Shown: one piece after another, positions 1-64,000 of the stretch
Numbering within the stretch: the first letter of the stretch is position 1
Layout of the letters: each line of letters begins with the position of its first letter
Source: Haloplanus vescus
GTDB lineage: Archaea; Halobacteriota; Halobacteria; Halobacteriales; Haloferacaceae
Assembly: GCF_900107665.1 (NCBI RefSeq)
Contig: NZ_FNQT01000001.1
Location: 1,156,398 to 1,220,397, forward strand
Length of the DNA stretch: 64,000 bases
Direction of reading: 5' to 3'
Made by a program: the position numbers and the translations under genes
Notes under the pieces: model-generated
What the model saw: only the letters and a program-made list of their open reading frames with translations
What the model was told of the DNA's origin: nothing
Databases searched by the model: none

Positions 1-220
1 TGAATATCGCTTCCTATACTCGTATGTTCAAACACGACAGATATCTTCTGAAATAGTTGTAGAGGAAGGACGAGTGCTCCCCTCTCGATGACACCATTGA
101 GAATCCGACGTCACAACCAGTCGACGTCGTTCGCAGCGTGAGGAAATAGGCACATCTCCTCACTCCTCACGCGGGGCCCAGAAGACGACTGAAATGGATT
201 CACTACGTAACTCAGAGAAG

Positions 221-285
221 ACAGGACGCCCCGTAGACTCCCCAATGAGTTCTGGTTTGACGTCCTGTGTAGGGGTAACCCTACA
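221..285. repeat. Nested inverted repeats at the left end
   Basis: ACAGGACG (221-228) is inverted as CGTCCTGT (261-268). The last base of that pair begins a second perfect inverted repeat, TGTAGGG (268-274) and CCCTACA (279-285), with a 4-nt loop. No convincing gene lies between 1 and 511. These repeats sit just upstream of a TATA-like box at 307. They could be an operator or part of an element end; the sequence alone does not say which. Confidence 0.5.
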
Positions 286-306
286 ATTACACTGGAATGG
301 GCATAG

Positions 307-316
307 TATAAAAAAA
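307..316 (+). promoter_or_regulatory. TATA-like box in the gene-poor left end
   Basis: The run TATAAAAAAA is a good archaeal TATA match in otherwise mixed sequence. Transcription would start near 332-335. The first plausible gene on this strand begins at 512, which would leave a leader of roughly 180 nt. This is a prediction from sequence only. Confidence 0.4.
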
Positions 317-511
317 TCAGTTTGTGAAACCACCTCAAGGAGTGAGCGTCGATAGTATTATTCACCACCGGCCAGCACCACAAAGCGTTCCGTTCTTAGC
401 CAGTCGTGGCAGCCTCTGTCGCTCTTATCGGTCGGTGAAGGTAGCGTGCGTTACACCGATACACTGTCGCGTAGAGTATCTGTCGCGACTGGTGAGACCG
501 GGGACTCAGCA

Positions 512-823
512 ATGACCGAAAACGAAATGCCTCCAATGGCGTCACTGGTACCGCTGATTGATCGTCTTCGTGAAATCGCCGATGAAGAAATTCCGCACCC
601 CCAAACACTCGAAACCAGGGTATGGGAGGATGGGGACTACCAGATCCGCATCTTCCACAACGGACCAGCAAAAGAACAGATTATGTATAAGCCAGAGATG
701 GAAAATCCGGTGTGGCAACGTCTGAAGGGGCGGTCAGAAGGATTCACAGAAGACGCCAGTGAATATGGTGAAATCCTCGAACTCGACTACGAAGAGCGGG
801 AAGAGCGGCAGATAGAGTGGTAA
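512..823 (+). CDS. Hypothetical acidic protein, 103 aa
   Basis: I do not recognise this family. The ATG at 512 is chosen over an in-frame GTG at 446, because the extra N-terminal residues are basic and unlike a haloarchaeal protein, while the part after 512 is acidic. The protein has no Cys, no membrane segment and no visible catalytic motif. The middle (YQIRIFHNG region) looks like a short beta-rich stretch and the C-terminus is a charged Glu/Arg helix. It lies alone at the left end of the accessory region, upstream of and convergent with the serine recombinase. Function is unknown; the acidic composition is the main reason to think it is real. Confidence 0.55.
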   Translation: MTENEMPPMASLVPLIDRLREIADEEIPHPQTLETRVWEDGDYQIRIFHNGPAKEQIMYKPEMENPVWQRLKGRSEGFTEDASEYGEILELDYEEREERQIEW

Positions 824-1253
824 GAGCGCAGGAGTTAGCCCGCAAATAGCAACCTATCTGGTTCGACAGCTACTTGACCGCTACGACGGTTCGATTGATC
901 TCGTCGATTTGATCGCGGAGATATGCGGTGATGCGGTGTGCGACATCCTCGATCATTAGTAGTCTGTCGAGGGAGCCGAATATAGACTTCTCGACAGAGT
1001 AAAACAGGGTTATCCACCCCATCCTGAGAAGGATAACTAAGTGATGTCACAACACCAATTTCGCCAGCGGTGATAGTTTTATTATAGATTGTATTCACTC
1101 CCAGAACGGGCATCGGGACTCCGTGACGCAGTCCGGAAGCCCATCAGCCAGAGGGAGATTTTGACACCCCTTTCCCCCCTCATTCCTCTCTCCCTCTCTC
1201 GCTGATTGAGATATACCTCCGAAGAACGCCCAGCGAGCGTCTCGGTCTAGGGA
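824..1253. other. Intergenic region, no convincing gene
   Basis: About 430 bases separate the 103-aa gene from the end of the serine recombinase. Plus-strand frame 813-956 (stop TAG 957-959) reads like protein (segments such as IATYLVRQLLDRYDG and DLVDLIAEICGDAV) but has no start codon, so it may be a remnant. A pyrimidine-rich tract lies at about 1164-1200, downstream of the recombinase stop on the minus strand, where it could act in termination. Nothing else is supportable. Confidence 0.4.
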
Positions 1254-2648
1254 CTATGAAACAGATTCTCGAAGTTGGCTCAGTTCGTTTTCAGTCGGGA
1301 ATTTTCGCTGTCGACCGCACTCAGTACACTTGTAATTGTGAACAGTACGGTCCGTAAGCGTCCGCTGACCGTTCTTCACGACGTCGCCACCACAGTCCAT
1401 GCAGTGCAACTGCGCCATCTCACACGAATCGACGACGGGCTCAAGTCCAAACTCGGCCACCACATCTTCGAGACCATCTGGACTATCCGACTCACCGGAA
1501 TCTGTCGAATACCGTTCCTGGATTACCTCGATTTTCTTTTGAACGCGCTCGAAGAGTTCCTCCTCAACGATCTGCAGATCGCTATCCTCGACGAAGACAC
1601 GCTCACCCGTTTCGGGATGCTCGGCATCAATTCCAGGCTTGCCGATATATACCCGGTTTTGGAGGAGTCGCTTCAGAGCGTGTGAACTCGAGGGAGAGTA
1701 GCCCGCAACACGGGCCTCCGTCGCACTGTACGCGCCCTGGATATCGACCTCAAGAAACGTCTCAAAGAGCCGGAGAACAGTTTCGACCTCGGACGAATCA
1801 ACTGCCAACCAATCGTCGTCCACGTACTGGTAGCCAAGAGGTGCGGAACTGTAGAACGCAGACCAATTCTTCCGACTGAATTGCTCAATCCGTCCCATCC
1901 GAGCGCGTCGTGCGCGGGTTTCGTTCGATCGTTGTGACATCAACGTATCGAGCACTATAGGCACAAGATCCTCGAACTTCGAGACATCCAATTCACCCGA
2001 TTCGGCTGTGATAACTCGCACACCACACTGGGTCCGCAACTCGTGGAGGTAGTAGGTCGTCTCTGCGGCAGTCCGACCGACCCGATCAATAGCGTCGACG
2101 AGCACATATTCAATCTCATCCTGGCACGCAAGGCGTCGTACCTTCCGTATCCCTGGACGGTCGAAGTTCGTCCCCGTTTCCCCCGCATCTTTGATTGGCT
2201 TCGCGACGAGGTTGATGTCGCGCTCCTCGGCGATCCGGCGAAGGTTCTCTTCCTGTTCGCGAAGACTGTGCCCGTCTTCTGCCTGCCGCTGGCTACTTAC
2301 TCGCGCATAGATGACTCCCCGCGGTTGCCCGCCGTCTGTCTCGGTGGCGCTAGAATCAGTATCTGATTCTGTATCCGGGGACGTCGACTCCTCGTCACCG
2401 TCGTCGAGGAATGTGGTGAGGTCATTCTGGGCGGCCAGCCCCACAAAGGCCAGCACGCTCGCCAAGACCAGATATGATTGAACTGCCTCAGGCGTGAAGC
2501 CGTCTGGTGCGAACGCGATTTTCACCGGATATGATTGAACTGCTTCAATCGTTCTCACGGCGAGATATGATTGAAGGTCACCCACCGACACCACCTCCAG
2601 AGGGTCGCGCAACGATGTATGATTGAGGCGCGTCACGCCGATTGCCAA
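1254..2648 (-). CDS. Large serine recombinase
   Basis: This is a site-specific serine recombinase that would cut and rejoin DNA through a 5'-phosphoserine. The resolvase domain starts near residue 110 with GVIYARVSSQRQ; the Ser after Arg-Val (about S118) is the expected nucleophile. A recombinase domain follows at about 245-340, and a C-terminal zinc ribbon with CMDCGG and CTECGR at about 415-450. The N-terminal 105 residues are doubtful. Their first part reads through the motif array at 2472-2733, which creates repeated QSY tripeptides, and the rest is a Ser/Asp/Thr linker. The real start may be an internal GTG or TTG near 2440-2470. It is divergent from the tyrosine-recombinase operon at 2994 and shares the intervening control region. 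Family call is firm; element identity and start are not. Confidence 0.85.
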   Translation of the reverse strand: MAIGVTRLNHTSLRDPLEVVSVGDLQSYLAVRTIEAVQSYPVKIAFAPDGFTPEAVQSYLVLASVLAFVGLAAQNDLTTFLDDGDEESTSPDTESDTDSSATETDGGQPRGVIYARVSSQRQAEDGHSLREQEENLRRIAEERDINLVAKPIKDAGETGTNFDRPGIRKVRRLACQDEIEYVLVDAIDRVGRTAAETTYYLHELRTQCGVRVITAESGELDVSKFEDLVPIVLDTLMSQRSNETRARRARMGRIEQFSRKNWSAFYSSAPLGYQYVDDDWLAVDSSEVETVLRLFETFLEVDIQGAYSATEARVAGYSPSSSHALKRLLQNRVYIGKPGIDAEHPETGERVFVEDSDLQIVEEELFERVQKKIEVIQERYSTDSGESDSPDGLEDVVAEFGLEPVVDSCEMAQLHCMDCGGDVVKNGQRTLTDRTVHNYKCTECGRQRKFPTENELSQLRESVS

Positions 2649-2733
2649 GTAAATATGATTGACGTACGCCTCGCGAGCCCTCCGTCGACGGAGATGACGT
2701 GGCTCGCCACTCGGTCAGATATGATTGAATTGC
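2472..2733. repeat. Array of six ATATGATTGA motifs
   Basis: Six same-orientation copies of (A/G)TATGATTGA start at 2472, 2529, 2565, 2617, 2653 and 2719. Four continue with a further A, and copies 1, 2 and 6 extend to GAACTGC or GAATTGC. Start-to-start distances are 57, 36, 52, 36 and 66 bp. The intervening DNA is unrelated and variable in length, unlike CRISPR spacers. The array covers the 5' end of the serine recombinase frame and its upstream region. Iteron-like binding sites for a recombinase, regulator or replication protein are the simplest reading. Confidence 0.75.
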
Positions 2734-2783
2734 GCCCTTGATGTCCCGCGAATAGCGGTGTACATTGAAGGGGGTACTTGCTC

Positions 2784-2866
2784 TCTGTACAGAGTAGATA
2801 TAGCAAGGTATGATGTGGGCAGCCAAGGCTGTCCACATCATAGATCGGTTAAGTACTCTGTACAGA
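2784..2866. repeat. Two-level dyad symmetry element
   Basis: TCTGTACAGAGTA (2784-2796) recurs as its exact inverse at 2854-2866. Both copies contain the palindrome TCTGTACAGA. Between them is a long hairpin: 2809-2824 pairs with 2827-2842, broken only by one G/T position, with AA at the centre. Inner and outer repeats share the same centre within half a base (about 2825). It lies between divergent recombinase genes. A recombination site, replication origin or shared operator would all fit. Confidence 0.75.
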
Positions 2867-2944
2867 ATACTACTCTCGGCCAGCTTGCAATCGGTACGGG
2901 AGTTGGGTTCCGTCATGTCCTATCAAGGCTTGGCCCCGCCTTGG

Positions 2945-2993
2945 TATTTAAAATCTCCAGCGCTGACACGAATGCTGGTAGGGAGGTGTCAGC
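2945..2993 (+). promoter_or_regulatory. Promoter and operator of the integrase operon
   Basis: TTTAAAA at 2947-2953 is a TATA box predicting a start near 2976. A strong Shine-Dalgarno, GGAGGTG (2982-2988), precedes the ATG at 2994. A perfect inverted repeat, GCTGACAC (2962-2969) and GTGTCAGC (2986-2993), spans the predicted transcription start, covers part of the ribosome site and ends flush against the ATG. This position suits repression by a bound protein. If transcription starts further upstream, the RNA hairpin would instead hide the ribosome site. Confidence 0.6.
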
Positions 2994-3212
2994 ATGACGG
3001 TGTCTGAGGAGAATCTCAGCCCGTCAGAGGACACGCGCCGTGCCGAACTCTCCACCCACGACGACGACACGCTCGGCGCATGCCTCTACCTCACGCCTGA
3101 GGACCTCCGCGACCTCGACGTCGACCCCGAGACTGCGGACGCCATCGAGTTCCACGTCGACGATACGGGACGACTCGTCGTCGACGCCATCGACACGGAG
3201 GGTGACAGATGA
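2994..3212 (+). CDS. Small acidic protein, first gene of integrase operon
   Basis: This 72-aa protein has a disordered acidic N-terminus (about 1-27) and a compact C-terminal half with ACLYLTPEDLRDLDVD followed by a beta-like IEFHVDDTGRLVVDAI stretch. That pattern resembles a SpoVT/AbrB-type swapped-hairpin DNA-binding domain, but the match is by eye only. The ATG has a strong ribosome site. The stop overlaps the next start as ATGA at 3209-3212, so translation is probably coupled. As the first gene behind an inverted-repeat operator it is a candidate autoregulator or recombination directionality factor. Confidence in the gene is good; confidence in the function is low. Confidence 0.65.
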   Translation: MTVSEENLSPSEDTRRAELSTHDDDTLGACLYLTPEDLRDLDVDPETADAIEFHVDDTGRLVVDAIDTEGDR

Positions 3213-3286
3213 GCCGCCGACACACGCAACCGGCGATTGATTTTGGAACCATCCAGCGACCGGCACCTGCACAGACCAATGCCTGA
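3209..3286 (+). CDS. Micro-ORF, 25 aa, coupled within integrase operon
   Basis: ATG at 3209 overlaps the stop of the preceding gene (ATGA), and the TGA at 3284-3286 lies beyond the ATG of the next gene at 3279. The peptide is MSRRHTQPAIDFGTIQRPAP plus five residues. It fills the only gap between two coupled genes, which suggests that it keeps ribosomes moving through the operon or is a tiny accessory protein. No family can be assigned to something this short. Confidence 0.45.
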   Translation: MSRRHTQPAIDFGTIQRPAPAQTNA

Positions 3287-3836
3287 TATCAGCGCAGACA
3301 AACAGATGGCAGCGGCGTATCCTCCGGAGGCGCTCTATGAGTCGTGGAGCGACCACGCGGACGAACTCGATATGCCAATCAGCCAGTTCATCATCGAGAT
3401 GGTCGAGGCAGGGCGCAAGCAGATCGACTTGGAGGAATACGCGGCAGACTCGATTCGGGAACTGCGCGACCAGCGTGACGACCTCCGAAACGAAGTGCGT
3501 CGCCAGCGCGCCCGCGTCGAAGAACTGGAACGCCAGCTGGACCGGACGGCGCGCACGGATATCGTCGCGTTCATCGAGGAAAATCCAGGGGCTACGACGC
3601 CCGAAATCGTCCAACACGCCGCGGACACAGTTCCCGGCCGAACCATTGGCCTACTCGATGCACTCGATGGGCGCTCGCTGCGAGAACGTGACGGGCAGTA
3701 CTACGTCCTCGACGAGCCCGAGAGTAGTGATTCGGAGAGTGATACTGACGATTCTGACGCCAACGCCGAAGACGACCCCAAGGCATCGACGAGGACCGAC
3801 ACCACCGAACTCACCGACCAGGAGGCCACCAAATGA
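3279..3836 (+). CDS. Coiled-coil DNA-binding-like accessory protein
   Basis: The 185-aa protein starts at ATG 3279 inside the end of the micro-ORF; an in-frame ATT/ATG-free extension upstream is not needed. Residues about 13-45 (YPPEALYESW to IIEMVEAGRKQ) resemble a ribbon-helix-helix-like or short helical DNA-binding unit. Residues about 50-90 are a clear coiled coil rich in Arg/Glu/Leu. Residues about 93-140 look like a winged helix ending in RERDGQYYVLDE. The tail (about 142-185) is Ser/Asp/Glu-rich and disordered. The stop overlaps the next ATG (3833-3836). In this position it is likely an accessory or regulatory factor for the downstream recombinase; that is inference from the operon. 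Confidence 0.65.
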   Translation: MPDISADKQMAAAYPPEALYESWSDHADELDMPISQFIIEMVEAGRKQIDLEEYAADSIRELRDQRDDLRNEVRRQRARVEELERQLDRTARTDIVAFIEENPGATTPEIVQHAADTVPGRTIGLLDALDGRSLRERDGQYYVLDEPESSDSESDTDDSDANAEDDPKASTRTDTTELTDQEATK

Positions 3837-4321
3837 GCCGACGCAAGGGCATCCATCCCGAACAGTACGCAGGAGTCTACCAGCGATACGACGAGATTCC
3901 CGAACGATATCGACTCGAAACCTACGCCTCGCAGTACGAGGGCGAAGATACGTGGCAGGAGTACGTCGACGACGTCCTCGTGCCCACGCACGAGCCGGTG
4001 AGCAATTCGATGCAGAAGAGCATCAGACTCGCTGGTGAGTCGTGGCGCGAACACATGGACAACAGAGAGCGCCATCACGCGCTTGCACGGCCCGTAGACG
4101 CGGAGGCGTGGTGTCGTGACCTGTTCGACGGCCGGTCGAAGAAAACGTGCTACGAGCACTACTTCGTCCGTATCTACCAGTTCTACGACCACATGGTGCA
4201 GACGAGCGGGCACCCACACGTCTACAATCCGCTACTACTCGCGGCTATCGAGCATGACTACGCCGAACAGGTCTGGCGGTATCGCATCGAGAATCGCCCG
4301 GAGGTGGTCGACCGTGAGTAA
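3833..4321 (+). CDS. Stand-alone core-binding-domain protein
   Basis: The 162-aa protein resembles the N-terminal SAM-like core-binding domain of a tyrosine recombinase, with segments such as SIRLAGESWREHM and TCYEHYFVRIYQFYDHM and an NP-L-L-L ending typical of the end of that domain. No catalytic domain follows. The same kind of segment (IKVYRLTYRQWREHM) occurs inside the next protein, so the two look like relatives. Start and stop overlap both neighbours (ATGA upstream, an 8-base overlap downstream). It could bind the attachment site alongside the full recombinase or modulate it. The domain call is by eye; the role is inferred. Confidence 0.65.
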   Translation: MSRRKGIHPEQYAGVYQRYDEIPERYRLETYASQYEGEDTWQEYVDDVLVPTHEPVSNSMQKSIRLAGESWREHMDNRERHHALARPVDAEAWCRDLFDGRSKKTCYEHYFVRIYQFYDHMVQTSGHPHVYNPLLLAAIEHDYAEQVWRYRIENRPEVVDRE

Positions 4322-5453
4322 CAATACCGACGACGCGGCCACGCCGCCGCAACGCGCCGAAATCAGGCAGACATTCGCGGATGCGTTCGACCGTTCGGCC
4401 GACCCACTCAAGGAGTTCAGCGACGACTCCTACGGGCTGTACGATCCGCTGGAGTACTTCATCGAAACGGCACTACAGAATCGAGAGTCGGTCAGTAGTG
4501 AGGAGACAATCAAGGTCTACCGGCTAACCTATCGGCAGTGGCGCGAGCACATGGCGTCGATGGACCGCCACTTCGCCTGTCCGAGTCCCGAACACGTCGC
4601 GTCGTTCATCGAGTGGCGTCGCGACGTCCACGGGAACGCCCGGAGTACTATTGCTGGGAAGTTGAATCGGCTCTCGCAGGCCTACCAACTCTGGCAGTCC
4701 GACGAGGCGTTCCCCCACCCGCCAGATTACAATCCGTTTGAACTGGCACAGGAGACGACCGACCTCGGAGAAAATCCGGACAAAGAGTTCCCGAATCTCT
4801 CCCTCGAGGAGTTACGAGAGGTGTTCAGCGGCATCGAGAACCTGAAGCGCCGAGCCGTAATCGGACTGCAGTTGAAACTCGGCGCTCGCGCTGGGGAGGT
4901 CTGTAACATTCGGATAGAGGACCTCGATATCGATCATAGTGAGTTGCAATCGCAGTATGACAAATTGGGGACGCACGCGGCTCTGGGAGAGCATTCGGAC
5001 GTGCTGTACATCCCGCATGATCGGGATGGGAACAAATCCTCGAACCCGCGGTTGCTTCCGGTCGATGATGAGCTGCGGTGGCTCTTACTCCGATATCTAC
5101 TGGTCCGACCAAACGTTGGTGAGCCATGGCTATTCCTCTCGGAGCGAACCTACACGCAGCTGCGTTCGAAGGGCGTGAACGACCTCTGGAAGCGCGAGTT
5201 CCATCCGGAGTACGCTGAGACTGAGGACACGCAGGCTATTACGAGTCACTTCGGTCGCCACTGGTTCAGTTCACACTGGCGACTGAATGTTGGTCTGGAT
5301 CGTGAGCACGTGCAGTATATGCGTGGAGATCGAGTTGCGCCGTTAGATGATTTCCCGGATGCAATCGACGACTATCTGCATCCGAATTACGCGCATATTG
5401 AGCGGCAGTATCGGGCGTCGATCTTCAAGTTACGTCTGGAGATGCAATACTAA
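4314..5453 (+). CDS. Tyrosine recombinase/integrase (XerC/D-like)
   Basis: This site-specific recombinase would act through a 3'-phosphotyrosine. The start is taken as GTG 4314, giving 379 aa; the frame is open further upstream but only as read-through of the previous gene. The core-binding domain is at about residues 50-150. The catalytic domain shows Arg I in GARAGEVCNIRIEDLD, the HFGRHW box (H-x-x-R-H) and a C-terminal Tyr in HPNYAHIERQY, where either nearby Tyr could be the nucleophile. It is the last gene of a five-gene operon with almost every junction overlapping. Haloarchaeal SNJ2-type integrases are known to need small proteins from the same operon, so this may be a relative with more parts. 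Confidence 0.88.
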   Translation: MSNNTDDAATPPQRAEIRQTFADAFDRSADPLKEFSDDSYGLYDPLEYFIETALQNRESVSSEETIKVYRLTYRQWREHMASMDRHFACPSPEHVASFIEWRRDVHGNARSTIAGKLNRLSQAYQLWQSDEAFPHPPDYNPFELAQETTDLGENPDKEFPNLSLEELREVFSGIENLKRRAVIGLQLKLGARAGEVCNIRIEDLDIDHSELQSQYDKLGTHAALGEHSDVLYIPHDRDGNKSSNPRLLPVDDELRWLLLRYLLVRPNVGEPWLFLSERTYTQLRSKGVNDLWKREFHPEYAETEDTQAITSHFGRHWFSSHWRLNVGLDREHVQYMRGDRVAPLDDFPDAIDDYLHPNYAHIERQYRASIFKLRLEMQY

Positions 5454-5456
5454 TGC

Positions 5457-6362
5457 TTAGTCGAGATACTCTTCCATTGAAAATTGCTTTCCACCTTGTT
5501 TGTCCAAGTATTCCTGAATAGTGGTGTCACGAAGGTGATTTTCCACTTCATAAAGCTCGGAGACGTTTTCTCGGCTAAATGAATACTCGTAAGTGCCAAT
5601 ATCGTCGCACGCACCTCGGTACCGAAGGTATTCCAAAGTATCTCTCACCATATCTAAATCCATCTCTCGGTCGTAGTAATGGGGGACTCTTCGAGGAGTC
5701 ATCTTCACAGTCTTATGTTGTTTGAATTGCTCTGGGAGGATTACTTGCGCAAGCGATACCGCCAAGCTCTCCGGCTTGATTTCGCCGGTCAGAAGGAATT
5801 CCTTGCTTGGAGTTGGAGGTAGATCAATTCCGGCGGAAACAATACTATGGAAGGAATCATCCTGCGCTAATCCTCCCTCGAAACGGAGTTCTCCGCCTCT
5901 ACTCTGGGAAAGAATACCGCATTTGTCCTTGATGTCGTCGTAGATGTCAGCGCCAGGCCCGCCCGCTCTAACAGAATCTACGGTGTGTTTATCGAAGACA
6001 AGATGGTGTTCAAAGTGATTGAGATCACGGGTAGAGAGATTGATTTCGTCTGCTCTGCCTTTCTTCCGGATGAAGTCTTCCACAGCTTCCAAGTTTAGCC
6101 GTTCGTAGTCTTCTGCTCGGCGCCGATGTTCTTCAGTAACTCGGTCGTCTGGCTCGACGTTGACGAATATGACAGTATCGCCGCTATAGAAGGTGAATTC
6201 CGGTCGTGTGAACACATCATTTCTGTTGTCAGGGACTGGGAGAAATGGGCCGACAAGTTTGTATCCCTGAGATGCGATCCCTTCATTACTCGTGTCACTT
6301 TTTATCGCAGAATGAAAGAGATTGAGGGCATCTATTTTCTCCTTTTGTTCCAGCCACCCCAT
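5457..6362 (-). CDS. Unrecognised protein, accessory block gene 3
   Basis: This 301-aa soluble protein has no family I recognise. Residues about 52-70 (RPEFTFYSGDTVIFVNVEP) form a likely beta hairpin followed by a charged helix (about 72-100). The same layout, F-x-F-Y, Asp, then F-x-V-E and a helix, appears in the 424-aa upstream protein, so the two may share a domain. The C-terminal half is mixed, with a Tyr/Arg-rich segment near MVRDTLEYLRYRG. No Cys cluster, Walker motif or TM segment is visible. It starts two bases after the upstream stop, so the pair is surely co-translated, and it ends three bases from the convergent integrase. Base composition is much more AT-rich than the core genome. 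A defence role is possible but unproven. Confidence 0.7.
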   Translation of the reverse strand: MGWLEQKEKIDALNLFHSAIKSDTSNEGIASQGYKLVGPFLPVPDNRNDVFTRPEFTFYSGDTVIFVNVEPDDRVTEEHRRRAEDYERLNLEAVEDFIRKKGRADEINLSTRDLNHFEHHLVFDKHTVDSVRAGGPGADIYDDIKDKCGILSQSRGGELRFEGGLAQDDSFHSIVSAGIDLPPTPSKEFLLTGEIKPESLAVSLAQVILPEQFKQHKTVKMTPRRVPHYYDREMDLDMVRDTLEYLRYRGACDDIGTYEYSFSRENVSELYEVENHLRDTTIQEYLDKQGGKQFSMEEYLD

Positions 6363-6364
6363 AG

Positions 6365-7639
6365 TTAGATTGAGATCTTCTCCGAGTGCTTCCTGACTTG
6401 GTAGTTAGTGCTGAGTTCGTTGTGGATTATGGAGTAGAAGTCACTGAGGCTGGCCGCAGTTGTGGTGGCCTTGGCGTGAAGGAGGATATTCGTCTCGTTG
6501 ATGGTGATCTCGAATGGTTCATTCCGTTCTCCATCGAATACGAAAAAGTTGCCTTCCTCCCATTCTGAGAAGTCGTACCGCCGTTTTTTGTCAAGGATAT
6601 TTTCTCGGAGTCCCTCAACGAGTTGCTCAAATGACGGGGATTCCTGATCTGGATCCGTCTTCTTATTGGGTATGTGTTCAACTAATTCGACTGTGGTGTA
6701 GCCTTCAATAGAGAATCCACCGTCAGCTGCTACAGAGTCCGGGGTATCATCATCAACGGGGGTCGGTACATCTTTCGACTCCTCTACATCGAAATCAGAA
6801 AGATCTGCAATAGCCTGTTCGTCTGTATATGACAGTTTCCTCGGAGCATATTCAACTTCGAAGTTTTCCTGATCCTTCTGAACGTACTGATTGGTAAGTT
6901 CTATCGTGGTGTCGTTTCCGAAACCCGGTTCTGATTGTTGGACACGAGGAATTGATCCGTATCCATCACGGTTAGCTGTTCCTTCTATTCGCGGGCTGTT
7001 CGTCTTACTGAACTCAAGTCGTGTAGGTTGAACTCCGTAATCAGCCTCCAAATCCTCTAGATATCGTTCCTCCCCGCCGTGCAGCTGGATGCTCATATCT
7101 CGATCGTCAAAGACCGTGTCGTATTTTGCAGTAAAGCCATCTACGTCACCGTCAACTCCGTTAACGATGTCAACGAGATCTTCTGAGGAGAGAAAGATCC
7201 TGTCTAATGAGGGGAGGTAACGGATTAGTTTCTCGACCGTCCGTTTTGTCCAGTGTCGTCGTTCGACTGTGAATACCCGGAGGTAGTCGTCTTCGAGATA
7301 GAAAATGAAGTCATCGTGACGGTCATATTCTGGTGTGCTAATCCGGACGTAGGATATATTCTCATTTAGTTTTTGTTCCTTGAATAGATGATTTTCAAAG
7401 AAATTGTATTCATAGTCATTCAAAGACTCATCTCGAAGCTGAGTTTCAACGATATCCTCCAAGCTTCCGAGTTGGTATGCGTGGCTACGGGCTATAAAGA
7501 ATTTCAGCTCAGGGGTTTTTGTGGTTTTGTTCCTTTTTTCTTCAGAGATCTCTTCGCCAGTTCGGGTTACGAAGTCCACAAGCTTACCGACGATTGTGTT
7601 GATATCTTCCCCAGCTAAGTTATCCAGATTTGGTTTCAT
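6365..7639 (-). CDS. Unrecognised protein, accessory block gene 2
   Basis: This 424-aa soluble protein is not recognised. Residues about 1-150 look folded, with the segment DDFIFYLEDDYLRVFTVE (about 109-126) followed by a basic helix, a pattern shared with the 301-aa partner. Residues about 215-320 are hydrophilic, rich in Asp/Glu/Gln/Thr, and probably a linker. The last 100 residues (from about GYTTVELVEHIPN) look folded again. No catalytic motif is evident. Its stop is two bases before the next start. Upstream is a 126-bp gap with a duplicated 9-bp motif that may hold the promoter. Codon use and base composition are unlike the core genes, consistent with transfer. Confidence 0.7.
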   Translation of the reverse strand: MKPNLDNLAGEDINTIVGKLVDFVTRTGEEISEEKRNKTTKTPELKFFIARSHAYQLGSLEDIVETQLRDESLNDYEYNFFENHLFKEQKLNENISYVRISTPEYDRHDDFIFYLEDDYLRVFTVERRHWTKRTVEKLIRYLPSLDRIFLSSEDLVDIVNGVDGDVDGFTAKYDTVFDDRDMSIQLHGGEERYLEDLEADYGVQPTRLEFSKTNSPRIEGTANRDGYGSIPRVQQSEPGFGNDTTIELTNQYVQKDQENFEVEYAPRKLSYTDEQAIADLSDFDVEESKDVPTPVDDDTPDSVAADGGFSIEGYTTVELVEHIPNKKTDPDQESPSFEQLVEGLRENILDKKRRYDFSEWEEGNFFVFDGERNEPFEITINETNILLHAKATTTAASLSDFYSIIHNELSTNYQVRKHSEKISI

Positions 7640-7729
7640 AGTGGCAAAGGTTAGCCTGTGGTACGTGTGGTGTTCGAGGGGGGAGAGAGGACTGCCATTA
7701 GTGGGGTTCGTTTCGCTAGGAACAAAAAG

Positions 7730-7751
7730 ATGTACGATGGATATGTACGAT
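7730..7751. promoter_or_regulatory. Tandem ATGTACGAT motifs
   Basis: ATGTACGAT occurs at 7730-7738 and again at 7743-7751, a 13-bp period. The pair lies about 90-110 bp upstream of the minus-strand start at 7639 and just past the stop of the membrane gene ending at 7766. It looks like a paired protein-binding site for the two-gene unit. No clear TATA box is seen. Confidence 0.4.
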
Positions 7752-7765
7752 AGGGTAGGGCAATG

Positions 7766-8614
7766 TCATGTCCTGATTCTATCTACTTCATCCGAATATT
7801 TGGACTCTCTTACAGGCCTTTCGTCAGCAGCTGAGGATAGTTTCAACTCGATGTCTCCGTTAGGAGACTGAATCGTGTATATTGTAAGGTCGATTTCTTT
7901 CTGGTTGCCTTTTGCATCTTGATAGCGGAGTTGCGTTGCGATTTCTATTTCGTCAATGCTATTTCCTGAATCAAAGATATCGTTGATAGCATCAGCAATA
8001 TCAGTAGGTTCGTTTTGACTGCATTTTGTATCGGTGACTTCCACTGGTATATGGAATTCCACTTCGCTTTCTTCTGGAGATAGACTACCACCAGATCCAG
8101 AATTCCACCATACGCCGTCCTCTGTTCTTCTGAGTGGACCACTATGATTGGTGTAACGTTGATTATGAGCGTCATAGGTAATTAGAAAGTGAACTTCAAG
8201 ATCTGTCGCCAATGAATTACCGCGGTTAACTATAGTGAGTTTCAGTGATTCGGTTTCAGAGGTTTTGGGGTTGGTACTGTGGTCTTCGAGGTCCTGTTGT
8301 ATAACGCCGATAAGAGGAGTATATCCAGCATTCATAATCTGTTTTTGTTGTTCCATCAAGACTCGTTGCCGATCTTGGGAGCGGAATTGAAGGAGGTAGG
8401 CGAAGAGCAGGCCTGTAGAAAGGATAACCGAGGCGAGACCATTGTTTTCACTGGCCCAAGTGGTAACGCTGTTTATGAATTTATCTCCGGCATATATCCC
8501 GTGATCAATTGCAATTGCGATGAGAAATATAAAACCCAAGAGTTCAACCCAGCGTATACTGATGAATCTCAATATTGATTGTGGGTTATTGGATCCAGAA
8601 TCGTTCATTTTCAT
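7766..8614 (-). CDS. Two-TM membrane protein with cytosolic or exposed beta-rich domain
   Basis: The 282-aa protein has two membrane segments, about 23-41 and 60-77, joined by a short polar loop, then a Gln/Arg-rich helix (about 78-95). A soluble domain (about 95-282) contains LKLTIVNRGNSLATDLEVHF and further strands suggestive of an immunoglobulin-like or beta-sandwich fold. No catalytic motif is visible. It is the upstream member of an AT-rich three-gene minus-strand block, 126 bp before the next gene, so it may or may not share the transcript. Small two-TM proteins with a soluble domain are often effectors or sensors in defence and stress modules; that role here is inference only. Confidence 0.7.
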   Translation of the reverse strand: MKMNDSGSNNPQSILRFISIRWVELLGFIFLIAIAIDHGIYAGDKFINSVTTWASENNGLASVILSTGLLFAYLLQFRSQDRQRVLMEQQKQIMNAGYTPLIGVIQQDLEDHSTNPKTSETESLKLTIVNRGNSLATDLEVHFLITYDAHNQRYTNHSGPLRRTEDGVWWNSGSGGSLSPEESEVEFHIPVEVTDTKCSQNEPTDIADAINDIFDSGNSIDEIEIATQLRYQDAKGNQKEIDLTIYTIQSPNGDIELKLSSAADERPVRESKYSDEVDRIRT

Positions 8615-8665
8615 CTAAATTGGTCTTACTGCTTATAGACCTGATCGAAGGTTTACTAGTAGTTA

Positions 8666-8746
8666 TTAGATGTAGGCGTTCATCAGCGTCGTCTTCCCAA
8701 CACCCGTCGGCCCGGAGAAGAAGACAATCCGATGGGCCTGGAAATA
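8666..8746 (-). pseudogene. Walker A remnant of a P-loop ATPase
   Basis: The minus strand reads YFQAHRIVFFSGPTGVGKTT then LMNAYI and stop, with another stop immediately upstream (TAA at 8747-8749). GPTGVGKTT is a textbook Walker A motif preceded by the expected hydrophobic strand, but there is no start codon and nothing of an ATPase on either side. It is therefore a fragment left by rearrangement. It sits at the junction between the AT-rich accessory block and the core chromosome. The parent family cannot be told from 26 residues. Confidence 0.55.
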
Positions 8747-8827
8747 TTAACGGGAAGCCATTGCATTAAGAACGCGCTTGGTTCGGTTAGATCGGCTCTT
8801 TCGTCTCGCCAACACTAATTCACCAAT

Positions 8828-10507
8828 CTAGTCCGACATAACCTCTGCCTCACCCCCCGTCGACGCGGCGGCCAGTTCGGTCCCCGCATACTCTGAGAGG
8901 TCGAATTCCTCCAGCAGTCCCAGCAAAGTATCGGCTTGCTCCGCCAACTCGTCGACCCGGGTCGCCACGGCATCGAGCGAGTCGGTCTGGTCGCGGGCGG
9001 CGTCGGCGACGCGGGTGGCGCCCGCGGCCGTCTCCTCGCTCGTCGTCTCGACCCGTTCGATGGTGGAGACAGTCTCCTCGGTCGAGGCGGCCTGCTGGTC
9101 GGTCGCATCGGTGATTTCGCGCACGCCCTCGTCGGTCTCGTGGGCGAGTTCCGCGATGGTATCCAGAGAGTCGATGGCGGCCTCGACGGTGTCGACGGCC
9201 TCGGACACCTCGTCGGTCGTCCGCTCCATCCCCTCGACGGCCGTCGCGGTCTGTCGCTGGACGCCGTCGATTATCTCTTGCACGTCCGTCGCTTCGGCCT
9301 GTGCCTCCTCGGCGAGCGACTTCACCTCGTCGGCGACGACGGCGAAGCCGTCGGCGTCGTCGCCGGAGTGCGCGGCCTCGATGGAGGCGTTGAGTGCGAG
9401 GAGGTTCGTCCGCTCGGCGATGTCGGAAATGGTGGCGACGATGTCGCCCATGCGGTCCATCCGGTCGTCGAGTTCGCGGAGTTGAGCCATCGTCTCGGTC
9501 GCCTGCGTCTCGATGGCGTCCATCTTCTCGATGGCCTCGACGGCGGCTTGCTGGCCCTCGTCGCCTCGCTCGGCGGTGCGGGTCGCCACCTCGGCGACGC
9601 TGTCGGCGGAGGCGGCAATCTCCTCGATGGTCGCCGAGAGGTCGCTCATCTCGGCGACGATTTGCTCGAGTTGGTCGCGCTGGGCTTCGGCGTCGGTGGC
9701 GATGTCGTCGGTGGCGTCGCTGATGTCCTCGCTGGCGCGGGCCACCTCGCCGAGGTCGGCGGAGGCGTCGACGGTGCGCTCGGAGACGGTGTCGGCGAAG
9801 GCGTACACCTCGCCGACCGTCGATTCTAGGTCGTCGAGCATTCGGTTGAACGACCGGGCGATGGCGGCCATGGCCTCGCTCTCGGGGTCGGGGTCCATCC
9901 GCACCGAGAGGTCCTTGTCCGCGGCGGCGGCCATGACCTCGCCGTACTCGTCGGCGGTGCGTTCGAGGCGGTCGGTCAACGCCTCGAGTTCGCGGGTGTT
10001 CGCCCGCAGGTTGTCGGTCATGTGGTCGAGGTCGTCGCCGAACGACCCGGGCACGTCCTCGTCGAGGACGGCGGCGTCGAAGTCCGCGCGAGCGAGGGCG
10101 TCGGCCTGCGCGGAAATCGTCTGGAGCGACGCGTGCATCTCGTCGAAGGCGTGGACGAGACTCCCGAGTTCGTCGTCTTGCTCGTGGGTCTCGACCGTCG
10201 CGGCGTCGAGTTCGCCGGCGGCGATGGTCGTCGCTGCGTCCTCCAAGGCTCGGACGGGTTCGACGAAGTCGTGGCGGGCGATGAGAAGCGTGTTTGCACA
10301 CGCGACTGCGGCGCCGCCGAGGAGCGCGGCCGTCACCGCGGCGCGCACGACGCCGGTCAGGACAAAGGGGAGGAGTGCGAGGACGACGGCGACACCGAAC
10401 TGGATGGCCACCGCCGCGATGATTTTCCGCTCTATCGATTCGTCGACGCCGAGGCGGTCCATGGAGTCCCAGAGGGCACGTCGATACAGGTCGGGTACGG
10501 AGTCCAT
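8828..10507 (-). CDS. Methyl-accepting transducer without extracellular sensor domain
   Basis: This chemotaxis-type signal transducer would pass a signal to CheA/CheW at the membrane. The ATG at 10507 gives 559 aa; an in-frame upstream start adds nine residues. Two membrane segments (about 29-50 and 54-76) are joined by only a few residues, so no outside ligand domain exists. A HAMP domain (about 77-130) and a second HAMP-like unit (near DKDLSVRMD) follow. The long signalling coiled coil (about 240-530) has the conserved tip with [15 protein letters not shown]. The signal must be sensed in the membrane, by the HAMP units, or through a partner. No che gene is adjacent. Confidence 0.9.
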
Positions 10508-10615
10508 GCGTAGATTGACGGACGCCACTCCCACAAACGTGTAGTCGATTATCAGCTCGTAGGAACGGTGACCGGAGACCCGGACGCTTATTCACACCAC
10601 GCCCGTGGAACCGAT

Positions 10616-10957
10616 ATGGACGGCGAAATCAGCCCCGAGGACGTCGAGGCGTCGCTGGAGAGTGAGGACCGCCCGCGAATCATCGACATTCGCTCGCCCG
10701 GCGCATTCGCGCAGGGACACATCCCCGGCAGCGAGAACGTGCCCTTCGGCGACCTGCCCGACCGCATCGAGGAGTTCGCGGACGCAGAGCACATCGTCAC
10801 CGTCTGTCCGCACGGCAAGGCGAGCGTGCAGGCCGCCCGCCTCATCGGGTCGTACGAGGGGACGGCGGACGCGACGGTCAAGAGCATGATCGGTGGCCTC
10901 GAGGCGTGGGAGGGCGAGTTGGTGACTGACGGCGAGGCTCCCGAATCACCGTTCTAA
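10616..10957 (+). CDS. Rhodanese-like sulfurtransferase
   Basis: The 113-aa single rhodanese domain would carry sulfane sulfur on its active-site Cys. DIRSPGAFAQGHIPGS is the usual N-terminal rhodanese signature, and CPHGKAS is the active loop with Cys first. The start at ATG 10616 removes 16 residues of non-acidic read-through and begins directly with a normal domain N-terminus. Length is typical for a stand-alone domain. It is transcribed away from the transducer and ends 63 bp from the convergent SUI1 gene. The physiological acceptor is unknown. Confidence 0.87.
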   Translation: MDGEISPEDVEASLESEDRPRIIDIRSPGAFAQGHIPGSENVPFGDLPDRIEEFADAEHIVTVCPHGKASVQAARLIGSYEGTADATVKSMIGGLEAWEGELVTDGEAPESPF

Positions 10958-11020
10958 AAAAATACGTACCCGACGAGCGGGCGTGGGTCGGCCGAACCGC
11001 AGACGCAGGTTAGGTGACGA

Positions 11021-11320
<300 letters not shown>

Positions 11321-11445
11321 CTAAGGCTACTCGATGGGACTATTAAATTGTGTCGGGACGCCCGATTCGGTCCGACCCGGACAGCTGTCAGTCGCGACGC
11401 CGAACCGGTCGCAACCGAGCCGGTGAGACGACCGAGCGCACTCGC

Positions 11446-13587
11446 TCAGCGGTCGCGGAGTCGCCACGGGAGCGCGCGCTCCCGAACCAGCTCGTCGACG
11501 GCGTCGAGAGCGTCGTCGGCAGTGTCGCGGTCGACCCCGTCGCCGTAGCGGGCGCGTTCGTACGCCGTCAGAACCCGCCGAGCGCGCGGGTCAGTCGTGA
11601 GCGAGCGGACGTACGCCCGCGGCGTCTCGCCGGGACGGCGGGGGCGCTCCCGTTGTTCCAGCAGGTACGCGAGGCGGTCGAAGGCCCGCGTCGCGTCGGT
11701 GTCGGGGTCGCGGCGTGGCCCGCGACGGCGAAGCCACACCGCGCGTCGCAGGCGCCGAACCGCTCCCGTGCGTCGCAGCGCCGCGCCGAGGCCAATCAAC
11801 ACGACCCCCCAGAAGGCAAGCGTCGACCGCGACGGGAGCGTCGGGCCGGAGCCAGTCTGTGGACCCGCCCCAGCGCCCGAGTCACCGACGGCGCCGGGCG
11901 TGTTCGGGCCGCCCGGGGGCGTCGCGGTAGGCGTCGCGTCGGCGCCGGGTGTCGGCGTCGGTGAGTCGTTCGCCGCGGTGTCGTCCGCGGGGTCGCCCAC
12001 CCCCGCGTCGGCGAGGCGCGTCTGTTCCGCGGCTTCGCGAGAGACGGTGGGCGTCGGGTCGAAGCGGACCCACCCCTCGTCGGGGAGATACACCTGCACC
12101 CACGCGTGCGAGTCGAGGCCGCGGACGACGAACTCGCCGTCGTCGCGTTCGCCCGGCGTGTAGCCGGTGACGAAGCGTGCGGGCACGTCCTCCGCACGGA
12201 GCAACACCACCATCGCCGTCGCGAAGTAGGTGCAGTAGCCGGCGTCCATCTCAAAGAGGAAGGCGTCGGCGACGTTGCCCTCGGGCCGGTCGACGGACAG
12301 CGAGTAGCGCTTGGTCGACTCCAGATGCGTCTCGACGGCGCGCGCCTTCGCGACGGGTGTCTCGGCGTCGGCCGTCACCGCGTCGGCGCGTGCCCCGACG
12401 CGCGAGGGCGTCGACGCGGGCAAGCGCGTGTACGTCTCGCGGAGCCCGTCGGGGTACTCGGGGGTGGCCGTCCCCTCGTCGTCTTTCGGCGTCTCGACGA
12501 CGCGGCTGGTCACGGTGTACGATTCACCGGGGTCAAGCGTCGTCGTCGGGCGAATCGACCCCTGCGACGTGACGCGGACGCGCGAGTCCGCAATCCCGTC
12601 GACGCTGACTGGGCGCCACGCCGCCGGCATCGACCCGAGCTCCGTCGTCGCGGTGACGGTCTGGCGGAGTTCGTCGCCCTCGCCCGGCGGGTCGTCCAAC
12701 TGACCGGCGTACGGCCGGGTGTCGCCGGAGCGCACCCAGCCAGACCCAGTGTAGCGGTCGTAGGTTCCCGTGGTCATGTAGCTGCGTCGGGGGCTCTCGA
12801 CGGTGAACTGTTGCTGTGGCGAGAGGCTGATAGCGCCCGAGATGCGAACGCTGTCGCCCGTATCGGCGAAGCTCGCGACGCCCGTCGTCGACGACGAGCG
12901 GTCGGGGAGGACGGGGCCGCCACGGGCCGGCGCCGCCACCGAGAGCGTCGTCGCGGCGACGACCATCACCACGAGGAGGACGACCAGCGTGTCGGCCTGC
13001 GACGCCATCCCGCCGTGGCGGTCGAGCGTCCCGAAGCCGACGAGGCCCGCGGCGGTGACGACGCCCGCGAGCGTCGTGGCCGTCCCCGCGTCGCCGGTGA
13101 GGACGACCAGCGAGAGCGCGGTGCCGCCACAGGCGGCGCTCCAGACGTACCGCCGTCGGACGGCCAGATACCAGGAGAGAAAGACCGGGCCGGGCGCAAC
13201 CGAGAGCGCCCAGACGTTCGCCTGCGTCAGTCGCAACACGGACAGCCCGGTGAGCAGCGCCACGGTGTCGGAGAGGAGTCGCCCCGGCGAGAGGAGCGCG
13301 CGCTGGGTCGCCGGCACTGACAGGAAGTACACCGCTACGCCGCCCGCGAGCAACAGCGCCGTCAGGCCGAGCGCGGTCCGCACGCGGAGGACGCGCCCGA
13401 CCACGAGCGCGAGCGCCGCGGGCCCGACGAGCGCCGCGAGCATGAGTTCGGAGCCACCCACCACGTCCGTGACGTGATAGAAGACGCTGCCGTACGACAG
13501 GGTGAGGAGGCCGAGCGCCGCGAGTGCGACGTGGCGGGCGTCGAGACCGGCCGCCACCCGGAGGCGGTCGGCGACGGCGTCGCTCAC
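11446..13587 (-). CDS. Membrane transglutaminase-like protein (TgpA/DUF3488 type)
   Basis: The 713-aa protein has an N-terminal block of about seven membrane segments (residues about 15-225), an extracytoplasmic region, a transglutaminase-like domain and a last TM (near STLAFWGVVLIGLGAA) before a basic cytosolic tail with a DUF4129-like helical segment. The catalytic triad is visible: Cys in GYCTYFATAM (about 452), His in DSHAWVQVY (about 493) and Asp in FDPTPT (about 508). A Thr/Pro/Ala linker follows the domain. The start overlaps the DUF58 stop by four bases, so it is the third gene of a MoxR-DUF58-transglutaminase operon. These modules are thought to act in envelope protein assembly; the substrate is unknown. 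Confidence 0.9.
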   Translation of the reverse strand: MSDAVADRLRVAAGLDARHVALAALGLLTLSYGSVFYHVTDVVGGSELMLAALVGPAALALVVGRVLRVRTALGLTALLLAGGVAVYFLSVPATQRALLSPGRLLSDTVALLTGLSVLRLTQANVWALSVAPGPVFLSWYLAVRRRYVWSAACGGTALSLVVLTGDAGTATTLAGVVTAAGLVGFGTLDRHGGMASQADTLVVLLVVMVVAATTLSVAAPARGGPVLPDRSSSTTGVASFADTGDSVRISGAISLSPQQQFTVESPRRSYMTTGTYDRYTGSGWVRSGDTRPYAGQLDDPPGEGDELRQTVTATTELGSMPAAWRPVSVDGIADSRVRVTSQGSIRPTTTLDPGESYTVTSRVVETPKDDEGTATPEYPDGLRETYTRLPASTPSRVGARADAVTADAETPVAKARAVETHLESTKRYSLSVDRPEGNVADAFLFEMDAGYCTYFATAMVVLLRAEDVPARFVTGYTPGERDDGEFVVRGLDSHAWVQVYLPDEGWVRFDPTPTVSREAAEQTRLADAGVGDPADDTAANDSPTPTPGADATPTATPPGGPNTPGAVGDSGAGAGPQTGSGPTLPSRSTLAFWGVVLIGLGAALRRTGAVRRLRRAVWLRRRGPRRDPDTDATRAFDRLAYLLEQRERPRRPGETPRAYVRSLTTDPRARRVLTAYERARYGDGVDRDTADDALDAVDELVRERALPWRLRDR

Positions 13588-14573
13588 GCGACCACCTCCG
13601 GCGCGTGGTCGGCGAGCGACCGACGCTCTCCAGGGTCGAACCGCAGCGTCGCGCCCGCGACGCGAACCGTCGTCTCGGCGGCGGCATCGACAGTCACGTC
13701 GGCGTCGTGGTCCTCGACCTGTCCGTCGCCGACGCGGGCGAGATGTGCGAGGGCGTCCGCGGCGTCGCCGGGAGCCACCGTCACGTGGCCGTCGGGCGTC
13801 GTGAGCGCGACGGTCACGCCCTCGTCGAGGAGGGCCACACAGACGGCAGCCGCCGCCTCCGCCATCCGGTCGGCGTGACCGGGCGCGGCGTTCGCCGTCA
13901 CCGTCACCGTCGAGGCGTCGTCCTCGTCGGCGAACTCCCGCACCACGAGGTCGTCGCGCTTGGCGCTCGACTTCCAGTGAACGTCGCGGAGCGAGTCGCT
14001 CCGGGTGTACTCCCGGAGGTGGTTGAACGTCCCGCGCCCGGCGTGGCCAGCGGGGGCCGCGAGCGCCCGCAATCGCTCGCGAACGGCCGGCGAGAGCGTG
14101 CAGACGCGCGGGTAAACGAGGATAGTGTTCTCGGAATCGACGGTGAACGTCCGGCGCACGAGGCCGAGTACGTCCCGCGCGTGGACGACGACGGGGCCGA
14201 GCGCGTGGGCGCCGCGCTCGCGGTAGGTCACCTCGTAGGTGAACGGGTCGCCGCCGGTGACGACCGTCGCGCGCGCGTCGCCGTCGAGGCCCGCGGGCAG
14301 TCGGTCGCGAACGGTCGCGGTGGCGGGCGTGTCGGTCGTGAGCGCGAGGGAGACGGTGCCGGTCGTGCCCGGGTCGCCCGGCGGGGGGACGGTGCGCTCA
14401 ACGGCGGGCGGGTCGAGGACGGCGAGTTGGACGCCCGCGGCGACGAGGGCGACGGCGGCGGGGAGAATCACGGCGTCGAGCGACCGCGGGCCGAACCCGA
14501 CGCTCATCGCGACGGCGACGCCCGTCAGCGCGAGGACCGCGAGACCGCGGCGGGTCGGGCGGAGGCCGAACAT
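13584..14573 (-). CDS. DUF58 family protein
   Basis: This 329-aa protein has two N-terminal membrane segments (about 10-50) followed by a soluble domain containing the DUF58 core segment EYTRSDSLRDVHWKSSAKRD, related to a von Willebrand A-like fold. Length is in the family range. It starts one base after the MoxR stop and overlaps the transglutaminase start, so the three are one operon. DUF58 proteins are the usual partners of MoxR ATPases and may position a target for the ATPase. The exact function is not known. Confidence 0.9.
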   Translation of the reverse strand: MFGLRPTRRGLAVLALTGVAVAMSVGFGPRSLDAVILPAAVALVAAGVQLAVLDPPAVERTVPPPGDPGTTGTVSLALTTDTPATATVRDRLPAGLDGDARATVVTGGDPFTYEVTYRERGAHALGPVVVHARDVLGLVRRTFTVDSENTILVYPRVCTLSPAVRERLRALAAPAGHAGRGTFNHLREYTRSDSLRDVHWKSSAKRDDLVVREFADEDDASTVTVTANAAPGHADRMAEAAAAVCVALLDEGVTVALTTPDGHVTVAPGDAADALAHLARVGDGQVEDHDADVTVDAAAETTVRVAGATLRFDPGERRSLADHAPEVVA

Positions 14574-14574
14574 C

Positions 14575-15525
14575 TCACTCGACCGGGACGGTTTCGAGGG
14601 CGTCGTCGACGACGGCGGCCCCGTCGCGGTCGGCGTCGATGCGGTGGCTCCAGACGCTCGGCGCCTCGGTCTGTACGTCGTCGGGGACGACGTAGTCGCG
14701 GCCGTCGAGGACCGCCCGCGCCTGCGCGGCGCGGACGAGGGCGATGGCGCCCCGCGGGCTGACGCCGAGGGTGGCGTGCTCGCGGGTGTGGGCCGCCAGC
14801 CGCGAGACGTACCGCCGGACCGCCTCGCTCAGCGTGACGCCAGCGACGGTTTCGCGGGCGCGGCGCAGGTCGTCGAGCATCGCCACGGCGTCGAGCGAAT
14901 CGAGGGGGTGCTCGCCGGCGACGCGGCCGAGAAGGACCGTCTCCTCGTCCTCGCTCGGGTAGCCGAGGCGGAGTTTCTTCATGAAGCGGTCGACTTCGGC
15001 CATCGGCAGTTCGTAGGTGCGGCCGGGTTCGACGTCGTTCTGCGTCGCGATGACGGTGAACGGCTGGGGAAGGGTGCGCGTCTCGCCGTCGACGGTCACC
15101 TGCCCTTCGGCCATCGCCTCCAAGAGGGCGGCTTGGGTCTTCGGCGGCGCGCGGTTGATTTCGTCGCCGAGGACGACGTTCGCGAACAGGGGACCGGGCT
15201 GGAAGTCGAACTCGCGGGTCTGCTGGTTGAACACGTTGACGCCCGTCACGTCGGCGGGGAGGAGGTCGGGCGTGAACTGGACGCGCTTGAACGAGCAGTC
15301 GACGGAGGTGGCGACGGCGCGCGCGAGGACCGTCTTGCCGACGCCGGGCACGTCTTCGAGGAGGAGGTGGCCGCGGGCGAGCATCGCCACGAGGATGTGT
15401 TCGATGGCGTCGCCGTGGCCGACAATGACCGTCTCGACGTTCTCGACGATGCGGTCGGCGAGCGATGCGGCGGCCGTCGTCGACAGCGCGTCCGACTCGG
15501 ATTTCGGGGAACCTGCGTCCGTCAT
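14575..15525 (-). CDS. MoxR-type AAA+ ATPase
   Basis: The 316-aa MoxR ATPase is expected to remodel or mature partner proteins. Walker A is LEDVPGVGKTVLARAV, Walker B is VVLGDEINRAPPKTQ and sensor 1 is TVIATQNDVEPGRTYELP. The C-terminal lid includes GVSPRGAIALVRAAQA. The ATG at 15525 is preferred over a start 21 codons upstream, because the extra residues are basic and unlike haloarchaeal protein. It is the first gene of the operon with DUF58 and the transglutaminase protein, a gene order widely seen for this module. Confidence 0.93.
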   Translation of the reverse strand: MTDAGSPKSESDALSTTAAASLADRIVENVETVIVGHGDAIEHILVAMLARGHLLLEDVPGVGKTVLARAVATSVDCSFKRVQFTPDLLPADVTGVNVFNQQTREFDFQPGPLFANVVLGDEINRAPPKTQAALLEAMAEGQVTVDGETRTLPQPFTVIATQNDVEPGRTYELPMAEVDRFMKKLRLGYPSEDEETVLLGRVAGEHPLDSLDAVAMLDDLRRARETVAGVTLSEAVRRYVSRLAAHTREHATLGVSPRGAIALVRAAQARAVLDGRDYVVPDDVQTEAPSVWSHRIDADRDGAAVVDDALETVPVE

Positions 15526-15679
15526 GGCTAGCGGGCCGACGGGCGGCGATGCCCGGCGGCGAGTGCCGTGTGTTGCCACCGGACTCACCTATACCTTCGG
15601 TCGAACGACCCCACCACTATATGGGACGGCGACGACGGGCCGGTATGACGAAGCGTTCGAGACCGGGACGGGAGGACGG

Positions 15680-16165
15680 ATGAGCGACGACGGCGACGAA
15701 CTGGAGAGCCGGGCGGTATCCGATGCCTCGAGCCGATTCGCCGCGATGACGAATCGGTTCGTCCACGCGGTCGAACTCGTCGCTGCTGCGGTGTTCGCCG
15801 CGCTGTTCGCCATCGGCGTCGTCGACCTCGTCATCCAAATCGTGCAGTCGACGCGGGCGGGCCGCATCACCGACCCGCTGGTCGTCATCGGCTTCATCGA
15901 CACCGGCCTCCTCCTCCTCATCATCGTCGAGGTGTACGAGACGGTCATCGCCTACACCGAGGAGAGCGACACGCGCCGCATCGTCCGACTCGTCATCTAC
16001 ACCGGCGTCATCGCGATGGTCCGGAAGGCCATCATCTTCCGCGTGAGCGAGTACGGCAGCCCGCAGAACGCCCTCTTCGCGTCCGTCGCCTACACCGTCC
16101 TCATTCTCGGCCTCGTTGCTCTGCTCATGGTCGAGCGACGGTACGGTGACCCCCTCACCAACTGA
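15680..16165 (+). CDS. PsiE-like four-TM membrane protein
   Basis: The 161-aa protein has about four membrane segments (near residues 32-55, 68-88, 100-120 and 130-150) after a short acidic N-terminus. The layout and the segment IVEVYETVIAYTEES resemble the phosphate-starvation-inducible PsiE family. The ATG at 15680 fits a normal haloarchaeal N-terminus; the frame is open further upstream only as a shadow of the MoxR gene. It is divergent from the MoxR operon and 28 bp before the hydrolase gene. The function of PsiE proteins is not established. Confidence 0.78.
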   Translation: MSDDGDELESRAVSDASSRFAAMTNRFVHAVELVAAAVFAALFAIGVVDLVIQIVQSTRAGRITDPLVVIGFIDTGLLLLIIVEVYETVIAYTEESDTRRIVRLVIYTGVIAMVRKAIIFRVSEYGSPQNALFASVAYTVLILGLVALLMVERRYGDPLTN

Positions 16166-16193
16166 TTTTGTGCCCGGGGCCACGGGCTACTGT

Positions 16194-17084
16194 ATGGACG
16201 CCGCGAACGCATCACCGCCACTTCGCCCGCGGGCCGACGAAGGGTCCTCAACGACCGTCGACGTGGGCGTCGACCTGCACGTCGTCCGCCTCGGGCCGCA
16301 AGAGGGAACACCCGTCGTCTTGCTCCACGGATTTCCGGAGTGTTGGTACGGCTGGCTGCCCGTCGCCCGCCGTCTCGCCGACGACGGGTATCGCGTGCTC
16401 GTCCCCGACCAGCGAGGGTACAACGCCAGCGAGAAACCGAGCGCCGTGTCGGCGTATCGCCTCCCCACGCTGGCAGAAGATATCGCGACCCTCGTCGACC
16501 GCCTCGGACACGACGCGGCCCACGTCGTCGGCCACGACTGGGGCGCGGCGGTGGCGTGGTGGCTGGCGCTCGACCACCCCGAGCGCGTGGCGACGCTGAC
16601 GGCGGTGAACGTCCCGCATCCGACGGTGATGCGGCGGACGCTCCGGCGGTCGTGGGACCAGCGCCGCCGGAGTTGGTACATGGCGCTGTTTCAGGTGCCC
16701 GTCCTCCCCGAACGCCTCGCCCGCGTGGGCGACTACCGACTGTTCGAGCGCACGATGCGGTCGTCGAGTCGGGCGGACGCCTTCGCGGACGCGGACTTCG
16801 ACCGCTACCGTGCGGCGTGGGCGGCGCCCGGCGCGCTCACGGGCATGGTGAACTGGTATCGCGCCGCGGGGCGACACCCGCCGGCGGTTCGAACCGAGCC
16901 AGTCGAGCCACCGACCCTCGTCTGCTGGGGCGTCGACGACGCGTACCTCCGACCGTCGATGGCCCGCGAGAGCGTCGCGTACTGTCGGGACGGGCGGGCC
17001 GTCCTCGTCGACGACGCGACCCACTGGCTCCACCGGGAGCGCCCGGGGTGGCTGGCCGACCGACTGGACGAGTGGATGGCGTGA
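16194..17084 (+). CDS. Alpha/beta hydrolase, epoxide hydrolase type
   Basis: This 296-aa alpha/beta-fold enzyme would open epoxides or a related substrate. HGFPECWYGW holds the oxyanion-site HGFPE motif. GHDWGAAVAW carries Asp at the nucleophile position, as in epoxide hydrolases and haloalkane dehalogenases. DATHWLHRE carries the catalytic His. The cap domain lies between about residues 130 and 220. The ATG at 16194 is chosen because sequence upstream belongs to the previous gene in another frame. It is followed 54 bp later by the PurM-like gene, so co-transcription is possible. The natural substrate is not predictable. Confidence 0.87.
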   Translation: MDAANASPPLRPRADEGSSTTVDVGVDLHVVRLGPQEGTPVVLLHGFPECWYGWLPVARRLADDGYRVLVPDQRGYNASEKPSAVSAYRLPTLAEDIATLVDRLGHDAAHVVGHDWGAAVAWWLALDHPERVATLTAVNVPHPTVMRRTLRRSWDQRRRSWYMALFQVPVLPERLARVGDYRLFERTMRSSSRADAFADADFDRYRAAWAAPGALTGMVNWYRAAGRHPPAVRTEPVEPPTLVCWGVDDAYLRPSMARESVAYCRDGRAVLVDDATHWLHRERPGWLADRLDEWMA

Positions 17085-17138
17085 GCGGCCAGTGAAACGG
17101 AGCGGCACGCCTTTGCCCCACGAGCCGCGAACGGCGGT

Positions 17139-18140
17139 ATGGCCGACTTGGGAAAGATAGACCGCGACTTCTTCGAGACGCACGTCCGCCCGCGTCTGGG
17201 CGCCGAGCGCGACGACGTACGCCTCGGCCCGACGCCCGGCGTCGACTTCGGCCTCCTCGATATCGGCGACCGGGCCGTCGCCATCGCGACCGACCCCGTC
17301 TCGATTCTCCCGCCACTCGGCTTCGAACGCGCCGGGCGCTTCGCCCTCGACGTCGTCCTCGCGGACGTGGCGGTGAGCGGCCTCCCACCCTCGCATCTCG
17401 CCATCTCCTTCTCGCTCCCGCCGTCGATGACGGACGACGACTTCGCCGCGGTGTGGGAGGGCGTCCACGCCGAGGCGCAGGACCTCGGCGTCAGCGTCGT
17501 AACCGGCCACACCGCCCGCTACGAGGGGTGTTCGTTCCCGTGGGTGGGCGGCGCGACGGCGCTCGCCGTCGGCGACGCCGCCGACGTGATTCGCCCCGAC
17601 GGTGCCCGGCCCGGCGACGACGTACTCGTGACGAACGGTCCCGCCGTCGAGACGACGGGGTTGCTGACGACGCTCTTTCCCGAGCAAATCGACCTCGACG
17701 CCGAGACACTCGCGACGGCGCAGGCCCGCCTCGACGAGGCGAGTTGCGTCCGCGACGCCATGACCGCCGCGGCGGCCGGCCCGGTGACGGCGATGCACGA
17801 CGCGACGGAGGGCGGCCTCCACGGCGCGTTCGTCGAGATGGCGACGAGCGCCGGCGTCGGCTTCGAAATCGACCGCGACCGTGTTCCGATTCGCCCGGGC
17901 GTCGAAGCGACGTGTGACGCCCTCGGCATCGACCCGTGGACCGCCACGGCGTCGGGGTCGCTCGTCTTGACGGTCGACCCGGACGGGACCGAGGCGGTAC
18001 TGTCGGCGCTGGACGAACGAGGGGCGTCGGCGGCGCGAGTCGGGCGCGTCACCGACGGCGAGGGCGTCACCGTCGACGACGAGGCAATAGAGGCGCCGAG
18101 CGTCGACGCGGCGTGGGCCGCGTACAGCGACCTGTCCTAA
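17139..18140 (+). CDS. PurM/HypE-like (AIR synthase-related) protein
   Basis: The 333-aa protein has the two-domain PurM fold. An ATP-binding N-terminal part includes AIATDPVSILPP and FALDVVLADVAVSGLPP; the C-terminal part has AMHDATEGGLHGAFVEMA and a glycine-rich loop near TASGSLVL. It resembles HypE but ends in YSDLS and lacks the C-terminal Cys needed for hydrogenase maturation. ThiL is present elsewhere in the window, so this is neither. Haloarchaea commonly carry such orphan AIR synthase-like proteins with unknown substrate. The stop overlaps the JAMM stop by four bases (tail to tail). Confidence 0.82.
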   Translation: MADLGKIDRDFFETHVRPRLGAERDDVRLGPTPGVDFGLLDIGDRAVAIATDPVSILPPLGFERAGRFALDVVLADVAVSGLPPSHLAISFSLPPSMTDDDFAAVWEGVHAEAQDLGVSVVTGHTARYEGCSFPWVGGATALAVGDAADVIRPDGARPGDDVLVTNGPAVETTGLLTTLFPEQIDLDAETLATAQARLDEASCVRDAMTAAAAGPVTAMHDATEGGLHGAFVEMATSAGVGFEIDRDRVPIRPGVEATCDALGIDPWTATASGSLVLTVDPDGTEAVLSALDERGASAARVGRVTDGEGVTVDDEAIEAPSVDAAWAAYSDLS

Positions 18141-18568
18141 TCGACGCGGACCGGAATCTCGGTGAAGCCGTCGCCGGTGAAGCGATAGGCGCGGATGGCG
18201 TCGGCGACGGGCGAGACGATGACGTAGACGTAACCAGTCCACGTCGCCCGGGCGCGGTCGGTGGCACTCGGTACGGGGTCGGACTCGGGGTGAGAGTGAT
18301 AGAAGCCGACCGCCTCCCCGCCCGCGTCTTCGATGCGGTCGATTGTCTCCATCGTCGAGGCGGGGTCGAGTTCGTACTCCGTCCGGGGGTGGGTGGCGAC
18401 GTTCGGGACCCGTCGTGCGTCGGTCACGTGGTCCGGGGGGCCGCGCGTCCCGCCGAGGACGCCACAGATTTCGGCGGGGCGCTCGCGGTTCGCACCCTCG
18501 CGAGCGTGGTCGAGGAGGGCGTCGCGCGTGGTCGCATCGAGGACGAGAGCGTCGTCGGTCACGGCCAC
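18137..18568 (-). CDS. JAMM/MPN metalloprotease
   Basis: The 143-aa single-domain JAMM protein is expected to cleave isopeptide or linear bonds to ubiquitin-like SAMP proteins using zinc. The motif is visible: Glu in AEICGVLGG, the FYHSHPESDP box (H-S-H-P) and the downstream Ser/Asp in SATDRARA. Length matches the haloarchaeal desampylase HvJAMM1 family. It is a lone gene, overlapping the convergent PurM-like gene and 82 bp downstream of the IPP isomerase homologue on the same strand, with a hairpin in between. SAMP genes are not in this window. Confidence 0.88.
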   Translation of the reverse strand: MAVTDDALVLDATTRDALLDHAREGANRERPAEICGVLGGTRGPPDHVTDARRVPNVATHPRTEYELDPASTMETIDRIEDAGGEAVGFYHSHPESDPVPSATDRARATWTGYVYVIVSPVADAIRAYRFTGDGFTEIPVRVD

Positions 18569-18596
18569 GTATAGTGATTATCGGAAGTCAGTTCCA

Positions 18597-18625
18597 GCGT
18601 GTTGCCGTCCCGTTCGGCAACACGC
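18597..18625. terminator. Perfect 10-bp hairpin between idi and the JAMM gene
   Basis: GCGTGTTGCC (18597-18606) pairs exactly with GGCAACACGC (18616-18625) around a 9-nt loop. It lies 26 bp after the minus-strand stop of the IPP isomerase gene and 29 bp before the start of the JAMM gene. There is no U-run, so intrinsic termination of the usual kind is uncertain. An RNA processing or attenuation element is equally possible. Confidence 0.5.
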
Positions 18626-18650
18626 CGGTGAACAGTTCCAATAAACACCA

Positions 18651-19211
18651 TCACTCGTCCCGGCGCATCGCGATTTCGAACCACGGACACAGGCGCAGCT
18701 GGCGGTACGACTCCGGACTCTCGCGGAGGTGGTCGTAGTCGACCCAGAGGCGGCCGGCGACCTCTTCCTCGGCAGGGTCGATAGTCACGTCGTCGAGCGT
18801 ACACTGCAGGACGGCACAGACCTCCCACTCCAGACCGGCGTTCTCGTAGTAGCGCTTGTACTCGAACTTGTCCGTGATTCGGAGGTCGCTGTACTGGTCG
18901 GGCGTGATGCCGAGTTCGTCGACCAACCGCTCCCGAGTCGCTTCCTTCTGTCCCTGTCCCGGCCGGGGGTGGGAGGCGACGGTGCCGTCCCAGTGCGTGT
19001 CCCAGAGTCGCTTGTTCGGTGCGCGCTGAGCCAAGAGGACGCGCCCCTCGCCGTCGAAGACGAGGGCGGTGAACGCCCGGTGACGGACCCCGTCGCCCGT
19101 GTGGGCGTCGAGTCGATTGACCGTACCCTGCTCCGTGTCGTCGGCGTCGACGGCGATGACCTCCTGTTCGGCGTTGGGGTGGCTGCCACCGTCGCCCGCA
19201 TTCCCGCTCAT
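18651..19211 (-). CDS. idi: Type 1 isopentenyl-diphosphate isomerase homologue (Nudix)
   Basis: This enzyme family interconverts IPP and DMAPP for isoprenoid lipid synthesis. The 186-aa Nudix protein has RAFTALVFDGEGRVLLAQRA, WDTHWDGTVASHP, a Nudix-like helix (KEATRERLVDELGI) and the FEYKRYYENAGLEWEVC segment with the second catalytic acid. The position of the E. coli active-site Cys (in CGHP) reads VASHP here, so that Cys is absent. Either haloarchaeal proteins use another acid/base, or this copy has a different role. It is an isolated minus-strand gene, divergent from the coiled-coil gene at 19304. Confidence 0.82.
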   Translation of the reverse strand: MSGNAGDGGSHPNAEQEVIAVDADDTEQGTVNRLDAHTGDGVRHRAFTALVFDGEGRVLLAQRAPNKRLWDTHWDGTVASHPRPGQGQKEATRERLVDELGITPDQYSDLRITDKFEYKRYYENAGLEWEVCAVLQCTLDDVTIDPAEEEVAGRLWVDYDHLRESPESYRQLRLCPWFEIAMRRDE

Positions 19212-19303
19212 GTGCCACGTCTCGACGGGGAGGCTAATGGCGTCTTCGATGCCGCTCGGCCGACCTCGAATGACCTAAATGCCGACCGGTCGAACTGCCG
19301 CCG

Positions 19304-20269
19304 ATGAGCGACGACCGAGACCGGCGCGTCGCGGTGTCGACCGTCCGTGACCGGGTCGAAGAACGAGACGGCGACGTCGACGAGAACGTCCTGTCGGCCA
19401 TCGAGGAGTGGGCCGAATCGGGGAGCGTGACCCCCGAGGCGATGGCCGAGTGGCACCGAGAACGTCGGGAGGAACGGGAATCGAGAGCCGGCGCAATCGA
19501 CGCGGTGGAGGCGGACATCCACGACCTGGTTGCTGACCTCGACCCCGAGGAACAAGCCAACAACCAGGTCCAGTCGCGCGTCGAGGAGTACGAGGCGGAG
19601 TTCGACCGCCTGCGCGACGAGCTCGACGCCGCGGCCGACCTGCTAGCGGAGACGCCGCGCGAACCCGCGTCGCCGACGGCCATCTACGACGCGGCCGTCG
19701 ACCTGCGCCGCTGTGCGGGGACCACCCACGAAGTAGGCCACGCCCTCCATCACCTCTCGGATGAGGTCGACATTTTCGAGACGTGGCTCCACGACCCCGA
19801 GCGACGACTCGAGGAGTTCGACGACGAAATCAGCGGGTCGGAGCAGTATCTCGAGAACACGGAGGCGCTCCTCGAACGGGTCGAATCCGGGCAGAGTCCG
19901 GAACCGTTCGATGCGTGGCTGGCGGCCTACCACCTCCAGCAGGTGATGGACGTCGTCTTCACCGAGCTCCGAGCGGACGTGTCGGAACTCGAATCGTGGC
20001 TCGACGGTCAGGACGGCGACTACGGGGACGACGTGGCGGACCTCAGAGACCGACTGGACGCCCTCGCGACGCGCCACGAGGCGTGTTCACGCCGCCTCGA
20101 CGAGGCCGCCGACGCCATCGACGACTTCGAGTCGAAGCGGGCGGGGGTCGCGGACTCGCTCGACCAGTTCGAGGGGGCGCTCTCGGGGCTCGAACCGCCG
20201 GTCGACTGGGCCACCGTCGAGCAGTTGGTGCAGGCGCAGTTCCAGAAACACGACATCGACGTGCGCTAA
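19304..20269 (+). CDS. Coiled-coil halo-transducer-like protein
   Basis: The 321-aa protein is almost entirely predicted helix, with heptad-rich stretches at about 45-110 and 150-300, no TM segment and very acidic composition. It resembles proteins annotated as halo transducer proteins, but it has no methyl-accepting tip, HAMP or sensor motif. It begins divergently from idi and its stop overlaps that of the CPBP protease by four bases. A scaffolding role is the most that can be said; the cellular function is unknown. Confidence 0.65.
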   Translation: MSDDRDRRVAVSTVRDRVEERDGDVDENVLSAIEEWAESGSVTPEAMAEWHRERREERESRAGAIDAVEADIHDLVADLDPEEQANNQVQSRVEEYEAEFDRLRDELDAAADLLAETPREPASPTAIYDAAVDLRRCAGTTHEVGHALHHLSDEVDIFETWLHDPERRLEEFDDEISGSEQYLENTEALLERVESGQSPEPFDAWLAAYHLQQVMDVVFTELRADVSELESWLDGQDGDYGDDVADLRDRLDALATRHEACSRRLDEAADAIDDFESKRAGVADSLDQFEGALSGLEPPVDWATVEQLVQAQFQKHDIDVR

Positions 20270-21201
20270 CCGCCCGTCGCAGCAAGATACTGCGCGCCGA
20301 AGAGGACCGTGTTGTAGAGGCCGTGCACCACGGCCGGCACGACGAGATTGCGACTGCGTTCGTAGAGCGCTCCGAGCACCAACCCGAGCACCGCGGCGAC
20401 GGTGACGTAGGGGAGGCGCGCGCCGGTGCTACCCGAGAGCGCGACCCAGTGGACGAGGCCGAAGAGGACGCTGGCGAGGGCGATGGCGACCGTCGGTCCC
20501 CACGTTCGCCGGAGGATGCCCTGCACGCCGCCGCGGAAGACGAGTTCTTCGAAGGGGCCGACGAGGAAGATGGCGACGGGAATCATATAGAGGAAGTACC
20601 GCGGGTCCTGTTGGCCCGTGGCGACGACCTGATTCTGGGCGACGGAGACGCCGATGGCGGTCAGGATACGTGCGATAGCGAGTTGGGCGGCGACGAGCGT
20701 GCCGACGCCGAACGCGATAAGGACGACGTTGCGGAGCGACGGGCGTTCGACGGGAATCAGGCCCCAGTCGTCGGTGACGTAGAGGTAGCCGGCGACGGCG
20801 ACGCCGAAGCCGACGAACTGGAGGACGGAGCTGATGACCTGGAATTCGAGCGTATCGCGGGCGACGACGCCCGCTTCGACGAGCGCGGGCGCGACGAGGC
20901 TGACGACGACGACGGCACAGAGGAAGGCGCCGACGATGAGAAGCAGGCTCCGGAGGAGGTCACCGAGACGGGCGGAGAGCGGGGCACGGGTGCGCTCGGC
21001 GGCGGGCGGCAGGGCGCCGAACCGCTCCCGAGCGAGGTAGTAGCCGGCGGCGAAGACGAGGCCGAGAACGAGCGTCCCGGCCGCGAGCGCCCACGCCCGG
21101 TCGCTCCCGCGGAGCGACGCGTCCTGGTAGACGAGCGCCGCGAGCACCAGTCCGGCGAGGACGTGTGCCATCGCGGCGACGACGAGGAGTTCGGTTGCCA
21201 T
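20266..21201 (-). CDS. CPBP family intramembrane metalloprotease
   Basis: The 311-aa polytopic membrane protein has about eight TM segments. The glutamic-type intramembrane protease (CPBP/CAAX, Abi) motifs are present: FEELVFRGGVQGIL (EExxxR), GLVHWVALSG and AVVHGLYNTV (two His motifs). The substrate is unknown; relatives process prenylated proteins or bacteriocin-related targets. It is a single gene between two convergent or adjacent units, with its start 45 bp from the end of pgi on the same strand. Confidence 0.87.
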   Translation of the reverse strand: MATELLVVAAMAHVLAGLVLAALVYQDASLRGSDRAWALAAGTLVLGLVFAAGYYLARERFGALPPAAERTRAPLSARLGDLLRSLLLIVGAFLCAVVVVSLVAPALVEAGVVARDTLEFQVISSVLQFVGFGVAVAGYLYVTDDWGLIPVERPSLRNVVLIAFGVGTLVAAQLAIARILTAIGVSVAQNQVVATGQQDPRYFLYMIPVAIFLVGPFEELVFRGGVQGILRRTWGPTVAIALASVLFGLVHWVALSGSTGARLPYVTVAAVLGLVLGALYERSRNLVVPAVVHGLYNTVLFGAQYLAATGG

Positions 21202-21246
21202 TACCGCCGCAAGGCGCGCCGGAAGTAAGTATCGTCCCCTTTGACC

Positions 21247-22533
21247 TCACTCGACGAGCAACTCTCGCTTCTCGCCCACCGCGTCGGCCTCGGGGAAGTC
21301 ACCGCCGCCCAGCAGGCCGCGCGCGGCGCGCTTACCCCACTCGACGGCCGGTTGCGTGAACGTCGAGACGTTCGCGAGTTCGCCGTAGAGGACGCAGGCC
21401 GCCTCCATGCCGTAGAGGAGTTCGCCGATACCGTGGGCGTCGACCCGGTCGATTTCGACGCGGATATTCGGGCAGTCGGCGGCGGCGAGACTCGCCTCCG
21501 TCGCCTCGAACTCCGCATCGAGCAGGCCGCCGAGGCTCTCGCCGCCGAGATACGAGAGGCCGTCGAGGTCGGTTTCGGGAATGGGGACCTCGGGTCGCTC
21601 TCGAGGTCGGACGAGCGTCACGAGTTTGTCGCGGGGGCCGGCGCGGTAGAGCTGCAACTGGGAGTGCTGGTCGGTGGCGCCGAGGGCGCGGACGGGCGTC
21701 TGCCCCACCGCGTCTTTCCCGAGGCTCTCGGCCCAGAGCTGGGCGAACCACTCCGCAAAGTACTCCAGCGACTCGGCGTAGGGCATCATCGCGTTGACGC
21801 CCGCGCCGCGGCGTTCGAGCGCGTAACAGGCGGCGCCGTAGGCGTAGGCCGGCGACTCGAACAGCGACCCGGAGAGGCGGTCGGCCTCGGCGCGCGCGCC
21901 GTCGAGCAAGCCCTCGATGTCGGCGCCGGCGAGCGCCGCGACAGGGAGCGCGACCGTCGAGAGCGCCGAGAAGCGACCAGGGACGCCCGCGGGCACGTCG
22001 AGGGCGGGCAGATCGTGGCGCTCGGCGAGCGACCGGAGGTTGCCGGCCTCGCCCGTCGTAACCAGCGTGCGCTCGGTCCAGTCGACGCCCGCGTCGGTCA
22101 TGGCCTCGCGGACGACGAGGAAGTTCGACAGCGTCTCGGCGGTGGTGCCCGACCGCGAGACGACGTGGACGACGGTGTCGGCCAGCGAGAGCGAGTCGAG
22201 GAGCGTGCCGACGTGCGCGGGGTCGACGTTGTCGAGGATGTAGTGGTCGACATCGCCGCCGAGCGCTTCGGTGAGGGTCGCGGCGCCGAGGGCGCTCCCG
22301 CCGATGCCGACGGTGAGGACCGTCTCGGGGTCGTCGAAGTCGGCGACGGCAGCCCGAACCGCGTCGGCGTCGACGGTGTCGGGGAGGTTCAGCGCCGCGT
22401 AGCCGTGGTCAGCGTCGGCGCGGCCGCGGGCGATGCGTTCGTGAGCGTCGGCGACGCGGTCGTCCAGTCGGTCCAGCGCCTCGCGCGTGAGGCGGGGCTG
22501 ACCGTTGAGCGCGTTCCCGAGGTCGACGTACAT
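21247..22533 (-). CDS. pgi: Glucose-6-phosphate isomerase
   Basis: This enzyme interconverts glucose-6-phosphate and fructose-6-phosphate. The 428-aa protein has two SIS domains: the first with TVGIGGSALGAATL and VSRSGTTAETLSNF, the second with PYAESLEYFAEWFAQLWAES. The C-terminal segment TQPAVEWGKRAARGLL carries the conserved Gln/Lys region. It belongs to the PGI superfamily rather than the cupin type. The gene is divergent from hisS across a 172-bp gap. Confidence 0.93.
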   Translation of the reverse strand: MYVDLGNALNGQPRLTREALDRLDDRVADAHERIARGRADADHGYAALNLPDTVDADAVRAAVADFDDPETVLTVGIGGSALGAATLTEALGGDVDHYILDNVDPAHVGTLLDSLSLADTVVHVVSRSGTTAETLSNFLVVREAMTDAGVDWTERTLVTTGEAGNLRSLAERHDLPALDVPAGVPGRFSALSTVALPVAALAGADIEGLLDGARAEADRLSGSLFESPAYAYGAACYALERRGAGVNAMMPYAESLEYFAEWFAQLWAESLGKDAVGQTPVRALGATDQHSQLQLYRAGPRDKLVTLVRPRERPEVPIPETDLDGLSYLGGESLGGLLDAEFEATEASLAAADCPNIRVEIDRVDAHGIGELLYGMEAACVLYGELANVSTFTQPAVEWGKRAARGLLGGGDFPEADAVGEKRELLVE

Positions 22534-22705
22534 GGGCGTAGGCGCGGCGCGGGCGGACTAAACGGTTGTTATGCGGCCGCCAGTCGGAGAGACGGGGAGT
22601 ACGATGCTGCCGAGTCGAAGCGGCGACAGCCCGAATGCGGAGGCAGTCGGCGGGAGCGAGTCCGAAAAGGCAGGTTTCAAGCGACGCCTGCGTCAACGAG
22701 ACGGT

Positions 22706-24004
22706 ATGTACGACCGACTCAAGGGGTTCCGCGACTTCTACCCCGAGGAGATGGCCGCCCGGCGGGCCGTGGCCGACGCCTTGGAGGAGACTGCCCGCCA
22801 GTACGGCTTCCGCGAGATTGGAACGCCGACGCTGGAGGCCGTCGATCTCTACACGGACAAGAGCGGCGAGGACATCGTCGACGAACTGTACGCCTTCGAG
22901 GACAAGGGCGGCCGCCACGTCGCCATGACGCCGGAACTGACGCCGACGGTGGCGCGGATGGTCGTCGCGAAGGGCCAAGAGCTCCAGAAGCCCATCAAGT
23001 GGATGTCGACCCGGCCGTTCTGGCGGTACGAGCAGGTCCAGCAGGGTCGCTTCCGCGAGTTCTACCAGACCAACGTGGATATCTTTGGCTCCGCGGAACC
23101 CGAGGCCGACGCCGAAATCCTGTCCTACGCCGCCGACGCGTTGACGACGCTCGGCCTCGAAGGGTCGGACTTCGAGTTCCGCGTCTCCCACCGCGACATC
23201 CTCGGGGGCCTCCTCCGTGCCTTCGACGCCGACGTGGCCGTCCGCGACGCGATTCGCGCCGTCGACAAGTCGGAGAAAATCGAGCCAGCCGAGTACTACG
23301 ACCTGCTCAACGACGCCGGCCTCGCCTACGACCAGGCCGAGACGTTCGACGACCTGCTGAGCACCGACGACCTCTCCGAGCTCACGGATTTCGCGGGCAC
23401 CGACGAAGTCGAGGCGGCGGTCGGCAACCTCCAGAACGTCCTCGACGCCGCGGACGACTTCGGCGTCCGCGACTACTGCACCGTCTCGCTGGAGACGGCG
23501 CGCGGCCTCGATTACTACACGGGCACCGTCTTCGAGTGCTTCGACACGCAGGGCGAGGTGTCCCGCGCCGTCTTCGGCGGCGGGCGCTACGACGACCTGA
23601 TCGAGAGCTACGGCGGCCAGCCCACTCCCGCCGTCGGCGTCGCCCCCGGCCACGCCACCCTCTCTCTGCTCCTCCAGCGAGCGGGCGTCTGGCCCGACGA
23701 GGCGCTGTCGACGGACTACTACGTGCTCTCCGTGGGCGACACGCGGGCGACGGCGTCGCGCGTGGCGCGTGACCTGCGCGACCGGGGTCACGTCGTCGAG
23801 ACGGACCTCGCGGGGCGGAGCTTCGGCGCGCAGATGTCCTACGCCGACGGCGTCAACGCCGAGACGGTCGTCATCGTGGGCGAGCGCGACCTGGAGAACG
23901 GCGAAGTGACGGTCAAGGAGATGGGGAGCGGCGACCAGACCACCGCGCCCGTCGACGACTTCCCCGGCGAGCGCGACCGGCCGACCTACGACGACTTCGC
24001 CTGA
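22706..24004 (+). CDS. hisS: Histidyl-tRNA synthetase
   Basis: This class II synthetase charges tRNA-His in the cytoplasm. The 432-aa protein begins MYDRLKGFRDFYPEEM at ATG 22706; longer readings add basic residues. Motif 2 is RYEQVQQGRFREFYQ, the HisA segments include ARGLDYYTGTVFE, and motif 3 is the GGGRYDDL region followed by GVAPGHATL. The anticodon-binding domain occupies about 330-430. A TATA-like TTTCAAG lies about 28 bp upstream, so the message is probably leaderless. truA follows three bases after the stop and mobA soon after, one likely operon. Confidence 0.95.
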   Translation: MYDRLKGFRDFYPEEMAARRAVADALEETARQYGFREIGTPTLEAVDLYTDKSGEDIVDELYAFEDKGGRHVAMTPELTPTVARMVVAKGQELQKPIKWMSTRPFWRYEQVQQGRFREFYQTNVDIFGSAEPEADAEILSYAADALTTLGLEGSDFEFRVSHRDILGGLLRAFDADVAVRDAIRAVDKSEKIEPAEYYDLLNDAGLAYDQAETFDDLLSTDDLSELTDFAGTDEVEAAVGNLQNVLDAADDFGVRDYCTVSLETARGLDYYTGTVFECFDTQGEVSRAVFGGGRYDDLIESYGGQPTPAVGVAPGHATLSLLLQRAGVWPDEALSTDYYVLSVGDTRATASRVARDLRDRGHVVETDLAGRSFGAQMSYADGVNAETVVIVGERDLENGEVTVKEMGSGDQTTAPVDDFPGERDRPTYDDFA

Positions 24005-24007
24005 CGG

Positions 24008-24829
24008 ATGGCCGCCGACCGGTCGATGCGCGCCTTCCGCGTCGCGTACGACGGCCGCCCGTACTCCGGCTTCCAGCGCCAACCGGACGTTCCCACCGTC
24101 GAGGACACGCTCTTCGACTCGCTTCGGAAGTTGGGCGTCCTCGATGGCGACACTCCCACGAACTACGCCGCCGCCGGCCGCACCGACGCGGGCGTGTCGG
24201 CGCTCGGCCAGACCGTCGCGTTCGAAGTTCCCGACTGGCTCACGCCCGCCGCGCTGAACGGCCAACTCCCGGGCGCGGTTCGGGCGTGGGCGAGCGCCGA
24301 CGTGCCCCCCGACTTCCACGCCACCCACGACGCCAGTCGGCGCACCTACCGCTATCACCTGCACGCGCCGACGCTGGACGACGCGCGAGCGAAGGCGGCG
24401 CTCGACCGACTGCGCGGCGAGGGCGACTTCCACAACCTGACGACGGACGACGAGGGGACCGTCCGGCGACTCGAAACCGACTGCGTCCGCGACGGCGACT
24501 TCCTCGTCCTGACACTCGCGTCTGACGGGTTCGCCCGGCACATGGTCCGGCGCATCGTCTCGCTGGTGCGGGCGGTGGGGAGCGGCGCCAGCGACCTCGA
24601 CCGAGTCGACCGCGTCTTGGGTCCGGAGCCACTCGACGGCCCGGCGGGCGTCGCCACGGCGCCGGCGACGCCGCTGGTCCTCGTCGACGTGACGTATCCG
24701 GGCGTGTCCTTCGACCCCGACCCGGACGCGGTGGCGAGCGCCCGCGAGGTGTTCGCCGAGCGACGAGTCGAGGGACTCGTGACGGCCCGCGTCGCCGGCG
24801 AGGTGGCCGAAGGCGTGACCGAGCGCTGA
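24008..24829 (+). CDS. truA: tRNA pseudouridine synthase A
   Basis: This enzyme makes pseudouridine at positions 38-40 of the anticodon stem. The 273-aa protein has AAGRTDAGVSALGQ with the catalytic Asp, the RTYRYHLHAPTLD segment and FARHMVRRIVSLVRAVG near the C-terminus. An in-frame ATG at 24026 (MRAFRVAYDG) is an equally good start and would be six residues shorter. It is three bases downstream of hisS, so the two tRNA enzymes are surely co-transcribed. Confidence 0.93.
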   Translation: MAADRSMRAFRVAYDGRPYSGFQRQPDVPTVEDTLFDSLRKLGVLDGDTPTNYAAAGRTDAGVSALGQTVAFEVPDWLTPAALNGQLPGAVRAWASADVPPDFHATHDASRRTYRYHLHAPTLDDARAKAALDRLRGEGDFHNLTTDDEGTVRRLETDCVRDGDFLVLTLASDGFARHMVRRIVSLVRAVGSGASDLDRVDRVLGPEPLDGPAGVATAPATPLVLVDVTYPGVSFDPDPDAVASAREVFAERRVEGLVTARVAGEVAEGVTER

Positions 24830-24867
24830 CCGGGGGGTACTTCCGGGGGGACGGCGTAGCCGGCGGT

Positions 24868-25485
24868 ATGCCAGAGCGGACTGCGGTCGTGCTCGCGGGC
24901 GGGCGGTCGACGCGGTTCGGCGAGGGGGACAAGGCCGTCGCCGACCTCGCGGGGACGCCCATGATTCGGCGCGTAATCGATCGAATCGCACCCGTCGTCG
25001 ACGCCGTCGTCGTCAACTGCCGGGCGGCGCAGGTACCGGCCATCCGCGAGGCCGTCGACGGCGCCGCCGTCCCCGTGACGTTCGCGGAAGACGAGTACCC
25101 TGACGAGGGGCCGATGGCGGGGATGGCGACGGGCCTGCGGGCCGTCGAGAGCGAGTACGCGTTCGTCGTCGCCTGCGACATGCCCCTCGTCGAAGCGGAA
25201 TTCGTCGACTACCTCTTCGAGCGAGCGGCGGGTCACGACGCCGCCGTCCCCCGCCCCGACCAGTGGTTCGAGACGACACACGCCGTCTACCGAGCGGCGG
25301 CGATGGCCGACGCCTGCGAGGCGGCGCTGGAAGCCGGCAAGAACCGCATCGTCGCCCCGCTGTTCGACCTCGATTTCGTCGTCCTCGACGCCGACGAGGT
25401 GCACGAACACGGCCACCCCCGGACGTTCGAGAACTGCAACACGAAAACGGACTTCGAGGACGCGGCGCGTCGACTGGAGAGCTGA
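24868..25485 (+). CDS. mobA: Molybdenum cofactor guanylyltransferase
   Basis: MobA attaches GMP to molybdopterin, giving the MGD form used by DMSO-reductase family enzymes such as the nitrate reductase at 59417. The 205-aa protein has the nucleotide-binding VLAGGRSTRFGEGDKAVADL signature, then VVACDMPLVEAEFVDYL with the metal-binding Asp, and ends in a NCNTKTDFEDA-like tail. It lies 38 bp after truA and converges with yqeC, six bases away. Its product links it to the nas genes far downstream. Confidence 0.9.
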   Translation: MPERTAVVLAGGRSTRFGEGDKAVADLAGTPMIRRVIDRIAPVVDAVVVNCRAAQVPAIREAVDGAAVPVTFAEDEYPDEGPMAGMATGLRAVESEYAFVVACDMPLVEAEFVDYLFERAAGHDAAVPRPDQWFETTHAVYRAAAMADACEAALEAGKNRIVAPLFDLDFVVLDADEVHEHGHPRTFENCNTKTDFEDAARRLES

Positions 25486-25491
25486 GCGGCG

Positions 25492-26217
25492 CTACTCGAT
25501 GACGTCGACGAGTTCGGCGTCAAGCATCCGCGCGAGGACGACCCGAGACACGTCGGCGCGGGCGTGAATCGCGTCGGCGATGGCCCGCCCCGTCTCGGCC
25601 AACTCGTCGTCGTCGACCATGTTGATTAGTGGCACGACCGTCGCGCTCGGCGGGACGCGCTTGCGCCCACCCTCGCGGCTCGCGAGGACGGTGCCCACCG
25701 CCTCGGGCGTGATGGTGTCGCCGAGTTCGAGGTCTGTGAGGGCGGCCACGCGCTCGGGGCGGTGGACGTGCTCCTCGGCGAGGGGTTTCCCGACGGCCTG
25801 CGCGCTGGCGACGGGGACGACGGTATCGGCCGTCGCCGGAATCTGTGGCTCGCGCTCGTCGGGCGCTTTCAGCAGGCGCGTCCGGGCGCCGTCGGCCTTC
25901 GTCAACACCGGGCCGTGGCCGTCCGTGGCGCGGATGGCGGTGACCGTCTCGCGGCCGTAGCCGAGATAGCGGTCGTCGCGCTCCTGTTCGAGGACGAGTC
26001 CGAGCGGCCAGTCCGTCGCCTCGCGGAGCGCACCCACGGGGTCGGGCGTGACCTCGACGGCCGCGACTTGGTCGTCGAAGATGGGGATGCGGACCGTCGC
26101 GGTCACGACGGCGCGGTCCAGGCGGTTCGCGAGTGTGTACAGCGTCGTCTTCTTGCCGCCGGCGCCGACGACACAGACGAGTGGCGCGTCGGCGGCCAGC
26201 GCCTCGACGAGGTTCAT
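25492..26217 (-). CDS. yqeC: YqeC-like molybdenum hydroxylase accessory protein
   Basis: The 241-aa protein resembles YqeC, a putative accessory factor of selenium- or molybdenum-dependent hydroxylases. It has an N-terminal P-loop-like VVGAGGKKTTLYTLANRL, then LTKADGARTRLLKAPD and ATVVPLINMVDD, all typical of that family. The ATG at 26217 is preferred over one 17 codons upstream, whose extra residues are basic. It is 20 bp from the ATP-PPase stop and convergent with mobA, so two molybdenum-related genes meet tail to tail. The exact reaction is not known. Confidence 0.82.
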   Translation of the reverse strand: MNLVEALAADAPLVCVVGAGGKKTTLYTLANRLDRAVVTATVRIPIFDDQVAAVEVTPDPVGALREATDWPLGLVLEQERDDRYLGYGRETVTAIRATDGHGPVLTKADGARTRLLKAPDEREPQIPATADTVVPVASAQAVGKPLAEEHVHRPERVAALTDLELGDTITPEAVGTVLASREGGRKRVPPSATVVPLINMVDDDELAETGRAIADAIHARADVSRVVLARMLDAELVDVIE

Positions 26218-26237
26218 AGCGCGGCTTCCACGCCCAG

Positions 26238-26861
26238 TCACTTCGGCGTATCGGGGCGGCCCGACCACTCGGGGTCGATGCCGCGGACGTGGGTCTGGTC
26301 GTGCGGTGGGAACACCGGGTCGACGGCGTCGGGACCGGCGCGGTCGACCAAGAGGTCGCGGAGTTCGGCCTCGTAGTCGGCGCGGGATACGGCCTCGCTC
26401 GGCCCGGAAACCACGTCGAGGGCGGCGTCGGCCATCGCGTCGACGGCCTGCCGGCCGAAGCCGGCGAGTGGGGCGAGATACGACACGCCGTGGCGGTCTT
26501 CGAGGCTCTGGGCGGCCGGGCGGTCGACGGTGGGCACTCGGTCGTCGCGGCGCGTGCCGTCGGCGACGGCGCGGGCGTCGAGGGCGGCCGCGCGTTCGAG
26601 GGCGTGGTCGTGGACGGTCTGAATCGCGTTGCGGGGGTAGCCGTCGGCCTGCAGCTGGTCGACGGCGTCGTCGGCGACGGCGGGGTCAAGGTCGAGTCGT
26701 CGGAAGGGGTAGCCGAGGCGGTCCGCGGCCTCGCGGGCGTGGCGCCAGTCGTCCGTGACGCCGAACGTGCCGGTGACGAGGGTCACGTCGTAGAACCGGT
26801 CGAGGAGGAGGGCTGCGAGCGTGGAGTCCTTGCCGCCGCTGTAAAGCAGGGCGACGCCCAT
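26238..26861 (-). CDS. N-type ATP pyrophosphatase domain protein
   Basis: The 207-aa protein begins with LLYSGGKDSTLAALLL, the PP-loop that binds ATP and releases pyrophosphate, as in diphthine-ammonia ligase, asparagine synthetase and tRNA thiolation enzymes. NAIQTVHDHALERAAAL and VADGTRRDDR are the downstream parts of that fold. No ferredoxin or substrate domain is fused. It begins one base from the PDCD5 stop, giving an operon S19e-PDCD5-ATPase. A role in tRNA or diphthamide-type modification would suit that context but is inference. Confidence 0.8.
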   Translation of the reverse strand: MGVALLYSGGKDSTLAALLLDRFYDVTLVTGTFGVTDDWRHAREAADRLGYPFRRLDLDPAVADDAVDQLQADGYPRNAIQTVHDHALERAAALDARAVADGTRRDDRVPTVDRPAAQSLEDRHGVSYLAPLAGFGRQAVDAMADAALDVVSGPSEAVSRADYEAELRDLLVDRAGPDAVDPVFPPHDQTHVRGIDPEWSGRPDTPK

Positions 26862-27221
26862 TCAGCGGTGACGGACGTCGAAGCTCTTGTCGGGGGTTAG
26901 TTCTTTCAGGAGCTTTCGCATCTGGTCCTCGTCGATGCGGTCCTGAATGCGGCCGCTACGGGCGAGGGCGACGATCTGTTGTTCGACCTGTTCGGCAACC
27001 TCCGGTTTCGACATCTGGACGGCGTTGAGACGCTGTCGGGCGCCGTCAGTGAGGTTCTGTTTCAGGACGGCCTGCTTCTGGGCTTCGGCCTGTTCCCGAG
27101 CAGCCTGCTGGTCGGCGCGTCCGCCGGCGCCGTCGCCGCCCTCCTGGGCCTGCTCTTTCAGCTCCTGCATCTTCTGCTGTCGAAGCTCTTCGATGCGTTC
27201 GTCGTCGGGGTTGCCACTCAT
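26862..27221 (-). CDS. PDCD5/TFAR19 family DNA-binding protein
   Basis: The 119-aa all-helical protein matches archaeal PDCD5 homologues. A charged N-terminal helix ([20 protein letters not shown]) leads to a Gln/Ala-rich linker and a triple-helix core ending [18 protein letters not shown]. The ATG at 27221 is preferred, as the upstream frame is Arg/Pro-rich read-through. It follows rps19e by 43 bp and abuts the ATP-PPase gene. The S19e-PDCD5 linkage is widespread in archaea and suggests a translation-associated role, though the family is usually labelled DNA-binding. Confidence 0.9.
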
Positions 27222-27264
27222 GGGAGTCACTAGCCGTCGAAGCGGTGAAAACGATTTCGGAGGG

Positions 27265-27720
27265 TTACGCGTACTTCTCGAGTTCGGGGCGGTCGAGGTC
27301 GTCGAGAACGTCGGCCGCGACTTCGTCAAGGAGGCTCTGCCCGTCCGGCGTGGCGACGCGACCCTCACCCTGTGCGGTGGAGACGAGACCCTCGTCTTCG
27401 AGCTGCTGGAGGATCGTTCGGATGATCTTCTTGCTGCCGGTTTCGGCGTGCGGGGCGGCGACGCGGTAGCGCGTCGAGCCCTCGTTGCGGTCGCCGTAGG
27501 CCGTCGAGAGTCGGTCGACGCCGACGGGGCCGTCGACAGCGACTTTCCGCAGGAGGCTGGCCGCGCGAACGAACCAGAAGTCGTCCTGCTGGGGCGGGAG
27601 CTCGTTGCTGACGCCGGCCTTGGTGTAGTTGATCCAGTCGGGCTCGTCGATACGGTCCTCGAGTCGGTCGGCGAGCGCCTCGATGAGCGCGTCCGCCGGC
27701 ACGTCGTAGAGGGTTACCAT
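27265..27720 (-). CDS. rps19e: 30S ribosomal protein S19e
   Basis: The 151-aa small-subunit protein has the family segments [54 protein letters not shown] and [20 protein letters not shown], ending with a helical [16 protein letters not shown] winged-helix part. The start at 27720 gives the normal archaeal length. It is the first gene of the S19e-PDCD5-ATPase unit; a TTTAAA-type box lies about 25-30 bp upstream (near 27748). Confidence 0.96.
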
Positions 27721-27760
27721 TGGCGCAAGGTTCCCGCGGACGGCGTTTAAACCCATCGTA

Positions 27761-28822
27761 TTAGACACGTGAGCGGAGGCCGAGCGAGCCCACGACGAGG
27801 CCGCCGAGGACCGTCGGCGTCCAGTAGACAGCGCCCCGGAACACGACGACGGCGGCGAGGGCGATGGGTTCGGTGACGGCGGGCAGCGGCGCCGCGACCA
27901 GCAGGACGACCAGCACCGTCTCGATGCCGCCGGCGCCGCCGGGCAGGGGCGTCACGCCCGCGATGGCGCCGATGGGGACGACGAAGAGCGCGATGGAGAG
28001 CGGGATGGGCGTGCCGATGGCGCGGAAGGCGAGCCACAGGCCGACCATCTGGAAGAACCAGCCGATAGCCGACAGCCCGAGCGCGAGTGCGAGGCCCCGC
28101 GGGTTGGTGGCGACGCGTTCGATGGCGCGGAAGAAGCCGTTGATGCGGCGTTCGATACCGCCCACAGTCGGAACAGGCACGCGCGGCAGGCGGGTCGCAA
28201 TCGCTCGAATGGCCGGCGTTAGGACGCCGACGACGCGGGCTTCGACCTGATAGCGTCGGCGCCAGCCGAGATAGACCAGCGACGGGACGCCGATGGCGAG
28301 CACCGCCACCGCGGCGAGGGCGAATTCGAGGCGGCGATTCGCCCCAAAGGCCGTCTCGGTGACGAAGTAGCCGGCGCCGACGAGGGCGATGGTGATGGAG
28401 GGGACGAAGTTGAGCGTGTCGACGCTGGCGATGGCGGCGAGGCCCGTCTCGTACTCGGTGTCGGTCACGCGCGAGATGAGGAGGGCAGTGATGGGTTCCC
28501 CGCCCGCCTGTCCGAACGGCGTGACGTTGTTGGCGAACATGGCGCCGGTGAAGACCAGGAACGCCTGCGGGACGGAGAGCGAAACGCCGAGGACGTCGAG
28601 GACGACGCGGAGCGAGAACGCCCACGCCGCGAGCCACCCGAGGGTGACGAGGACGACCAGCGCCACGAGACGAACGTCGGCGGCGCGGAGCTGCGCGACG
28701 AGTTTGTCGACGCCGGCGAAGGTGAAGAGCACCGCGAACACGACGAGTGCGCCGACGAACCCGAGTATCGTCGCACGCGTACGACCGCCGGCCATACGAC
28801 GGGCGAAGGGGAGCCGAGGCAT
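27761..28822 (-). CDS. Flippase-like integral membrane protein (UPF0104 type)
   Basis: The 353-aa protein has about eight TM segments and resembles the lysylphosphatidylglycerol synthase TM region/UPF0104 family. Family-like stretches are NVTPFGQAGGEPITALL, VDTLNFVPSITIALVG and PLPGGAGGIETVLVVLL. The start could be ATG 28822 or ATG 28795 (MAGGRTRA). These proteins lack the synthase domain and are thought to move lipids or glycolipids. It is divergent from thiL and 40 bp upstream of the S19e start on the same strand. Confidence 0.82.
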   Translation of the reverse strand: MPRLPFARRMAGGRTRATILGFVGALVVFAVLFTFAGVDKLVAQLRAADVRLVALVVLVTLGWLAAWAFSLRVVLDVLGVSLSVPQAFLVFTGAMFANNVTPFGQAGGEPITALLISRVTDTEYETGLAAIASVDTLNFVPSITIALVGAGYFVTETAFGANRRLEFALAAVAVLAIGVPSLVYLGWRRRYQVEARVVGVLTPAIRAIATRLPRVPVPTVGGIERRINGFFRAIERVATNPRGLALALGLSAIGWFFQMVGLWLAFRAIGTPIPLSIALFVVPIGAIAGVTPLPGGAGGIETVLVVLLVAAPLPAVTEPIALAAVVVFRGAVYWTPTVLGGLVVGSLGLRSRV

Positions 28823-28880
28823 TAACCCACCGGAAGCGACGTGCTCGGGATTTTTTATGCCGACACCGAGAACGCCGTCC

Positions 28881-29744
28881 ATGGACGAACGGAGCGCGTT
28901 GGGGATGCTCGCCGACGCCGTCGGGGCGGCGGGCGACGACGCCGCGGTAGTCGACGGGTTGGTCGTGACGACGGACATGCTCCACGAGCGGACGGACTTC
29001 CCCCCGGGGACGACGCGATACACGGCGGGCTGGCGGGCAGTCGGCGCCTCGCTGTCGGACGTGGCGGCCATGGGCGCGGACGCGACGGCGGCCGTCGCCG
29101 CCTACGGGGCGCCAACGTTCGACGCCGACGAAGTGCGGGCGTTCGTCGACGGCGCGAACGACGTGTGCGACCTGACCGGCGCCCGCTACGTCGGCGGTGA
29201 CCTCGACAGTCACGACGAGTTCACCGTCGCCAGCACCGTCGTCGGCCGGACCGACGACCCCGTCCCCCGGTCGGGCGCGTCGCCCGGCGAGGCGGTGTAC
29301 GTCACCGGAACGCTCGGGCGGACCGGCGCCGCGATTCGCGCGTTCGAGCGCGGCGACGACGAGCAGGGCAACGCCCTCTTTCGGTTCGAACCGCGCGTCG
29401 ACGCCGGACAAGCACTGGCACCGGTCGCCACCGCGATGATGGACTCCTCGGACGGCCTCGCGCGCTCACTCCACCAGCTCGCCGAGGCGAGCGACTGCGG
29501 GTTCGATATCTCGTGGGACCGCCTCCCGGTCGATTCGAGCGTCGAGGACGTGGCTACCGACGCGGCGGACCGCCGCGAGCTCGCGGCCTTCTTCGGCGAG
29601 GACTTCGAACTCGTGTTCACCGCGCCGCCATCGGCGCTTGAGTCGGTCGACCTCTCGACGCCAGTCACGCGCATCGGCGACGTGACAGCCGCTGGAGTCG
29701 TCGCCGACGGTGACTCGCTCCCGGACCGGGGGTACACCCACTAA
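28881..29744 (+). CDS. thiL: Thiamine-monophosphate kinase
   Basis: ThiL phosphorylates thiamine monophosphate to the active diphosphate. The 287-aa PurM-fold protein has GDDAAVVDGLVVTTDML, GWRAVGASLSDVAAMGA, YVGGDLDSHDEF and MDSSDGLARSLHQLAEASD, all in the right order. The ATG at 28881 matches known haloarchaeal N-termini. The stop forms a four-base CTAA overlap with the convergent site-2 protease. A TTTTTTAT tract about 25-30 bp upstream is a likely TATA box, making the message nearly leaderless. Confidence 0.92.
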   Translation: MDERSALGMLADAVGAAGDDAAVVDGLVVTTDMLHERTDFPPGTTRYTAGWRAVGASLSDVAAMGADATAAVAAYGAPTFDADEVRAFVDGANDVCDLTGARYVGGDLDSHDEFTVASTVVGRTDDPVPRSGASPGEAVYVTGTLGRTGAAIRAFERGDDEQGNALFRFEPRVDAGQALAPVATAMMDSSDGLARSLHQLAEASDCGFDISWDRLPVDSSVEDVATDAADRRELAAFFGEDFELVFTAPPSALESVDLSTPVTRIGDVTAAGVVADGDSLPDRGYTH

Positions 29745-30868
29745 CCCAGCAGCTGCACGGGAACGAGGAGGAAACAGAGCGCGCCCAAGCCGAAGGTGAG
29801 GAGGCCGACGAGCTGGCGCTTCCAGCCGAGCGGTGTCTCGTCGGCGGGGTGGGCCGGGCCGTTGTACGCGATGACGATGGCGAACACGCCCCAGAGCGCC
29901 CACAGCCCGACGGACTCGTTGATGGCGAGGTCACGGACGTAGTAGAGATAGCCCGCGAGCGAGAAGAGCGCGAGCGGTACGAACGAGGCCAGCGTCTCCT
30001 GTCGCCGGCCGAGCATGGCTCGCACCATGTGGCCGCCGTCGAGTTGGCCGACCGGAAGCAGGTTGAGGACGGTGAAGAACATCCCCACCCAGCCGCCGAT
30101 GATGACGGGGTGGACGGTCTTGGTCGGGTCGGCGTAGCTCGTCGGCTGGCCGAGCGCCGTCGCGATGAGGTCGAGCAACAGTGGGTCGTTGAAGATGATG
30201 ACCTGACCGGACGATTCGACGACGCGCTGTGGGAGGGTCATCGGCTCCAGCGAGAGGCCGATGGCGGTCACGACGACAGTCGCAACGAGACCGGTCAGCG
30301 GCCCGGCGACGCCGATGTCGAACAGCGCCTTTCGGTCCGGCATCCGCCCGCGCATGCGGATGATGGCCCCGAGCGTCCCGAAGGGGAAGACGAAGGGAAT
30401 GAGGTAGGGGAGCGAGACGTCGACGCCGTGGTATCGGCCGGCGATGTAGTGGCCGAGTTCGTGCGCGGTCAACACGCCGAGGACGGCGGCGGTAAACGGC
30501 CACGCGCGCAGGGCGACCAAGGGATTGGCGGCGATGTCGCTGTAGGGGATGTAGTACCAGACGAGTGCGCCGACGAAGAGTGTCGACAGCATCGTCGCGC
30601 CGAAGAGAACGAGGTTCGTCCACGGGATGCCGTGAATCCGGCCGTCGGCCGGGGTGGCGACGACGGTGGTTTCGTAGGGTTCTCGCCCCGCTTCGAGGTC
30701 GATGCGGTAGCCGGCGCGGCGGAACGAGTCGCGGAGTTCGTCGGCGAGTTGGCCGCGGGGAACGAGCGGTTCGCCGTAGTATCGAACCCGGTCGCCGTCT
30801 CGTTCCACGTCGCGGACGTAAAAGACGGAATTGAGGGCGTCAGACGGCGGTCGGTCGACTCCGTCCAT
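29741..30868 (-). CDS. Site-2 protease family metalloprotease (M50)
   Basis: The 375-aa intramembrane zinc protease would release membrane-tethered regulators. A soluble N-terminal region of about 100 residues is followed by about six TM segments. AHELGHYIAGRYHG supplies the HExxH zinc ligands and NLLPVGQLDGGHMVRAML the third ligand region. The start at 30868 is supported by a TATA box 25-30 bp upstream at 30893-30900. The substrate is unknown. Confidence 0.92.
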   Translation of the reverse strand: MDGVDRPPSDALNSVFYVRDVERDGDRVRYYGEPLVPRGQLADELRDSFRRAGYRIDLEAGREPYETTVVATPADGRIHGIPWTNLVLFGATMLSTLFVGALVWYYIPYSDIAANPLVALRAWPFTAAVLGVLTAHELGHYIAGRYHGVDVSLPYLIPFVFPFGTLGAIIRMRGRMPDRKALFDIGVAGPLTGLVATVVVTAIGLSLEPMTLPQRVVESSGQVIIFNDPLLLDLIATALGQPTSYADPTKTVHPVIIGGWVGMFFTVLNLLPVGQLDGGHMVRAMLGRRQETLASFVPLALFSLAGYLYYVRDLAINESVGLWALWGVFAIVIAYNGPAHPADETPLGWKRQLVGLLTFGLGALCFLLVPVQLLG

Positions 30869-30892
30869 CGATTCTGGGTACGTCGCTCAGCG

Positions 30893-30900
30893 GTATAAAA
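30893..30900 (-). promoter_or_regulatory. TATA box of the site-2 protease gene
   Basis: On the minus strand this reads TTTTATA, centred about 28 bp before the start codon at 30868. That spacing predicts a leaderless mRNA and supports the chosen start. Confidence 0.65.
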
Positions 30901-30948
30901 CCCGTGAAGCAGGCGGCGGCGCGCGTGGCGGGGACCAGTAGCGACCGA

Positions 30949-31203
30949 CTACGCCGTCTCGATTCGCCACGTGGTCGCGCTCGTGTACGACCACTTCTCG
31001 ACCTCAAGGTCGGACGCGGAGTCGCGGAGCTTGACCATCAGGGCGCCGATTTCTTTGGGGGACAGGCCGACTTCGTCGGCGATGAACTTGCTCTTGAAGT
31101 ACATCTCGCCGTCCTGTGCCTTCGAGACCAGGAACTGCTTCAGGCGTTCCTCTTTGGACACACTGTCGTCGGCTTCGGTGGAGGGGTCTGCGGTTGCGCT
31201 CAT
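30949..31203 (-). CDS. Small winged-helix-like haloarchaeal protein (DUF7123-like)
   Basis: The 84-aa protein has an acidic N-terminus and a compact domain with LKQFLVSKAQDGEMYFKSKF and DEVGLSPKEIGALMVKLRDS, a helix-turn-helix-like stretch ending in WSYTSATTWRIE. It resembles the haloarchaeal DUF7123 family, small winged-helix proteins of unknown function. The ATG at 31203 is preferred because a strong TATA lies about 40 bp upstream. It is a single gene between the protease promoter and a non-coding stretch. Confidence 0.8.
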   Translation of the reverse strand: MSATADPSTEADDSVSKEERLKQFLVSKAQDGEMYFKSKFIADEVGLSPKEIGALMVKLRDSASDLEVEKWSYTSATTWRIETA

Positions 31204-31237
31204 TTGTTGTCGCCTCAATTCACCGTACAAGCCGGAG

Positions 31238-31248
31238 GATTATATAAA
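31238..31248 (-). promoter_or_regulatory. TATA box of the 84-aa gene
   Basis: The minus strand reads CTTTATATAATCC here, one of the best TATA matches in the window. Transcription would start near 31216, with a leader of about a dozen bases before the ATG at 31203. Confidence 0.65.
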
Positions 31249-31426
31249 GGAGAGAACGTTCGGAGCAGTTCGGGCGGTTTCATCAATTTACCCGGGTTTG
31301 TGAAACCTTCAGGACGTTTTACGAAGCCGCGAGATATTTTATACGCGCTTTTGAGAGATTCTTTCGTTTATATTATAGAGAATTAAATACGGCCCGGGCT
31401 CCCGGTTCGACGGGTGGATTCGGGGG
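31249..31426. other. AT-rich intergenic stretch with inverted repeat
   Basis: No open frame is convincing. GGTTTCA (31276-31282) is inverted as TGAAACC (31301-31307) around a CCCGGG. Further along are several TATA-like runs (for example TTTTATA near 31337-31343) and an AT-rich block to about 31390. It lies downstream of moaE on the minus strand and upstream of the 84-aa gene promoter. A terminator region, extra upstream promoter or small RNA could be here. Confidence 0.4.
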
Positions 31427-32203
31427 TCAGGCCTGCTCGTGAATCCAGAATTCCTCGTCGGTCGTCGACTCCTTCTTGAAGATGGGCACCTCGTCTTTGA
31501 GGCGGTTGATGCCGTCCTCGACGGTGCTGAACGCCTCCTCGCGGTGGCCGGCGAGGACGACGACGAAGACGATGTCCTCACCCTCGCGAATGACGCCGGT
31601 TCGGTGGTGCATGAGCACCTCGAAGACGCCGTCGCGCGCCTCGAGCTCCTCCCGAATCGCCTGCATGCGGTCGGCGGCGACGCCCTCGTACTTCTCGAAC
31701 TCTAGGTGGGTGGTCCGCGTGTCGTCTGCCGAGTCCTTGACGCGGACGCGCCCGGTGAAGGTGGCGATAGCACCGGAGCGTTCGGCCAGCGGCGAGGCCT
31801 TCGCCTCCTGGACGAGCGATTCGAGGGTCACGCGGTCGTCGAGCGACGGAATCGTGTCGAGGACTGGGTCAAGGTCGCTCTCGGCGTCGGAGATGGTGGC
31901 GACCACGTCGCCGACGGGGTCGGCGTCGCCGATGGCGACGGTCGGGAGATGCGCGTCGAAGCCGATGGTGAGCGTGATGTCGTAGTCGGGGACGAGCGAG
32001 TCAAGGAGGCCGGAGAGCGTCTCGCCGTCGCCCGCACCAATCCACGAGCCGTCGTTCGAGAGGCCGTACGCCGCGCCGGCGTCGGTGTCGCGGGCCGCCG
32101 TCTCGGGGAGCGTCTCCACCGTGGCCACGCGCCCGTCGAGACGGGGAACGAGCCGGTCGGCCAGATCGACCGCGTTCGGGCCGACGAGATTGAGCGTCTT
32201 CAT
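31427..32203 (-). CDS. moaE: Molybdopterin synthase large subunit fused to MobB-like domain
   Basis: MoaE converts precursor Z to molybdopterin with MoaD. The 258-aa protein has an N-terminal segment (about 1-115) resembling a reduced MobB-like nucleotide-binding domain (MKTLNLVGPNAVDLADRLVP, ITLTIGFDAHLPTVAIGD), and a C-terminal MoaE domain with SGAIATFTGRVR, LEFEKYEGVAADRMQAI, HRTGVIREGEDIVFVVV and FKKE. The N-terminal part lacks a Walker A GKT. The start at 32203 has a TTAATT box about 28 bp upstream. It is divergent from pyrH. Confidence 0.9.
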   Translation of the reverse strand: MKTLNLVGPNAVDLADRLVPRLDGRVATVETLPETAARDTDAGAAYGLSNDGSWIGAGDGETLSGLLDSLVPDYDITLTIGFDAHLPTVAIGDADPVGDVVATISDAESDLDPVLDTIPSLDDRVTLESLVQEAKASPLAERSGAIATFTGRVRVKDSADDTRTTHLEFEKYEGVAADRMQAIREELEARDGVFEVLMHHRTGVIREGEDIVFVVVLAGHREEAFSTVEDGINRLKDEVPIFKKESTTDEEFWIHEQA

Positions 32204-32323
32204 GGATGTACGACGCGGACGCGAACCCTTAATTGTGTCTCGACGCGCACGCCGCGCGCTGTGAGCGTGCGGTGCTGGCGGCTTAACAACCCTTAAGCGT
32301 GCTTCGTGGCTACGCGTCGAGTA

Positions 32324-33025
32324 ATGCGAGTCGTAATCTCTATCGGCGGGAGTGTTCTCGCGCCCGACCTCGACGCCGACCGCGTCGCGGGTCACGCGGC
32401 GGCGGTCGAACGCCTCGTCGACGAGGGGTGTGAGGTCGGCGCAGTCGTCGGCGGCGGCGGAGCCGCCCGTGACTACATCGGGGCGGCGCGAAGCCTCGGC
32501 GCCAACGAGGTACAGCTGGACCAGATCGGCATCGACGTGACGCGAGTCAACGCGCGCCTGTTGATCGCCGCACTCGACGACCGGGCCGCGCCGTCGCCGG
32601 CCCGCGAGTACGAGGAGGCGGGCGAGGCGCTCCGCCGCGGCGACGTGCCCGTGATGGGTGGCGTGATGCCCGGCCAGACGACCGACGCCGTCGCGGCGGC
32701 GCTCGCGGAGTACGTCGACGCGGACCTCCTCGTCTACGCTACGAGCGTCGACGGCGTCTTCAGCGCCGACCCCGACGACGACCCCGACGCGGAGCAGTAC
32801 GGGCGACTCACGGGGGCGGAACTGGTCGACCTAGTCGCGCCGATGAGTCGCGGCGCCGGCGCGTCGGCGCCCGTCGACCTGCTGGCGGCGAAACTCATCG
32901 AGCGCTCGACGATGCGGACCATCGTCCTCGACGGCACCGACCCGGACCGAATCGCGCGGGCCGTCCTCGACGGCGACCACACGGGGACCGACGTGGTGCC
33001 CGTCGGCTGTGACACGGACCTATGA
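32324..33025 (+). CDS. pyrH: UMP kinase
   Basis: UMP kinase makes UDP for pyrimidine nucleotides. The 233-aa amino-acid-kinase fold protein begins VVISIGGSVLAPDLD and shows GGGGAARDYIGAARSLGA and ADLLVYATSVDGVFSADPDD, which match archaeal PyrH. The ATG at 32324 is preferred; another in-frame start lies six codons upstream. A TTAAG box about 28 bp upstream suggests a leaderless mRNA. The stop overlaps the lysS start (ATGA at 33022). Confidence 0.94.
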   Translation: MRVVISIGGSVLAPDLDADRVAGHAAAVERLVDEGCEVGAVVGGGGAARDYIGAARSLGANEVQLDQIGIDVTRVNARLLIAALDDRAAPSPAREYEEAGEALRRGDVPVMGGVMPGQTTDAVAAALAEYVDADLLVYATSVDGVFSADPDDDPDAEQYGRLTGAELVDLVAPMSRGAGASAPVDLLAAKLIERSTMRTIVLDGTDPDRIARAVLDGDHTGTDVVPVGCDTDL

Positions 33026-34629
33026 GCGACAGACACAACGCCTTCTGGGCCGACGACATCGCGGACGAAATCGAGGCACGTGACCCCGAAGACCCCATCG
33101 TCATCAAGGGCGGTGTCTCCCCCTCGGGCGTGCCCCACCTCGGCCACTTCAACGAAATCATGCGCGGCTACTTCGTCGCGCGTGTCCTCCGCGACCGCGG
33201 CCACGAAGTCCGCCAGGTGTTCACGAGTGACGACCGCGACGCTCTCCGGGGCGTCCCCCAGACACTCGCGGACTCGGACTGGAACCTCGTCGGCCTCGGC
33301 GAGGTGGACGCGGGCGCGCTGGGCCGGAATTTGGGCAAGCCGTACACGGACATCCCCGACCCCTTCGGCGAGACGGACTCCTACGGCGCTCACTTCACCG
33401 ACCTCCTCGCCCGGAGCGCCGAGGCGGTGGGCGTCGATATCGAGCTGGTGTCGAACACCGACCTCTACGAATCGGGCGAGTTCGAGGCGGTCACGCGTGA
33501 GGTTCTGGAGAAAACCGACCTCGCACGCGAAGTGCTCGCCGAGTATCAGGCGGGCATCGACGAGTCGTACGTCCCCTTCATGCCCCGGTGCTCGGAGTGT
33601 GGCCGCCTCACGCAGGACGTGGGCGAGGTCGACCTCGACTCCGAAACCGTCGACTACCGGTGTTCGGGCCTCGACGCGGGCGGCGACCACATCGACGGCT
33701 GTGGCCACGAGGGCACCGCCACGTTCCGCGAGGGGAAGCTCCCGTGGCGCTTCGAGTGGCCCGCGCAGTGGGCGGTCCTCGGTGTCGACTTCGAACCCTT
33801 CGGCAAGGACCACGCCGAGGGCTCGTGGCCGAGCGGGCAGGACATCGCGCGGCGTGTCCTCGATATCGAACCGCCCGTCCCCATGACCTACGAGTGGTTC
33901 ACGCTCAACGGCGAACCCCTCTCGTCGTCGTCGGGTAACGTCGTCACCGTGGACGAAGTGCTCGCACTCCTCGAACCCGAAGTGTTGCGCTACTTCTTCG
34001 TCCGCAACCCGAAGCGCGCGAAAGACTTCGACGTGGAGCGAATCGACCTGCTGGTCGACGAGTTCGACCGCTTCGAACGCGTCTACTTCGGCGAGGAGGA
34101 AGACGAGGACATCGAACCCATCGCGGAGCGCGCCTACCCGTTCCTCGTCGACGAGGTACAGGAGGCGCGGGTCCGCCTCCCCTACACCTTCGCGGCCGTC
34201 CTCGGCATGACGGACGACCGGGACCTGTGGGTGCGGATGGCGCGCAATCAGGGCTTCATCGACGACGACACGCCCGAGTGGGCCGTCGAGGAAGCCTTGG
34301 AGCGTGTCGAACGCGCGCGGACGTGGGCCGAGCGCATGGACAACGCCTACAACTACCGCCTGCAGGCGGAGCTTCCGGAGACCGACTTCGACGACGACGT
34401 GGTCGCGGCGCTCAACGACCTCGCCGACTTCGTGGCCGAGGGCCACGACGGCGAGGCGATTCAGGGCCAGATGTACGAGACAGCGCGCGACCACGGCGTC
34501 GAGGTGGGCGACTTCTTCGCCGCGGGCTACCGGCTCTTCTTCGACGACACCGAAGGCCCACGACTGGGGGAGTTCCTCGGCGAACTCGACGACGCGTTCG
34601 TCGTCAAGCGCCTGCGCCGCGAGGATTAG
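33022..34629 (+). CDS. lysS: Class I lysyl-tRNA synthetase
   Basis: This archaeal-type class I enzyme charges tRNA-Lys. The 535-aa protein has the HIGH-equivalent GVPHLGHFNEIMRGYF, a zinc-binding CSECGRLTQ region and the KMSKS-equivalent LSSSSGNVVTVDEVL. The C-terminal half forms the helical anticodon-binding domain. It is translationally coupled to pyrH. The stop overlaps that of the convergent cupin gene by four bases (TTAG). Confidence 0.95.
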   Translation: MSDRHNAFWADDIADEIEARDPEDPIVIKGGVSPSGVPHLGHFNEIMRGYFVARVLRDRGHEVRQVFTSDDRDALRGVPQTLADSDWNLVGLGEVDAGALGRNLGKPYTDIPDPFGETDSYGAHFTDLLARSAEAVGVDIELVSNTDLYESGEFEAVTREVLEKTDLAREVLAEYQAGIDESYVPFMPRCSECGRLTQDVGEVDLDSETVDYRCSGLDAGGDHIDGCGHEGTATFREGKLPWRFEWPAQWAVLGVDFEPFGKDHAEGSWPSGQDIARRVLDIEPPVPMTYEWFTLNGEPLSSSSGNVVTVDEVLALLEPEVLRYFFVRNPKRAKDFDVERIDLLVDEFDRFERVYFGEEEDEDIEPIAERAYPFLVDEVQEARVRLPYTFAAVLGMTDDRDLWVRMARNQGFIDDDTPEWAVEEALERVERARTWAERMDNAYNYRLQAELPETDFDDDVVAALNDLADFVAEGHDGEAIQGQMYETARDHGVEVGDFFAAGYRLFFDDTEGPRLGEFLGELDDAFVVKRLRRED

Positions 34630-34964
34630 TCGCGCCAGGCGGGGTCGTCGCGGGGCGGGCTGAAGATGTCGACGCCCTCGAAGGGCACGTCGCCCCGGTT
34701 CTCGACGCGGTGTGATTCGCCGCCGGGGACGACGTAGGAATCACCGGCGCTGACGACGCGTTCCTCGCCGTCGATGACGAAGACGCCCTCGCCTTGGGTC
34801 ACGAACCCCGCCTGTTCGTGCGGGTGGCTGTGTTCGGGCACCGCCGCGCCGGGGTCGATGACGAACTGCTGGACGCTCATCTCGTCACCGCTGGCCAGTT
34901 GCGACAGGAAGACGTCCGGGACCGCTTCGACTGCCGTCTCGTCCTCGCTCGAACGGATGTCCAT
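34626..34964 (-). CDS. Cupin domain protein
   Basis: The 112-aa single cupin barrel carries the metal-binding motif PEHSHPHEQAGFVTQGEG and the second motif AGDSYVVPGGESHRVENRG. Its own sequence does not show a substrate; such proteins are sugar isomerases, dioxygenase-like enzymes or sensors. The gene is single, overlapping lysS tail to tail and divergent from nothing immediately upstream (83 bp to the DUF192 stop). Confidence 0.87.
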   Translation of the reverse strand: MDIRSSEDETAVEAVPDVFLSQLASGDEMSVQQFVIDPGAAVPEHSHPHEQAGFVTQGEGVFVIDGEERVVSAGDSYVVPGGESHRVENRGDVPFEGVDIFSPPRDDPAWRD

Positions 34965-35047
34965 ACGCTATCCGACGCGGGCACGGACATAAAACTCGTG
35001 TCGCCGAGGCGGGGCAGCGAACCACCGGTGCTGACTACAAAACCGCA

Positions 35048-35398
35048 TCAGTCGTCGAGACGAACCACGTCGCCCTCGCTGACGCTGTCGGCGGCGCCGG
35101 CGGGGAGTTCGACGACAGTATCGGCCACACCGCGGCCGATGCCGGTCCACGCCGACAGGCGAGCGACGTGTTCGACGCGGTCGTCTCGAATCCAGAGCGC
35201 GTCGATGTCGAAGGGAACGGCGACCATGTGGAGCGTCCGCTTCGCAGCGTGGTCGAAGGGAAAGACGAGTGCGGACCCGCCCGGAAACGACGAGCGAAAC
35301 ATCAGCCCGCGAGCCTGCTGGAGAAACGAGTCGGCGACCGTCACGTCGGTGGCGAGGACGGACTCGTTGCCGTCGTGTCGGTGGACGAGGCGCGTCAT
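35048..35398 (-). CDS. DUF192 family protein
   Basis: The 116-aa protein matches DUF192, small beta-rich proteins often exported or membrane-associated. QQARGLMFRSSFPGGSALVF, HMVAVPFDIDALWIRDDRV and VVELPAGAADSVSEGDVV are characteristic. No signal peptide is evident here, so it is probably cytosolic or uses a non-classical route. It lies 50 bp after the membrane gene starting at 36177 on the same strand. Function is unknown. Confidence 0.88.
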   Translation of the reverse strand: MTRLVHRHDGNESVLATDVTVADSFLQQARGLMFRSSFPGGSALVFPFDHAAKRTLHMVAVPFDIDALWIRDDRVEHVARLSAWTGIGRGVADTVVELPAGAADSVSEGDVVRLDD

Positions 35399-35448
35399 AG
35401 CGGTCCGTCGGGCGCGGGGACCAAGAGCGTGGCCGTCGCAGTCGGCGC

Positions 35449-36177
35449 TCAGAGCTGTCGGGAGGAACCCGGAGCGACGCGGTCGGTCCGAGAGCCGCCG
35501 GGCGTCGTCTCACCGAGCGAGTTGGCGAGCGCGGTGAACGCGACGATGCCGGCGGCCGCGGCGGCGGTGGTGACGAGGACGCCGAGTGCGAGTTCGACCA
35601 CCGGCGCGACCAGCGCGGTCAGCGTGGCGATGACCGCGAGCGCCAGCGGCACGGCGACGACGGCGAGGCAGACGGCCGCGATGCGGGGGCGAGAGCCGCG
35701 GGCGCGCGCCCGCGTCCGTTCGACCGCCTGTAGAATCGAAGTACCGTCGGTGGCGACAGCCACGAACACCAGCGGCAGGTGGACGAGGACGACGAGCCCG
35801 GGGACGACGAGGAGCGCGAGGCCGAGGCCGGCGGCGAGCGTGCCGGCGAGGGCGACGACGACGGCACGGCCGTAGGCGAGGGCCGTCTCGAGTGGCGTCT
35901 CGCCGGCGCCGAGGGCGTCGACGTCGGGGGCGACCGTCCGCGCCAACGCCGCGAGGAGGACGGCGATAGCGACCGTCGCGGCGAGGAGGCCACCGGCTGC
36001 ACCGGTCCTCGAGAGCGGCACGACCAGGTCGTAGACGATCTGCATCGACGACGCGATCCCCGTCCGGGCGACGAGGGTGTTGAGCAGGACGTTCCACGTA
36101 GCGACGGCGACGAGCAAGGCCGCCACGAGCGCGGCCGCTCGGGACCGAGCGGCGTCAGACGTTCCGAGGAGAGTCAT
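35449..36177 (-). CDS. Hypothetical polytopic membrane protein
   Basis: The 242-aa protein has about five to six TM segments, rich in Ala/Val/Leu, and a cytosolic loop with DGTSILQAVERTRARARGSR. That layout resembles haloarchaeal membrane proteins of the DUF7847 type, but the match is by eye. A GATAAAAAGG box about 35 bp upstream of the start (near 36215) is a likely promoter. It is divergent from the lipoprotein gene across a 169-bp gap holding two GTCTGAC motifs (36233-36239 and 36297-36303). Function is unknown. Confidence 0.65.
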   Translation of the reverse strand: MTLLGTSDAARSRAAALVAALLVAVATWNVLLNTLVARTGIASSMQIVYDLVVPLSRTGAAGGLLAATVAIAVLLAALARTVAPDVDALGAGETPLETALAYGRAVVVALAGTLAAGLGLALLVVPGLVVLVHLPLVFVAVATDGTSILQAVERTRARARGSRPRIAAVCLAVVAVPLALAVIATLTALVAPVVELALGVLVTTAAAAAGIVAFTALANSLGETTPGGSRTDRVAPGSSRQL

Positions 36178-36346
36178 CGTCAGCTGGTGTGTGTCGGTGA
36201 CGACCTATACCTTTTTATCAGAAGTTTACATGTGTCTGACGCACGTCGCACAGCACCCTCAAAATGGCCATTTCCGGCTCGCTGCCGTCTAACGTACGTC
36301 TGACAGTATCGATACGTTTTACCCAATCCACACGTTTGGGGTGGGT

Positions 36347-37291
36347 ATGGATCGCCGCACGTTCCTCGTCGCCCTGACCCCTCTCGCGGCTGGCTGTTTC
36401 GGCGGCCAACCGAGCGAGCCGACCCCGACGGCGACGTCGACCGCGACCGAGACGCCCGAACCGACCGCGACCGAGACACCCGAACCGACATCGACGCCGA
36501 CGCCCGAGGCATCGCCCGAGGCGGCCCAGCACATCGACGAAGCACAGGACCGCTTCACCGAGGCGGTGTACGTCTTCACCGGCGGCGTCAGCGACGACCT
36601 CCTCTCGGTGACGGCCGGGACGGAGTCGTTTCAGGCGCGCGACGTACTGCTCAGACTCGACCGCGTCCAGCAGTCCATCCACGCCGCCGAGGCAGCGGCG
36701 ACGACGGACGAACAGCGCGCGACCGTCGATAACCTCGACACGATGCAGCGGTTCCTCACGCACGCGACCGACGCGCAGTCGTGGCTCATCGACGGGCACG
36801 ACGCTCTCACCGCCGCGTACAATCGACTGGACGAGTTCGAACTCGACGACGCCGCGAACGAACTCGACGACGTCGAAGCCGCCGTCGACGAGGTATCGAC
36901 ACCGACCACGACCATCGAAGAGGAGCTGAACCCCGAGAGCGCGTCCGTCACCGACGCCGTCAGCAGCGACGAGTACGAGCAGAAGGTGACGCAGCTGAGC
37001 GAGGAGACGAGCGTGCTGAGCGACCTCAATAGCGCCGCCAGCGACATCCACGAAGGCTCGAGTCTGATCAGCGACGCCCGTGACCAGCTCGACGACGACC
37101 GAACGGACGACGCCGCGAGCACCGCGAATCAGGCGTTCGACCTCCTGCGCGACGTCGAGTACCAGCTCGACAGGCAACTGTCCGACCTCTCGGACGCCGC
37201 GGACGCCTTCGAAGACATCGGCGACGATCTGCTCAGCCTCGCGTCGAACCGCGCCAACGAAGCCGAGACCATCTACGAACAGAACGCCTAA
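36347..37291 (+). CDS. Tat-exported lipoprotein, helical
   Basis: The 314-aa protein begins with a Tat signal and lipobox: MDRRTFLVALTPLAAGC, so it should be exported folded and lipid-anchored at the Cys (about residue 17). A Thr/Glu/Pro-rich spacer (about 22-60) follows, then a mostly helical acidic body with no Cys. The ATG at 36347 fits the Tat RR better than an in-frame GTG two codons upstream. A TTTTA box about 28 bp before it suggests leaderless expression. The ligand is unknown. Confidence 0.78.
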   Translation: MDRRTFLVALTPLAAGCFGGQPSEPTPTATSTATETPEPTATETPEPTSTPTPEASPEAAQHIDEAQDRFTEAVYVFTGGVSDDLLSVTAGTESFQARDVLLRLDRVQQSIHAAEAAATTDEQRATVDNLDTMQRFLTHATDAQSWLIDGHDALTAAYNRLDEFELDDAANELDDVEAAVDEVSTPTTTIEEELNPESASVTDAVSSDEYEQKVTQLSEETSVLSDLNSAASDIHEGSSLISDARDQLDDDRTDDAASTANQAFDLLRDVEYQLDRQLSDLSDAADAFEDIGDDLLSLASNRANEAETIYEQNA

Positions 37292-37374
37292 TCGCGCTGC
37301 CGTGTGAACAAATCACACAAACGCGCGTCTCAGCCTTCGGTAACTTTTGGCCGATAGCCCCGGATAGGTCGCGT

Positions 37375-37584
37375 ATGAACGACGACGAACGCGGCTGTCC
37401 GAAGTGCGGGCACACCGAGACTGACGTGGGCACGATTTCGACGACTGGTGGCGGCCTGAGCAAGATGTTCGACATCCAGACCAACTCCTTCCAGGTGGTC
37501 TCCTGTACCAACTGCGGATATTCGGAGTTCTACCGCGACACGGGGTCGCGGGGGAGCGACATCGTCGACGTGTTCCTCGGATGA
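37375..37584 (+). CDS. Small zinc-ribbon protein
   Basis: The 69-aa protein has two Cys pairs, CPKCGHTE and CTNCGYSE, that would bind one zinc in a ribbon. Between them lie QTNSFQVVS and MFDIQ segments typical of small haloarchaeal nucleic-acid-binding-like ribbon proteins. The stop overlaps the start of the 56-aa membrane protein (ATGA at 37581-37584). Function is unknown; DNA, RNA or protein binding are all possible. Confidence 0.85.
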   Translation: MNDDERGCPKCGHTETDVGTISTTGGGLSKMFDIQTNSFQVVSCTNCGYSEFYRDTGSRGSDIVDVFLG

Positions 37585-37751
37585 GCGGTGCGGGCGTCCT
37601 CGTCCTCTTTCTCTGCCTCGGCGTCGGCGCCCCACTCGTCCTCTACTGGCTGGTTCGAGCCGAACATGATCGTCGCGAGGAGATGAGCCGTTCAGAGGCC
37701 GAACGCGCCGCTCGTCGCGACGTTCCCGACGACGAGCGCGGCCGGCGCTGA
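37581..37751 (+). CDS. Small single-TM membrane protein, 56 aa
   Basis: The protein begins MSGAGVLVLFLCLGVGAPLV, one strongly hydrophobic segment (about 4-24), followed by a basic/acidic cytosolic tail rich in Arg, Glu and Ala. The ATG overlaps the stop of the zinc-ribbon gene, strong evidence that it is translated. No family is recognised. The pair zinc ribbon plus tail-anchored-like peptide may act together; that is inference from coupling alone. Confidence 0.65.
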   Translation: MSGAGVLVLFLCLGVGAPLVLYWLVRAEHDRREEMSRSEAERAARRDVPDDERGRR

Positions 37752-37770
37752 CGGATATACGTTTATCACA

Positions 37771-37786
37771 CCCGAACAGGTTCGGG
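37771..37786. promoter_or_regulatory. Palindrome in the multicopper oxidase promoter
   Basis: CCCGAA (37771-37776) and TTCGGG (37781-37786) flank a CAGG. A TTTATC box at about 37761-37766 lies directly upstream, so the palindrome sits between the TATA box and the expected start, where a bound repressor would block transcription of the oxidase gene at 37862. A metal-responsive regulator would fit but is not identified. Confidence 0.5.
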
Positions 37787-37861
37787 GTTTCGGTCCGTCG
37801 TTGCCGGCCGGTGAGAATCAGCGAGGGTGGTTTGCCCTTTCCCCCCAGACGACTAGTTGTT

Positions 37862-39010
37862 ATGACGAAGCAAGTTGGCGCCCCCGGTACGGACCTCTCG
37901 CGTCGGCAGTTCATGAAGGCGACCGGGACGGCGGGCGTCCTCGGCCTCGCTGGCTGTACCGCCCCGACCAACACGGACCCGTCACAGGCCGAGGCGGCAA
38001 CGGCGGCCCAGCAGTCGGCGTCGTCGCTCCCGGCCGCGGCCAAGCCACAGGTCGTCGACGTGCCCGAGCAGAACAATCAGGTGACGCTCCGGGCCGTCAA
38101 CTCGACGCTGCCCGCCCACCCCGGCGATTCGATGGGGGGTCCCGTCGAGTTGCCCAAGGTCTGGGCGTGGCAGGCCGACGACCGCGAACCCAGCGTCCCC
38201 GGCCCCATCATCCGGACGACGGAGGGCGAGGACATCGAGGTGACCCTCGACAACACGAACGCCGACATGCCCCACACCGTCCACTTCCACGGCGTGCGGA
38301 AGACGTGGGAGAACGACGGCGTGCCGACGACGACGGGCATCACCGTGATGCCCGGCGAGAAACACACCTACGAAATCCCGGCGAACGTCCCCGGGACCCA
38401 CCTCTATCACTGTCACTACCAGACCCACCGGCACATCGACATGGGGATGTACGGCATCTTCCGCGTCGACCCGGAGGGGTACGAACAGGCCGACCAGGAA
38501 CTGTTCATGACGGTGAAAGACTGGGACTCCCGTCTCAACCGGCAGATGGCGGGCGAAGACGTGAGTTACAGCCCCCGTGACCGCAAGCCCGACGTGTTCA
38601 CCATCAACGGCCGGTCGGCGCCGCGGACGCTCCACCCCGAAGACGGGTCGCCGGTCCTCGTCTCGCAAGGCGACACCGTCCGCGTCCACTTCGCCAACAA
38701 CGGCTACATGAACCACCCGATTCACACCCACAACCACCGGTTCCGGGTGATCGAGAAGGACGGGGCACAGATTCCCGAGGCGGCGCAGTACGAACAGGAC
38801 ATCCTCGACATGGCGCCCGCGGAGCGCAAGACCATCGAATTCGAGGCGGACGCCGACCCCGGCATCTACCTCATGCACTGTCACAAGGTCAGCCACGCGA
38901 TGAACGGCGACGCCTACCCCGGCGGGATGGTCGGCGGCATCGTCTACGAGTCGGCGATGGATTCCGACGTGTTCTCGCAGCTGATGCAGTACGCGGGCTA
39001 CGAGGGGTAG
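37862..39010 (+). CDS. Two-domain multicopper oxidase, Tat-exported
   Basis: The 382-aa protein would oxidise substrates or Cu(I) and reduce oxygen outside the cell. A Tat signal with lipobox (SRRQFMKATGTAGVLGLAGC) starts it at ATG 37862. Cupredoxin domain 1 has HTVHFHG and the HLYHCHYQTHRHIDMGM cluster; domain 2 has HPIHTHNH and YLMHCHKVSH with the type 1 Cys-His. Four His-rich motifs point to a two-domain laccase-like oxidase rather than NirK, whose motifs differ in order. Length is short for a three-domain laccase. It follows a palindromic operator. Confidence 0.88.
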   Translation: MTKQVGAPGTDLSRRQFMKATGTAGVLGLAGCTAPTNTDPSQAEAATAAQQSASSLPAAAKPQVVDVPEQNNQVTLRAVNSTLPAHPGDSMGGPVELPKVWAWQADDREPSVPGPIIRTTEGEDIEVTLDNTNADMPHTVHFHGVRKTWENDGVPTTTGITVMPGEKHTYEIPANVPGTHLYHCHYQTHRHIDMGMYGIFRVDPEGYEQADQELFMTVKDWDSRLNRQMAGEDVSYSPRDRKPDVFTINGRSAPRTLHPEDGSPVLVSQGDTVRVHFANNGYMNHPIHTHNHRFRVIEKDGAQIPEAAQYEQDILDMAPAERKTIEFEADADPGIYLMHCHKVSHAMNGDAYPGGMVGGIVYESAMDSDVFSQLMQYAGYEG

Positions 39011-39056
39011 CGCAGTCGGCGAGGGATTCATACCCCCAGACGACCCGAGAGCGGGC

Positions 39057-39572
39057 ATGGAGCGGACGCCGACGGGGACGCCAGTCGGGGTCGACGACCC
39101 CTACGAGCACGCGGACCGGTGCGACCACCTGACCGACGACGGCCGGTGTCGGTTCGCCCTCGAACGCGCCGGCGACGACCCGGAGTTCGCGGCCGCACGC
39201 CGGGCCGACGACTACGCCTGCGTCGTCGCCGGCGATGCCGACTGGTGTGACTGCCCGCACTATCGCTCGACGACCGACGGCCGGGAGTGTCGGCGATGCG
39301 GACTGGAGGAGGTACGAATGGCCCACGAGAACGCCCGCCCACTCCTGGAGGAACACCACCTCTCCTACGGGTCGAGCGGCGACGACGCCGACCACGAAAT
39401 CACCGTCGCCCTGTGTCGGTGGTGTCACGCGAAGGTCCACGAGGGGTGGGCGCGGGTCGACGACGACGCGAGCCCCGACGCCGAGGCGATGGCGGCGCGA
39501 GAGGCCCGCCGGAGCAAGGAGCAGTCGGAGTTCGGATTCCAGACGGCGGCCGAACGCGACGACCGGGAGTGA
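39057..39572 (+). CDS. HNH-like zinc protein (DUF7097-like)
   Basis: The 171-aa protein is Cys/His-rich: CDHLTDDGRCRF near the start, CDCPHY, CRRCGLEE, then EEHHLSYG and LCRWCHAKVHEGW. The last two resemble the beta-beta-alpha-metal core of an HNH nuclease, with His and Cys ligands. Haloarchaea have a conserved family of this kind of unknown role. It is a single gene between the oxidase and guaAa. Nuclease activity is possible but not shown. Confidence 0.7.
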   Translation: MERTPTGTPVGVDDPYEHADRCDHLTDDGRCRFALERAGDDPEFAAARRADDYACVVAGDADWCDCPHYRSTTDGRECRRCGLEEVRMAHENARPLLEEHHLSYGSSGDDADHEITVALCRWCHAKVHEGWARVDDDASPDAEAMAAREARRSKEQSEFGFQTAAERDDRE

Positions 39573-39701
39573 GACGGGGTATTGTACGTCAGTACCGATG
39601 ATTCGCCGGGACAGGTCGGCGAACCACCGGAAAACAGGTACAGTACTCCGTATGAGCCACATCCGAGCCGTTTTTAGGCGCAACCTGACAATCACGCCGT
39701 A

Positions 39702-40250
39702 ATGACCCGCATCGTCGTCGTCGACAACCACGGTCAGTTCACGCACTTGGAGCAGCGAGCGCTCCGCGACGCGGGCGTGGACACCGACATCGTCGACAAC
39801 ACCACGCCGCCCGAGGACCTCGACGTGGACGGCCTCGTGCTCTCGGGCGGCCCGGACATGGACCGCATCGGCCGCTGTGACGAGTATCTGGAGCTGGACG
39901 TGCCCGTTCTCGGCATCTGTCTCGGGATGCAGATCATGGCGACGAAACTGGACGGCACCGTCGACGCCGGCGACTACGGCGGCTACGCCGACGTGGACGT
40001 CGAAATCGTCGACGAGGACGACCCGCTCGTCGGGTCGCTCGCCCCCGAGACGCGCGTGTGGGCGAGTCACGCCGACGAGGTGACCGAGCTCCCTACGGGC
40101 TTTACCCACACGGCGACGAGCGACGTGTGTGACATCGAGGCGATGAGCGACACGGACCGTGACCTCTACGGCGTCCAGTGGCACCCCGAGGTGGCACACA
40201 CCGAGGAGGGCGAGGAAGTGTTCGCGAACTTCATCGAGCGCTGTCGGTGA
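39702..40250 (+). CDS. guaAa: GMP synthase subunit A (glutamine amidotransferase)
   Basis: This subunit supplies ammonia from glutamine to the separate GMP synthase subunit B. The 182-aa class I GATase has the catalytic triad: Cys in GICLGMQIM, His and Glu in QWHPEVAH. LVLSGGPDMDRIG is the oxyanion region. A GTTTTTAGG box at about 39670-39678 lies 25-30 bp upstream, so the message is probably leaderless. The partner subunit is not in this window. Confidence 0.95.
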   Translation: MTRIVVVDNHGQFTHLEQRALRDAGVDTDIVDNTTPPEDLDVDGLVLSGGPDMDRIGRCDEYLELDVPVLGICLGMQIMATKLDGTVDAGDYGGYADVDVEIVDEDDPLVGSLAPETRVWASHADEVTELPTGFTHTATSDVCDIEAMSDTDRDLYGVQWHPEVAHTEEGEEVFANFIERCR

Positions 40251-40341
40251 ATTCGGGGCGTACCCGCCGGTTCCGGCGGGTGTTGCCGACTGCGAGCCGA
40301 AGGGAGAGATTTACGACGCCCCGTGCCGTCGGGGCGACTGA

Positions 40342-42249
40342 ATGACGGCGACCCAGTCCGACCTCGCGGGGCTCTCGCGGTACATCTTCACGGCCCCCAG
40401 TTGGTACGCCAGCCTCGGGTTCGCCATCGTCATCGCGGCCATGGCGGGCATCGCGGCCTTCGACTCGGGGAACACGGAACCGACGTGGCGCAACCTGCTC
40501 ATCCTCGGCCGAGACGCGTGGCAGGGCATCTTCTTCATCGGCCTGCCGACCGTCATCGCGTCTGTCGGGACGACGGGCGTCGACCACTTCGTGGGCGGGA
40601 AACTCACGCCCAACCGGTCGTCGCTCTTGGCGCTGCTCTGTGAGGTTATCCTCGTCGTCATCGTGACCATCGCGGGCATCGTCAGCCTGGTGACGCCGCT
40701 CGGGCAGACGTTCGTCTACGACGCGCTGGTCATCGCGCTCGCGTCTATCTTCGCCTTCCGCCTGTTGGTCGTCATGGCCGTCTCGCAGTCGTCGCTCCTC
40801 ATCGCCGCGGTGCCGGCTAGCCTCCAGACGGCCGTCTCCGCGCTCTTCCTGTTCGTCTACAGCGGGACCGTCCGCTACTTCGAACTCGGCGACCCCCTCG
40901 TCGACGCCTACCTGATGCCCTACCTCTCTCGGGCGTCGGAGGCGCCGCCCGAACTCTGGGTCATCGACGCCCACCACTTCCAGCTGCTCGCGGTTACCTG
41001 CGTCATCTACGCCGGCGCCGTCTACACGTTCGTCCGCGTCATCGACCGACCGTGGCAGCGAAGCCTCGGCGTCTCCGTCCTCGATTTCATCCGCGGGTTC
41101 ATCGGCCACGTCGCGGAGGGGTCACGAGAACTCGAGACGTTCTTCGAGAAGCTGGGCGAGGAGGCGGTAGTCCCCGTCACGGTCCTCGCCTTCCAGCGCC
41201 CGGACGGCACGCAGAAGGCGCGGTTCGTCCTCCCGATGATTCACCCGGGACCGATGGGCGAAATCGGCGGCGGGAACTTCCCCGTCCGGGTCGCCGAACA
41301 CACCGACGGCCTCGTGTTCCCACCCCACGCCACCGCCGGCCACGACTTCAACCTCGTCACCGAACGCGAGGTGGACCACGTCCTCGACGCCATCGACGCG
41401 GCGCAGTCGAAACTCATCTACGACGCCGAGGCGACCCGGAGCGTCCGCACGCAGTCGGGTGAGGCGACGATGCTCGGGCAGGCGTTCGGCGACGACGCAC
41501 TCCTCGTCGCCAGCTACGCGCCCGGCTTCGCCGACGACGTGGAGTACGGCGTCGGCCTCTCGGCGGCGACGGAGGCGCGAACGACGGGGCTCGACGACGT
41601 GCTCCTCGTCGACGCCCACAACTCCAACAACGGACTGCAGGGCGAGGACCTCGGCCACGTCACGCCCGGCAGTCAGCGCGCGTTCGACATGATGGCGGCC
41701 GCCAAGCGGACGGGCCAGCAGTTACAGGAGGCACCGAGCGGCCCAATCCGTCTCGGCATCGCTTGGGACCGCACCGAGTGGGAACCCATCGACGGCATCG
41801 GTCCCCTCGGGGTCCGCGTCGCCGTCGTCGAAGTCGAGGACCAGCACACGGCGTACGTCCTCGTCGACGGCAACAACATGGTGCCCGGCCTTCGCGACCG
41901 GGTCGTCGACGCCGTGACGGCGCGGGACGCCATCGACGCGACGGAGGTGATGACGACGGACACGCACATCGTCAACACGGTCGAGGCGGACAATCAGGTC
42001 GGCGCGGCCATCGACCACGCGCAGTTCGTCGCGCTCATCGAGCGACTCGTCGACGAGGCGGTCGACGACCTCGAACCGGTCGAGGCCGGCTTGGCGACCG
42101 AGCGAGCGACAGTGACCGTGTTCGGGAACGACCGGACGGAGACGCTGGCCAGTCACGCAAACGCCGTCGTCTCGATGGGCGGCGCGCTCGCCGCAGTCAT
42201 CATCCTCGTCGCGATGGCGGTCAGCGTCCTCATCTTCTTCCTGACGTAG
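40342..42249 (+). CDS. DUF2070 membrane protein
   Basis: The 635-aa archaeal protein has about seven N-terminal TM segments (residues about 25-250), then a large soluble domain (about 260-610) and a final TM (near GALAAVIILVAMAVSVL). The soluble part has polar, conserved-looking motifs: LPMIHPGPMGEIGGGNFP, PPHATAGHDFN and VDAHNSNNG, which could bind a metal and suggest a hydrolase. DUF2070 is archaea-specific with no established function. The next gene, DUF373, begins 40 bp later, and the two are probably one unit. Confidence 0.9.
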   Translation: MTATQSDLAGLSRYIFTAPSWYASLGFAIVIAAMAGIAAFDSGNTEPTWRNLLILGRDAWQGIFFIGLPTVIASVGTTGVDHFVGGKLTPNRSSLLALLCEVILVVIVTIAGIVSLVTPLGQTFVYDALVIALASIFAFRLLVVMAVSQSSLLIAAVPASLQTAVSALFLFVYSGTVRYFELGDPLVDAYLMPYLSRASEAPPELWVIDAHHFQLLAVTCVIYAGAVYTFVRVIDRPWQRSLGVSVLDFIRGFIGHVAEGSRELETFFEKLGEEAVVPVTVLAFQRPDGTQKARFVLPMIHPGPMGEIGGGNFPVRVAEHTDGLVFPPHATAGHDFNLVTEREVDHVLDAIDAAQSKLIYDAEATRSVRTQSGEATMLGQAFGDDALLVASYAPGFADDVEYGVGLSAATEARTTGLDDVLLVDAHNSNNGLQGEDLGHVTPGSQRAFDMMAAAKRTGQQLQEAPSGPIRLGIAWDRTEWEPIDGIGPLGVRVAVVEVEDQHTAYVLVDGNNMVPGLRDRVVDAVTARDAIDATEVMTTDTHIVNTVEADNQVGAAIDHAQFVALIERLVDEAVDDLEPVEAGLATERATVTVFGNDRTETLASHANAVVSMGGALAAVIILVAMAVSVLIFFLT

Positions 42250-42289
42250 TCCCCGAAAGCAGAAATAGCCGGCCGGCGTACCGTGACTC

Positions 42290-43402
42290 GTGCTCCTGGT
42301 GCTCTGTGTGGACCTCGACGACGACCTCGGTCGCAAGACCGGCATCGACACGCCGGTCGTGGGCCGAGACGCCGTCAGCGACGCGGCCGTCGCCCTCGCC
42401 ACCGCGGACCCCGAGGACTCGGACGTGAACGTCATGTTCCAGGGCGTCCACGTCGTCGACGAACTCCGCGCCAGCGAGTCCGAGGAGGTCGAGGTAGCCG
42501 CCGTCACCGGCGTGCAGGGGAGCGAGGTGCGGGCGACCCGCGAAGTGGGCGAGGAGGTCGATACGGTGCTCGCGGGACTCTCGACCGGCGAGTCCGTCCG
42601 CGCCATCGTCATCACCGACGGCGCACAGGACGAGTCGGTGCTGCCCGTCATCCGCTCTCGCGTCCCCATCGACAGCGTCCGCCGCGTCGTCGTCCGGCAG
42701 GCTCAGAACCTCGAATCAATGTACTACACCGTCAAGCAGGTGCTCGACGACCCCGAGACGCGGGGGACGCTTTTGGTGCCGCTCGGCATTCTCCTGCTCA
42801 TCTATCCCTTCGTCACCATCGCGACGTTCTTCGAGGTGCCGGGCGCGGCGGTCATCGGCCTCATCTCCGCGCTGCTCGGCCTCTACACCCTGTTCCGGGG
42901 CCTCGGCTTGGAGTCGACGGTCGACGAGGTGGCCGAACGCGTCCGGAGCGTCCTCTACACCGGCCGAGTGACCATCATCACCTACGTCGTCGCGGCGGCG
43001 CTACTCATCGTCGGCGGCGCCGAGGGCGTCGAGACACTGCGTACCGTCGAGTCGGGAGTCTCCGGTCCACCTTCCGCCGTGACGGTGCTCGCGGCGCTGG
43101 TCAACGGCTCGATTCGCTGGTTCGCGGCCGCCGGCATCACCAGTAGCCTCGGGCAGGTGACCGACGAGTGTCTCGCCGACGAGTTCAAGTGGCGCTACCT
43201 GAACGCGCCGTTCTACGTCGTCGCCATCGCCATCGTCCTCTACGCCGTCTCGGGGTTCCTCCTCCCGCCGGCCACGGGAATAACGTCGTTCACCCTCACC
43301 GACCTCGCCGTGGCGCTCACGGCGGGGACGCTCTTGGGCGTGTTGAGCACGCTCGCGTTCGCCATCGCGGAGTCGCGGTATCCCACCGCCGACCCCGCTT
43401 AG
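42290..43402 (+). CDS. DUF373 family membrane protein
   Basis: The 370-aa protein begins at GTG 42290 with VLLVLCVDLDDDLGRKTGID, typical of archaeal DUF373. A soluble N-terminal half (about 1-150) includes AIVITDGAQDESVLPVI and DSVRRVVVRQ. The C-terminal half has about six TM segments. It directly follows DUF2070, a linkage that suggests a shared process at the membrane. The stop overlaps the GGPP synthase stop by four bases. Function is unknown. Confidence 0.9.
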   Translation: MLLVLCVDLDDDLGRKTGIDTPVVGRDAVSDAAVALATADPEDSDVNVMFQGVHVVDELRASESEEVEVAAVTGVQGSEVRATREVGEEVDTVLAGLSTGESVRAIVITDGAQDESVLPVIRSRVPIDSVRRVVVRQAQNLESMYYTVKQVLDDPETRGTLLVPLGILLLIYPFVTIATFFEVPGAAVIGLISALLGLYTLFRGLGLESTVDEVAERVRSVLYTGRVTIITYVVAAALLIVGGAEGVETLRTVESGVSGPPSAVTVLAALVNGSIRWFAAAGITSSLGQVTDECLADEFKWRYLNAPFYVVAIAIVLYAVSGFLLPPATGITSFTLTDLAVALTAGTLLGVLSTLAFAIAESRYPTADPA

Positions 43403-44241
43403 CGCTCGCGGACGACGACGAACTCCGCGAGGTCTTGCAGATACTCCACGGCGTCGACTTCGCGCGTCTCGGCCGTCGCGAGGGCGTCGAGCGCCCGGTC
43501 GGAGGTTGCCTGTGCGCGCTGATTCGCCTCCTCCGGCGACAGCCCCGTCACCTGCACCAGCGATGGGCGGTCCATCTCGGCGTCCTGCCCCGTCGGCTTG
43601 CCGAGGTCAGTGGCGTCGGCGGTGGCGTCGAGCACGTCGTCACGAATCTGGAACGCGACGCCGACGCGTTCGGCGTAGTCGCCGAGAGATTCGACGGTGA
43701 CGGCGTCGGCGCCGCCGGCCACCGCGCCGAGTTCCGCCGCGGCCCGGAAGAGTACGCCCGTCTTGCGCCGCGCGAGCTCCATGTACTCCGCCTCGTTCTC
43801 GGGGCGGGCGACGAGTTCCGTCGCCTCGCCCTCGCCGAGTTCCACCATCGCCTCGGCGACGATTCGCATCGCACGCTCGTTCTGCGAGAAGAGGGCGAAG
43901 GCCTCACCGAGCAAGCCGTCGCTGGCGAGGATGGCGGGGCCGTAGCCGAACTCGGCCCACGCACTCGGCGTGCCGCGTCGGACCTCGGACCGGTCGATGA
44001 TGTCGTCGATGACCAGCGACGCGTTGTGGACGAGTTCGATACCGACGGCGAAATCGACTGCATCCTCCGGCGCGCCACCGACCGCCTCGCACGCGAGCAC
44101 CGTCACCGCCGGGCGGACGCGCTTCCCGCCCGCGAGGGCGACGTGGTCGAGTTCCGCCGCGAGTTCGGGGGGTTCGACCGCCTCGACGATGGACTCCAGC
44201 CGGTCGTTCACCAGCCCCACGCGGCGATTCAGATACTCCAT
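43399..44241 (-). CDS. Polyprenyl (geranylgeranyl) diphosphate synthase
   Basis: The 280-aa enzyme condenses IPP with allylic diphosphates for membrane lipid chains. The first Asp-rich motif is LVIDDIIDRSEVRRG, and the second is FQIRDDVLD. GGKRVRPAVTVLACEAVGG is the usual diphosphate-binding lead-in. Length is at the short end for the family but complete. Product chain length cannot be read from the motif alone. It converges with DUF373 and is a single gene. Confidence 0.9.
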   Translation of the reverse strand: MEYLNRRVGLVNDRLESIVEAVEPPELAAELDHVALAGGKRVRPAVTVLACEAVGGAPEDAVDFAVGIELVHNASLVIDDIIDRSEVRRGTPSAWAEFGYGPAILASDGLLGEAFALFSQNERAMRIVAEAMVELGEGEATELVARPENEAEYMELARRKTGVLFRAAAELGAVAGGADAVTVESLGDYAERVGVAFQIRDDVLDATADATDLGKPTGQDAEMDRPSLVQVTGLSPEEANQRAQATSDRALDALATAETREVDAVEYLQDLAEFVVVRER

Positions 44242-44300
44242 CGCCCCACACGAGGGGCGGGCCCGGCAAGTACGTGACGCTCTCCGGTGACGAGACCCAC

Positions 44301-45428
44301 TTACGACTCGTCGTCGGGTAGGGAGATGAGGTTCTCCCGGCCGAGTCGGAGCTTCTCGACCCTGCCCTCGTCGGCCATGGTCGAGAGCAACTGTGACACC
44401 TTGGCGTCGGACCAGCCCGTCTCCTTGACGATTTGGGCCTGCTTCATCCGGCCGCCGTTCTGGTCGAGGAGGTGTTCGACGCGCTCCTCGTCCGAGAGCA
44501 GTTCGGGGTCGACCCCGGCCGCTTCGTCGCCATCGTCGGCGTCGTCCCCGTCGGCGTCGTCCGTGTCACCGTCTCCGTCGGACGGCGCCGCGTCCGTCTC
44601 AGGGTCGACCGGTGTGCTCGGCGGCCGCCCATCGTCGCCAGTCGTGGGCAACGAATCGGCGTCGAATCCGCGGGAGCGGGCGTACGCGGCCGCGATGGCG
44701 CCGCCGCCGAGGAGGAGAGCGGCCCCGACGAGGAGTTCCCAGGGGATGGACGACGGGTCGGGCTCTTCCGTCTGCTCGTAGGAGATAGTGAGCGGTTCAC
44801 GGAAGCGGTGCGGGCCGTCGACGACGACAGAACCGTTGTCGAGGCCGAACCGCGAATCAGTCACTTGGTAGCCGTCCGGCGTCTCCACGACCAGTCGCTG
44901 CGAGGGGCCGATAGAGGACAGCCACGTTCGATTGCCAGGCATCAACACCGCCTCCCGAATCACGAAGCCGCGGTCGGTGTCGGTGACGAAGTTCGTCCAC
45001 GTAAACGAGAGGCGAAGCACGCCCGTCCCGTTCTGGACGGTCGCGTTGCGGGTCGGGTTCTGGATGGCCATCTCGCGGTCGGTCGTCCCGCTGGCCTCGC
45101 TGGCGAGCATCCGGAAGAAGTCGATTCCGGGACCGGCCTCGGCGTCGCCGGCTTCGAACGACCGGCCGTACTCGCGGAAGGCGTCGCGGTCGGACGACGA
45201 TTCGAGCGCGTAGCGGACGGAGACGGTCCAGCGAGCGTCGCCGCTCGGGTCGGGCACGATGTAGAGTTCGGTAAGCGTCGGCGCATCGATGCGAGCGGGC
45301 GTCGATTCCGAGAGCGCTGGCTGGTCGGCGCCGGACGACGGCGAGGAGCCGGCGTCGGCGAGTGCCACCGCGGGGGCCGTCCCGGCGAGGAGGACGAGGA
45401 GGGCGAGGAAGGACGCGGCGATCCGCAT
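44301..45428 (-). CDS. Membrane-anchored winged-helix transcriptional regulator
   Basis: The 375-aa protein has a signal peptide (MRIAASFLALLVLLAGTAPA), an exported domain (about 25-235) with N-glycosylation sequons (NPT/NAT/NGT/NRT), one TM (near IPWELLVGAALLLGGGAI), a long Asp-rich linker and a C-terminal winged helix (about 320-375) with KQAQIVKETGWSDAKVSQLL. It could couple an outside signal to transcription directly from the membrane. It is divergent from the secreted protein at 45559, and a palindrome lies between them, so autoregulation of both is plausible. Confidence 0.8.
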   Translation of the reverse strand: MRIAASFLALLVLLAGTAPAVALADAGSSPSSGADQPALSESTPARIDAPTLTELYIVPDPSGDARWTVSVRYALESSSDRDAFREYGRSFEAGDAEAGPGIDFFRMLASEASGTTDREMAIQNPTRNATVQNGTGVLRLSFTWTNFVTDTDRGFVIREAVLMPGNRTWLSSIGPSQRLVVETPDGYQVTDSRFGLDNGSVVVDGPHRFREPLTISYEQTEEPDPSSIPWELLVGAALLLGGGAIAAAYARSRGFDADSLPTTGDDGRPPSTPVDPETDAAPSDGDGDTDDADGDDADDGDEAAGVDPELLSDEERVEHLLDQNGGRMKQAQIVKETGWSDAKVSQLLSTMADEGRVEKLRLGRENLISLPDDES

Positions 45429-45482
45429 TATTTCGAGGGTCGCAATGAGACGGGAAAATGCTTTCCATCGGCACAGCGGCCC

Positions 45483-45514
45483 TCTCACGGAGGGTGCGTC
45501 TGTCAGACGTGAGA
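45483..45514. promoter_or_regulatory. Nested palindrome between divergent genes
   Basis: CGTCTG (45497-45502), a central T and CAGACG (45504-45509) form a 13-bp palindrome. TCTCACG (45483-45489) and CGTGAGA (45508-45514) form an outer pair. It lies 55-85 bp before both divergent starts (45428 minus, 45559 plus). A TTTTAGTA box at about 45527-45534 would serve the plus gene, leaderless. The C-terminal HTH of the minus gene is a natural candidate to bind here. Confidence 0.5.
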
Positions 45515-45558
45515 CGGAAAGCAGGTGTTTTAGTAGCAGGCGGCTGTACCATCGCGCG

Positions 45559-46893
45559 ATGAGAGCCCTCCCCGTCCTCGCGGTCGCCCTTCTCGTCTGC
45601 TCTGCCGTGGTCGGGGCGACGGGCAGCCTCGCCGGCGTCTCTTCGACGACCGACGCGCCCCGAGCCGTCGACGGGTCGACCGTCTCCCAAACCGACAACG
45701 AATCCCTCCAGCAGGTCAACGTACTCGATATCCCGCCCACGTCGGTCGAACGGTGGGACGTGAATCGGCAGTACGTCGACCTCGGTCCCGCAGTCGCGCT
45801 GTCGACGAACGCGACCACCGACCGCCTGCGAACCATCGAGATGGCCGAGCGTATCGAGGCATCGAACACGAGCGACCAACGCGCGGAGCGCATTCAGACG
45901 GCGCTCCAAAACCTCGAATCCCGGACCAACGAACTCGACCAGCAACAGACCGACGCGGTGGCGGCCTACGGTCGCGGCGAACTCAGCTCACAGGACTTGC
46001 TCGTGGAACTCGTCCGAGTCAGCATCGTCGCGGAGGAACTGAGCGACCGCCGGAGCCGCCTCGAAACGCTGGCCGACGAGACGCCCGGGTTCACCATCGA
46101 CCGCGGGCGCATGGCCTCCATCGGCAACCGCCTCTCGGCGTTCACCGGTCCGGTACGCGCCCACGCCGAGCAGGTGATTCGAGGCGACGCCGCGCCACAC
46201 CGATACTACCTGGCGACTGGAGCACAGAGCGTGACCGTCTCCACCATCGTCGACGACACCTACTACCGCGAGGCGTACCGCGGCGACCTGCGGAACGGTG
46301 AGGGGGACGCCATCGAACTCGAAGTCGCCCTCGACATCGTGGCCACGAGCTACCCCGTCATCTGGAACACCACGCGCGAGCAGACACAGGTGTTCGGCGG
46401 TGGCGAGACCTACCCCGTCCGCATCGCCCACAGTCGCGGCGACCTGACGGCCTTCGTCGACAGCGACGCCCGAGTGGTCTACGCCGAACACCAGCGCCGC
46501 CCGCTCTCCTCGCTCGTCGCCGACCGGCGCGCGGACCAGACTGCCGAGGGACTCCGCCTCCACGTCAACCACACGTATCCGGGTGGCCCGGTCGAAGTGA
46601 CCGTTGTCGACGCCCAGACCGGAAGTCCCGTCGACGCGAACGTCTCGATGACCATCGAGACGGGAGCCGAGCGCCCGCTCGACCCAACCGGCGACGACGG
46701 CACGCTCTGGACGCTCTCGCCGTACCGCCCCTACACCATCACGGCAGAACGACAGGGCGACACGGTCGAGGCGACCATCGAACCCGGCGCGCCGCCGCGA
46801 GTGCAGCCGACGACGAGAGACGACAACGAGACGGAAGACAACGAGACGACGGCGACCCCGACGCCGACTCCGACCCCCGCGGTGTTCGAATAA
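45559..46893 (+). CDS. Secreted/surface protein (DUF7096-like)
   Basis: The 444-aa protein has a signal peptide (MRALPVLAVALLVCSAVVGA), a helical acidic middle (about 85-190), a beta-rich part from about 215 with VTVSTIVDDTYYREAY, and a C-terminal Ig-like segment (GPVEVTVVDAQTGSPVDANV) followed by a Thr/Pro/Asp tail. Several N-glycosylation sequons occur. No C-terminal anchor is seen. It resembles haloarchaeal DUF7096 proteins. It is divergent from the membrane HTH regulator and probably under its control. Confidence 0.72.
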   Translation: MRALPVLAVALLVCSAVVGATGSLAGVSSTTDAPRAVDGSTVSQTDNESLQQVNVLDIPPTSVERWDVNRQYVDLGPAVALSTNATTDRLRTIEMAERIEASNTSDQRAERIQTALQNLESRTNELDQQQTDAVAAYGRGELSSQDLLVELVRVSIVAEELSDRRSRLETLADETPGFTIDRGRMASIGNRLSAFTGPVRAHAEQVIRGDAAPHRYYLATGAQSVTVSTIVDDTYYREAYRGDLRNGEGDAIELEVALDIVATSYPVIWNTTREQTQVFGGGETYPVRIAHSRGDLTAFVDSDARVVYAEHQRRPLSSLVADRRADQTAEGLRLHVNHTYPGGPVEVTVVDAQTGSPVDANVSMTIETGAERPLDPTGDDGTLWTLSPYRPYTITAERQGDTVEATIEPGAPPRVQPTTRDDNETEDNETTATPTPTPTPAVFE

Positions 46894-46978
46894 GGACGAG
46901 ACGGGGCAGGTTTCGAGTGCCCAACCCGAACTCGAACCGAGACTGTAACTTATCACCGATAGCGACGCCAGCGGCCAC

Positions 46979-47425
46979 ATGGCGACGCGCGCGGTCACCA
47001 CCGGGTCGGCGCTCGGCCTCGTCGTCGCCGTCGTCCTCGGGGTCAGCGTCGCGGCGGTGTGTCTCACCGCCACGCCCGCTTCGTCACCTACGGTCGCCGC
47101 GACGCTGACCGTCAACGGGGACCGACTGGTTCTGACCCACCGCGCGGGCGAGGACGTCGACGTGCGCCGACTCGACGTGACGGTTCGAGTCGACGGCACG
47201 CCGCTCCGACACCAGCCACCGGTTCCGTTCTTCGCCGCACGCGGTTTCCGGGGCGGGCCGACGGGGCCGTTCAACCCGGCGACCGATCCGACGTGGAGCG
47301 TGGGTGAGACGGCGACGGTGCGCGTGGCGGCGACGAACCGGCCACAGCTCAACCCCGGCGCTCGCGTGACTGTCGTCCTCAAGTACGACGGGCACCGCCT
47401 GACGACGGCGTCGGCGACGGCGTGA
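46979..47425 (+). CDS. Type IV pilin-like secreted protein
   Basis: The 148-aa protein has a short basic N-terminus then one hydrophobic segment (ALGLVVAVVLGVSVAAVC, about 11-30), followed by a beta-rich domain typical of haloarchaeal pilin-like proteins (LTVNGDRLVLTHRAGEDVDV). The segment LDVTVRVDG and PTWSVGETATVRVA recall the DUF1628 type. A prepilin cleavage motif is not clear. Its stop is directly adjacent to the methyltransferase stop (convergent). It could be a minor pilin; that is tentative. Confidence 0.65.
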   Translation: MATRAVTTGSALGLVVAVVLGVSVAAVCLTATPASSPTVAATLTVNGDRLVLTHRAGEDVDVRRLDVTVRVDGTPLRHQPPVPFFAARGFRGGPTGPFNPATDPTWSVGETATVRVAATNRPQLNPGARVTVVLKYDGHRLTTASATA

Positions 47426-48049
47426 CTACGCGTCGGGGACGCGAGCCAGCGTCGTGATGGCGATTTCCGGGTTGTACGACGGGCCCATCGTCACGTGTTG
47501 GACGTCGTCGAAGCCCGCCTCGGCGAACATCCGGTCGGCCTCCGCCTCGTCGTAGAAGAGCATGATGGCGTCCGCGAGCCGCTGGAACAGCGAGCTGCTG
47601 GGGTAGTTCGGGCCGACGACGAGCACCGAGCCGCCGGGTTTGACGACGCGGCGGAACTCGGCGAGGGCGTCGACGGGGTTAGGCCAGTATTCGATGGACC
47701 CGGACGACCAGACGGCGTCGAAGCTGTCGTCGGCGAAGGGGAGTCGCTCCGCGTCGCCGCGGTAGAAGTTCACCTCGTCAGTCTTGCCGAACTTCTCGAA
47801 CGCCTTCTCCATCTGGTGGATGCTCTGGTCGAGTCCGTGGACGTCGTCGCTGTACTGGAGGAGTCCCTCGGTGCCGAACCCGGTGCCACAACCCACGTCA
47901 AGCACCCGGTCGTCCGGGTCGAGTGCGAGGAGTTCGAGCGCCTCGGCTCGCATCTCCTCGTTCCAGATGAAGGGGTTGACCTGGTCGTACACCTTCGAGA
48001 GGTACTTGTAGAACAGCCGCGCCCGCGACTTGTCTTCGAGGATGCCCAT
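47426..48049 (-). CDS. Class I SAM methyltransferase (quinone type)
   Basis: The 207-aa SAM-dependent methyltransferase has motif I RVLDVGCGTGFGTEGLL, motif II FYRGDAERLPFADDSFDAVW and motif III GGSVLVVGPNYPSS. The N-terminal MGILEDKSRARLFYKYLSKVYDQ resembles plant VTE3/MPBQ-type and haloarchaeal menaquinone methyltransferases, suggesting a quinone substrate. Near the C-terminus a helix (ADAIMLFYDEAEADRMF) could touch the membrane. The trx gene starts 310 bp upstream on the same strand. Substrate is inferred. Confidence 0.8.
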   Translation of the reverse strand: MGILEDKSRARLFYKYLSKVYDQVNPFIWNEEMRAEALELLALDPDDRVLDVGCGTGFGTEGLLQYSDDVHGLDQSIHQMEKAFEKFGKTDEVNFYRGDAERLPFADDSFDAVWSSGSIEYWPNPVDALAEFRRVVKPGGSVLVVGPNYPSSSLFQRLADAIMLFYDEAEADRMFAEAGFDDVQHVTMGPSYNPEIAITTLARVPDA

Positions 48050-48092
48050 TTAAACCCGGATTAGGATTCGACGGGCATAACGATGGGGATTC

Positions 48093-48359
48093 CTAGGCGC
48101 CGGCGCGCTGGAGGGCGTCCTCGATGTCGGGACGCTGAGTGACGCCGACGAACTGCTCGACGACGCCGTCGTCGTTCTCAACGACGACTGTCGGCAGCGA
48201 CTGCACCTGGTAGGCGTTGGCGGTGTCCTGGTCCTGTTCGACGTCGATTTTCTCGAACTCGACACTCCCGTAGTCATCGAGAATTTCTTCGAGAATCGGC
48301 TCCTGTGCGTCGCACGGTCCACACCAGTCGGCGTAGAAATCGAGCAGTCGAACGGTCAT
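48093..48359 (-). CDS. trxA: Thioredoxin
   Basis: The 88-aa protein has the redox motif DFYADWCGPCDAQEPIL and the cis-Pro segment VQSLPTVVVENDDG. It is shorter than typical 105-aa thioredoxins, missing the first strand, but has all core elements. It lies 43 bp upstream of the methyltransferase start on the same strand. General thiol-disulfide reduction is expected; glutaredoxin-like relatives are possible. Confidence 0.9.
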   Translation of the reverse strand: MTVRLLDFYADWCGPCDAQEPILEEILDDYGSVEFEKIDVEQDQDTANAYQVQSLPTVVVENDDGVVEQFVGVTQRPDIEDALQRAGA

Positions 48360-48451
48360 GATTCGTCAACTCGATACCGGAGCGGCGTGCATAAGGGTTT
48401 GCCAATCGGCGAGCCGAAACGTTTAGGCGCGCGAGGCGACCACGTACGCCT

Positions 48452-48613
48452 ATGAGTGGCAGTCAAAGCGGCGGTCTGATGTCGAGTGCGGGGCTGGTTC
48501 GCTACTTCGACGCTGAGGACCGCAACGCCATCCGCATCGACCCCAAGACCGTGGTCGCGTTCGGCGTGCTCTTCGGCGTGCTGGTGCAGATTCTGAACGT
48601 CGTCTCGCTGTAA
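48452..48613 (+). CDS. Preprotein translocase subunit SecG/Sec61 beta
   Basis: The 53-aa protein has the Sec61 beta layout: a Ser/Gly-rich N-terminus ([20 protein letters not shown]), an acid/basic neck ([15 protein letters not shown]) and one TM (about 35-52, [18 protein letters not shown]). It is the archaeal peripheral component of the SecYEG channel. Its TAA shares the A with the ATG of pdxT at 48613. It was missed by length cut-offs but is clear from the motif. Confidence 0.9.
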
Positions 48614-49215
48614 TGTCGGCCGTTCGGATCGGCGTCGTCGCCGTCCAGGGCAACGTGAGCGAGCACGTGACGGCAATCGAACGCGCAGCGGCGGCGACAG
48701 GCTACGACGCCGACGTCGTCGAAATTCGCGAATCCGGCACCGTCCCCGAGTGCGACGCCCTCGCGCTTCCCGGCGGCGAGTCGACGACCATCTCCCAGCT
48801 GCTGGCACGGGAGGGCATCGACGAGGAAATCGTCGCCCACGCCGAGGCGGGCAAGCCGATTCTCGCGACGTGTGCGGGCCTGATAGTCGCGTCCCGTGAC
48901 GCCCAAGACGACCGAGTGGAGACCCTCGACATCCTCGACGTAGCCGTCGACCGCAACGCCTTCGGCCGACAGGTTGACAGTTTCGAGGCAGGCCTCGACG
49001 TTCGCGGCCTGGATGATCCCTTCCACGCAGTGTTCATCCGCGCCCCCGCCGTCGACGACGTGGGCGACGGCGTCGAGGTGCTGGCGTCGTGGGACGACCG
49101 CCCCGTCGCGGTGCGGGACGGCCCCGTCCTCGCCACGGCGTTCCACCCTGAACTCACCGACGACTACCGACTCCACCGCCTCGCGCTGTTCGACCGCCTC
49201 CCGGTCGAAGCGTAA
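48613..49215 (+). CDS. pdxT: Pyridoxal 5'-phosphate synthase glutaminase subunit
   Basis: PdxT releases ammonia from glutamine for PdxS, which makes PLP. The 200-aa class I amidotransferase has VVAVQGNVSEH, LPGGESTTISQLL, the nucleophile Cys in ATCAGLIVAS and the His/Glu in AFHPELTDD. The ATG at 48613 overlaps the secG stop, so the two are coupled, an unusual functional pairing. PdxS is not in the window. Confidence 0.93.
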   Translation: MSAVRIGVVAVQGNVSEHVTAIERAAAATGYDADVVEIRESGTVPECDALALPGGESTTISQLLAREGIDEEIVAHAEAGKPILATCAGLIVASRDAQDDRVETLDILDVAVDRNAFGRQVDSFEAGLDVRGLDDPFHAVFIRAPAVDDVGDGVEVLASWDDRPVAVRDGPVLATAFHPELTDDYRLHRLALFDRLPVEA

Positions 49216-49252
49216 CGACAGGCCCTTTGTCCCGCCGGCCGTCGACTCGGCC

Positions 49253-49552
49253 ATGACCGACGACGACACGGACGCCGTTCTCGACTCCCTCTTTGCCACC
49301 ATCGAGGACCGGCGGGACCGACTCCCCGACGACTCCTACACGGCCTCGCTGTTCACCCACGAGAAAGGCGAGAACGCGGCGCTGGAGAAGGTCGGCGAGG
49401 AGGCGACGGAAGTGATTCTCGCGGCGAAAGACGACGACCGAGAGGAACTGCTCGCGGAGTCGGGCGACTTGGTCTATCACTTGCTCGTCGTCCTCGCGAT
49501 GAACGACGCGACGGTCGAGGACCTGCGCGACGAGCTCGAAGACCGCTTCTAG
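49253..49552 (+). CDS. hisE: Phosphoribosyl-ATP pyrophosphatase
   Basis: HisE hydrolyses phosphoribosyl-ATP in histidine synthesis. The 99-aa all-alpha MazG-like protein has SYTASLFTHEKGENAALEKV and the catalytic GEEATEVILAAKDDDR acid-rich helix, then SGDLVYHLLVVLAMNDAT. The ATG at 49253 is the normal start. It follows pdxT by 37 bp. The stop overlaps that of the F420 reductase gene by four bases (CTAG). Confidence 0.94.
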   Translation: MTDDDTDAVLDSLFATIEDRRDRLPDDSYTASLFTHEKGENAALEKVGEEATEVILAAKDDDREELLAESGDLVYHLLVVLAMNDATVEDLRDELEDRF

Positions 49553-50217
49553 TCGAACCGGACGCCGAGGTCGTGGAGGCCGTCGTTGTGCATGGCGACG
49601 TTGACGAGCAGCGGCGTCAACGCCTCGATTTCGGGCGCGTTGGCGAGGCCGCCGGCGTCGAGGGGCCGCAGGCCGTCGATGCCGTCGGCGAGGAGGCGCA
49701 CGATGTCCTTGGCGTCGTCGTCGTCGGCGACGAGGAGGGTGTCGATGCCGAGGTCGGCGTCCAAGTCGGCCAACCGGCCGGCCGCGAGGTTGTGGAACGC
49801 GCCGACGACGGGCACGTTCTCGGGGGCAGCGTCGGCGACGAGTTGGGTGACGCTGCCGGCGCCGGGGCGGTGGTAGTGGAAGCCGTCGTCGTCGCGTTGC
49901 ATCCCCGTCGCGGGCGTGACGAGAATATCGTCGTCGTCGAGGGAGTCGGCGATGGCCTCGACCGTGTCGCTGGCGTGATAGGCCGGCACGGCGAGGACGA
50001 TGATGCGCGCTCGGTCGGCCGCCATCTCGTTTTCGAAGCCGTTGATCTTGCAGTCGACGCCGCGACTCGACAGTTCCGTCTCGTACTCCTCGGCTTTCGT
50101 GCGGGCCTTGTCGGGGTCGCGAGAGCCGATCACGACTTCGTGGTCGGTGTGATACGCCCACCGGAGCGCGAGGCCTTCGCCGACGTCGCCAGTCCCGCCG
50201 AGTAGCGCGATTCGCAT
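49549..50217 (-). CDS. npdG: F420H2:NADP oxidoreductase
   Basis: The 222-aa enzyme transfers hydride between NADP and coenzyme F420. The N-terminal Rossmann motif is MRIALLGGTGDVGEGLALR, and VIGSRDPDKARTKAEEY is the NADP phosphate-binding loop. GFHYHRPGAGSVTQLV and ANAPEIEALTPLLVNVAMHN complete the fold. Length matches the family. A small membrane protein stop lies 45 bp upstream on the same strand. Confidence 0.92.
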   Translation of the reverse strand: MRIALLGGTGDVGEGLALRWAYHTDHEVVIGSRDPDKARTKAEEYETELSSRGVDCKINGFENEMAADRARIIVLAVPAYHASDTVEAIADSLDDDDILVTPATGMQRDDDGFHYHRPGAGSVTQLVADAAPENVPVVGAFHNLAAGRLADLDADLGIDTLLVADDDDAKDIVRLLADGIDGLRPLDAGGLANAPEIEALTPLLVNVAMHNDGLHDLGVRFD

Positions 50218-50262
50218 GGTCGGACTGTGGCCCGACCCGAAGTAAGACTGTCGGGAGTGGCC

Positions 50263-50439
50263 CTATTCTCCGCCGCCGAGGGCGACCAAGAGGGCGACGA
50301 GAAGCGCCGCGGCGGCGCCCGGAAGCAGGCCGCGAAGCTGCGTGTACGGGTCCGGTGGCGACACCACGGCGACGACCAGCGACACGACGACGAGGAGGAC
50401 GACGGCGACGGTGGCGAAGCGCGACCAGTCGACCGCCAT
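50263..50439 (-). CDS. Small two-TM membrane protein, 58 aa
   Basis: The protein begins [20 protein letters not shown] and has two hydrophobic segments (about 9-26 and 40-55) separated by SPPDPYTQLRG, so it probably makes a hairpin. Its ATG shares a base with the stop of the HAD hydrolase (TGATG at 50437-50441), strong evidence of coupled translation. The product is too short for confident family assignment. It may tether or regulate the HAD enzyme; that is inferred from coupling. Confidence 0.7.
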   Translation of the reverse strand: MAVDWSRFATVAVVLLVVVSLVVAVVSPPDPYTQLRGLLPGAAAALLVALLVALGGGE

Positions 50440-51290
50440 CACTCCAGCAGGGCCGGCAGGTCGTTCACGCTGTCGACGACGGCGGCGGCGCCCGCGTCCT
50501 CGAAGGCACGCCGGCCGGATTCGCCGGACAGGCCGCCGGTGAGGACGCCGATGCCGTGGAAGGTGCGGTCGTCGGCCTCGGCGGCGTTGACGGCGGTGCG
50601 AACGTCGTCGAGGGTGTCGCCCGCGAAGGCGACCCGGTCGGCGTCGAGGCGGTCCGCCAGCGTCACCAACGCGCGCGGATGGGGCTTGCCCTCCGCCCAG
50701 TCGTCCATCGTGAACCGGTGGGCGTCGGGGACCGACAGCTCGACTCGCGAGAGGGCGATGGTCGCCTCGGCGGCGGGTCGCCCCGTCAACACGCCGACAG
50801 CGAAGCGGTCGGTCAGGTCGGCTATCGTCTCCCGGTCGGCGAGGACGGGTTCGTCGTGGATGTACCCCTGCGTCTCGACGGGCGGGTCGCCGCCCTCCAA
50901 CTCCCGGTAGAGGTCGGAGCCGAGATAGAGCGCCTGAAACACGTCGCGCAGGCGGTCGGTGTCCCAGCGGTCGAAGACGGCGTCGTAGCCTGCGTCGCGA
51001 ACGACGGTTTCCGCGGCGTCGAGGCCGCCGCCGCGAGTCGCGATGTCGTCGGTGAAGGCCGTCACGTCGGCGTCGTAGCCCGCGTCGCGCGCGAGGACGA
51101 ACAGCGCCGCCGCGTACGTGAGTTCCCAGTCGTTGTTGAAGCCGCCGGCGTTCTTGAACTGCTGGACCGCCGCGTCGTCGACGGTCTGCCCGTACACCCG
51201 GTCGACGGACTCGACGATGGCGCGGCGGTAGGAGTCCGCCACGTCGACGAGTACGCCGTCGATGTCGAGAACGACCGCGTCTACGTCCAT
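50439..51290 (-). CDS. HAD superfamily hydrolase (IA, TIGR01548-like)
   Basis: The 283-aa phosphatase or phosphoglucomutase-like enzyme starts with motif [12 protein letters not shown], has a helical cap (about 20-150), motif II LTGR, motif [16 protein letters not shown] and motif [14 protein letters not shown]. It resembles the archaeal TIGR01548 HAD subfamily, sometimes linked to histidine or isoleucine biosynthesis. The ATG at 51290 fits. It lies upstream of the 58-aa gene with a one-base overlap. Confidence 0.85.
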
Positions 51291-51324
51291 GTTCGGTGGG
51301 GGATGCGTCCGGGCAAGTGCCTTT

Positions 51325-51684
51325 CTATAAGTCCTCGATGACGTGGACCGTGTAGCCGTCGGGGTCGGTGAGGATGGCGAGTCGACGGTTTACCCGCTCC
51401 AGCGTTCGGGGTTCCTGCTGAACGGGCACGCCGCGGTCAGCGGCGTCTTCCACCGTCGTGTCCACGTCGTCGGCGGCGACGGCGATGTGTTCGATGCCCG
51501 TCGGGTCGGGGGCGTCGTCGACGACGCGGAACTGGAGTTCGCCCGGCCCGGCGCCCGTGACGTAGTAGTTCGTCACGCCGTTTAGCTCGTACTGCCGCGA
51601 GCGGTCGAGGCCCAGCAAGTCCTCGTAGAACACACGGGTTTCGTCGAGGTCCGACACTTCGATGGCTGTGTGGAGCACGTCCAT
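51325..51684 (-). CDS. VOC (glyoxalase/bleomycin-resistance-like) protein
   Basis: The 119-aa VOC-fold protein has the typical beginning [20 protein letters not shown] and [20 protein letters not shown] with [11 protein letters not shown] at the end, consistent with a metal-dependent lyase or dioxygenase-like fold. The ATG at 51684 is preferred over one 35 codons upstream. An ATTATAT box at about 51709-51715 lies 25-30 bp before it. The substrate is unknown. A palindrome at 51740 lies just upstream. Confidence 0.85.
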
Positions 51685-51739
51685 ACACCGGGATGCGCGG
51701 GCAGGACCATATAATTGGGAGTATCCGAGCAAATAGCGA

Positions 51740-51755
51740 AGTACTGTGCAGTACT
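51740..51755. promoter_or_regulatory. Perfect 16-bp palindrome upstream of VOC gene
   Basis: AGTACTG (51740-51746) and CAGTACT (51749-51755) flank a TG. It lies 25-30 bp upstream of the TATA-like ATTATAT at 51709-51715, where an activator would sit. No regulator for it is adjacent. Confidence 0.5.
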
Positions 51756-51898
51756 GACCGACTCCGGGCGGAGGTATCGTTTCGGTCACTCAGCAGCGTG
51801 CCCGAGACGAATCACCGGGTACGTCGACGACGGGCCCGTGAGTATTCCAGACGGGGGCGTGCCACCCACCACAAGCGCGAAAATGAGACTGTCACTGG

Positions 51899-52144
51899 TC
51901 ACAACAGGTCGTCGATAGCGTCGAGGAACTCCTGAAAGTCGTCAGCCCCGGCCTGCTCGGCGATGCTCTTCAGCGTCCCTGTCGCGAGTTCGTCGTGTAG
52001 CGGGACTGTGACGGTCCGCTTCTCGCCCGTGTTCGGATCTTGGTAGCGAAGTTTGACGTGGCTTCCGGTCTGGTCAACTCTTCGGAAACGCCACTTGCCG
52101 AGCGCTTTCACTATCTCCTCGCCGGAGTAAGTGCGCCGGGCCAC
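51899..52144 (-). CDS. hicA: HicA toxin
   Basis: HicA is an mRNA-cleaving toxin with a double-stranded-RNA-binding-like fold. The 81-aa protein has the core WRFRRVDQTGSHVKLRY with the catalytic His in GSH, and TVTVPLHDELATGTLKSI, the second half of the domain. Length is normal. It lies downstream of hicB with a 51-bp gap, on the same strand. Together they form a toxin-antitoxin pair. Confidence 0.9.
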   Translation of the reverse strand: MARRTYSGEEIVKALGKWRFRRVDQTGSHVKLRYQDPNTGEKRTVTVPLHDELATGTLKSIAEQAGADDFQEFLDAIDDLL

Positions 52145-52195
52145 TACTGCACGACTCTCTGCGGGATAGTAAAATCCCCCCGATGCGGCTTTAAG

Positions 52196-52411
52196 TCATA
52201 ACCACGGAGCCGACGACGGGTCGTCGACGTCCTCGCCCTCGGGGACTGGTTGCTCGTGGAGTTCGAGTGCCTCCGCGAGATTCGCCAAGGCCTCAGCCCG
52301 CGTCTCCCCTTGGCTCGCGATTCCCGTCTCCTCGTCACGGGCGACGTACCACTCTCCGTCCACCGAGAGCGTTACGTCACTTGTGTCGTCGGAGTCGCGA
52401 GCCCGGCTCAT
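52196..52411 (-). CDS. hicB: HicB antitoxin (minimal)
   Basis: The 71-aa protein is the HicB partial RNase-H-like fold: VTLSVDGEWYVARDEETGIA then SQGETRAEALANLAEALELH, ending in an acidic tail EDVDDPSSAPWL. It lacks the C-terminal DNA-binding domain of longer HicB antitoxins, so it may neutralise HicA without binding DNA itself. It is upstream of hicA on the minus strand, in the order antitoxin then toxin. A TTCTATGACC box about 25 bp upstream suggests leaderless expression. Confidence 0.85.
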   Translation of the reverse strand: MSRARDSDDTSDVTLSVDGEWYVARDEETGIASQGETRAEALANLAEALELHEQPVPEGEDVDDPSSAPWL

Positions 52412-52496
52412 ACCCTATCGTATCCATCCGAGGGTCATAGAACTTCGGGAGCACGGGCGTCCGGCGACCCGATTTGCCGCTTTCGGGTGCTGACGG

Positions 52497-52910
52497 CTAT
52501 CTGGACCGCGCGACGTAGAGCGTCTCGCGCCCGACGGACTCGCGTTCGACGGGGACGACGGGTTCCTCGAAGCCGAGCGTCGTAAAGAGGAAGTCGGCGC
52601 CGACGGCGCGAGCCACGTCGAGAACGGGGCGCTGGAGTTCGGCGGGCAGGTTCAGGCCGTAGACGGCGTCGACTCGGTAGTGTTCGGGCGGGGACGCGCC
52701 GCCTTCGATGGCGTCGCGTCGCGCGACGACGTCGTCGCGGACGAACTCGACGCCGTCGGGGACGGTGGCGTCGACGACGTCGATTGCGGTGACCGTCGCG
52801 CCGGCGTCGGCGAGCGCTGCGGCGACTTCGGGGCGGTGCCCGACGCCGACTTCGAGGAGGCGGTCGTAGGCGGCGAGGCGGTCGGCGAGGTCCGTACGTG
52901 GGGCCGTCAC
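52497..52910 (-). CDS. UPF0146 family protein
   Basis: The 137-aa protein matches archaeal UPF0146, with a degenerate SAM-like fold: LLEVGVGHRPEVAAALADAG, TVTAIDVVDATVPDGVEFV and VDAVYGLNLPAELQRPVLD. The start appears to be GTG (52908-52910). It is divergent from archaemetzincin, whose TATA box lies just 10 bp away, so its own promoter must be elsewhere or the start is later. Function is unknown. Confidence 0.85.
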   Translation of the reverse strand: MTAPRTDLADRLAAYDRLLEVGVGHRPEVAAALADAGATVTAIDVVDATVPDGVEFVRDDVVARRDAIEGGASPPEHYRVDAVYGLNLPAELQRPVLDVARAVGADFLFTTLGFEEPVVPVERESVGRETLYVARSR

Positions 52911-52919
52911 GTCGGGATA

Positions 52920-52925
52920 TTTATA
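52920..52925 (+). promoter_or_regulatory. TATA box of archaemetzincin gene
   Basis: TTTATA centred about 28 bp before the ATG at 52950 predicts a leaderless message. On the other strand the same stretch reads TATAAATA, but the UPF0146 start is too close to use it normally. Confidence 0.6.
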
Positions 52926-52949
52926 GCGGGGCCGCGCTTAACTGCTCGC

Positions 52950-53471
52950 ATGCTCGTCGACATCGTGCCGATAGGGGACGTTCCGGCACAGGTGAAACGC
53001 GAGGCTTCTGCCGGGCTCCGCTCCGTCTACGACTGCGACGTGACGGTGCAGGACGCACAGCCAATCCCCGAGGGTGCGTTCGACCGCAATCGGAGTCAGT
53101 ACCGCGCCGAGGAGTTCATCGAACTCACGAGCCGGGTCGGGACTGGCGAGAAGAACATCGGCATCACCGGCGAGGACCTCTACTACCGGCGCCGAAACTA
53201 CGTCTTCGGACTCGCCTATCTCAACGGCAACGGCTCCGTCGTCTCGACGTATCGCCTCCAGACTTCCTCCGACGGCGGCATCACCTCTAAGCCACAGACC
53301 GAGGTGTTCGCCGACCGGGTGCGCAAGGAAATCGTCCACGAAATCGGGCACACCTTCGGCCTCGAACACTGCGACAACGAGCGCTGCGTGATGAGCTTCT
53401 CCCCCACCGTGCGCGAAGTCGACAAGAAAGAAGAGACGCTGTGTGGTTCCTGTAATCGGACGCTGTTTTAA
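52950..53471 (+). CDS. amzA: Archaemetzincin
   Basis: The 173-aa zinc metalloprotease has the extended zinc motif EIVHEIGHTFGLEHCDNERC followed by the Met turn VMSF, typical of archaemetzincins; two further Cys at the end (CGSCNRTLF) bind a second zinc. The ATG at 52950 has a TATA box 25-30 bp upstream. Substrate and physiological role are unknown. It is convergent with the PEBP gene, 19 bp away. Confidence 0.95.
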   Translation: MLVDIVPIGDVPAQVKREASAGLRSVYDCDVTVQDAQPIPEGAFDRNRSQYRAEEFIELTSRVGTGEKNIGITGEDLYYRRRNYVFGLAYLNGNGSVVSTYRLQTSSDGGITSKPQTEVFADRVRKEIVHEIGHTFGLEHCDNERCVMSFSPTVREVDKKEETLCGSCNRTLF

Positions 53472-53490
53472 CGACTTACAATAAACCGTA

Positions 53491-53943
53491 TCACGGCGCG
53501 TACGTCCCCTCCAGAACCGCTTCCGCGACGACATGACCCGCCATCGCCTGCTCCAGTCGGTCGAGTGAACTGCCCTCGGGCACGTCCAGCGTGTCGTCGA
53601 GTGCGAACAGCCGGAAGCGGTAGGTGTGTTCGCGGTCCGGGGGGTTGGGGCCGCCGTAGCCGACCTCCTCGTAGTCGTTCTCGCCCTCGGTCGCAGTGGC
53701 GGAGTCGGTCGACCAGTCCTCGGGGATGCGCTTGCGCGTGGGATTCACGTTCCACACCAGCCAGTGAATCCACACCTTCCCCGCGGGTTCGACGGCGTCA
53801 GGGTCGTCGACGACGAGAGCGAGTGTCTCGGCGTCGTCGGGGACGCCCGCGAGTTCGAGCGGCGGGTTGACGTTTCGCTCGGTGTAGCCGTACGCCACGG
53901 GAATCGGGCCACCGTCGTCGAACGCCGGACTGGAGAGTTCCAT
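53491..53943 (-). CDS. YbhB/YbcL (PEBP) family protein
   Basis: The 150-aa protein belongs to the phosphatidylethanolamine-binding/Raf kinase inhibitor-like family. LALVVDDPDAVEPAGKVWIH and VHWLVWNV-type segments, plus GYGGPNPPDREHTYRFRLFA, are characteristic. It is expected to be cytosolic; no signal peptide is seen. It is divergent from hmgA across 78 bp. The ligand is unknown. Confidence 0.9.
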   Translation of the reverse strand: MELSSPAFDDGGPIPVAYGYTERNVNPPLELAGVPDDAETLALVVDDPDAVEPAGKVWIHWLVWNVNPTRKRIPEDWSTDSATATEGENDYEEVGYGGPNPPDREHTYRFRLFALDDTLDVPEGSSLDRLEQAMAGHVVAEAVLEGTYAP

Positions 53944-54021
53944 ACCACTCGATAGGGGTGCGCCGGGTTAGGTTTGGGGGGCAACATAACGCTTAGGCAC
54001 CGGGGCCGCGACGGGTCGGGC

Positions 54022-55251
54022 ATGACCGACGATTCGGACGCGGCGGACGCGGACGACCTGATACAGCGCGTCCGCGACGGCAACCTCCGACTCCACGAAC
54101 TCGAAGACCATGCGGACGCCGACACGGCGGCGACGGCCCGACGACGACTCGTCGAGCGCGAGACGGGCGTCGCTCTCGACGCCATCGCCGACTACGGCTT
54201 CCCGGCTGAGCGCGCCGACGCCAACATCGAGAACATGATCGGCGCGGCCCAGATTCCGCTCGGCGTCGCCGGCCCCGTGACCGTCGACGGCAGCGCCCTC
54301 GACGGCGACCACTACCTCCCGATGGCGACGACGGAGGGAGCCTTGCTAGCAAGCGTCAACCGCGGCTGTTCGGTCATCGACGCCGCCGGCGGCGCGACGG
54401 CTCGCGTCACCAAGTCGGGGATGACGCGCGCGCCGGCCTTCAGCGTTACCGACGTGGCCGAAGCCGAGGCACTCGTCGATTGGGTCCGGGACAACGAATC
54501 GCTTCTCAAGGAAGCTGCGGAGTCGACGACGAACCACGGCGAACTCCTCGGCGTGACGCCCTACGTCGTCGGCGACACCGTCTTCCTGCGCTTCCGCTAC
54601 GACACCAAGGACGCGATGGGGATGAACATGGCCACCATCGCCACCCGCGCCGCCGCCGAGGTAATCGAAGAGGAGACGACGGCGTCGCTGGTCGCACTCT
54701 CGGGCAACCTGTGTACGGACAAAAAGCCCGCCGCCATCAACGCCGTCGAGGGGCGGGGCCGGAGCGTCAGCGCCGACGTGCTGATTCCGCGCGAGGTGGT
54801 CGAAGAGCGCCTCCACACGACGCCCGAGGACGTGGCCGAACTGAACACACGGAAGAACCTCGTCGGGAGCGCGAAGGCGGGGAGTCTCGGCTTCAACGCC
54901 CACGTCGCCAACGTCGTCGCCGCCATGTTCCTCGCGACGGGACAGGACGCGGCACAGGTCGTGGAGGGCTCGAACGCCATCACCACCGCCGAAGCGCGAG
55001 ACGAGGGGCTCTACCTGAGCGTCTCGCTCGCCAGCCTCGAAGTCGGTACCGTCGGCGGCGGGACGCGCCTGCCGACACAGCACGAAGGGTTGGAACTCCT
55101 CGGCGTCGCGGGCGGGGGCGACCCCGCGGGCGCGAACGCGGACGCCCTCGCGGAGTGCATCGCCGTCGGCGCCCTCGCCGGCGAACTCTCCTTGCTCGCG
55201 GCGCTCGGGTCGCGCCACCTCTCCTCGGCCCACGAGTCGCTGGGGCGGTAG
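54022..55251 (+). CDS. hmgA: HMG-CoA reductase
   Basis: This class I-type enzyme makes mevalonate, the committed step to archaeal lipids, using NADPH. The 409-aa protein has ENMIGAAQIPLGVAGPVTV with the catalytic Glu, DAMGMNMATIATRAAAEVI, LCTDKKPAAINAVEGRG with the Lys, GTVGGGTRLPTQHEGLELLG, and the C-terminal catalytic His in SSAHESLGR. The ATG at 54022 follows a GCTTAGG box about 28 bp upstream. It is one base from the convergent zinc-ribbon gene. Confidence 0.96.
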   Translation: MTDDSDAADADDLIQRVRDGNLRLHELEDHADADTAATARRRLVERETGVALDAIADYGFPAERADANIENMIGAAQIPLGVAGPVTVDGSALDGDHYLPMATTEGALLASVNRGCSVIDAAGGATARVTKSGMTRAPAFSVTDVAEAEALVDWVRDNESLLKEAAESTTNHGELLGVTPYVVGDTVFLRFRYDTKDAMGMNMATIATRAAAEVIEEETTASLVALSGNLCTDKKPAAINAVEGRGRSVSADVLIPREVVEERLHTTPEDVAELNTRKNLVGSAKAGSLGFNAHVANVVAAMFLATGQDAAQVVEGSNAITTAEARDEGLYLSVSLASLEVGTVGGGTRLPTQHEGLELLGVAGGGDPAGANADALAECIAVGALAGELSLLAALGSRHLSSAHESLGR

Positions 55252-55252
55252 C

Positions 55253-55777
55253 CTACAGCAGTCGGTAGGCGTCGCCGCTGTTCGTCGCCTCGCCGCGTCG
55301 AACTAGACGGTCCAGTAGGTCGCTCGCGGCGTCGGCCGGGACGCCGCGGTCAGTGGCGTACGCCACCACGTCCGCCTCCGCGGGCGCGTCGAGTTCTCGA
55401 AGCGCGTCGCGAACGATTTCCGGACGGCTCCGCGACTCCGACCCGGTCGAGCGCTCGCCCGCGGCGGCGACGTCGTCGGGGTCGATTCCCGCCGCATCGA
55501 GGTACTCGCGGTCGTCGACGACGGCCGTCTCCGTCTCGGCGTCCATCTCGGCGACGGAAGGCGTCGACTCGTAGGCCTCGGTGGCGTCGGCGGCGTCGGC
55601 GAGCATGGCGGCGCGCGCTTCGCGGGCCGCCTCGCGGTCCTCGGTGGTGACGAAGCGTTTCAGCGCCGAGGTCTGGTGGCGACGCCCACAGCGGGGACAG
55701 GTGGCCGTCGCAGCTGTCTCCGGGTCGGAGAGCAACCAGAGGGCGTGACAGTCCGTGCAACCGACGACCGCGTACAT
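55253..55777 (-). CDS. Zinc-ribbon plus winged-helix protein (DUF5817-like)
   Basis: The 174-aa protein starts with a zinc ribbon, MYAVVGCTDCHALWLLSD then TCPRCGRRHQTSALKRF, then a charged linker with an AREARAAMLADAADATEA helix, and a C-terminal winged helix (about 120-174, PEIVRDALRELDAPAEADV). It resembles haloarchaeal DUF5817, of unknown role. The start at 55777 is the only one that begins with the zinc ribbon. It is 38 bp after the HTH gene stop on the same strand. Confidence 0.78.
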   Translation of the reverse strand: MYAVVGCTDCHALWLLSDPETAATATCPRCGRRHQTSALKRFVTTEDREAAREARAAMLADAADATEAYESTPSVAEMDAETETAVVDDREYLDAAGIDPDDVAAAGERSTGSESRSRPEIVRDALRELDAPAEADVVAYATDRGVPADAASDLLDRLVRRGEATNSGDAYRLL

Positions 55778-55815
55778 GGGCGTCCGTTGCTCGCGTTCGG
55801 TAATGAACGCGGGGG

Positions 55816-56586
55816 TTACGGAGTGAACGGGTCGGCGAGTTCGAGATAGCGGTCGAGTCGGCGGTCGACCCACGAGACCAGCGGGGGCGTCTCCCCCTCC
55901 AGCAGCGCGTGGGGCATCCCGTTGGCGTCGGCGGCGCCGACGAAGGCGTGGCCGTCGGCGACGCCGAAGCCGAACGGCGGGCCGTCGGGGTAGATGTGCA
56001 CGTCGATGCTCGGCGCCGTCGCCAGCGCCTCGAAGCGCTCGCGATACGCGTCAGCGGCGTCGGGTGGTGTCGCCCGCTGGAGGACGAGCGTCGCGTCGAG
56101 TGGGGAGTCGCCGGCGACGCGCTCGGTGAGTTGCTCGACGGAGTCGACGAGGAGGAAGGGCGCGTACTGTCGGAGGCGAGTCGCCTCGTTTCTGAGTTCG
56201 ACGACGCGGTCGACTGGTGCCGTCGGGTCAGTCTCCGAGTCGACGACGGTGGCGTCGGACAGCGCGTCGATACCGGCGTCGAACTGGTCGGCGGGCGTGT
56301 GTTCGAGGAAGGTCCGACAGCGATTGACGACGCGCTCCCGTGCCCGAAATCCTTCGTAGGCCGAGAGAATAGCATCACCGAGGGCGGTGAACTCGTAGGC
56401 GCCGTCGTTGACTCGGACCCACCCGCGGTCGGCCATCGTCGAGAGCGTCCGCTTCAGCGTGCGCCGGGAGACGGAGAGTCGGTCGTCGAGGTCACGGACC
56501 GAGAGCGGGCCGTGCTCCCGGAGCGCCGTCAATATCTCTGGGCGGACGGCGGAGTTGGCCAGAAAGGCGAGTGCGTCCTCCCCCAT
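55816..56586 (-). CDS. HTH regulator with FilR1-like domain
   Basis: The 256-aa protein has an N-terminal winged helix (about 12-75) with LTALREHGPLSVRDLDDRLS and SRRTLKRTLSTMADRGWV, and a C-terminal effector-type domain (about 120-250) with FLLVDSVEQLTERVAGD and FGFGVADGHAFVGAADANG. This resembles archaeal regulators with a methanogenesis-regulator FilR1 middle domain. The ligand is unknown. It is divergent from the ArsR-like gene at 56688 across 101 bp. Confidence 0.8.
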   Translation of the reverse strand: MGEDALAFLANSAVRPEILTALREHGPLSVRDLDDRLSVSRRTLKRTLSTMADRGWVRVNDGAYEFTALGDAILSAYEGFRARERVVNRCRTFLEHTPADQFDAGIDALSDATVVDSETDPTAPVDRVVELRNEATRLRQYAPFLLVDSVEQLTERVAGDSPLDATLVLQRATPPDAADAYRERFEALATAPSIDVHIYPDGPPFGFGVADGHAFVGAADANGMPHALLEGETPPLVSWVDRRLDRYLELADPFTP

Positions 56587-56687
56587 ACGTCGTACACCCT
56601 ACGCAGACACGGGGTTAAATCCCACGCGTGGTTCACCAAGCAGGGCCGGCCAAGGGTTATGTGGATCCGTGACCGCGCACATATACG

Positions 56688-57581
56688 GTGACTGACGAGA
56701 CGGAGAGTCTCAGCCCGAACGACGCCTTCACGCTCCTGGCCAATCAGACCCGCATCAAGATAATCAGAGCGCTCGGCGACGCGTCGGAACCGGGGGTGCC
56801 CGGGACGCTCGCGTTTTCGGAGCTGCGACGCCACGCGGACGTTTCGGGCAGCGGTCGGTTCAACTACCACCTCGGGAAACTGGTCGGTCAGTTCGTCGAG
56901 GAGACGGAGTCGGGCTACCAGCTCAACTACTCGGGGATTCGGGTGTATCAGGCCATCAAGGCGGGGACGTTCACCGACCGCGTCCAGCGTGACCCCTTCG
57001 AACTCGACGCGACGTGCCACGTCTGTGGCGCGCCACAGGAGGCCGCCTACCTCGACGGCACCTTCCGTGCCCGGTGTGCCGGTGACGACTGTGAGGCGAC
57101 GTTCTATCGCTACTTCTGCCCGCCGAGCAGTCTGAGCGACCGCGACCCCGAGGGCGTTCTCCGCGCGGCCAACGAACGCCTCCAGCGGGAAATCGCGTCG
57201 ATGGCGAAAGGCGTCTGTCCGTGGTGTAGCGGCCGGATGTCCGCCCGCATCCTGCCCAGAGACGAGGAGATGCCTCTCCGAGACAATCCAGCCATCCAAC
57301 ACCGGGTGTTGCACACCTGCGAGACGTGTGACGGCGCGGTCTACACGCGCCTCGGGGGGTTGCTCGTCACGCATCCCGCGGTGGTCGCCTTCTATCACGA
57401 CCACGGCATCGACGTGACGCGCCAGCACATCTGGGGGCTGGCCTTCGCCGCCTCGGACGAACGGACGACGGTCACCGACACGGACCCGTGGCGGGCGACG
57501 GTCCGCGTCGGCTGTCGGGGTGACACGCTCCGCGTGCGCCTCAACGACGAACCGTCGGTGGTCGAGACGGCGCGCGTGTGA
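56688..57581 (+). CDS. ArsR-like winged-helix protein with zinc ribbons (DUF7351-like)
   Basis: The 297-aa protein begins at GTG 56688 with an ArsR-type winged helix (about 8-85: TLLANQTRIKIIRALGDAS and RHADVSGSGRFNYHLGKL). The C-terminal part has Cys pairs CHVCGAPQ, CPWCSGRM and CETCDGAV, so one or two zincs. This layout matches haloarchaeal DUF7351-type regulators. The GTG is used because no ATG is nearby. A TATGTGGA-type box lies about 28 bp upstream. Its target is unknown. Confidence 0.8.
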   Translation: MTDETESLSPNDAFTLLANQTRIKIIRALGDASEPGVPGTLAFSELRRHADVSGSGRFNYHLGKLVGQFVEETESGYQLNYSGIRVYQAIKAGTFTDRVQRDPFELDATCHVCGAPQEAAYLDGTFRARCAGDDCEATFYRYFCPPSSLSDRDPEGVLRAANERLQREIASMAKGVCPWCSGRMSARILPRDEEMPLRDNPAIQHRVLHTCETCDGAVYTRLGGLLVTHPAVVAFYHDHGIDVTRQHIWGLAFAASDERTTVTDTDPWRATVRVGCRGDTLRVRLNDEPSVVETARV

Positions 57582-57622
57582 GCGGCGACGCGGCTATCAA
57601 TCCGGTGGGCGTAGGACGACGC

Positions 57623-57937
57623 ATGACCGTCGTTGCACTGCTGAGCGTCGCACCGGTCCGCGAGGGAAGCATGGCCGAGGACGTCGCCGACGCGGTGGCC
57701 GCCCTCGACGACTTCGACGTGACGTACGAGACGAACCCGATGGGAACGGTCATCGAAGCCGACGACGTGGGCACGCTCTTTGCGGCCTGCGAGGCGGCCC
57801 ACCGAGCTGTGGACGCCGACCGCGTGAGCACGGTGCTGAAAATCGACGACAAGCGAGCGAGCGACGCGTCTGCGGCCGCGAAAGTCGAGGGCGTCGAAGA
57901 CGCGCTGGGGCGGCCGGCGCGGAGCGACGGCAGCTAG
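57623..57937 (+). CDS. MTH1187/YkoF-type thiamine-binding protein
   Basis: The 104-aa protein has the MTH1187 signature: VALLSVAPVREGSMAEDVAD and the VTYETNPMGTVIEADDVGTL ferredoxin-like fold, ending with an acidic helix. It is expected to bind thiamine or a related pyrimidine. The ATG at 57623 is preferred over one 15 codons upstream. The stop overlaps that of the 45-aa gene by four bases (CTAG). No transporter is adjacent. Confidence 0.88.
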   Translation: MTVVALLSVAPVREGSMAEDVADAVAALDDFDVTYETNPMGTVIEADDVGTLFAACEAAHRAVDADRVSTVLKIDDKRASDASAAAKVEGVEDALGRPARSDGS

Positions 57938-58071
57938 TGGGCGAGAAAGCCCGCCTGCCCCGTAAACGCGAGATACAGCGAGAACAGCGTCACGAGGATA
58001 GCGAGCACCATCTCGCCGTAGAGGACGACCTTCCCCCACCGGTACCAGTCGTCGTGGTCGGCGGCACCCAT
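57934..58071 (-). CDS. Small single-TM membrane protein, 45 aa, nas operon
   Basis: The peptide begins MGAADHDDWYRWGKVVLYGE and has one TM (about 20-38, MVLAILVTLFSLYLAF), then a short tail. Its ATG shares a base with the narK stop (TGATG at 58069-58073), so it is the third gene of the nasA-narK operon. It resembles small haloarchaeal membrane peptides attached to transporters, but no family is certain. A helper of NarK or of an electron donor is a guess. Confidence 0.68.
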   Translation of the reverse strand: MGAADHDDWYRWGKVVLYGEMVLAILVTLFSLYLAFTGQAGFLAH

Positions 58072-59420
58072 CAGTCGTCACCTCCCGGTGAGGCGGTCGT
58101 CTCACTGCCGAGCCACCGGCGAGCCGACCCGAACCCGTGGTCGCGGGGGGTCTCCTCGTAGCGCATCGCCCAGACGTAGAAGCACATGATGGGGACGAAG
58201 ACGACGAGGGCGACGACGGCGTAGCCCGTGTGGATGTTCGGCACGTAGCCGTAGACGAGCGGATAGACGATGCCGCCGCTGGTGGAGACGCCGCCGATAA
58301 AGCCCGAGGCGGTGCCGGGGCGGTCCTCGAAGATGACGGGCACGATGGCGAAAACGCCCCCGGTGCCGAAACTCACCGTGACGCCGAAGACGGCGAGGAC
58401 GACGACGGAGACGGGAAGCAACCCGGCGAGGCCGGCGAGCGTCAGGCCGACCATCGCGAGGGTGATGAGGACGAGCGCGGTCATCAGCCAGTGGACGCGC
58501 GGCGAGTACGACTGATTCGTCGCGAGAACGGGGTAGGGCGTCCACCCCTTGCGCTGCCAGAGGTCGGACATGTACCCCGAGAAAGGACGGAACAGCGAGG
58601 CGTTGAACGACTGGACGGCTGCGAACGTCCCCGCGGCGGTCTGAATCGCCGCCGTGCCGGTGAAGCCGAGGTCCGCGATGGCGCCGTCGAAGCCCTGCGC
58701 GTAGTAGCTCGGGAGCCACGAGTTCATCGCGATTTCGAGGCCGAACGACATCGCGTACGCGAGCATGAGCGCGATGGCGGCAAAGCGCGTCCAGACGAAC
58801 AGCGTGTCGCCGAGCGACGTGTTCTCGCGGGCTGCCTCGGCGGTAGCGAGGTCTTTCGCGGGCTGGCCGCGCCACTTGTAGACGGCGGCGATAATCAGCG
58901 CGACGACGCCGAGATGCAGGAAGGCCTCGGAGAAGTTGGTGCCGTAGATGCGCGGGAGGAGGAGGGCACCGACACCGGCGCCGACATTCCCGGTGCCGGC
59001 GTACAGCCCCTCCGCGGTCCCGATTTCGTGCTCGTCGAACCACTGGGCGACGTGCTGGATGCCGACGACGAAGCTGACGCCCGCGCTGGCGACGACCATG
59101 CGCTCGATGAACAGCACCTGAAAGTCGGTGAGGAAGGCGACGCCGGAGGCGTACGCGGAGGCGATGCTGACGAGGCCCGAGTACGCGAGAATGATGGTGA
59201 AGACGTTGTGCGCGCCGAGGCGGTCGGCCGCCCACCCGGCGAGGACACGGCCCGGCGGCGCGAGCCAGATGGCGGAACTCGCGAGGAGCGCGAGTTGGCC
59301 CGTCGTGAGGCCGTAGAACGCGCCGATGCTCGGGCTGAACGCCGCCGTCGAGAACCAGAGCAGGAACGCCCAGAAGAAGGCGACGGTGGCGAGAACCAGT
59401 TGCTCGATTTTGTTCGTCAT
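58071..59420 (-). CDS. narK: Nitrate/nitrite MFS transporter (NarK type)
   Basis: The 449-aa 12-TM major facilitator imports nitrate (or exchanges nitrite). It has the nitrate signature region in TM5, GTAEGLYAGTGNVGAGVGAL, and a matching TM11 glycine-rich stretch GTASGFIGGVSTSGGIVYPL; the MFS loop motif GWAADRLGAHNV follows TM2. The start at 59420 overlaps the nasA stop (ATGA at 59417-59420). In haloarchaeal nas operons a NarK-like transporter is encoded next to the reductase. Confidence 0.92.
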   Translation of the reverse strand: MTNKIEQLVLATVAFFWAFLLWFSTAAFSPSIGAFYGLTTGQLALLASSAIWLAPPGRVLAGWAADRLGAHNVFTIILAYSGLVSIASAYASGVAFLTDFQVLFIERMVVASAGVSFVVGIQHVAQWFDEHEIGTAEGLYAGTGNVGAGVGALLLPRIYGTNFSEAFLHLGVVALIIAAVYKWRGQPAKDLATAEAARENTSLGDTLFVWTRFAAIALMLAYAMSFGLEIAMNSWLPSYYAQGFDGAIADLGFTGTAAIQTAAGTFAAVQSFNASLFRPFSGYMSDLWQRKGWTPYPVLATNQSYSPRVHWLMTALVLITLAMVGLTLAGLAGLLPVSVVVLAVFGVTVSFGTGGVFAIVPVIFEDRPGTASGFIGGVSTSGGIVYPLVYGYVPNIHTGYAVVALVVFVPIMCFYVWAMRYEETPRDHGFGSARRWLGSETTASPGGDD

Positions 59421-61537
59421 GGGTGTTGCGGGGGTCGTTCGCGCTCCGACGGCGGCGTCACCGCGTCGGCGTCGGGATGTGCGAGGCTGACCGCACACTG
59501 CTTGAAGTTCGGTTCGTCCGACCGCGGGTCGGTCGCGGGATGGGTGAGGTCGTTCGTCGACGGATGGTGGATGGGGAGCCACAGCATGCCCTCGGGCACG
59601 GCGTCGTCGGGCGTGACGCGGGCAAGAGCATCACCGCGACGGGAGACGACGCGGGCGTGGAGTTCGTCGGCCTCGTTGGGTTCGACGGCGTCGCGGTGCG
59701 CTTCGAGGGTGTCGGGGTGGACGCGGGCGACGAGCGGCCCCGGTTCCTCGGGCGAGTCGCGCGAGCGGACGCCGGTGTTGTAGCCGTCCGCCTCGCGGGC
59801 GGTGGTGAGGAGGAGCGGGTAGTCGTCGTCCGTCGCCTCGGGGAGCGGACGCCCCTCGCCGTCGCTGAAGCGAGCGCGGCCCGAGGGCGTGGGGAACGAC
59901 CATCGGTCGGCGATGTCCGTCGCCTCGCTGTCGTAGTAGCGATAACCCGCGCTCGTGTCGGCGTCGGGTGCGGGCCACCGCACGGCGAGTTCCTCGTCCA
60001 GTCGCTCGTGGCTGATGCCCGAGCAGTCGGCGTCGGTGCCGGCGGTGAGCGCCGCAAACTCGTCGAAGACGCTCGCGGGGTCGGTCGGCCGGTCGAACAG
60101 GTCGTCGACGAGGACGTTCCCCAGCGTCGCGATGATGTTGAGGTCGGTGCGGACGCCGCGAGGCAGGTCACTCGCCGGACGGACGCGCGAGACGGTGCGC
60201 TCCATGTTGATGGCGGTGCCGTTCGACTCGCCCCACGTCGCCGCGGGGAGGACGACGTCGGCGTGTTCGACCGTCTCGGTCCGGAAGGCGTCCTGCACGA
60301 CGAGGAAGGTGTCGTCGAGGGCGTCGGCGACGTTCGTCGCGTCGGGCATCCCCGCGACGGGGTTGGTGGCGACGGCGTACACCGCCTCGACGGGGCCGTC
60401 GGCGACGGCGTCGACGATGCCGACCGGCCCCGGACCGGTGTCGTCGGGCAGTCGGTCGACGGGCACGTCCCACGCGTCGGCGACGACGGCGCGTTCCTCG
60501 GGGTCGTCGAAGTCGCGGTGGCCGGGCCACGTCCCCTTCGAAGAGCAGACGCGCGTCCCCATCGAGTTGGCCTGCCCCGTGAGCGAGAACGGGCCGGTGC
60601 CGGGGCCGAGGTTCCCCGTCGCGAGACAGAGGTCGACGAGTGCGCCCGCGGTGGCGGTGCCCTGCACGCTCTGGTTGACGCCCATCCCCCAGTAGACGAG
60701 GGTGTCGCGGTCGAAGGCGTCGGCGAGGCGGTCGACGGCGTCCATCGAGACGCCGGCGCGTTCGGCCGCCGTCTCGGCGTCGGGGAGCGATTCGCGCAGG
60801 TCGTCGAATCCGGTCGTCACCTCGGCGACGAACGCCTCGTCGACGCCGCCACGGCCCACGACGCGAGCGAGGACCGCGCGTGCGAGGTCGAGGTCGCCCC
60901 CGGGGTCGACGGCGACGTGGCGGTCGGCGGCGTTCGCCGTCTTCGTTCGCACCGGGTCGACGACGATCAGGTCGTCGGCGTTCTGCGTAATCCAGCGACA
61001 CATCACGGGGTGGGCGACGGCGGGGTTGGCCCCCCAGACGACGTGTGACTCCGCATCGTCGATGTCCTCGTAGGTCGGCGGCGGGGCGTCGCTGCCGAAG
61101 GCGTCGTAGTAGGCCGTCACCGCACTCGCCATACACAGCGTCGTGTTGGCGTCGTAGTATCGAGTGCCGACGCCGCCGCGGGCGAGTTTGCCGAGGGCGT
61201 ACGCCGCCTCGTTGGTCTGCTGGCCGCTCCCGAGGATGGCCATGGCGTCGGGGTGCTGGTCCATCGCTTCGCCGAGGCCGCGTTGGGCTTCGAACAGCGC
61301 CGTATCCCACGTCGTCTTCACGAGTTCGCCGTCGCGGCGGACCATCGGGCGCGTGAGCCACTCCCCGTCGGGGTCGGCCGTCTCGCTGATGCCGCGAGAA
61401 CAGGCCATCCCGCGGTTGACCGGGTCGTTCGCGTTGCCGCGCACGGTGTCGATGCCGTAGCCGATGTCGACCCCCTGCTGAATCAGGCCACACCCCACTG
61501 CACACCGCATACACGTCGTCGGAACCGGGTCGGTCAT
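59417..61537 (-). CDS. nasA: Assimilatory nitrate reductase catalytic subunit
   Basis: The 706-aa molybdopterin oxidoreductase reduces nitrate to nitrite for nitrogen assimilation. The 4Fe-4S Cys are in TTCMRCAVGCGL and GMACSRGI. MGD-binding segments include CLATGNLGPGTGPFSLTG and NSMGTRVCSSKGTWPGH; VVLPAATWGESNGTAINMER is also typical. No twin-arginine signal is present, so it is cytosolic, as expected for the assimilatory form. The ATG at 61537 is preferred over one ten codons upstream. narK follows immediately. Nitrite reductase is not in the window. Confidence 0.92.
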   Translation of the reverse strand: MTDPVPTTCMRCAVGCGLIQQGVDIGYGIDTVRGNANDPVNRGMACSRGISETADPDGEWLTRPMVRRDGELVKTTWDTALFEAQRGLGEAMDQHPDAMAILGSGQQTNEAAYALGKLARGGVGTRYYDANTTLCMASAVTAYYDAFGSDAPPPTYEDIDDAESHVVWGANPAVAHPVMCRWITQNADDLIVVDPVRTKTANAADRHVAVDPGGDLDLARAVLARVVGRGGVDEAFVAEVTTGFDDLRESLPDAETAAERAGVSMDAVDRLADAFDRDTLVYWGMGVNQSVQGTATAGALVDLCLATGNLGPGTGPFSLTGQANSMGTRVCSSKGTWPGHRDFDDPEERAVVADAWDVPVDRLPDDTGPGPVGIVDAVADGPVEAVYAVATNPVAGMPDATNVADALDDTFLVVQDAFRTETVEHADVVLPAATWGESNGTAINMERTVSRVRPASDLPRGVRTDLNIIATLGNVLVDDLFDRPTDPASVFDEFAALTAGTDADCSGISHERLDEELAVRWPAPDADTSAGYRYYDSEATDIADRWSFPTPSGRARFSDGEGRPLPEATDDDYPLLLTTAREADGYNTGVRSRDSPEEPGPLVARVHPDTLEAHRDAVEPNEADELHARVVSRRGDALARVTPDDAVPEGMLWLPIHHPSTNDLTHPATDPRSDEPNFKQCAVSLAHPDADAVTPPSERERPPQHP

Positions 61538-61861
61538 CGTCCCCCTCGAACCGCAGCCCAGAACCAATTTCGTCCACGATAATCCAGGTTTGGCGTACGA
61601 ACGTTTTCTATATTTTCTGTATCCGTTCCGTTGGCCATACGAATTCGATAAAGACTGAACGTCTACTTAACAAAAAGATTGTGAGACATTCGTCCGCCAA
61701 ATTACGAATAAGGTGGATAATATTACTCTCCTTTGTGAGATTATATTGTTTGTATACGTCCAATTCTATCCCGGTTTCGTGCTCGTTCCGTGACGAACGT
61801 CGAGTCGGAGCGTCCCGCCACACTGGCAACCCCTTTAAGCGAAAGCGCCCAACCGGGGCGC
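61538..61861. promoter_or_regulatory. Divergent control region, nasA and mch
   Basis: This 324-bp region has an AT-rich middle. ATTCGT (61688-61693) and ACGAAT (61704-61709) are inverted around 10 bases, and CGAATTCG (61640-61647) is palindromic. A minus-strand AAATATAGAA near 61607-61614 may be the nasA TATA. On the plus strand TTTAAG at 61834-61839 lies about 26 bp before the mch ATG, so mch is probably leaderless. The repeats could bind a nitrogen regulator of nasA. Confidence 0.5.
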
Positions 61862-62794
61862 ATGGAGAGTCTCAATCGGATGGCCGTCGAACTCGTCGAC
61901 GAGGCAATCGACTTCGCGGGCGAACTCAACGTCGACGTACTCGAACTCGACTCGGGGGCGACGGTGCTCGATTTCGGCGTCACGGCGGCGGGTGGTCTGG
62001 AAGCGGGGCTGTTGCTCGCGGAGATTCAGACGGCAGGGCTGGCGACGATTCAGACCCGGATGGACGAGGTGGCGGGGACGCCGTTCCCGCACGTCGAGCT
62101 CACGACGGACAAGCCAGCGCTCTCGCTGCTCTGCTCGCAGAAGGCGGGCTGGGAGCTCGTCAGCGAGAGCGTTGACGGCCTCGGGTCGGGACCGGCGCGC
62201 GCACTCGTCGGCGAGGAACACGAGTTCGAAGTCGTGGGCTACTACGACGAGTTCGACCTGACGGTGCTGACCATCGAGGCGTCGACGCTCCCGGGCGAGG
62301 ACGCCGCCGAACAGGTGGCCGACCGCGCGGGCGTCTCGCCGAGCGGCGTCTTCCTGCCCACGTATCCCACGGGGTCGATGGCAGGAAGCGTCAGCGCCGC
62401 GGCCCGTGCCCCCGAACTCGCGCTGTTCCGGCTGTTCGAACTCGGCTACGACCCGACGGACGTGGTGTCGGCCGCCGGGAGCGCCCCGGTCGCCCCGGTG
62501 AGCCACGACGAGGGCGTCGCGATGGGGCGGACGAACGACGCGCTGGCCTACGGCGGGCAGGTGTATCTGCAGGTGCGCGAGGACTTCGACCGGTTCGACG
62601 AGGTGCCCTCCACCGCGGCCGACGAGTACGATACGCCCTTCGAACAGGTGTTCGAGGACGCCGACTGGGACTTCTACGAGGTGCCCGAATCCGTGTTTGC
62701 CCCCGCGCAGGTGACTATCGACGTCATCAACGGGCCGACCTACGCGCTGGGTGAGACGAACCACGACCTGCTGGCCGAGTCGTTCGGGCTGTGA
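61862..62794 (+). CDS. mch: Methenyltetrahydromethanopterin cyclohydrolase
   Basis: Mch converts methenyl- to formyl-pterin in C1 metabolism. The 310-aa protein has MESLNRMAVELVDEAIDFAG, LDFGVTAAGGLEAGLLLAEI, LSLLCSQKAGWEL and GGQVYLQVREDFDRFDEVPS, typical of archaeal Mch; in non-methanogenic haloarchaea it probably uses a folate or H4MPT-like carrier. The ATG at 61862 fits the TATA spacing. The next gene begins inside its stop (GTGA at 62791). Confidence 0.93.
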   Translation: MESLNRMAVELVDEAIDFAGELNVDVLELDSGATVLDFGVTAAGGLEAGLLLAEIQTAGLATIQTRMDEVAGTPFPHVELTTDKPALSLLCSQKAGWELVSESVDGLGSGPARALVGEEHEFEVVGYYDEFDLTVLTIEASTLPGEDAAEQVADRAGVSPSGVFLPTYPTGSMAGSVSAAARAPELALFRLFELGYDPTDVVSAAGSAPVAPVSHDEGVAMGRTNDALAYGGQVYLQVREDFDRFDEVPSTAADEYDTPFEQVFEDADWDFYEVPESVFAPAQVTIDVINGPTYALGETNHDLLAESFGL

Positions 62795-63270
62795 AGTTCA
62801 AGCCCGTTCCCCCCGCGCCCGACGAGTTCGAGTTCGTCGCCCGCGCCCAGGGAGCGGTGCCGCGCGTGCCGGACAGCGAGGCCGACTGCTGTGCCCGCCT
62901 CGTGGACCGACTCGACCTGTCCACGCGCGACGACGCCCGGACGTGGCTCACCTTCCTCCGGGCGCTCGAACTGGTGACCGAGACGCCGACCGGCTACCGC
63001 CGGACCGAGACGGAGCCGACGGTGCCGGACTGTCGCGCGGCGTTTCTCGACCGGGTGTTCGTCGCGAGTGCGGTCCACGACGCGCTGGCCGCAGAACCGC
63101 AGACGCCCGAGTCGGCGTTCGCGGCGGTTCGGGAACGGGTGCCGACGTGGGAGCGCCACCGCGACCCGTCGTGGGAGGCCACGTGGCGGGAACGCATCGC
63201 GCGACTCCTGGATTGGCTCGTCCTGTTCGAGGCCGCAGAGCGCGTCGACGACGGATTCCGGGTCCGTTAA
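62791..63270 (+). CDS. Conserved hypothetical protein downstream of mch
   Basis: The 159-aa acidic protein begins at GTG 62791, overlapping the mch stop by four bases. It is mostly helical, with WLTFLRALELVTETPTGYRR and WRERIARLLDWLVLFEAAER that look like a winged-helix-type pair. Two Cys lie together near residue 31 (ADCCARLVDRL). I do not recognise a family by name. Coupling to mch suggests a related or regulatory role; that is inference. Confidence 0.68.
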   Translation: MKFKPVPPAPDEFEFVARAQGAVPRVPDSEADCCARLVDRLDLSTRDDARTWLTFLRALELVTETPTGYRRTETEPTVPDCRAAFLDRVFVASAVHDALAAEPQTPESAFAAVRERVPTWERHRDPSWEATWRERIARLLDWLVLFEAAERVDDGFRVR

Positions 63271-63295
63271 CTCGCCCGGCCGTCTATCGCCGGCA

Positions 63296-63805
63296 ATGGC
63301 CGACGACTACGGCGGCGTCATCGGCGCGTTCCCCTACGCCTTCCGCGCGAGCGACTCGTGGCTGTTCCGGTCGTACGTCGTCCTCGGCGGGCTAGTGACC
63401 GTCGCGGTGGGGCTCCTGTTCGTCACGGCGGTCATCGGCGTCATCGCCGGGACGACGGGCGGCCGCGGCGGGAACCTGACGCTCTCGCGCTCGTTTTTCG
63501 CCGTGGTGGGCCTGTTCGTCGTGGTGCCGCTGGTGGCGCCCGTGCTGTTCGTGGCGCGACGACACCGACGACGCGAGGGCGTCGCCGACCGGTACGACGC
63601 TGCCCTCGGACTGACGGGCTACTTGTTCGTCGCGTCGCTCTACGTCGGCCTCGTGATTTCGGTGCCGCCCGGCCAGCAGACGGCGACGACGGGTGCCCTC
63701 GCCCCCGTCGTCGAGACGCTGTACGGACTCCCCCAGTTCGCGGGCGTCGTGCCGCCGCTTGCCGTCAGCGCGCTGATTCTCCTCTGTCACCGTCGGTTGC
63801 GGTGA
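63296..63805 (+). CDS. Hypothetical four-TM membrane protein
   Basis: The 169-aa protein has four TM segments (about 27-49, 66-88, 105-125 and 145-163), separated by short loops with a basic RRHRRREG. It begins MADDYGGVIGAFPYAFRASD. It follows the previous gene by 25 bp on the same strand. Similar small membrane proteins are common in haloarchaea, without known function. Confidence 0.65.
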   Translation: MADDYGGVIGAFPYAFRASDSWLFRSYVVLGGLVTVAVGLLFVTAVIGVIAGTTGGRGGNLTLSRSFFAVVGLFVVVPLVAPVLFVARRHRRREGVADRYDAALGLTGYLFVASLYVGLVISVPPGQQTATTGALAPVVETLYGLPQFAGVVPPLAVSALILLCHRRLR

Positions 63806-63936
63806 GGGTGCGAAGGCCGTGGACGCAGTTTCCGGAGCGGGGTCGCGTGAGCCGCCAGAGAGGCACCATCGCCTCGGACCCGAGCGACGGGACGCGTGAC
63901 GAAACCCCGAAACGGCTCGGCCGCCTACGGGGTCGC

Positions 63937-64000
63937 ATGACCGACGAGACGGAGAAGACGGGGACGTTCCTCGTGACTGCGGCCGACGAGGGGAGCGCGG
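63937..64000 (+). CDS. Partial CDS at the right edge (DUF5812-like)
   Basis: Only the first 21 codons are inside the window: MTDETEKTGTFLVTAADEGS and one more residue. The beginning resembles the haloarchaeal DUF5812 family, but this is too short to be sure. The gene continues beyond 64000. The 131 bases before it hold no other gene. Confidence 0.45.
   Translation, partial: MTDETEKTGTFLVTAADEGSA

Follow-up and report, generated by a model that had tools for sequence, protein, structure and literature searches.

The internal resolution site of the Tn4430 recombinase TnpI combines a core of inverted motifs with direct accessory motifs next to the recombinase gene. A serine resolvase is encoded by the integrative island SGI1, with a res site upstream of its gene; this resolvase clears multimers of the island, and its res region is a common insertion point (PMC12217951). 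Sin binds two sites, of which site I is inverted and site II is arranged head to tail (PMC2428073). In archaea, the dif site has an 11-6-11 layout, and the serine recombinases seen in archaeal transposons have, according to a review, never been fully investigated (PMC8371274).

Here we describe a palindromic site of about 90 bases, present in single copy in the genomes of 24 salt-loving archaea. In each of them it lies at the start of the gene of a serine recombinase, termed serRec1, of a mobile element. To judge from its sequence, the site is probably where serRec1 binds, whether for cutting the DNA, for control of its own gene or for both. In the literature searched, no paper names this module, and the site is undescribed as far as our searches reach. 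The starting point was a stretch of 64,000 nucleotides from Haloplanus vescus, called the window throughout.

The dyad and its coding context

The initial annotation had noted 13-bp arms nested around 16-bp arms, and this dyad is real. The inner arms (2809-2824 and 2827-2842) are complementary at 15 of 16 positions with a 2-nt AA in the middle, and the outer arms (2784-2796 and 2854-2866) at 13 of 13. Both levels are centred near 2825 as had been claimed, but the centre is not a common one: the inner arms centre on 2825.5 and the outer arms on 2825.0, so the nesting is half a base off. A 34-bp palindrome with at least 15 of 17 pairs was found once in the window and in none of 30 simulated 64-kb sequences, and CTCTGTACAGA has no second occurrence within the window. 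The features of the region are as follows.

1254-2648, minus strand: serRec1, a large-serine-integrase-like recombinase, catalytic domain from about 2315
2473-2481, minus strand: extra half-site 6
2530-2538, minus strand: extra half-site 5, 36 bp from half-site 4
2566-2574, minus strand: extra half-site 4
2578-2916, minus strand: 112-aa open reading frame across the dyad, with the dyad in the phase of the relatives' serRec1 frame
2618-2626, minus strand: extra half-site 3, 36 bp from half-site 2
2654-2662, minus strand: extra half-site 2
2720-2728, minus strand: extra half-site 1, TCAATCATA
2781-2870, minus strand: whole compound site, match to the covariance model R1
2785-2792, no strand: outer box CTGTACAG, about +37 from the core centre, on the serRec1 side
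2809-2842, no strand: 34-bp core palindrome with an A/T-only (WW) centre and half-site TATGATGTGG..
2849-2855, minus strand: TACTTAA, TATA-like, on the upstream side between outer box and core
2858-2865, no strand: outer box CTGTACAG, about -36 from the core centre
2994-3212, plus strand: small divergent open reading frame, 72 aa, no family match
3279-3836, plus strand: operon protein, 185 aa, with homologues beside serRec1 in loci L065 and L050
3833-4321, plus strand: operon protein, 162 aa, with a homologue in L065 and no family match
4314-5453, plus strand: tyrosine recombinase, Phage_integrase / XerA-like

The serRec1 protein has the Pfam domains Resolvase and Recombinase and matches integrases of the YokA/Bxb1/phiC31 type. 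The YokA match covers 334 profile positions, and among solved relatives those that match best over the full length are serine integrases, YokA being one. With a resolvase domain, a recombinase domain and a zinc ribbon in this order, serRec1 is assigned to the large serine recombinases, as judged from these matches and a predicted fold of moderate overall confidence (pTM 0.49). About half of the serRec1 N-termini carry a QxxLxxF motif (QNDLTTF, QSELTNF, QVELLDF, QSDLGAF) after a hydrophobic stretch and before the catalytic domain, for example at about 2415-2435 of the window (minus strand) and in L049, L051, L054 and L067; it resembles the PCNA-binding PIP box.

In most loci serRec1 is followed by serRec2, which is short and convergent, a TFB-like protein and a Cas4-like nuclease. 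No Cas4-like gene was found near the window site. The window's own locus has, between serRec1 and serRec2 and just left of the window start (L048, 7764-9962), a gene for a 732-aa Piwi-domain protein (Pfam E 2.9e-7), possibly defence cargo of the element. In L055 (genome G084) the usual serRec2, TFB and Cas4-like genes are missing, and genes of 988, 457 and 662 aa, type I restriction-like by size and order, lie beside serRec1 at relative positions +1.6 to +7.9 kb. In L050 (G184) serRec1 is 38% identical and is followed by a homologue of the window's 199-aa operon protein; this locus lacks a dyad, and no relative of the tyrosine recombinase is nearby, nor is serRec2 or a TFB-like or Cas4-like gene.

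The dyad had been placed between divergent genes, and this layout was considered as the typical one. The idea was dropped after comparison of the relatives' loci, where in most cases the tyrosine recombinase gene is codirectional and the dyad follows it within the frame of serRec1. Ten serRec1 genes have this upstream codirectional layout; in them the frame is open through the dyad and the phase of the centre is always equal; the phase is also kept in L181-L184, which were found by R1 alone. In L056, L057, L058 and L148 the only start codons available to the catalytic domain lie within or before the dyad and none follows it, which places the site in the translated part of these four genes. The serRec1 start overlaps the stop of the tyrosine recombinase gene in most type-A loci. 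In L052, and likewise in L060 and L067, the dyad lies in a separate small open reading frame that overlaps the serRec1 start. The 2578-2916 frame of the window is out of frame with serRec1, the frame change falling between half-sites 3 and 4. The divergent intergenic layout of the window is thus a minority one and probably a decayed one, and the window copy itself looks decayed.

Conservation and symmetry of the site

In protein searches, 25 haloarchaeal genomes, that of Haloplanus vescus among them, turned out to encode serRec1, and the first eight relatives showed 30-40% identity to the window protein. A symmetric site of the same anatomy was present at the serRec1 5' end in 21 of the 25. 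The covariance model R1 was built from an alignment of 17 sites and returned one copy each in whole-genome searches; the window copy, which belongs to the training set, scored 73.2 bits and is the sole copy in its genome. Two genomes outside the model, G519 and G538, were matched at the expected place with E values of 1.8e-4 and 4e-4. A blind R1 scan of 392 haloarchaeal genomes of the order (cut-off E <= 0.01) gave 16 genomes with a match, 12 known and four new (G362, split over two contigs, G043, G011 and G034). All four new sites are at the start of a serRec1 gene, and no match away from serRec1 was observed in the 392 genomes. No convincing R1 match was obtained in the serRec1 genomes G184, G485, G478 and G377. 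Plasmid and phage records contained no near DNA relatives, and no viral contigs with the protein or an alignment were found. The search of related haloarchaeal elements that had been proposed as a check found the dyad conserved, in single copy and always at the serRec1 5' end; the lack of conservation that had been named as a refutation was not observed.

In the 17-sequence alignment, 18 of 18 pairs were changed on both sides. Covariation was 0.496, a value inflated because the training centres were picked by symmetry, compared with 0.184 for shuffled and 0.06-0.11 for slid-partner controls. L144, L148 and L181-L184, all found by R1, and L063, which lies outside the model, keep 10-14 of the 18 pairs. 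In a set of 24 copies, the symmetry is significant at offsets 2-4 (permutation p.002-.0055) and 9-18 from the centre, with none at 1 and 5-8, and 21 of the 24 have only A or T in the central dinucleotide. A hairpin had also been suggested for the dyad. Among the 78 non-Watson-Crick cells 11 are G-U pairs, about the number expected by chance, and no Rfam family was found near the site; an RNA hairpin was ruled out on these two grounds. Since G-U pairs are not enriched, the constraint acts on double-stranded DNA, and it is as DNA that the 34-bp palindrome covaries.

The outer inverted repeat of the initial annotation holds for the window itself; in the relatives it turned out to be no true inverted repeat but two direct copies of the self-palindromic CTGnnCAG, usually followed by a TTAAA or TATA-like box. 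These boxes, at about -36 and +36/37, form direct units spaced by 72-73 bp. As the most common distance, 73 bp, is not a multiple of three, the same motif falls in two frames, which argues for selection at the DNA level. The place of the window's TACTTAA is AT-rich in nearly all relatives.

The boxes at about ±36 differ in sequence from a second repeated motif, which had been overlooked. TATGATTGA occurs six times at 2473-2728, with 0.01 copies expected in the window, and the genome as a whole has 11 copies, these six included. It matches the half-site of the palindrome, and the ATCATA of its reverse complement is common to the palindrome arm. Between half-sites 3 and 4 the spacing is 52 and the reading frame shifts; every other spacing is a multiple of 3. 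Copies of ATCATA(C/T), all in the orientation of the right arm, were found downstream of the dyad in 8 of the 24 copies: six in L048, two in L052, three in L059, one each in L063 and L064, and two, three and three in L182, L183 and L184, three loci in whose discovery the motif played no part. Spacings of 24 and 36 bp are frequent. In L182-L184 the serine codon TCA is present in 8 of 8 half-sites, compared with 18% in the rest of these genes. The direct half-sites are confined to the TATGAT class, where most copies have them, and the copies with GATACG arms have zero extra half-sites.

Two chromosomal intergenic blocks beside a transducer gene (C1:252.7 kb; L003 1501-1562 and 1585-1695) recur at 2657-2719 and 883-993 of the window, where they flank serRec1 with order and orientation kept. 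In L003 they are separated by 22 bp with AATCATACC. One of them exactly spans the gap between half-sites 1 and 2 and ends at the half-sites. In sequence, this arrangement looks like past recombination at ATCATA motifs.

Direct repeats next to an AT-rich dyad could suggest a replication origin with iterons, and an MCM-like gene was seen by eye near the dyad in L182. This is highly improbable, as no conserved replication initiator lies beside the site, the iterons are missing in most copies and the site is within a recombinase reading frame. The site could also be an operator or promoter only, in which the recombinase or a small operon protein on the palindrome silences serRec1 and, where divergent, the tyrosine recombinase operon, and no strand exchange takes place. 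It would fit the single copy per genome, the TATA-like stretches at about -26 and +50, each with CTGnnCAG upstream, and the place of the window site between two units of divergent transcription. Recombinase sites typically combine binding and repression anyway. The location in the translated region of the four loci named above, the overlap with the tyrosine recombinase stop in most type-A loci, and a centre and symmetry profile that resemble a crossover site speak against this explanation, which we consider possible but rather improbable.

The recombinases and the integrated element

The divergence of the half-sites tracks serRec1 (r.45), serRec2 (.36) and the tyrosine recombinase (.57), while TFB (.06) and the Cas4-like protein (.04) are flat; part of this Mantel signal could arise from linkage alone. 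TFB adjoins serRec2, yet the half-site divergence does not track it. The site-class labels cluster on all trees, including those of TFB and the Cas4-like protein, so the label test alone does not name the binder. TFB, considered as reader of the palindrome, was rejected because divergence tracking is absent, although label clustering does not separate the proteins.

The higher correlation of the tyrosine recombinase, the usual neighbour, would agree with a core site of this enzyme with a 13-8-13 layout like lox, dif or the TnpI site; 34 bp is the length of lox, and the Tn4430 pattern of core and direct accessory motifs is similar. The symmetry profile points the other way: it is palindromic at offsets 2-4 but not at 5-8, opposite to what a tyrosine spacer shows. 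With its WW centre this suits a 2-bp serine overlap and not an asymmetric tyrosine spacer of 6-8 bp. Furthermore, the TATGAT class sits beside several unrelated tyrosine recombinase arrangements, the tyrosine recombinase is 4-6 kb away in L055 and L148, and the 18-kb locus L067 has no relative of the main tyrosine recombinase family; in these three loci the dyad is still with serRec1. A tyrosine core site is thus unlikely. Tyrosine recombinases of unrelated kinds or none, a constant serRec1 and a centre of the 2-bp type favour a serine recombinase as the reader. The proposal that the dyad is a binding or recombination site for the neighbouring recombinases is supported by its conservation, its covariation as DNA and its single copy at the serRec1 5' end.

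The elements form a haloarchaeal integrative family, 30-41 kb in size where mapped, with genes for tyrosine and serine recombinases and for TFB-like and Cas4-like proteins. The module's clearest complete carrier is the 37-kb element of G433 (C1:309827-346876; L058, L158), located at a tRNA-Arg(tcg), where the 3' end of the tRNA-Arg is directly repeated over 73 bp (96%) and forms both borders. Repeats of 15 bp in G089 and 17 bp in G235 enclose about 30 and 41 kb, respectively. The mapped borders are tRNA-Arg 3' ends, typical of tyrosine integrases, and the dyad is intact in all three integrated elements. These borders place the dyad within the element, so it was rejected as the chromosomal attachment site, and the idea that it marks the circular junction was not supported. 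A search for the ends of the window's own element found no borders, neither a tRNA-Arg nor a clear direct repeat. A 61-bp fragment with P-loop coding sequence (8670-8730), about 82-91% conserved in genomes of the genus and stray here, was rejected as an att core for want of a second copy and is probably a deletion scar.

The site might still be attP- or attB-like, with serRec1 as a serine integrase and a partner site elsewhere. The integrase matches of serRec1 would allow this, and attP usually adjoins the integrase gene. We regard it as very unlikely, since the site is whole and undivided in elements integrated at tRNA-Arg with direct repeats of 15-73 bp and has no second copy in the genomes.

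Our preferred reading, which we think has about an even chance of being right, is that the dyad is a cis-acting, res-like site at which the element's own serine recombinases cross over and are controlled. A dimer of serRec1, perhaps joined by serRec2, would bind the 34-bp core as the crossover site and cut the central 2 bp. Flanking boxes and direct half-sites may limit synapsis, either as accessory subsites or as sites for host factors, and where two sites are directly repeated, for example when the excised element has formed a dimer, they would then be resolved. Binding to the dyad would probably also control serRec1 expression, because the site lies at or inside the recombinase 5' end and over TATA-like boxes. 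Traits of a res-type site found here are the position beside a recombinase gene, one copy per element, the dyad core, the 2-bp centre and the symmetric arms. Several points count against the res-like reading: no product of recombination was observed at the dyad, serine integrases of the serRec1 architecture normally recombine two different sites, four serRec1 genomes gave no convincing R1 match, the extra direct half-sites are in the TATGAT class only, and the usual position within a reading frame is unusual for a res site. As a doubtful extension, the recombinase gene may carry its own crossover site in frame, so that exchange at the dyad swaps or severs its 5' end and the tyrosine recombinase operon driving it. 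If this were true, the module would be a self-rewiring switch and not a plain resolution system.

Comparison with known recombination sites

A defined site and a defined enzyme pair are now in hand for archaeal serine recombinases. The site specificity varies between species with the recombinases, so the binding code is open to direct test.

Among the known systems, the large serine integrases that act on attP, those of phiC31, Bxb1 and YokA, share the domain architecture of serRec1 and symmetric arms around a central dinucleotide. In contrast to their attP, the site described here stays whole in integrated elements and is not split into attL and attR, and integration takes place at tRNA-Arg 3' ends with direct repeats of the tyrosine-integrase type. 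The asymmetric 6-8-bp spacer of lox and dif is not seen, since offsets 2-4 are symmetric, and unlike for TnpI, a tyrosine recombinase, the symmetry of the centre fits serine enzymes. The res site of Sin likewise joins an inverted core to direct half-sites of the same motif; it differs from the present site, where 1-6 accessory half-sites with 24-66 bp spacing occur in one subclass only, the hosts are unrelated and the reaction is putative. With the res sites of the Tn3 family and SGI1 our site shares a compound structure upstream of a serine recombinase gene, a dyad core with a putative 2-bp crossover and the single copy, and with SGI1 the location on an integrative island. It is distinguished from them by a recombinase that is large-integrase-like and not a small resolvase, by its frequent position within the recombinase reading frame, by subsites II and III that are not visible as dyads, and by nearby genes for a second recombinase and for TFB-like and Cas4-like proteins. 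To the left of the dyad, variable genes recall the SGI1 res region as an insertion point, a likeness only.
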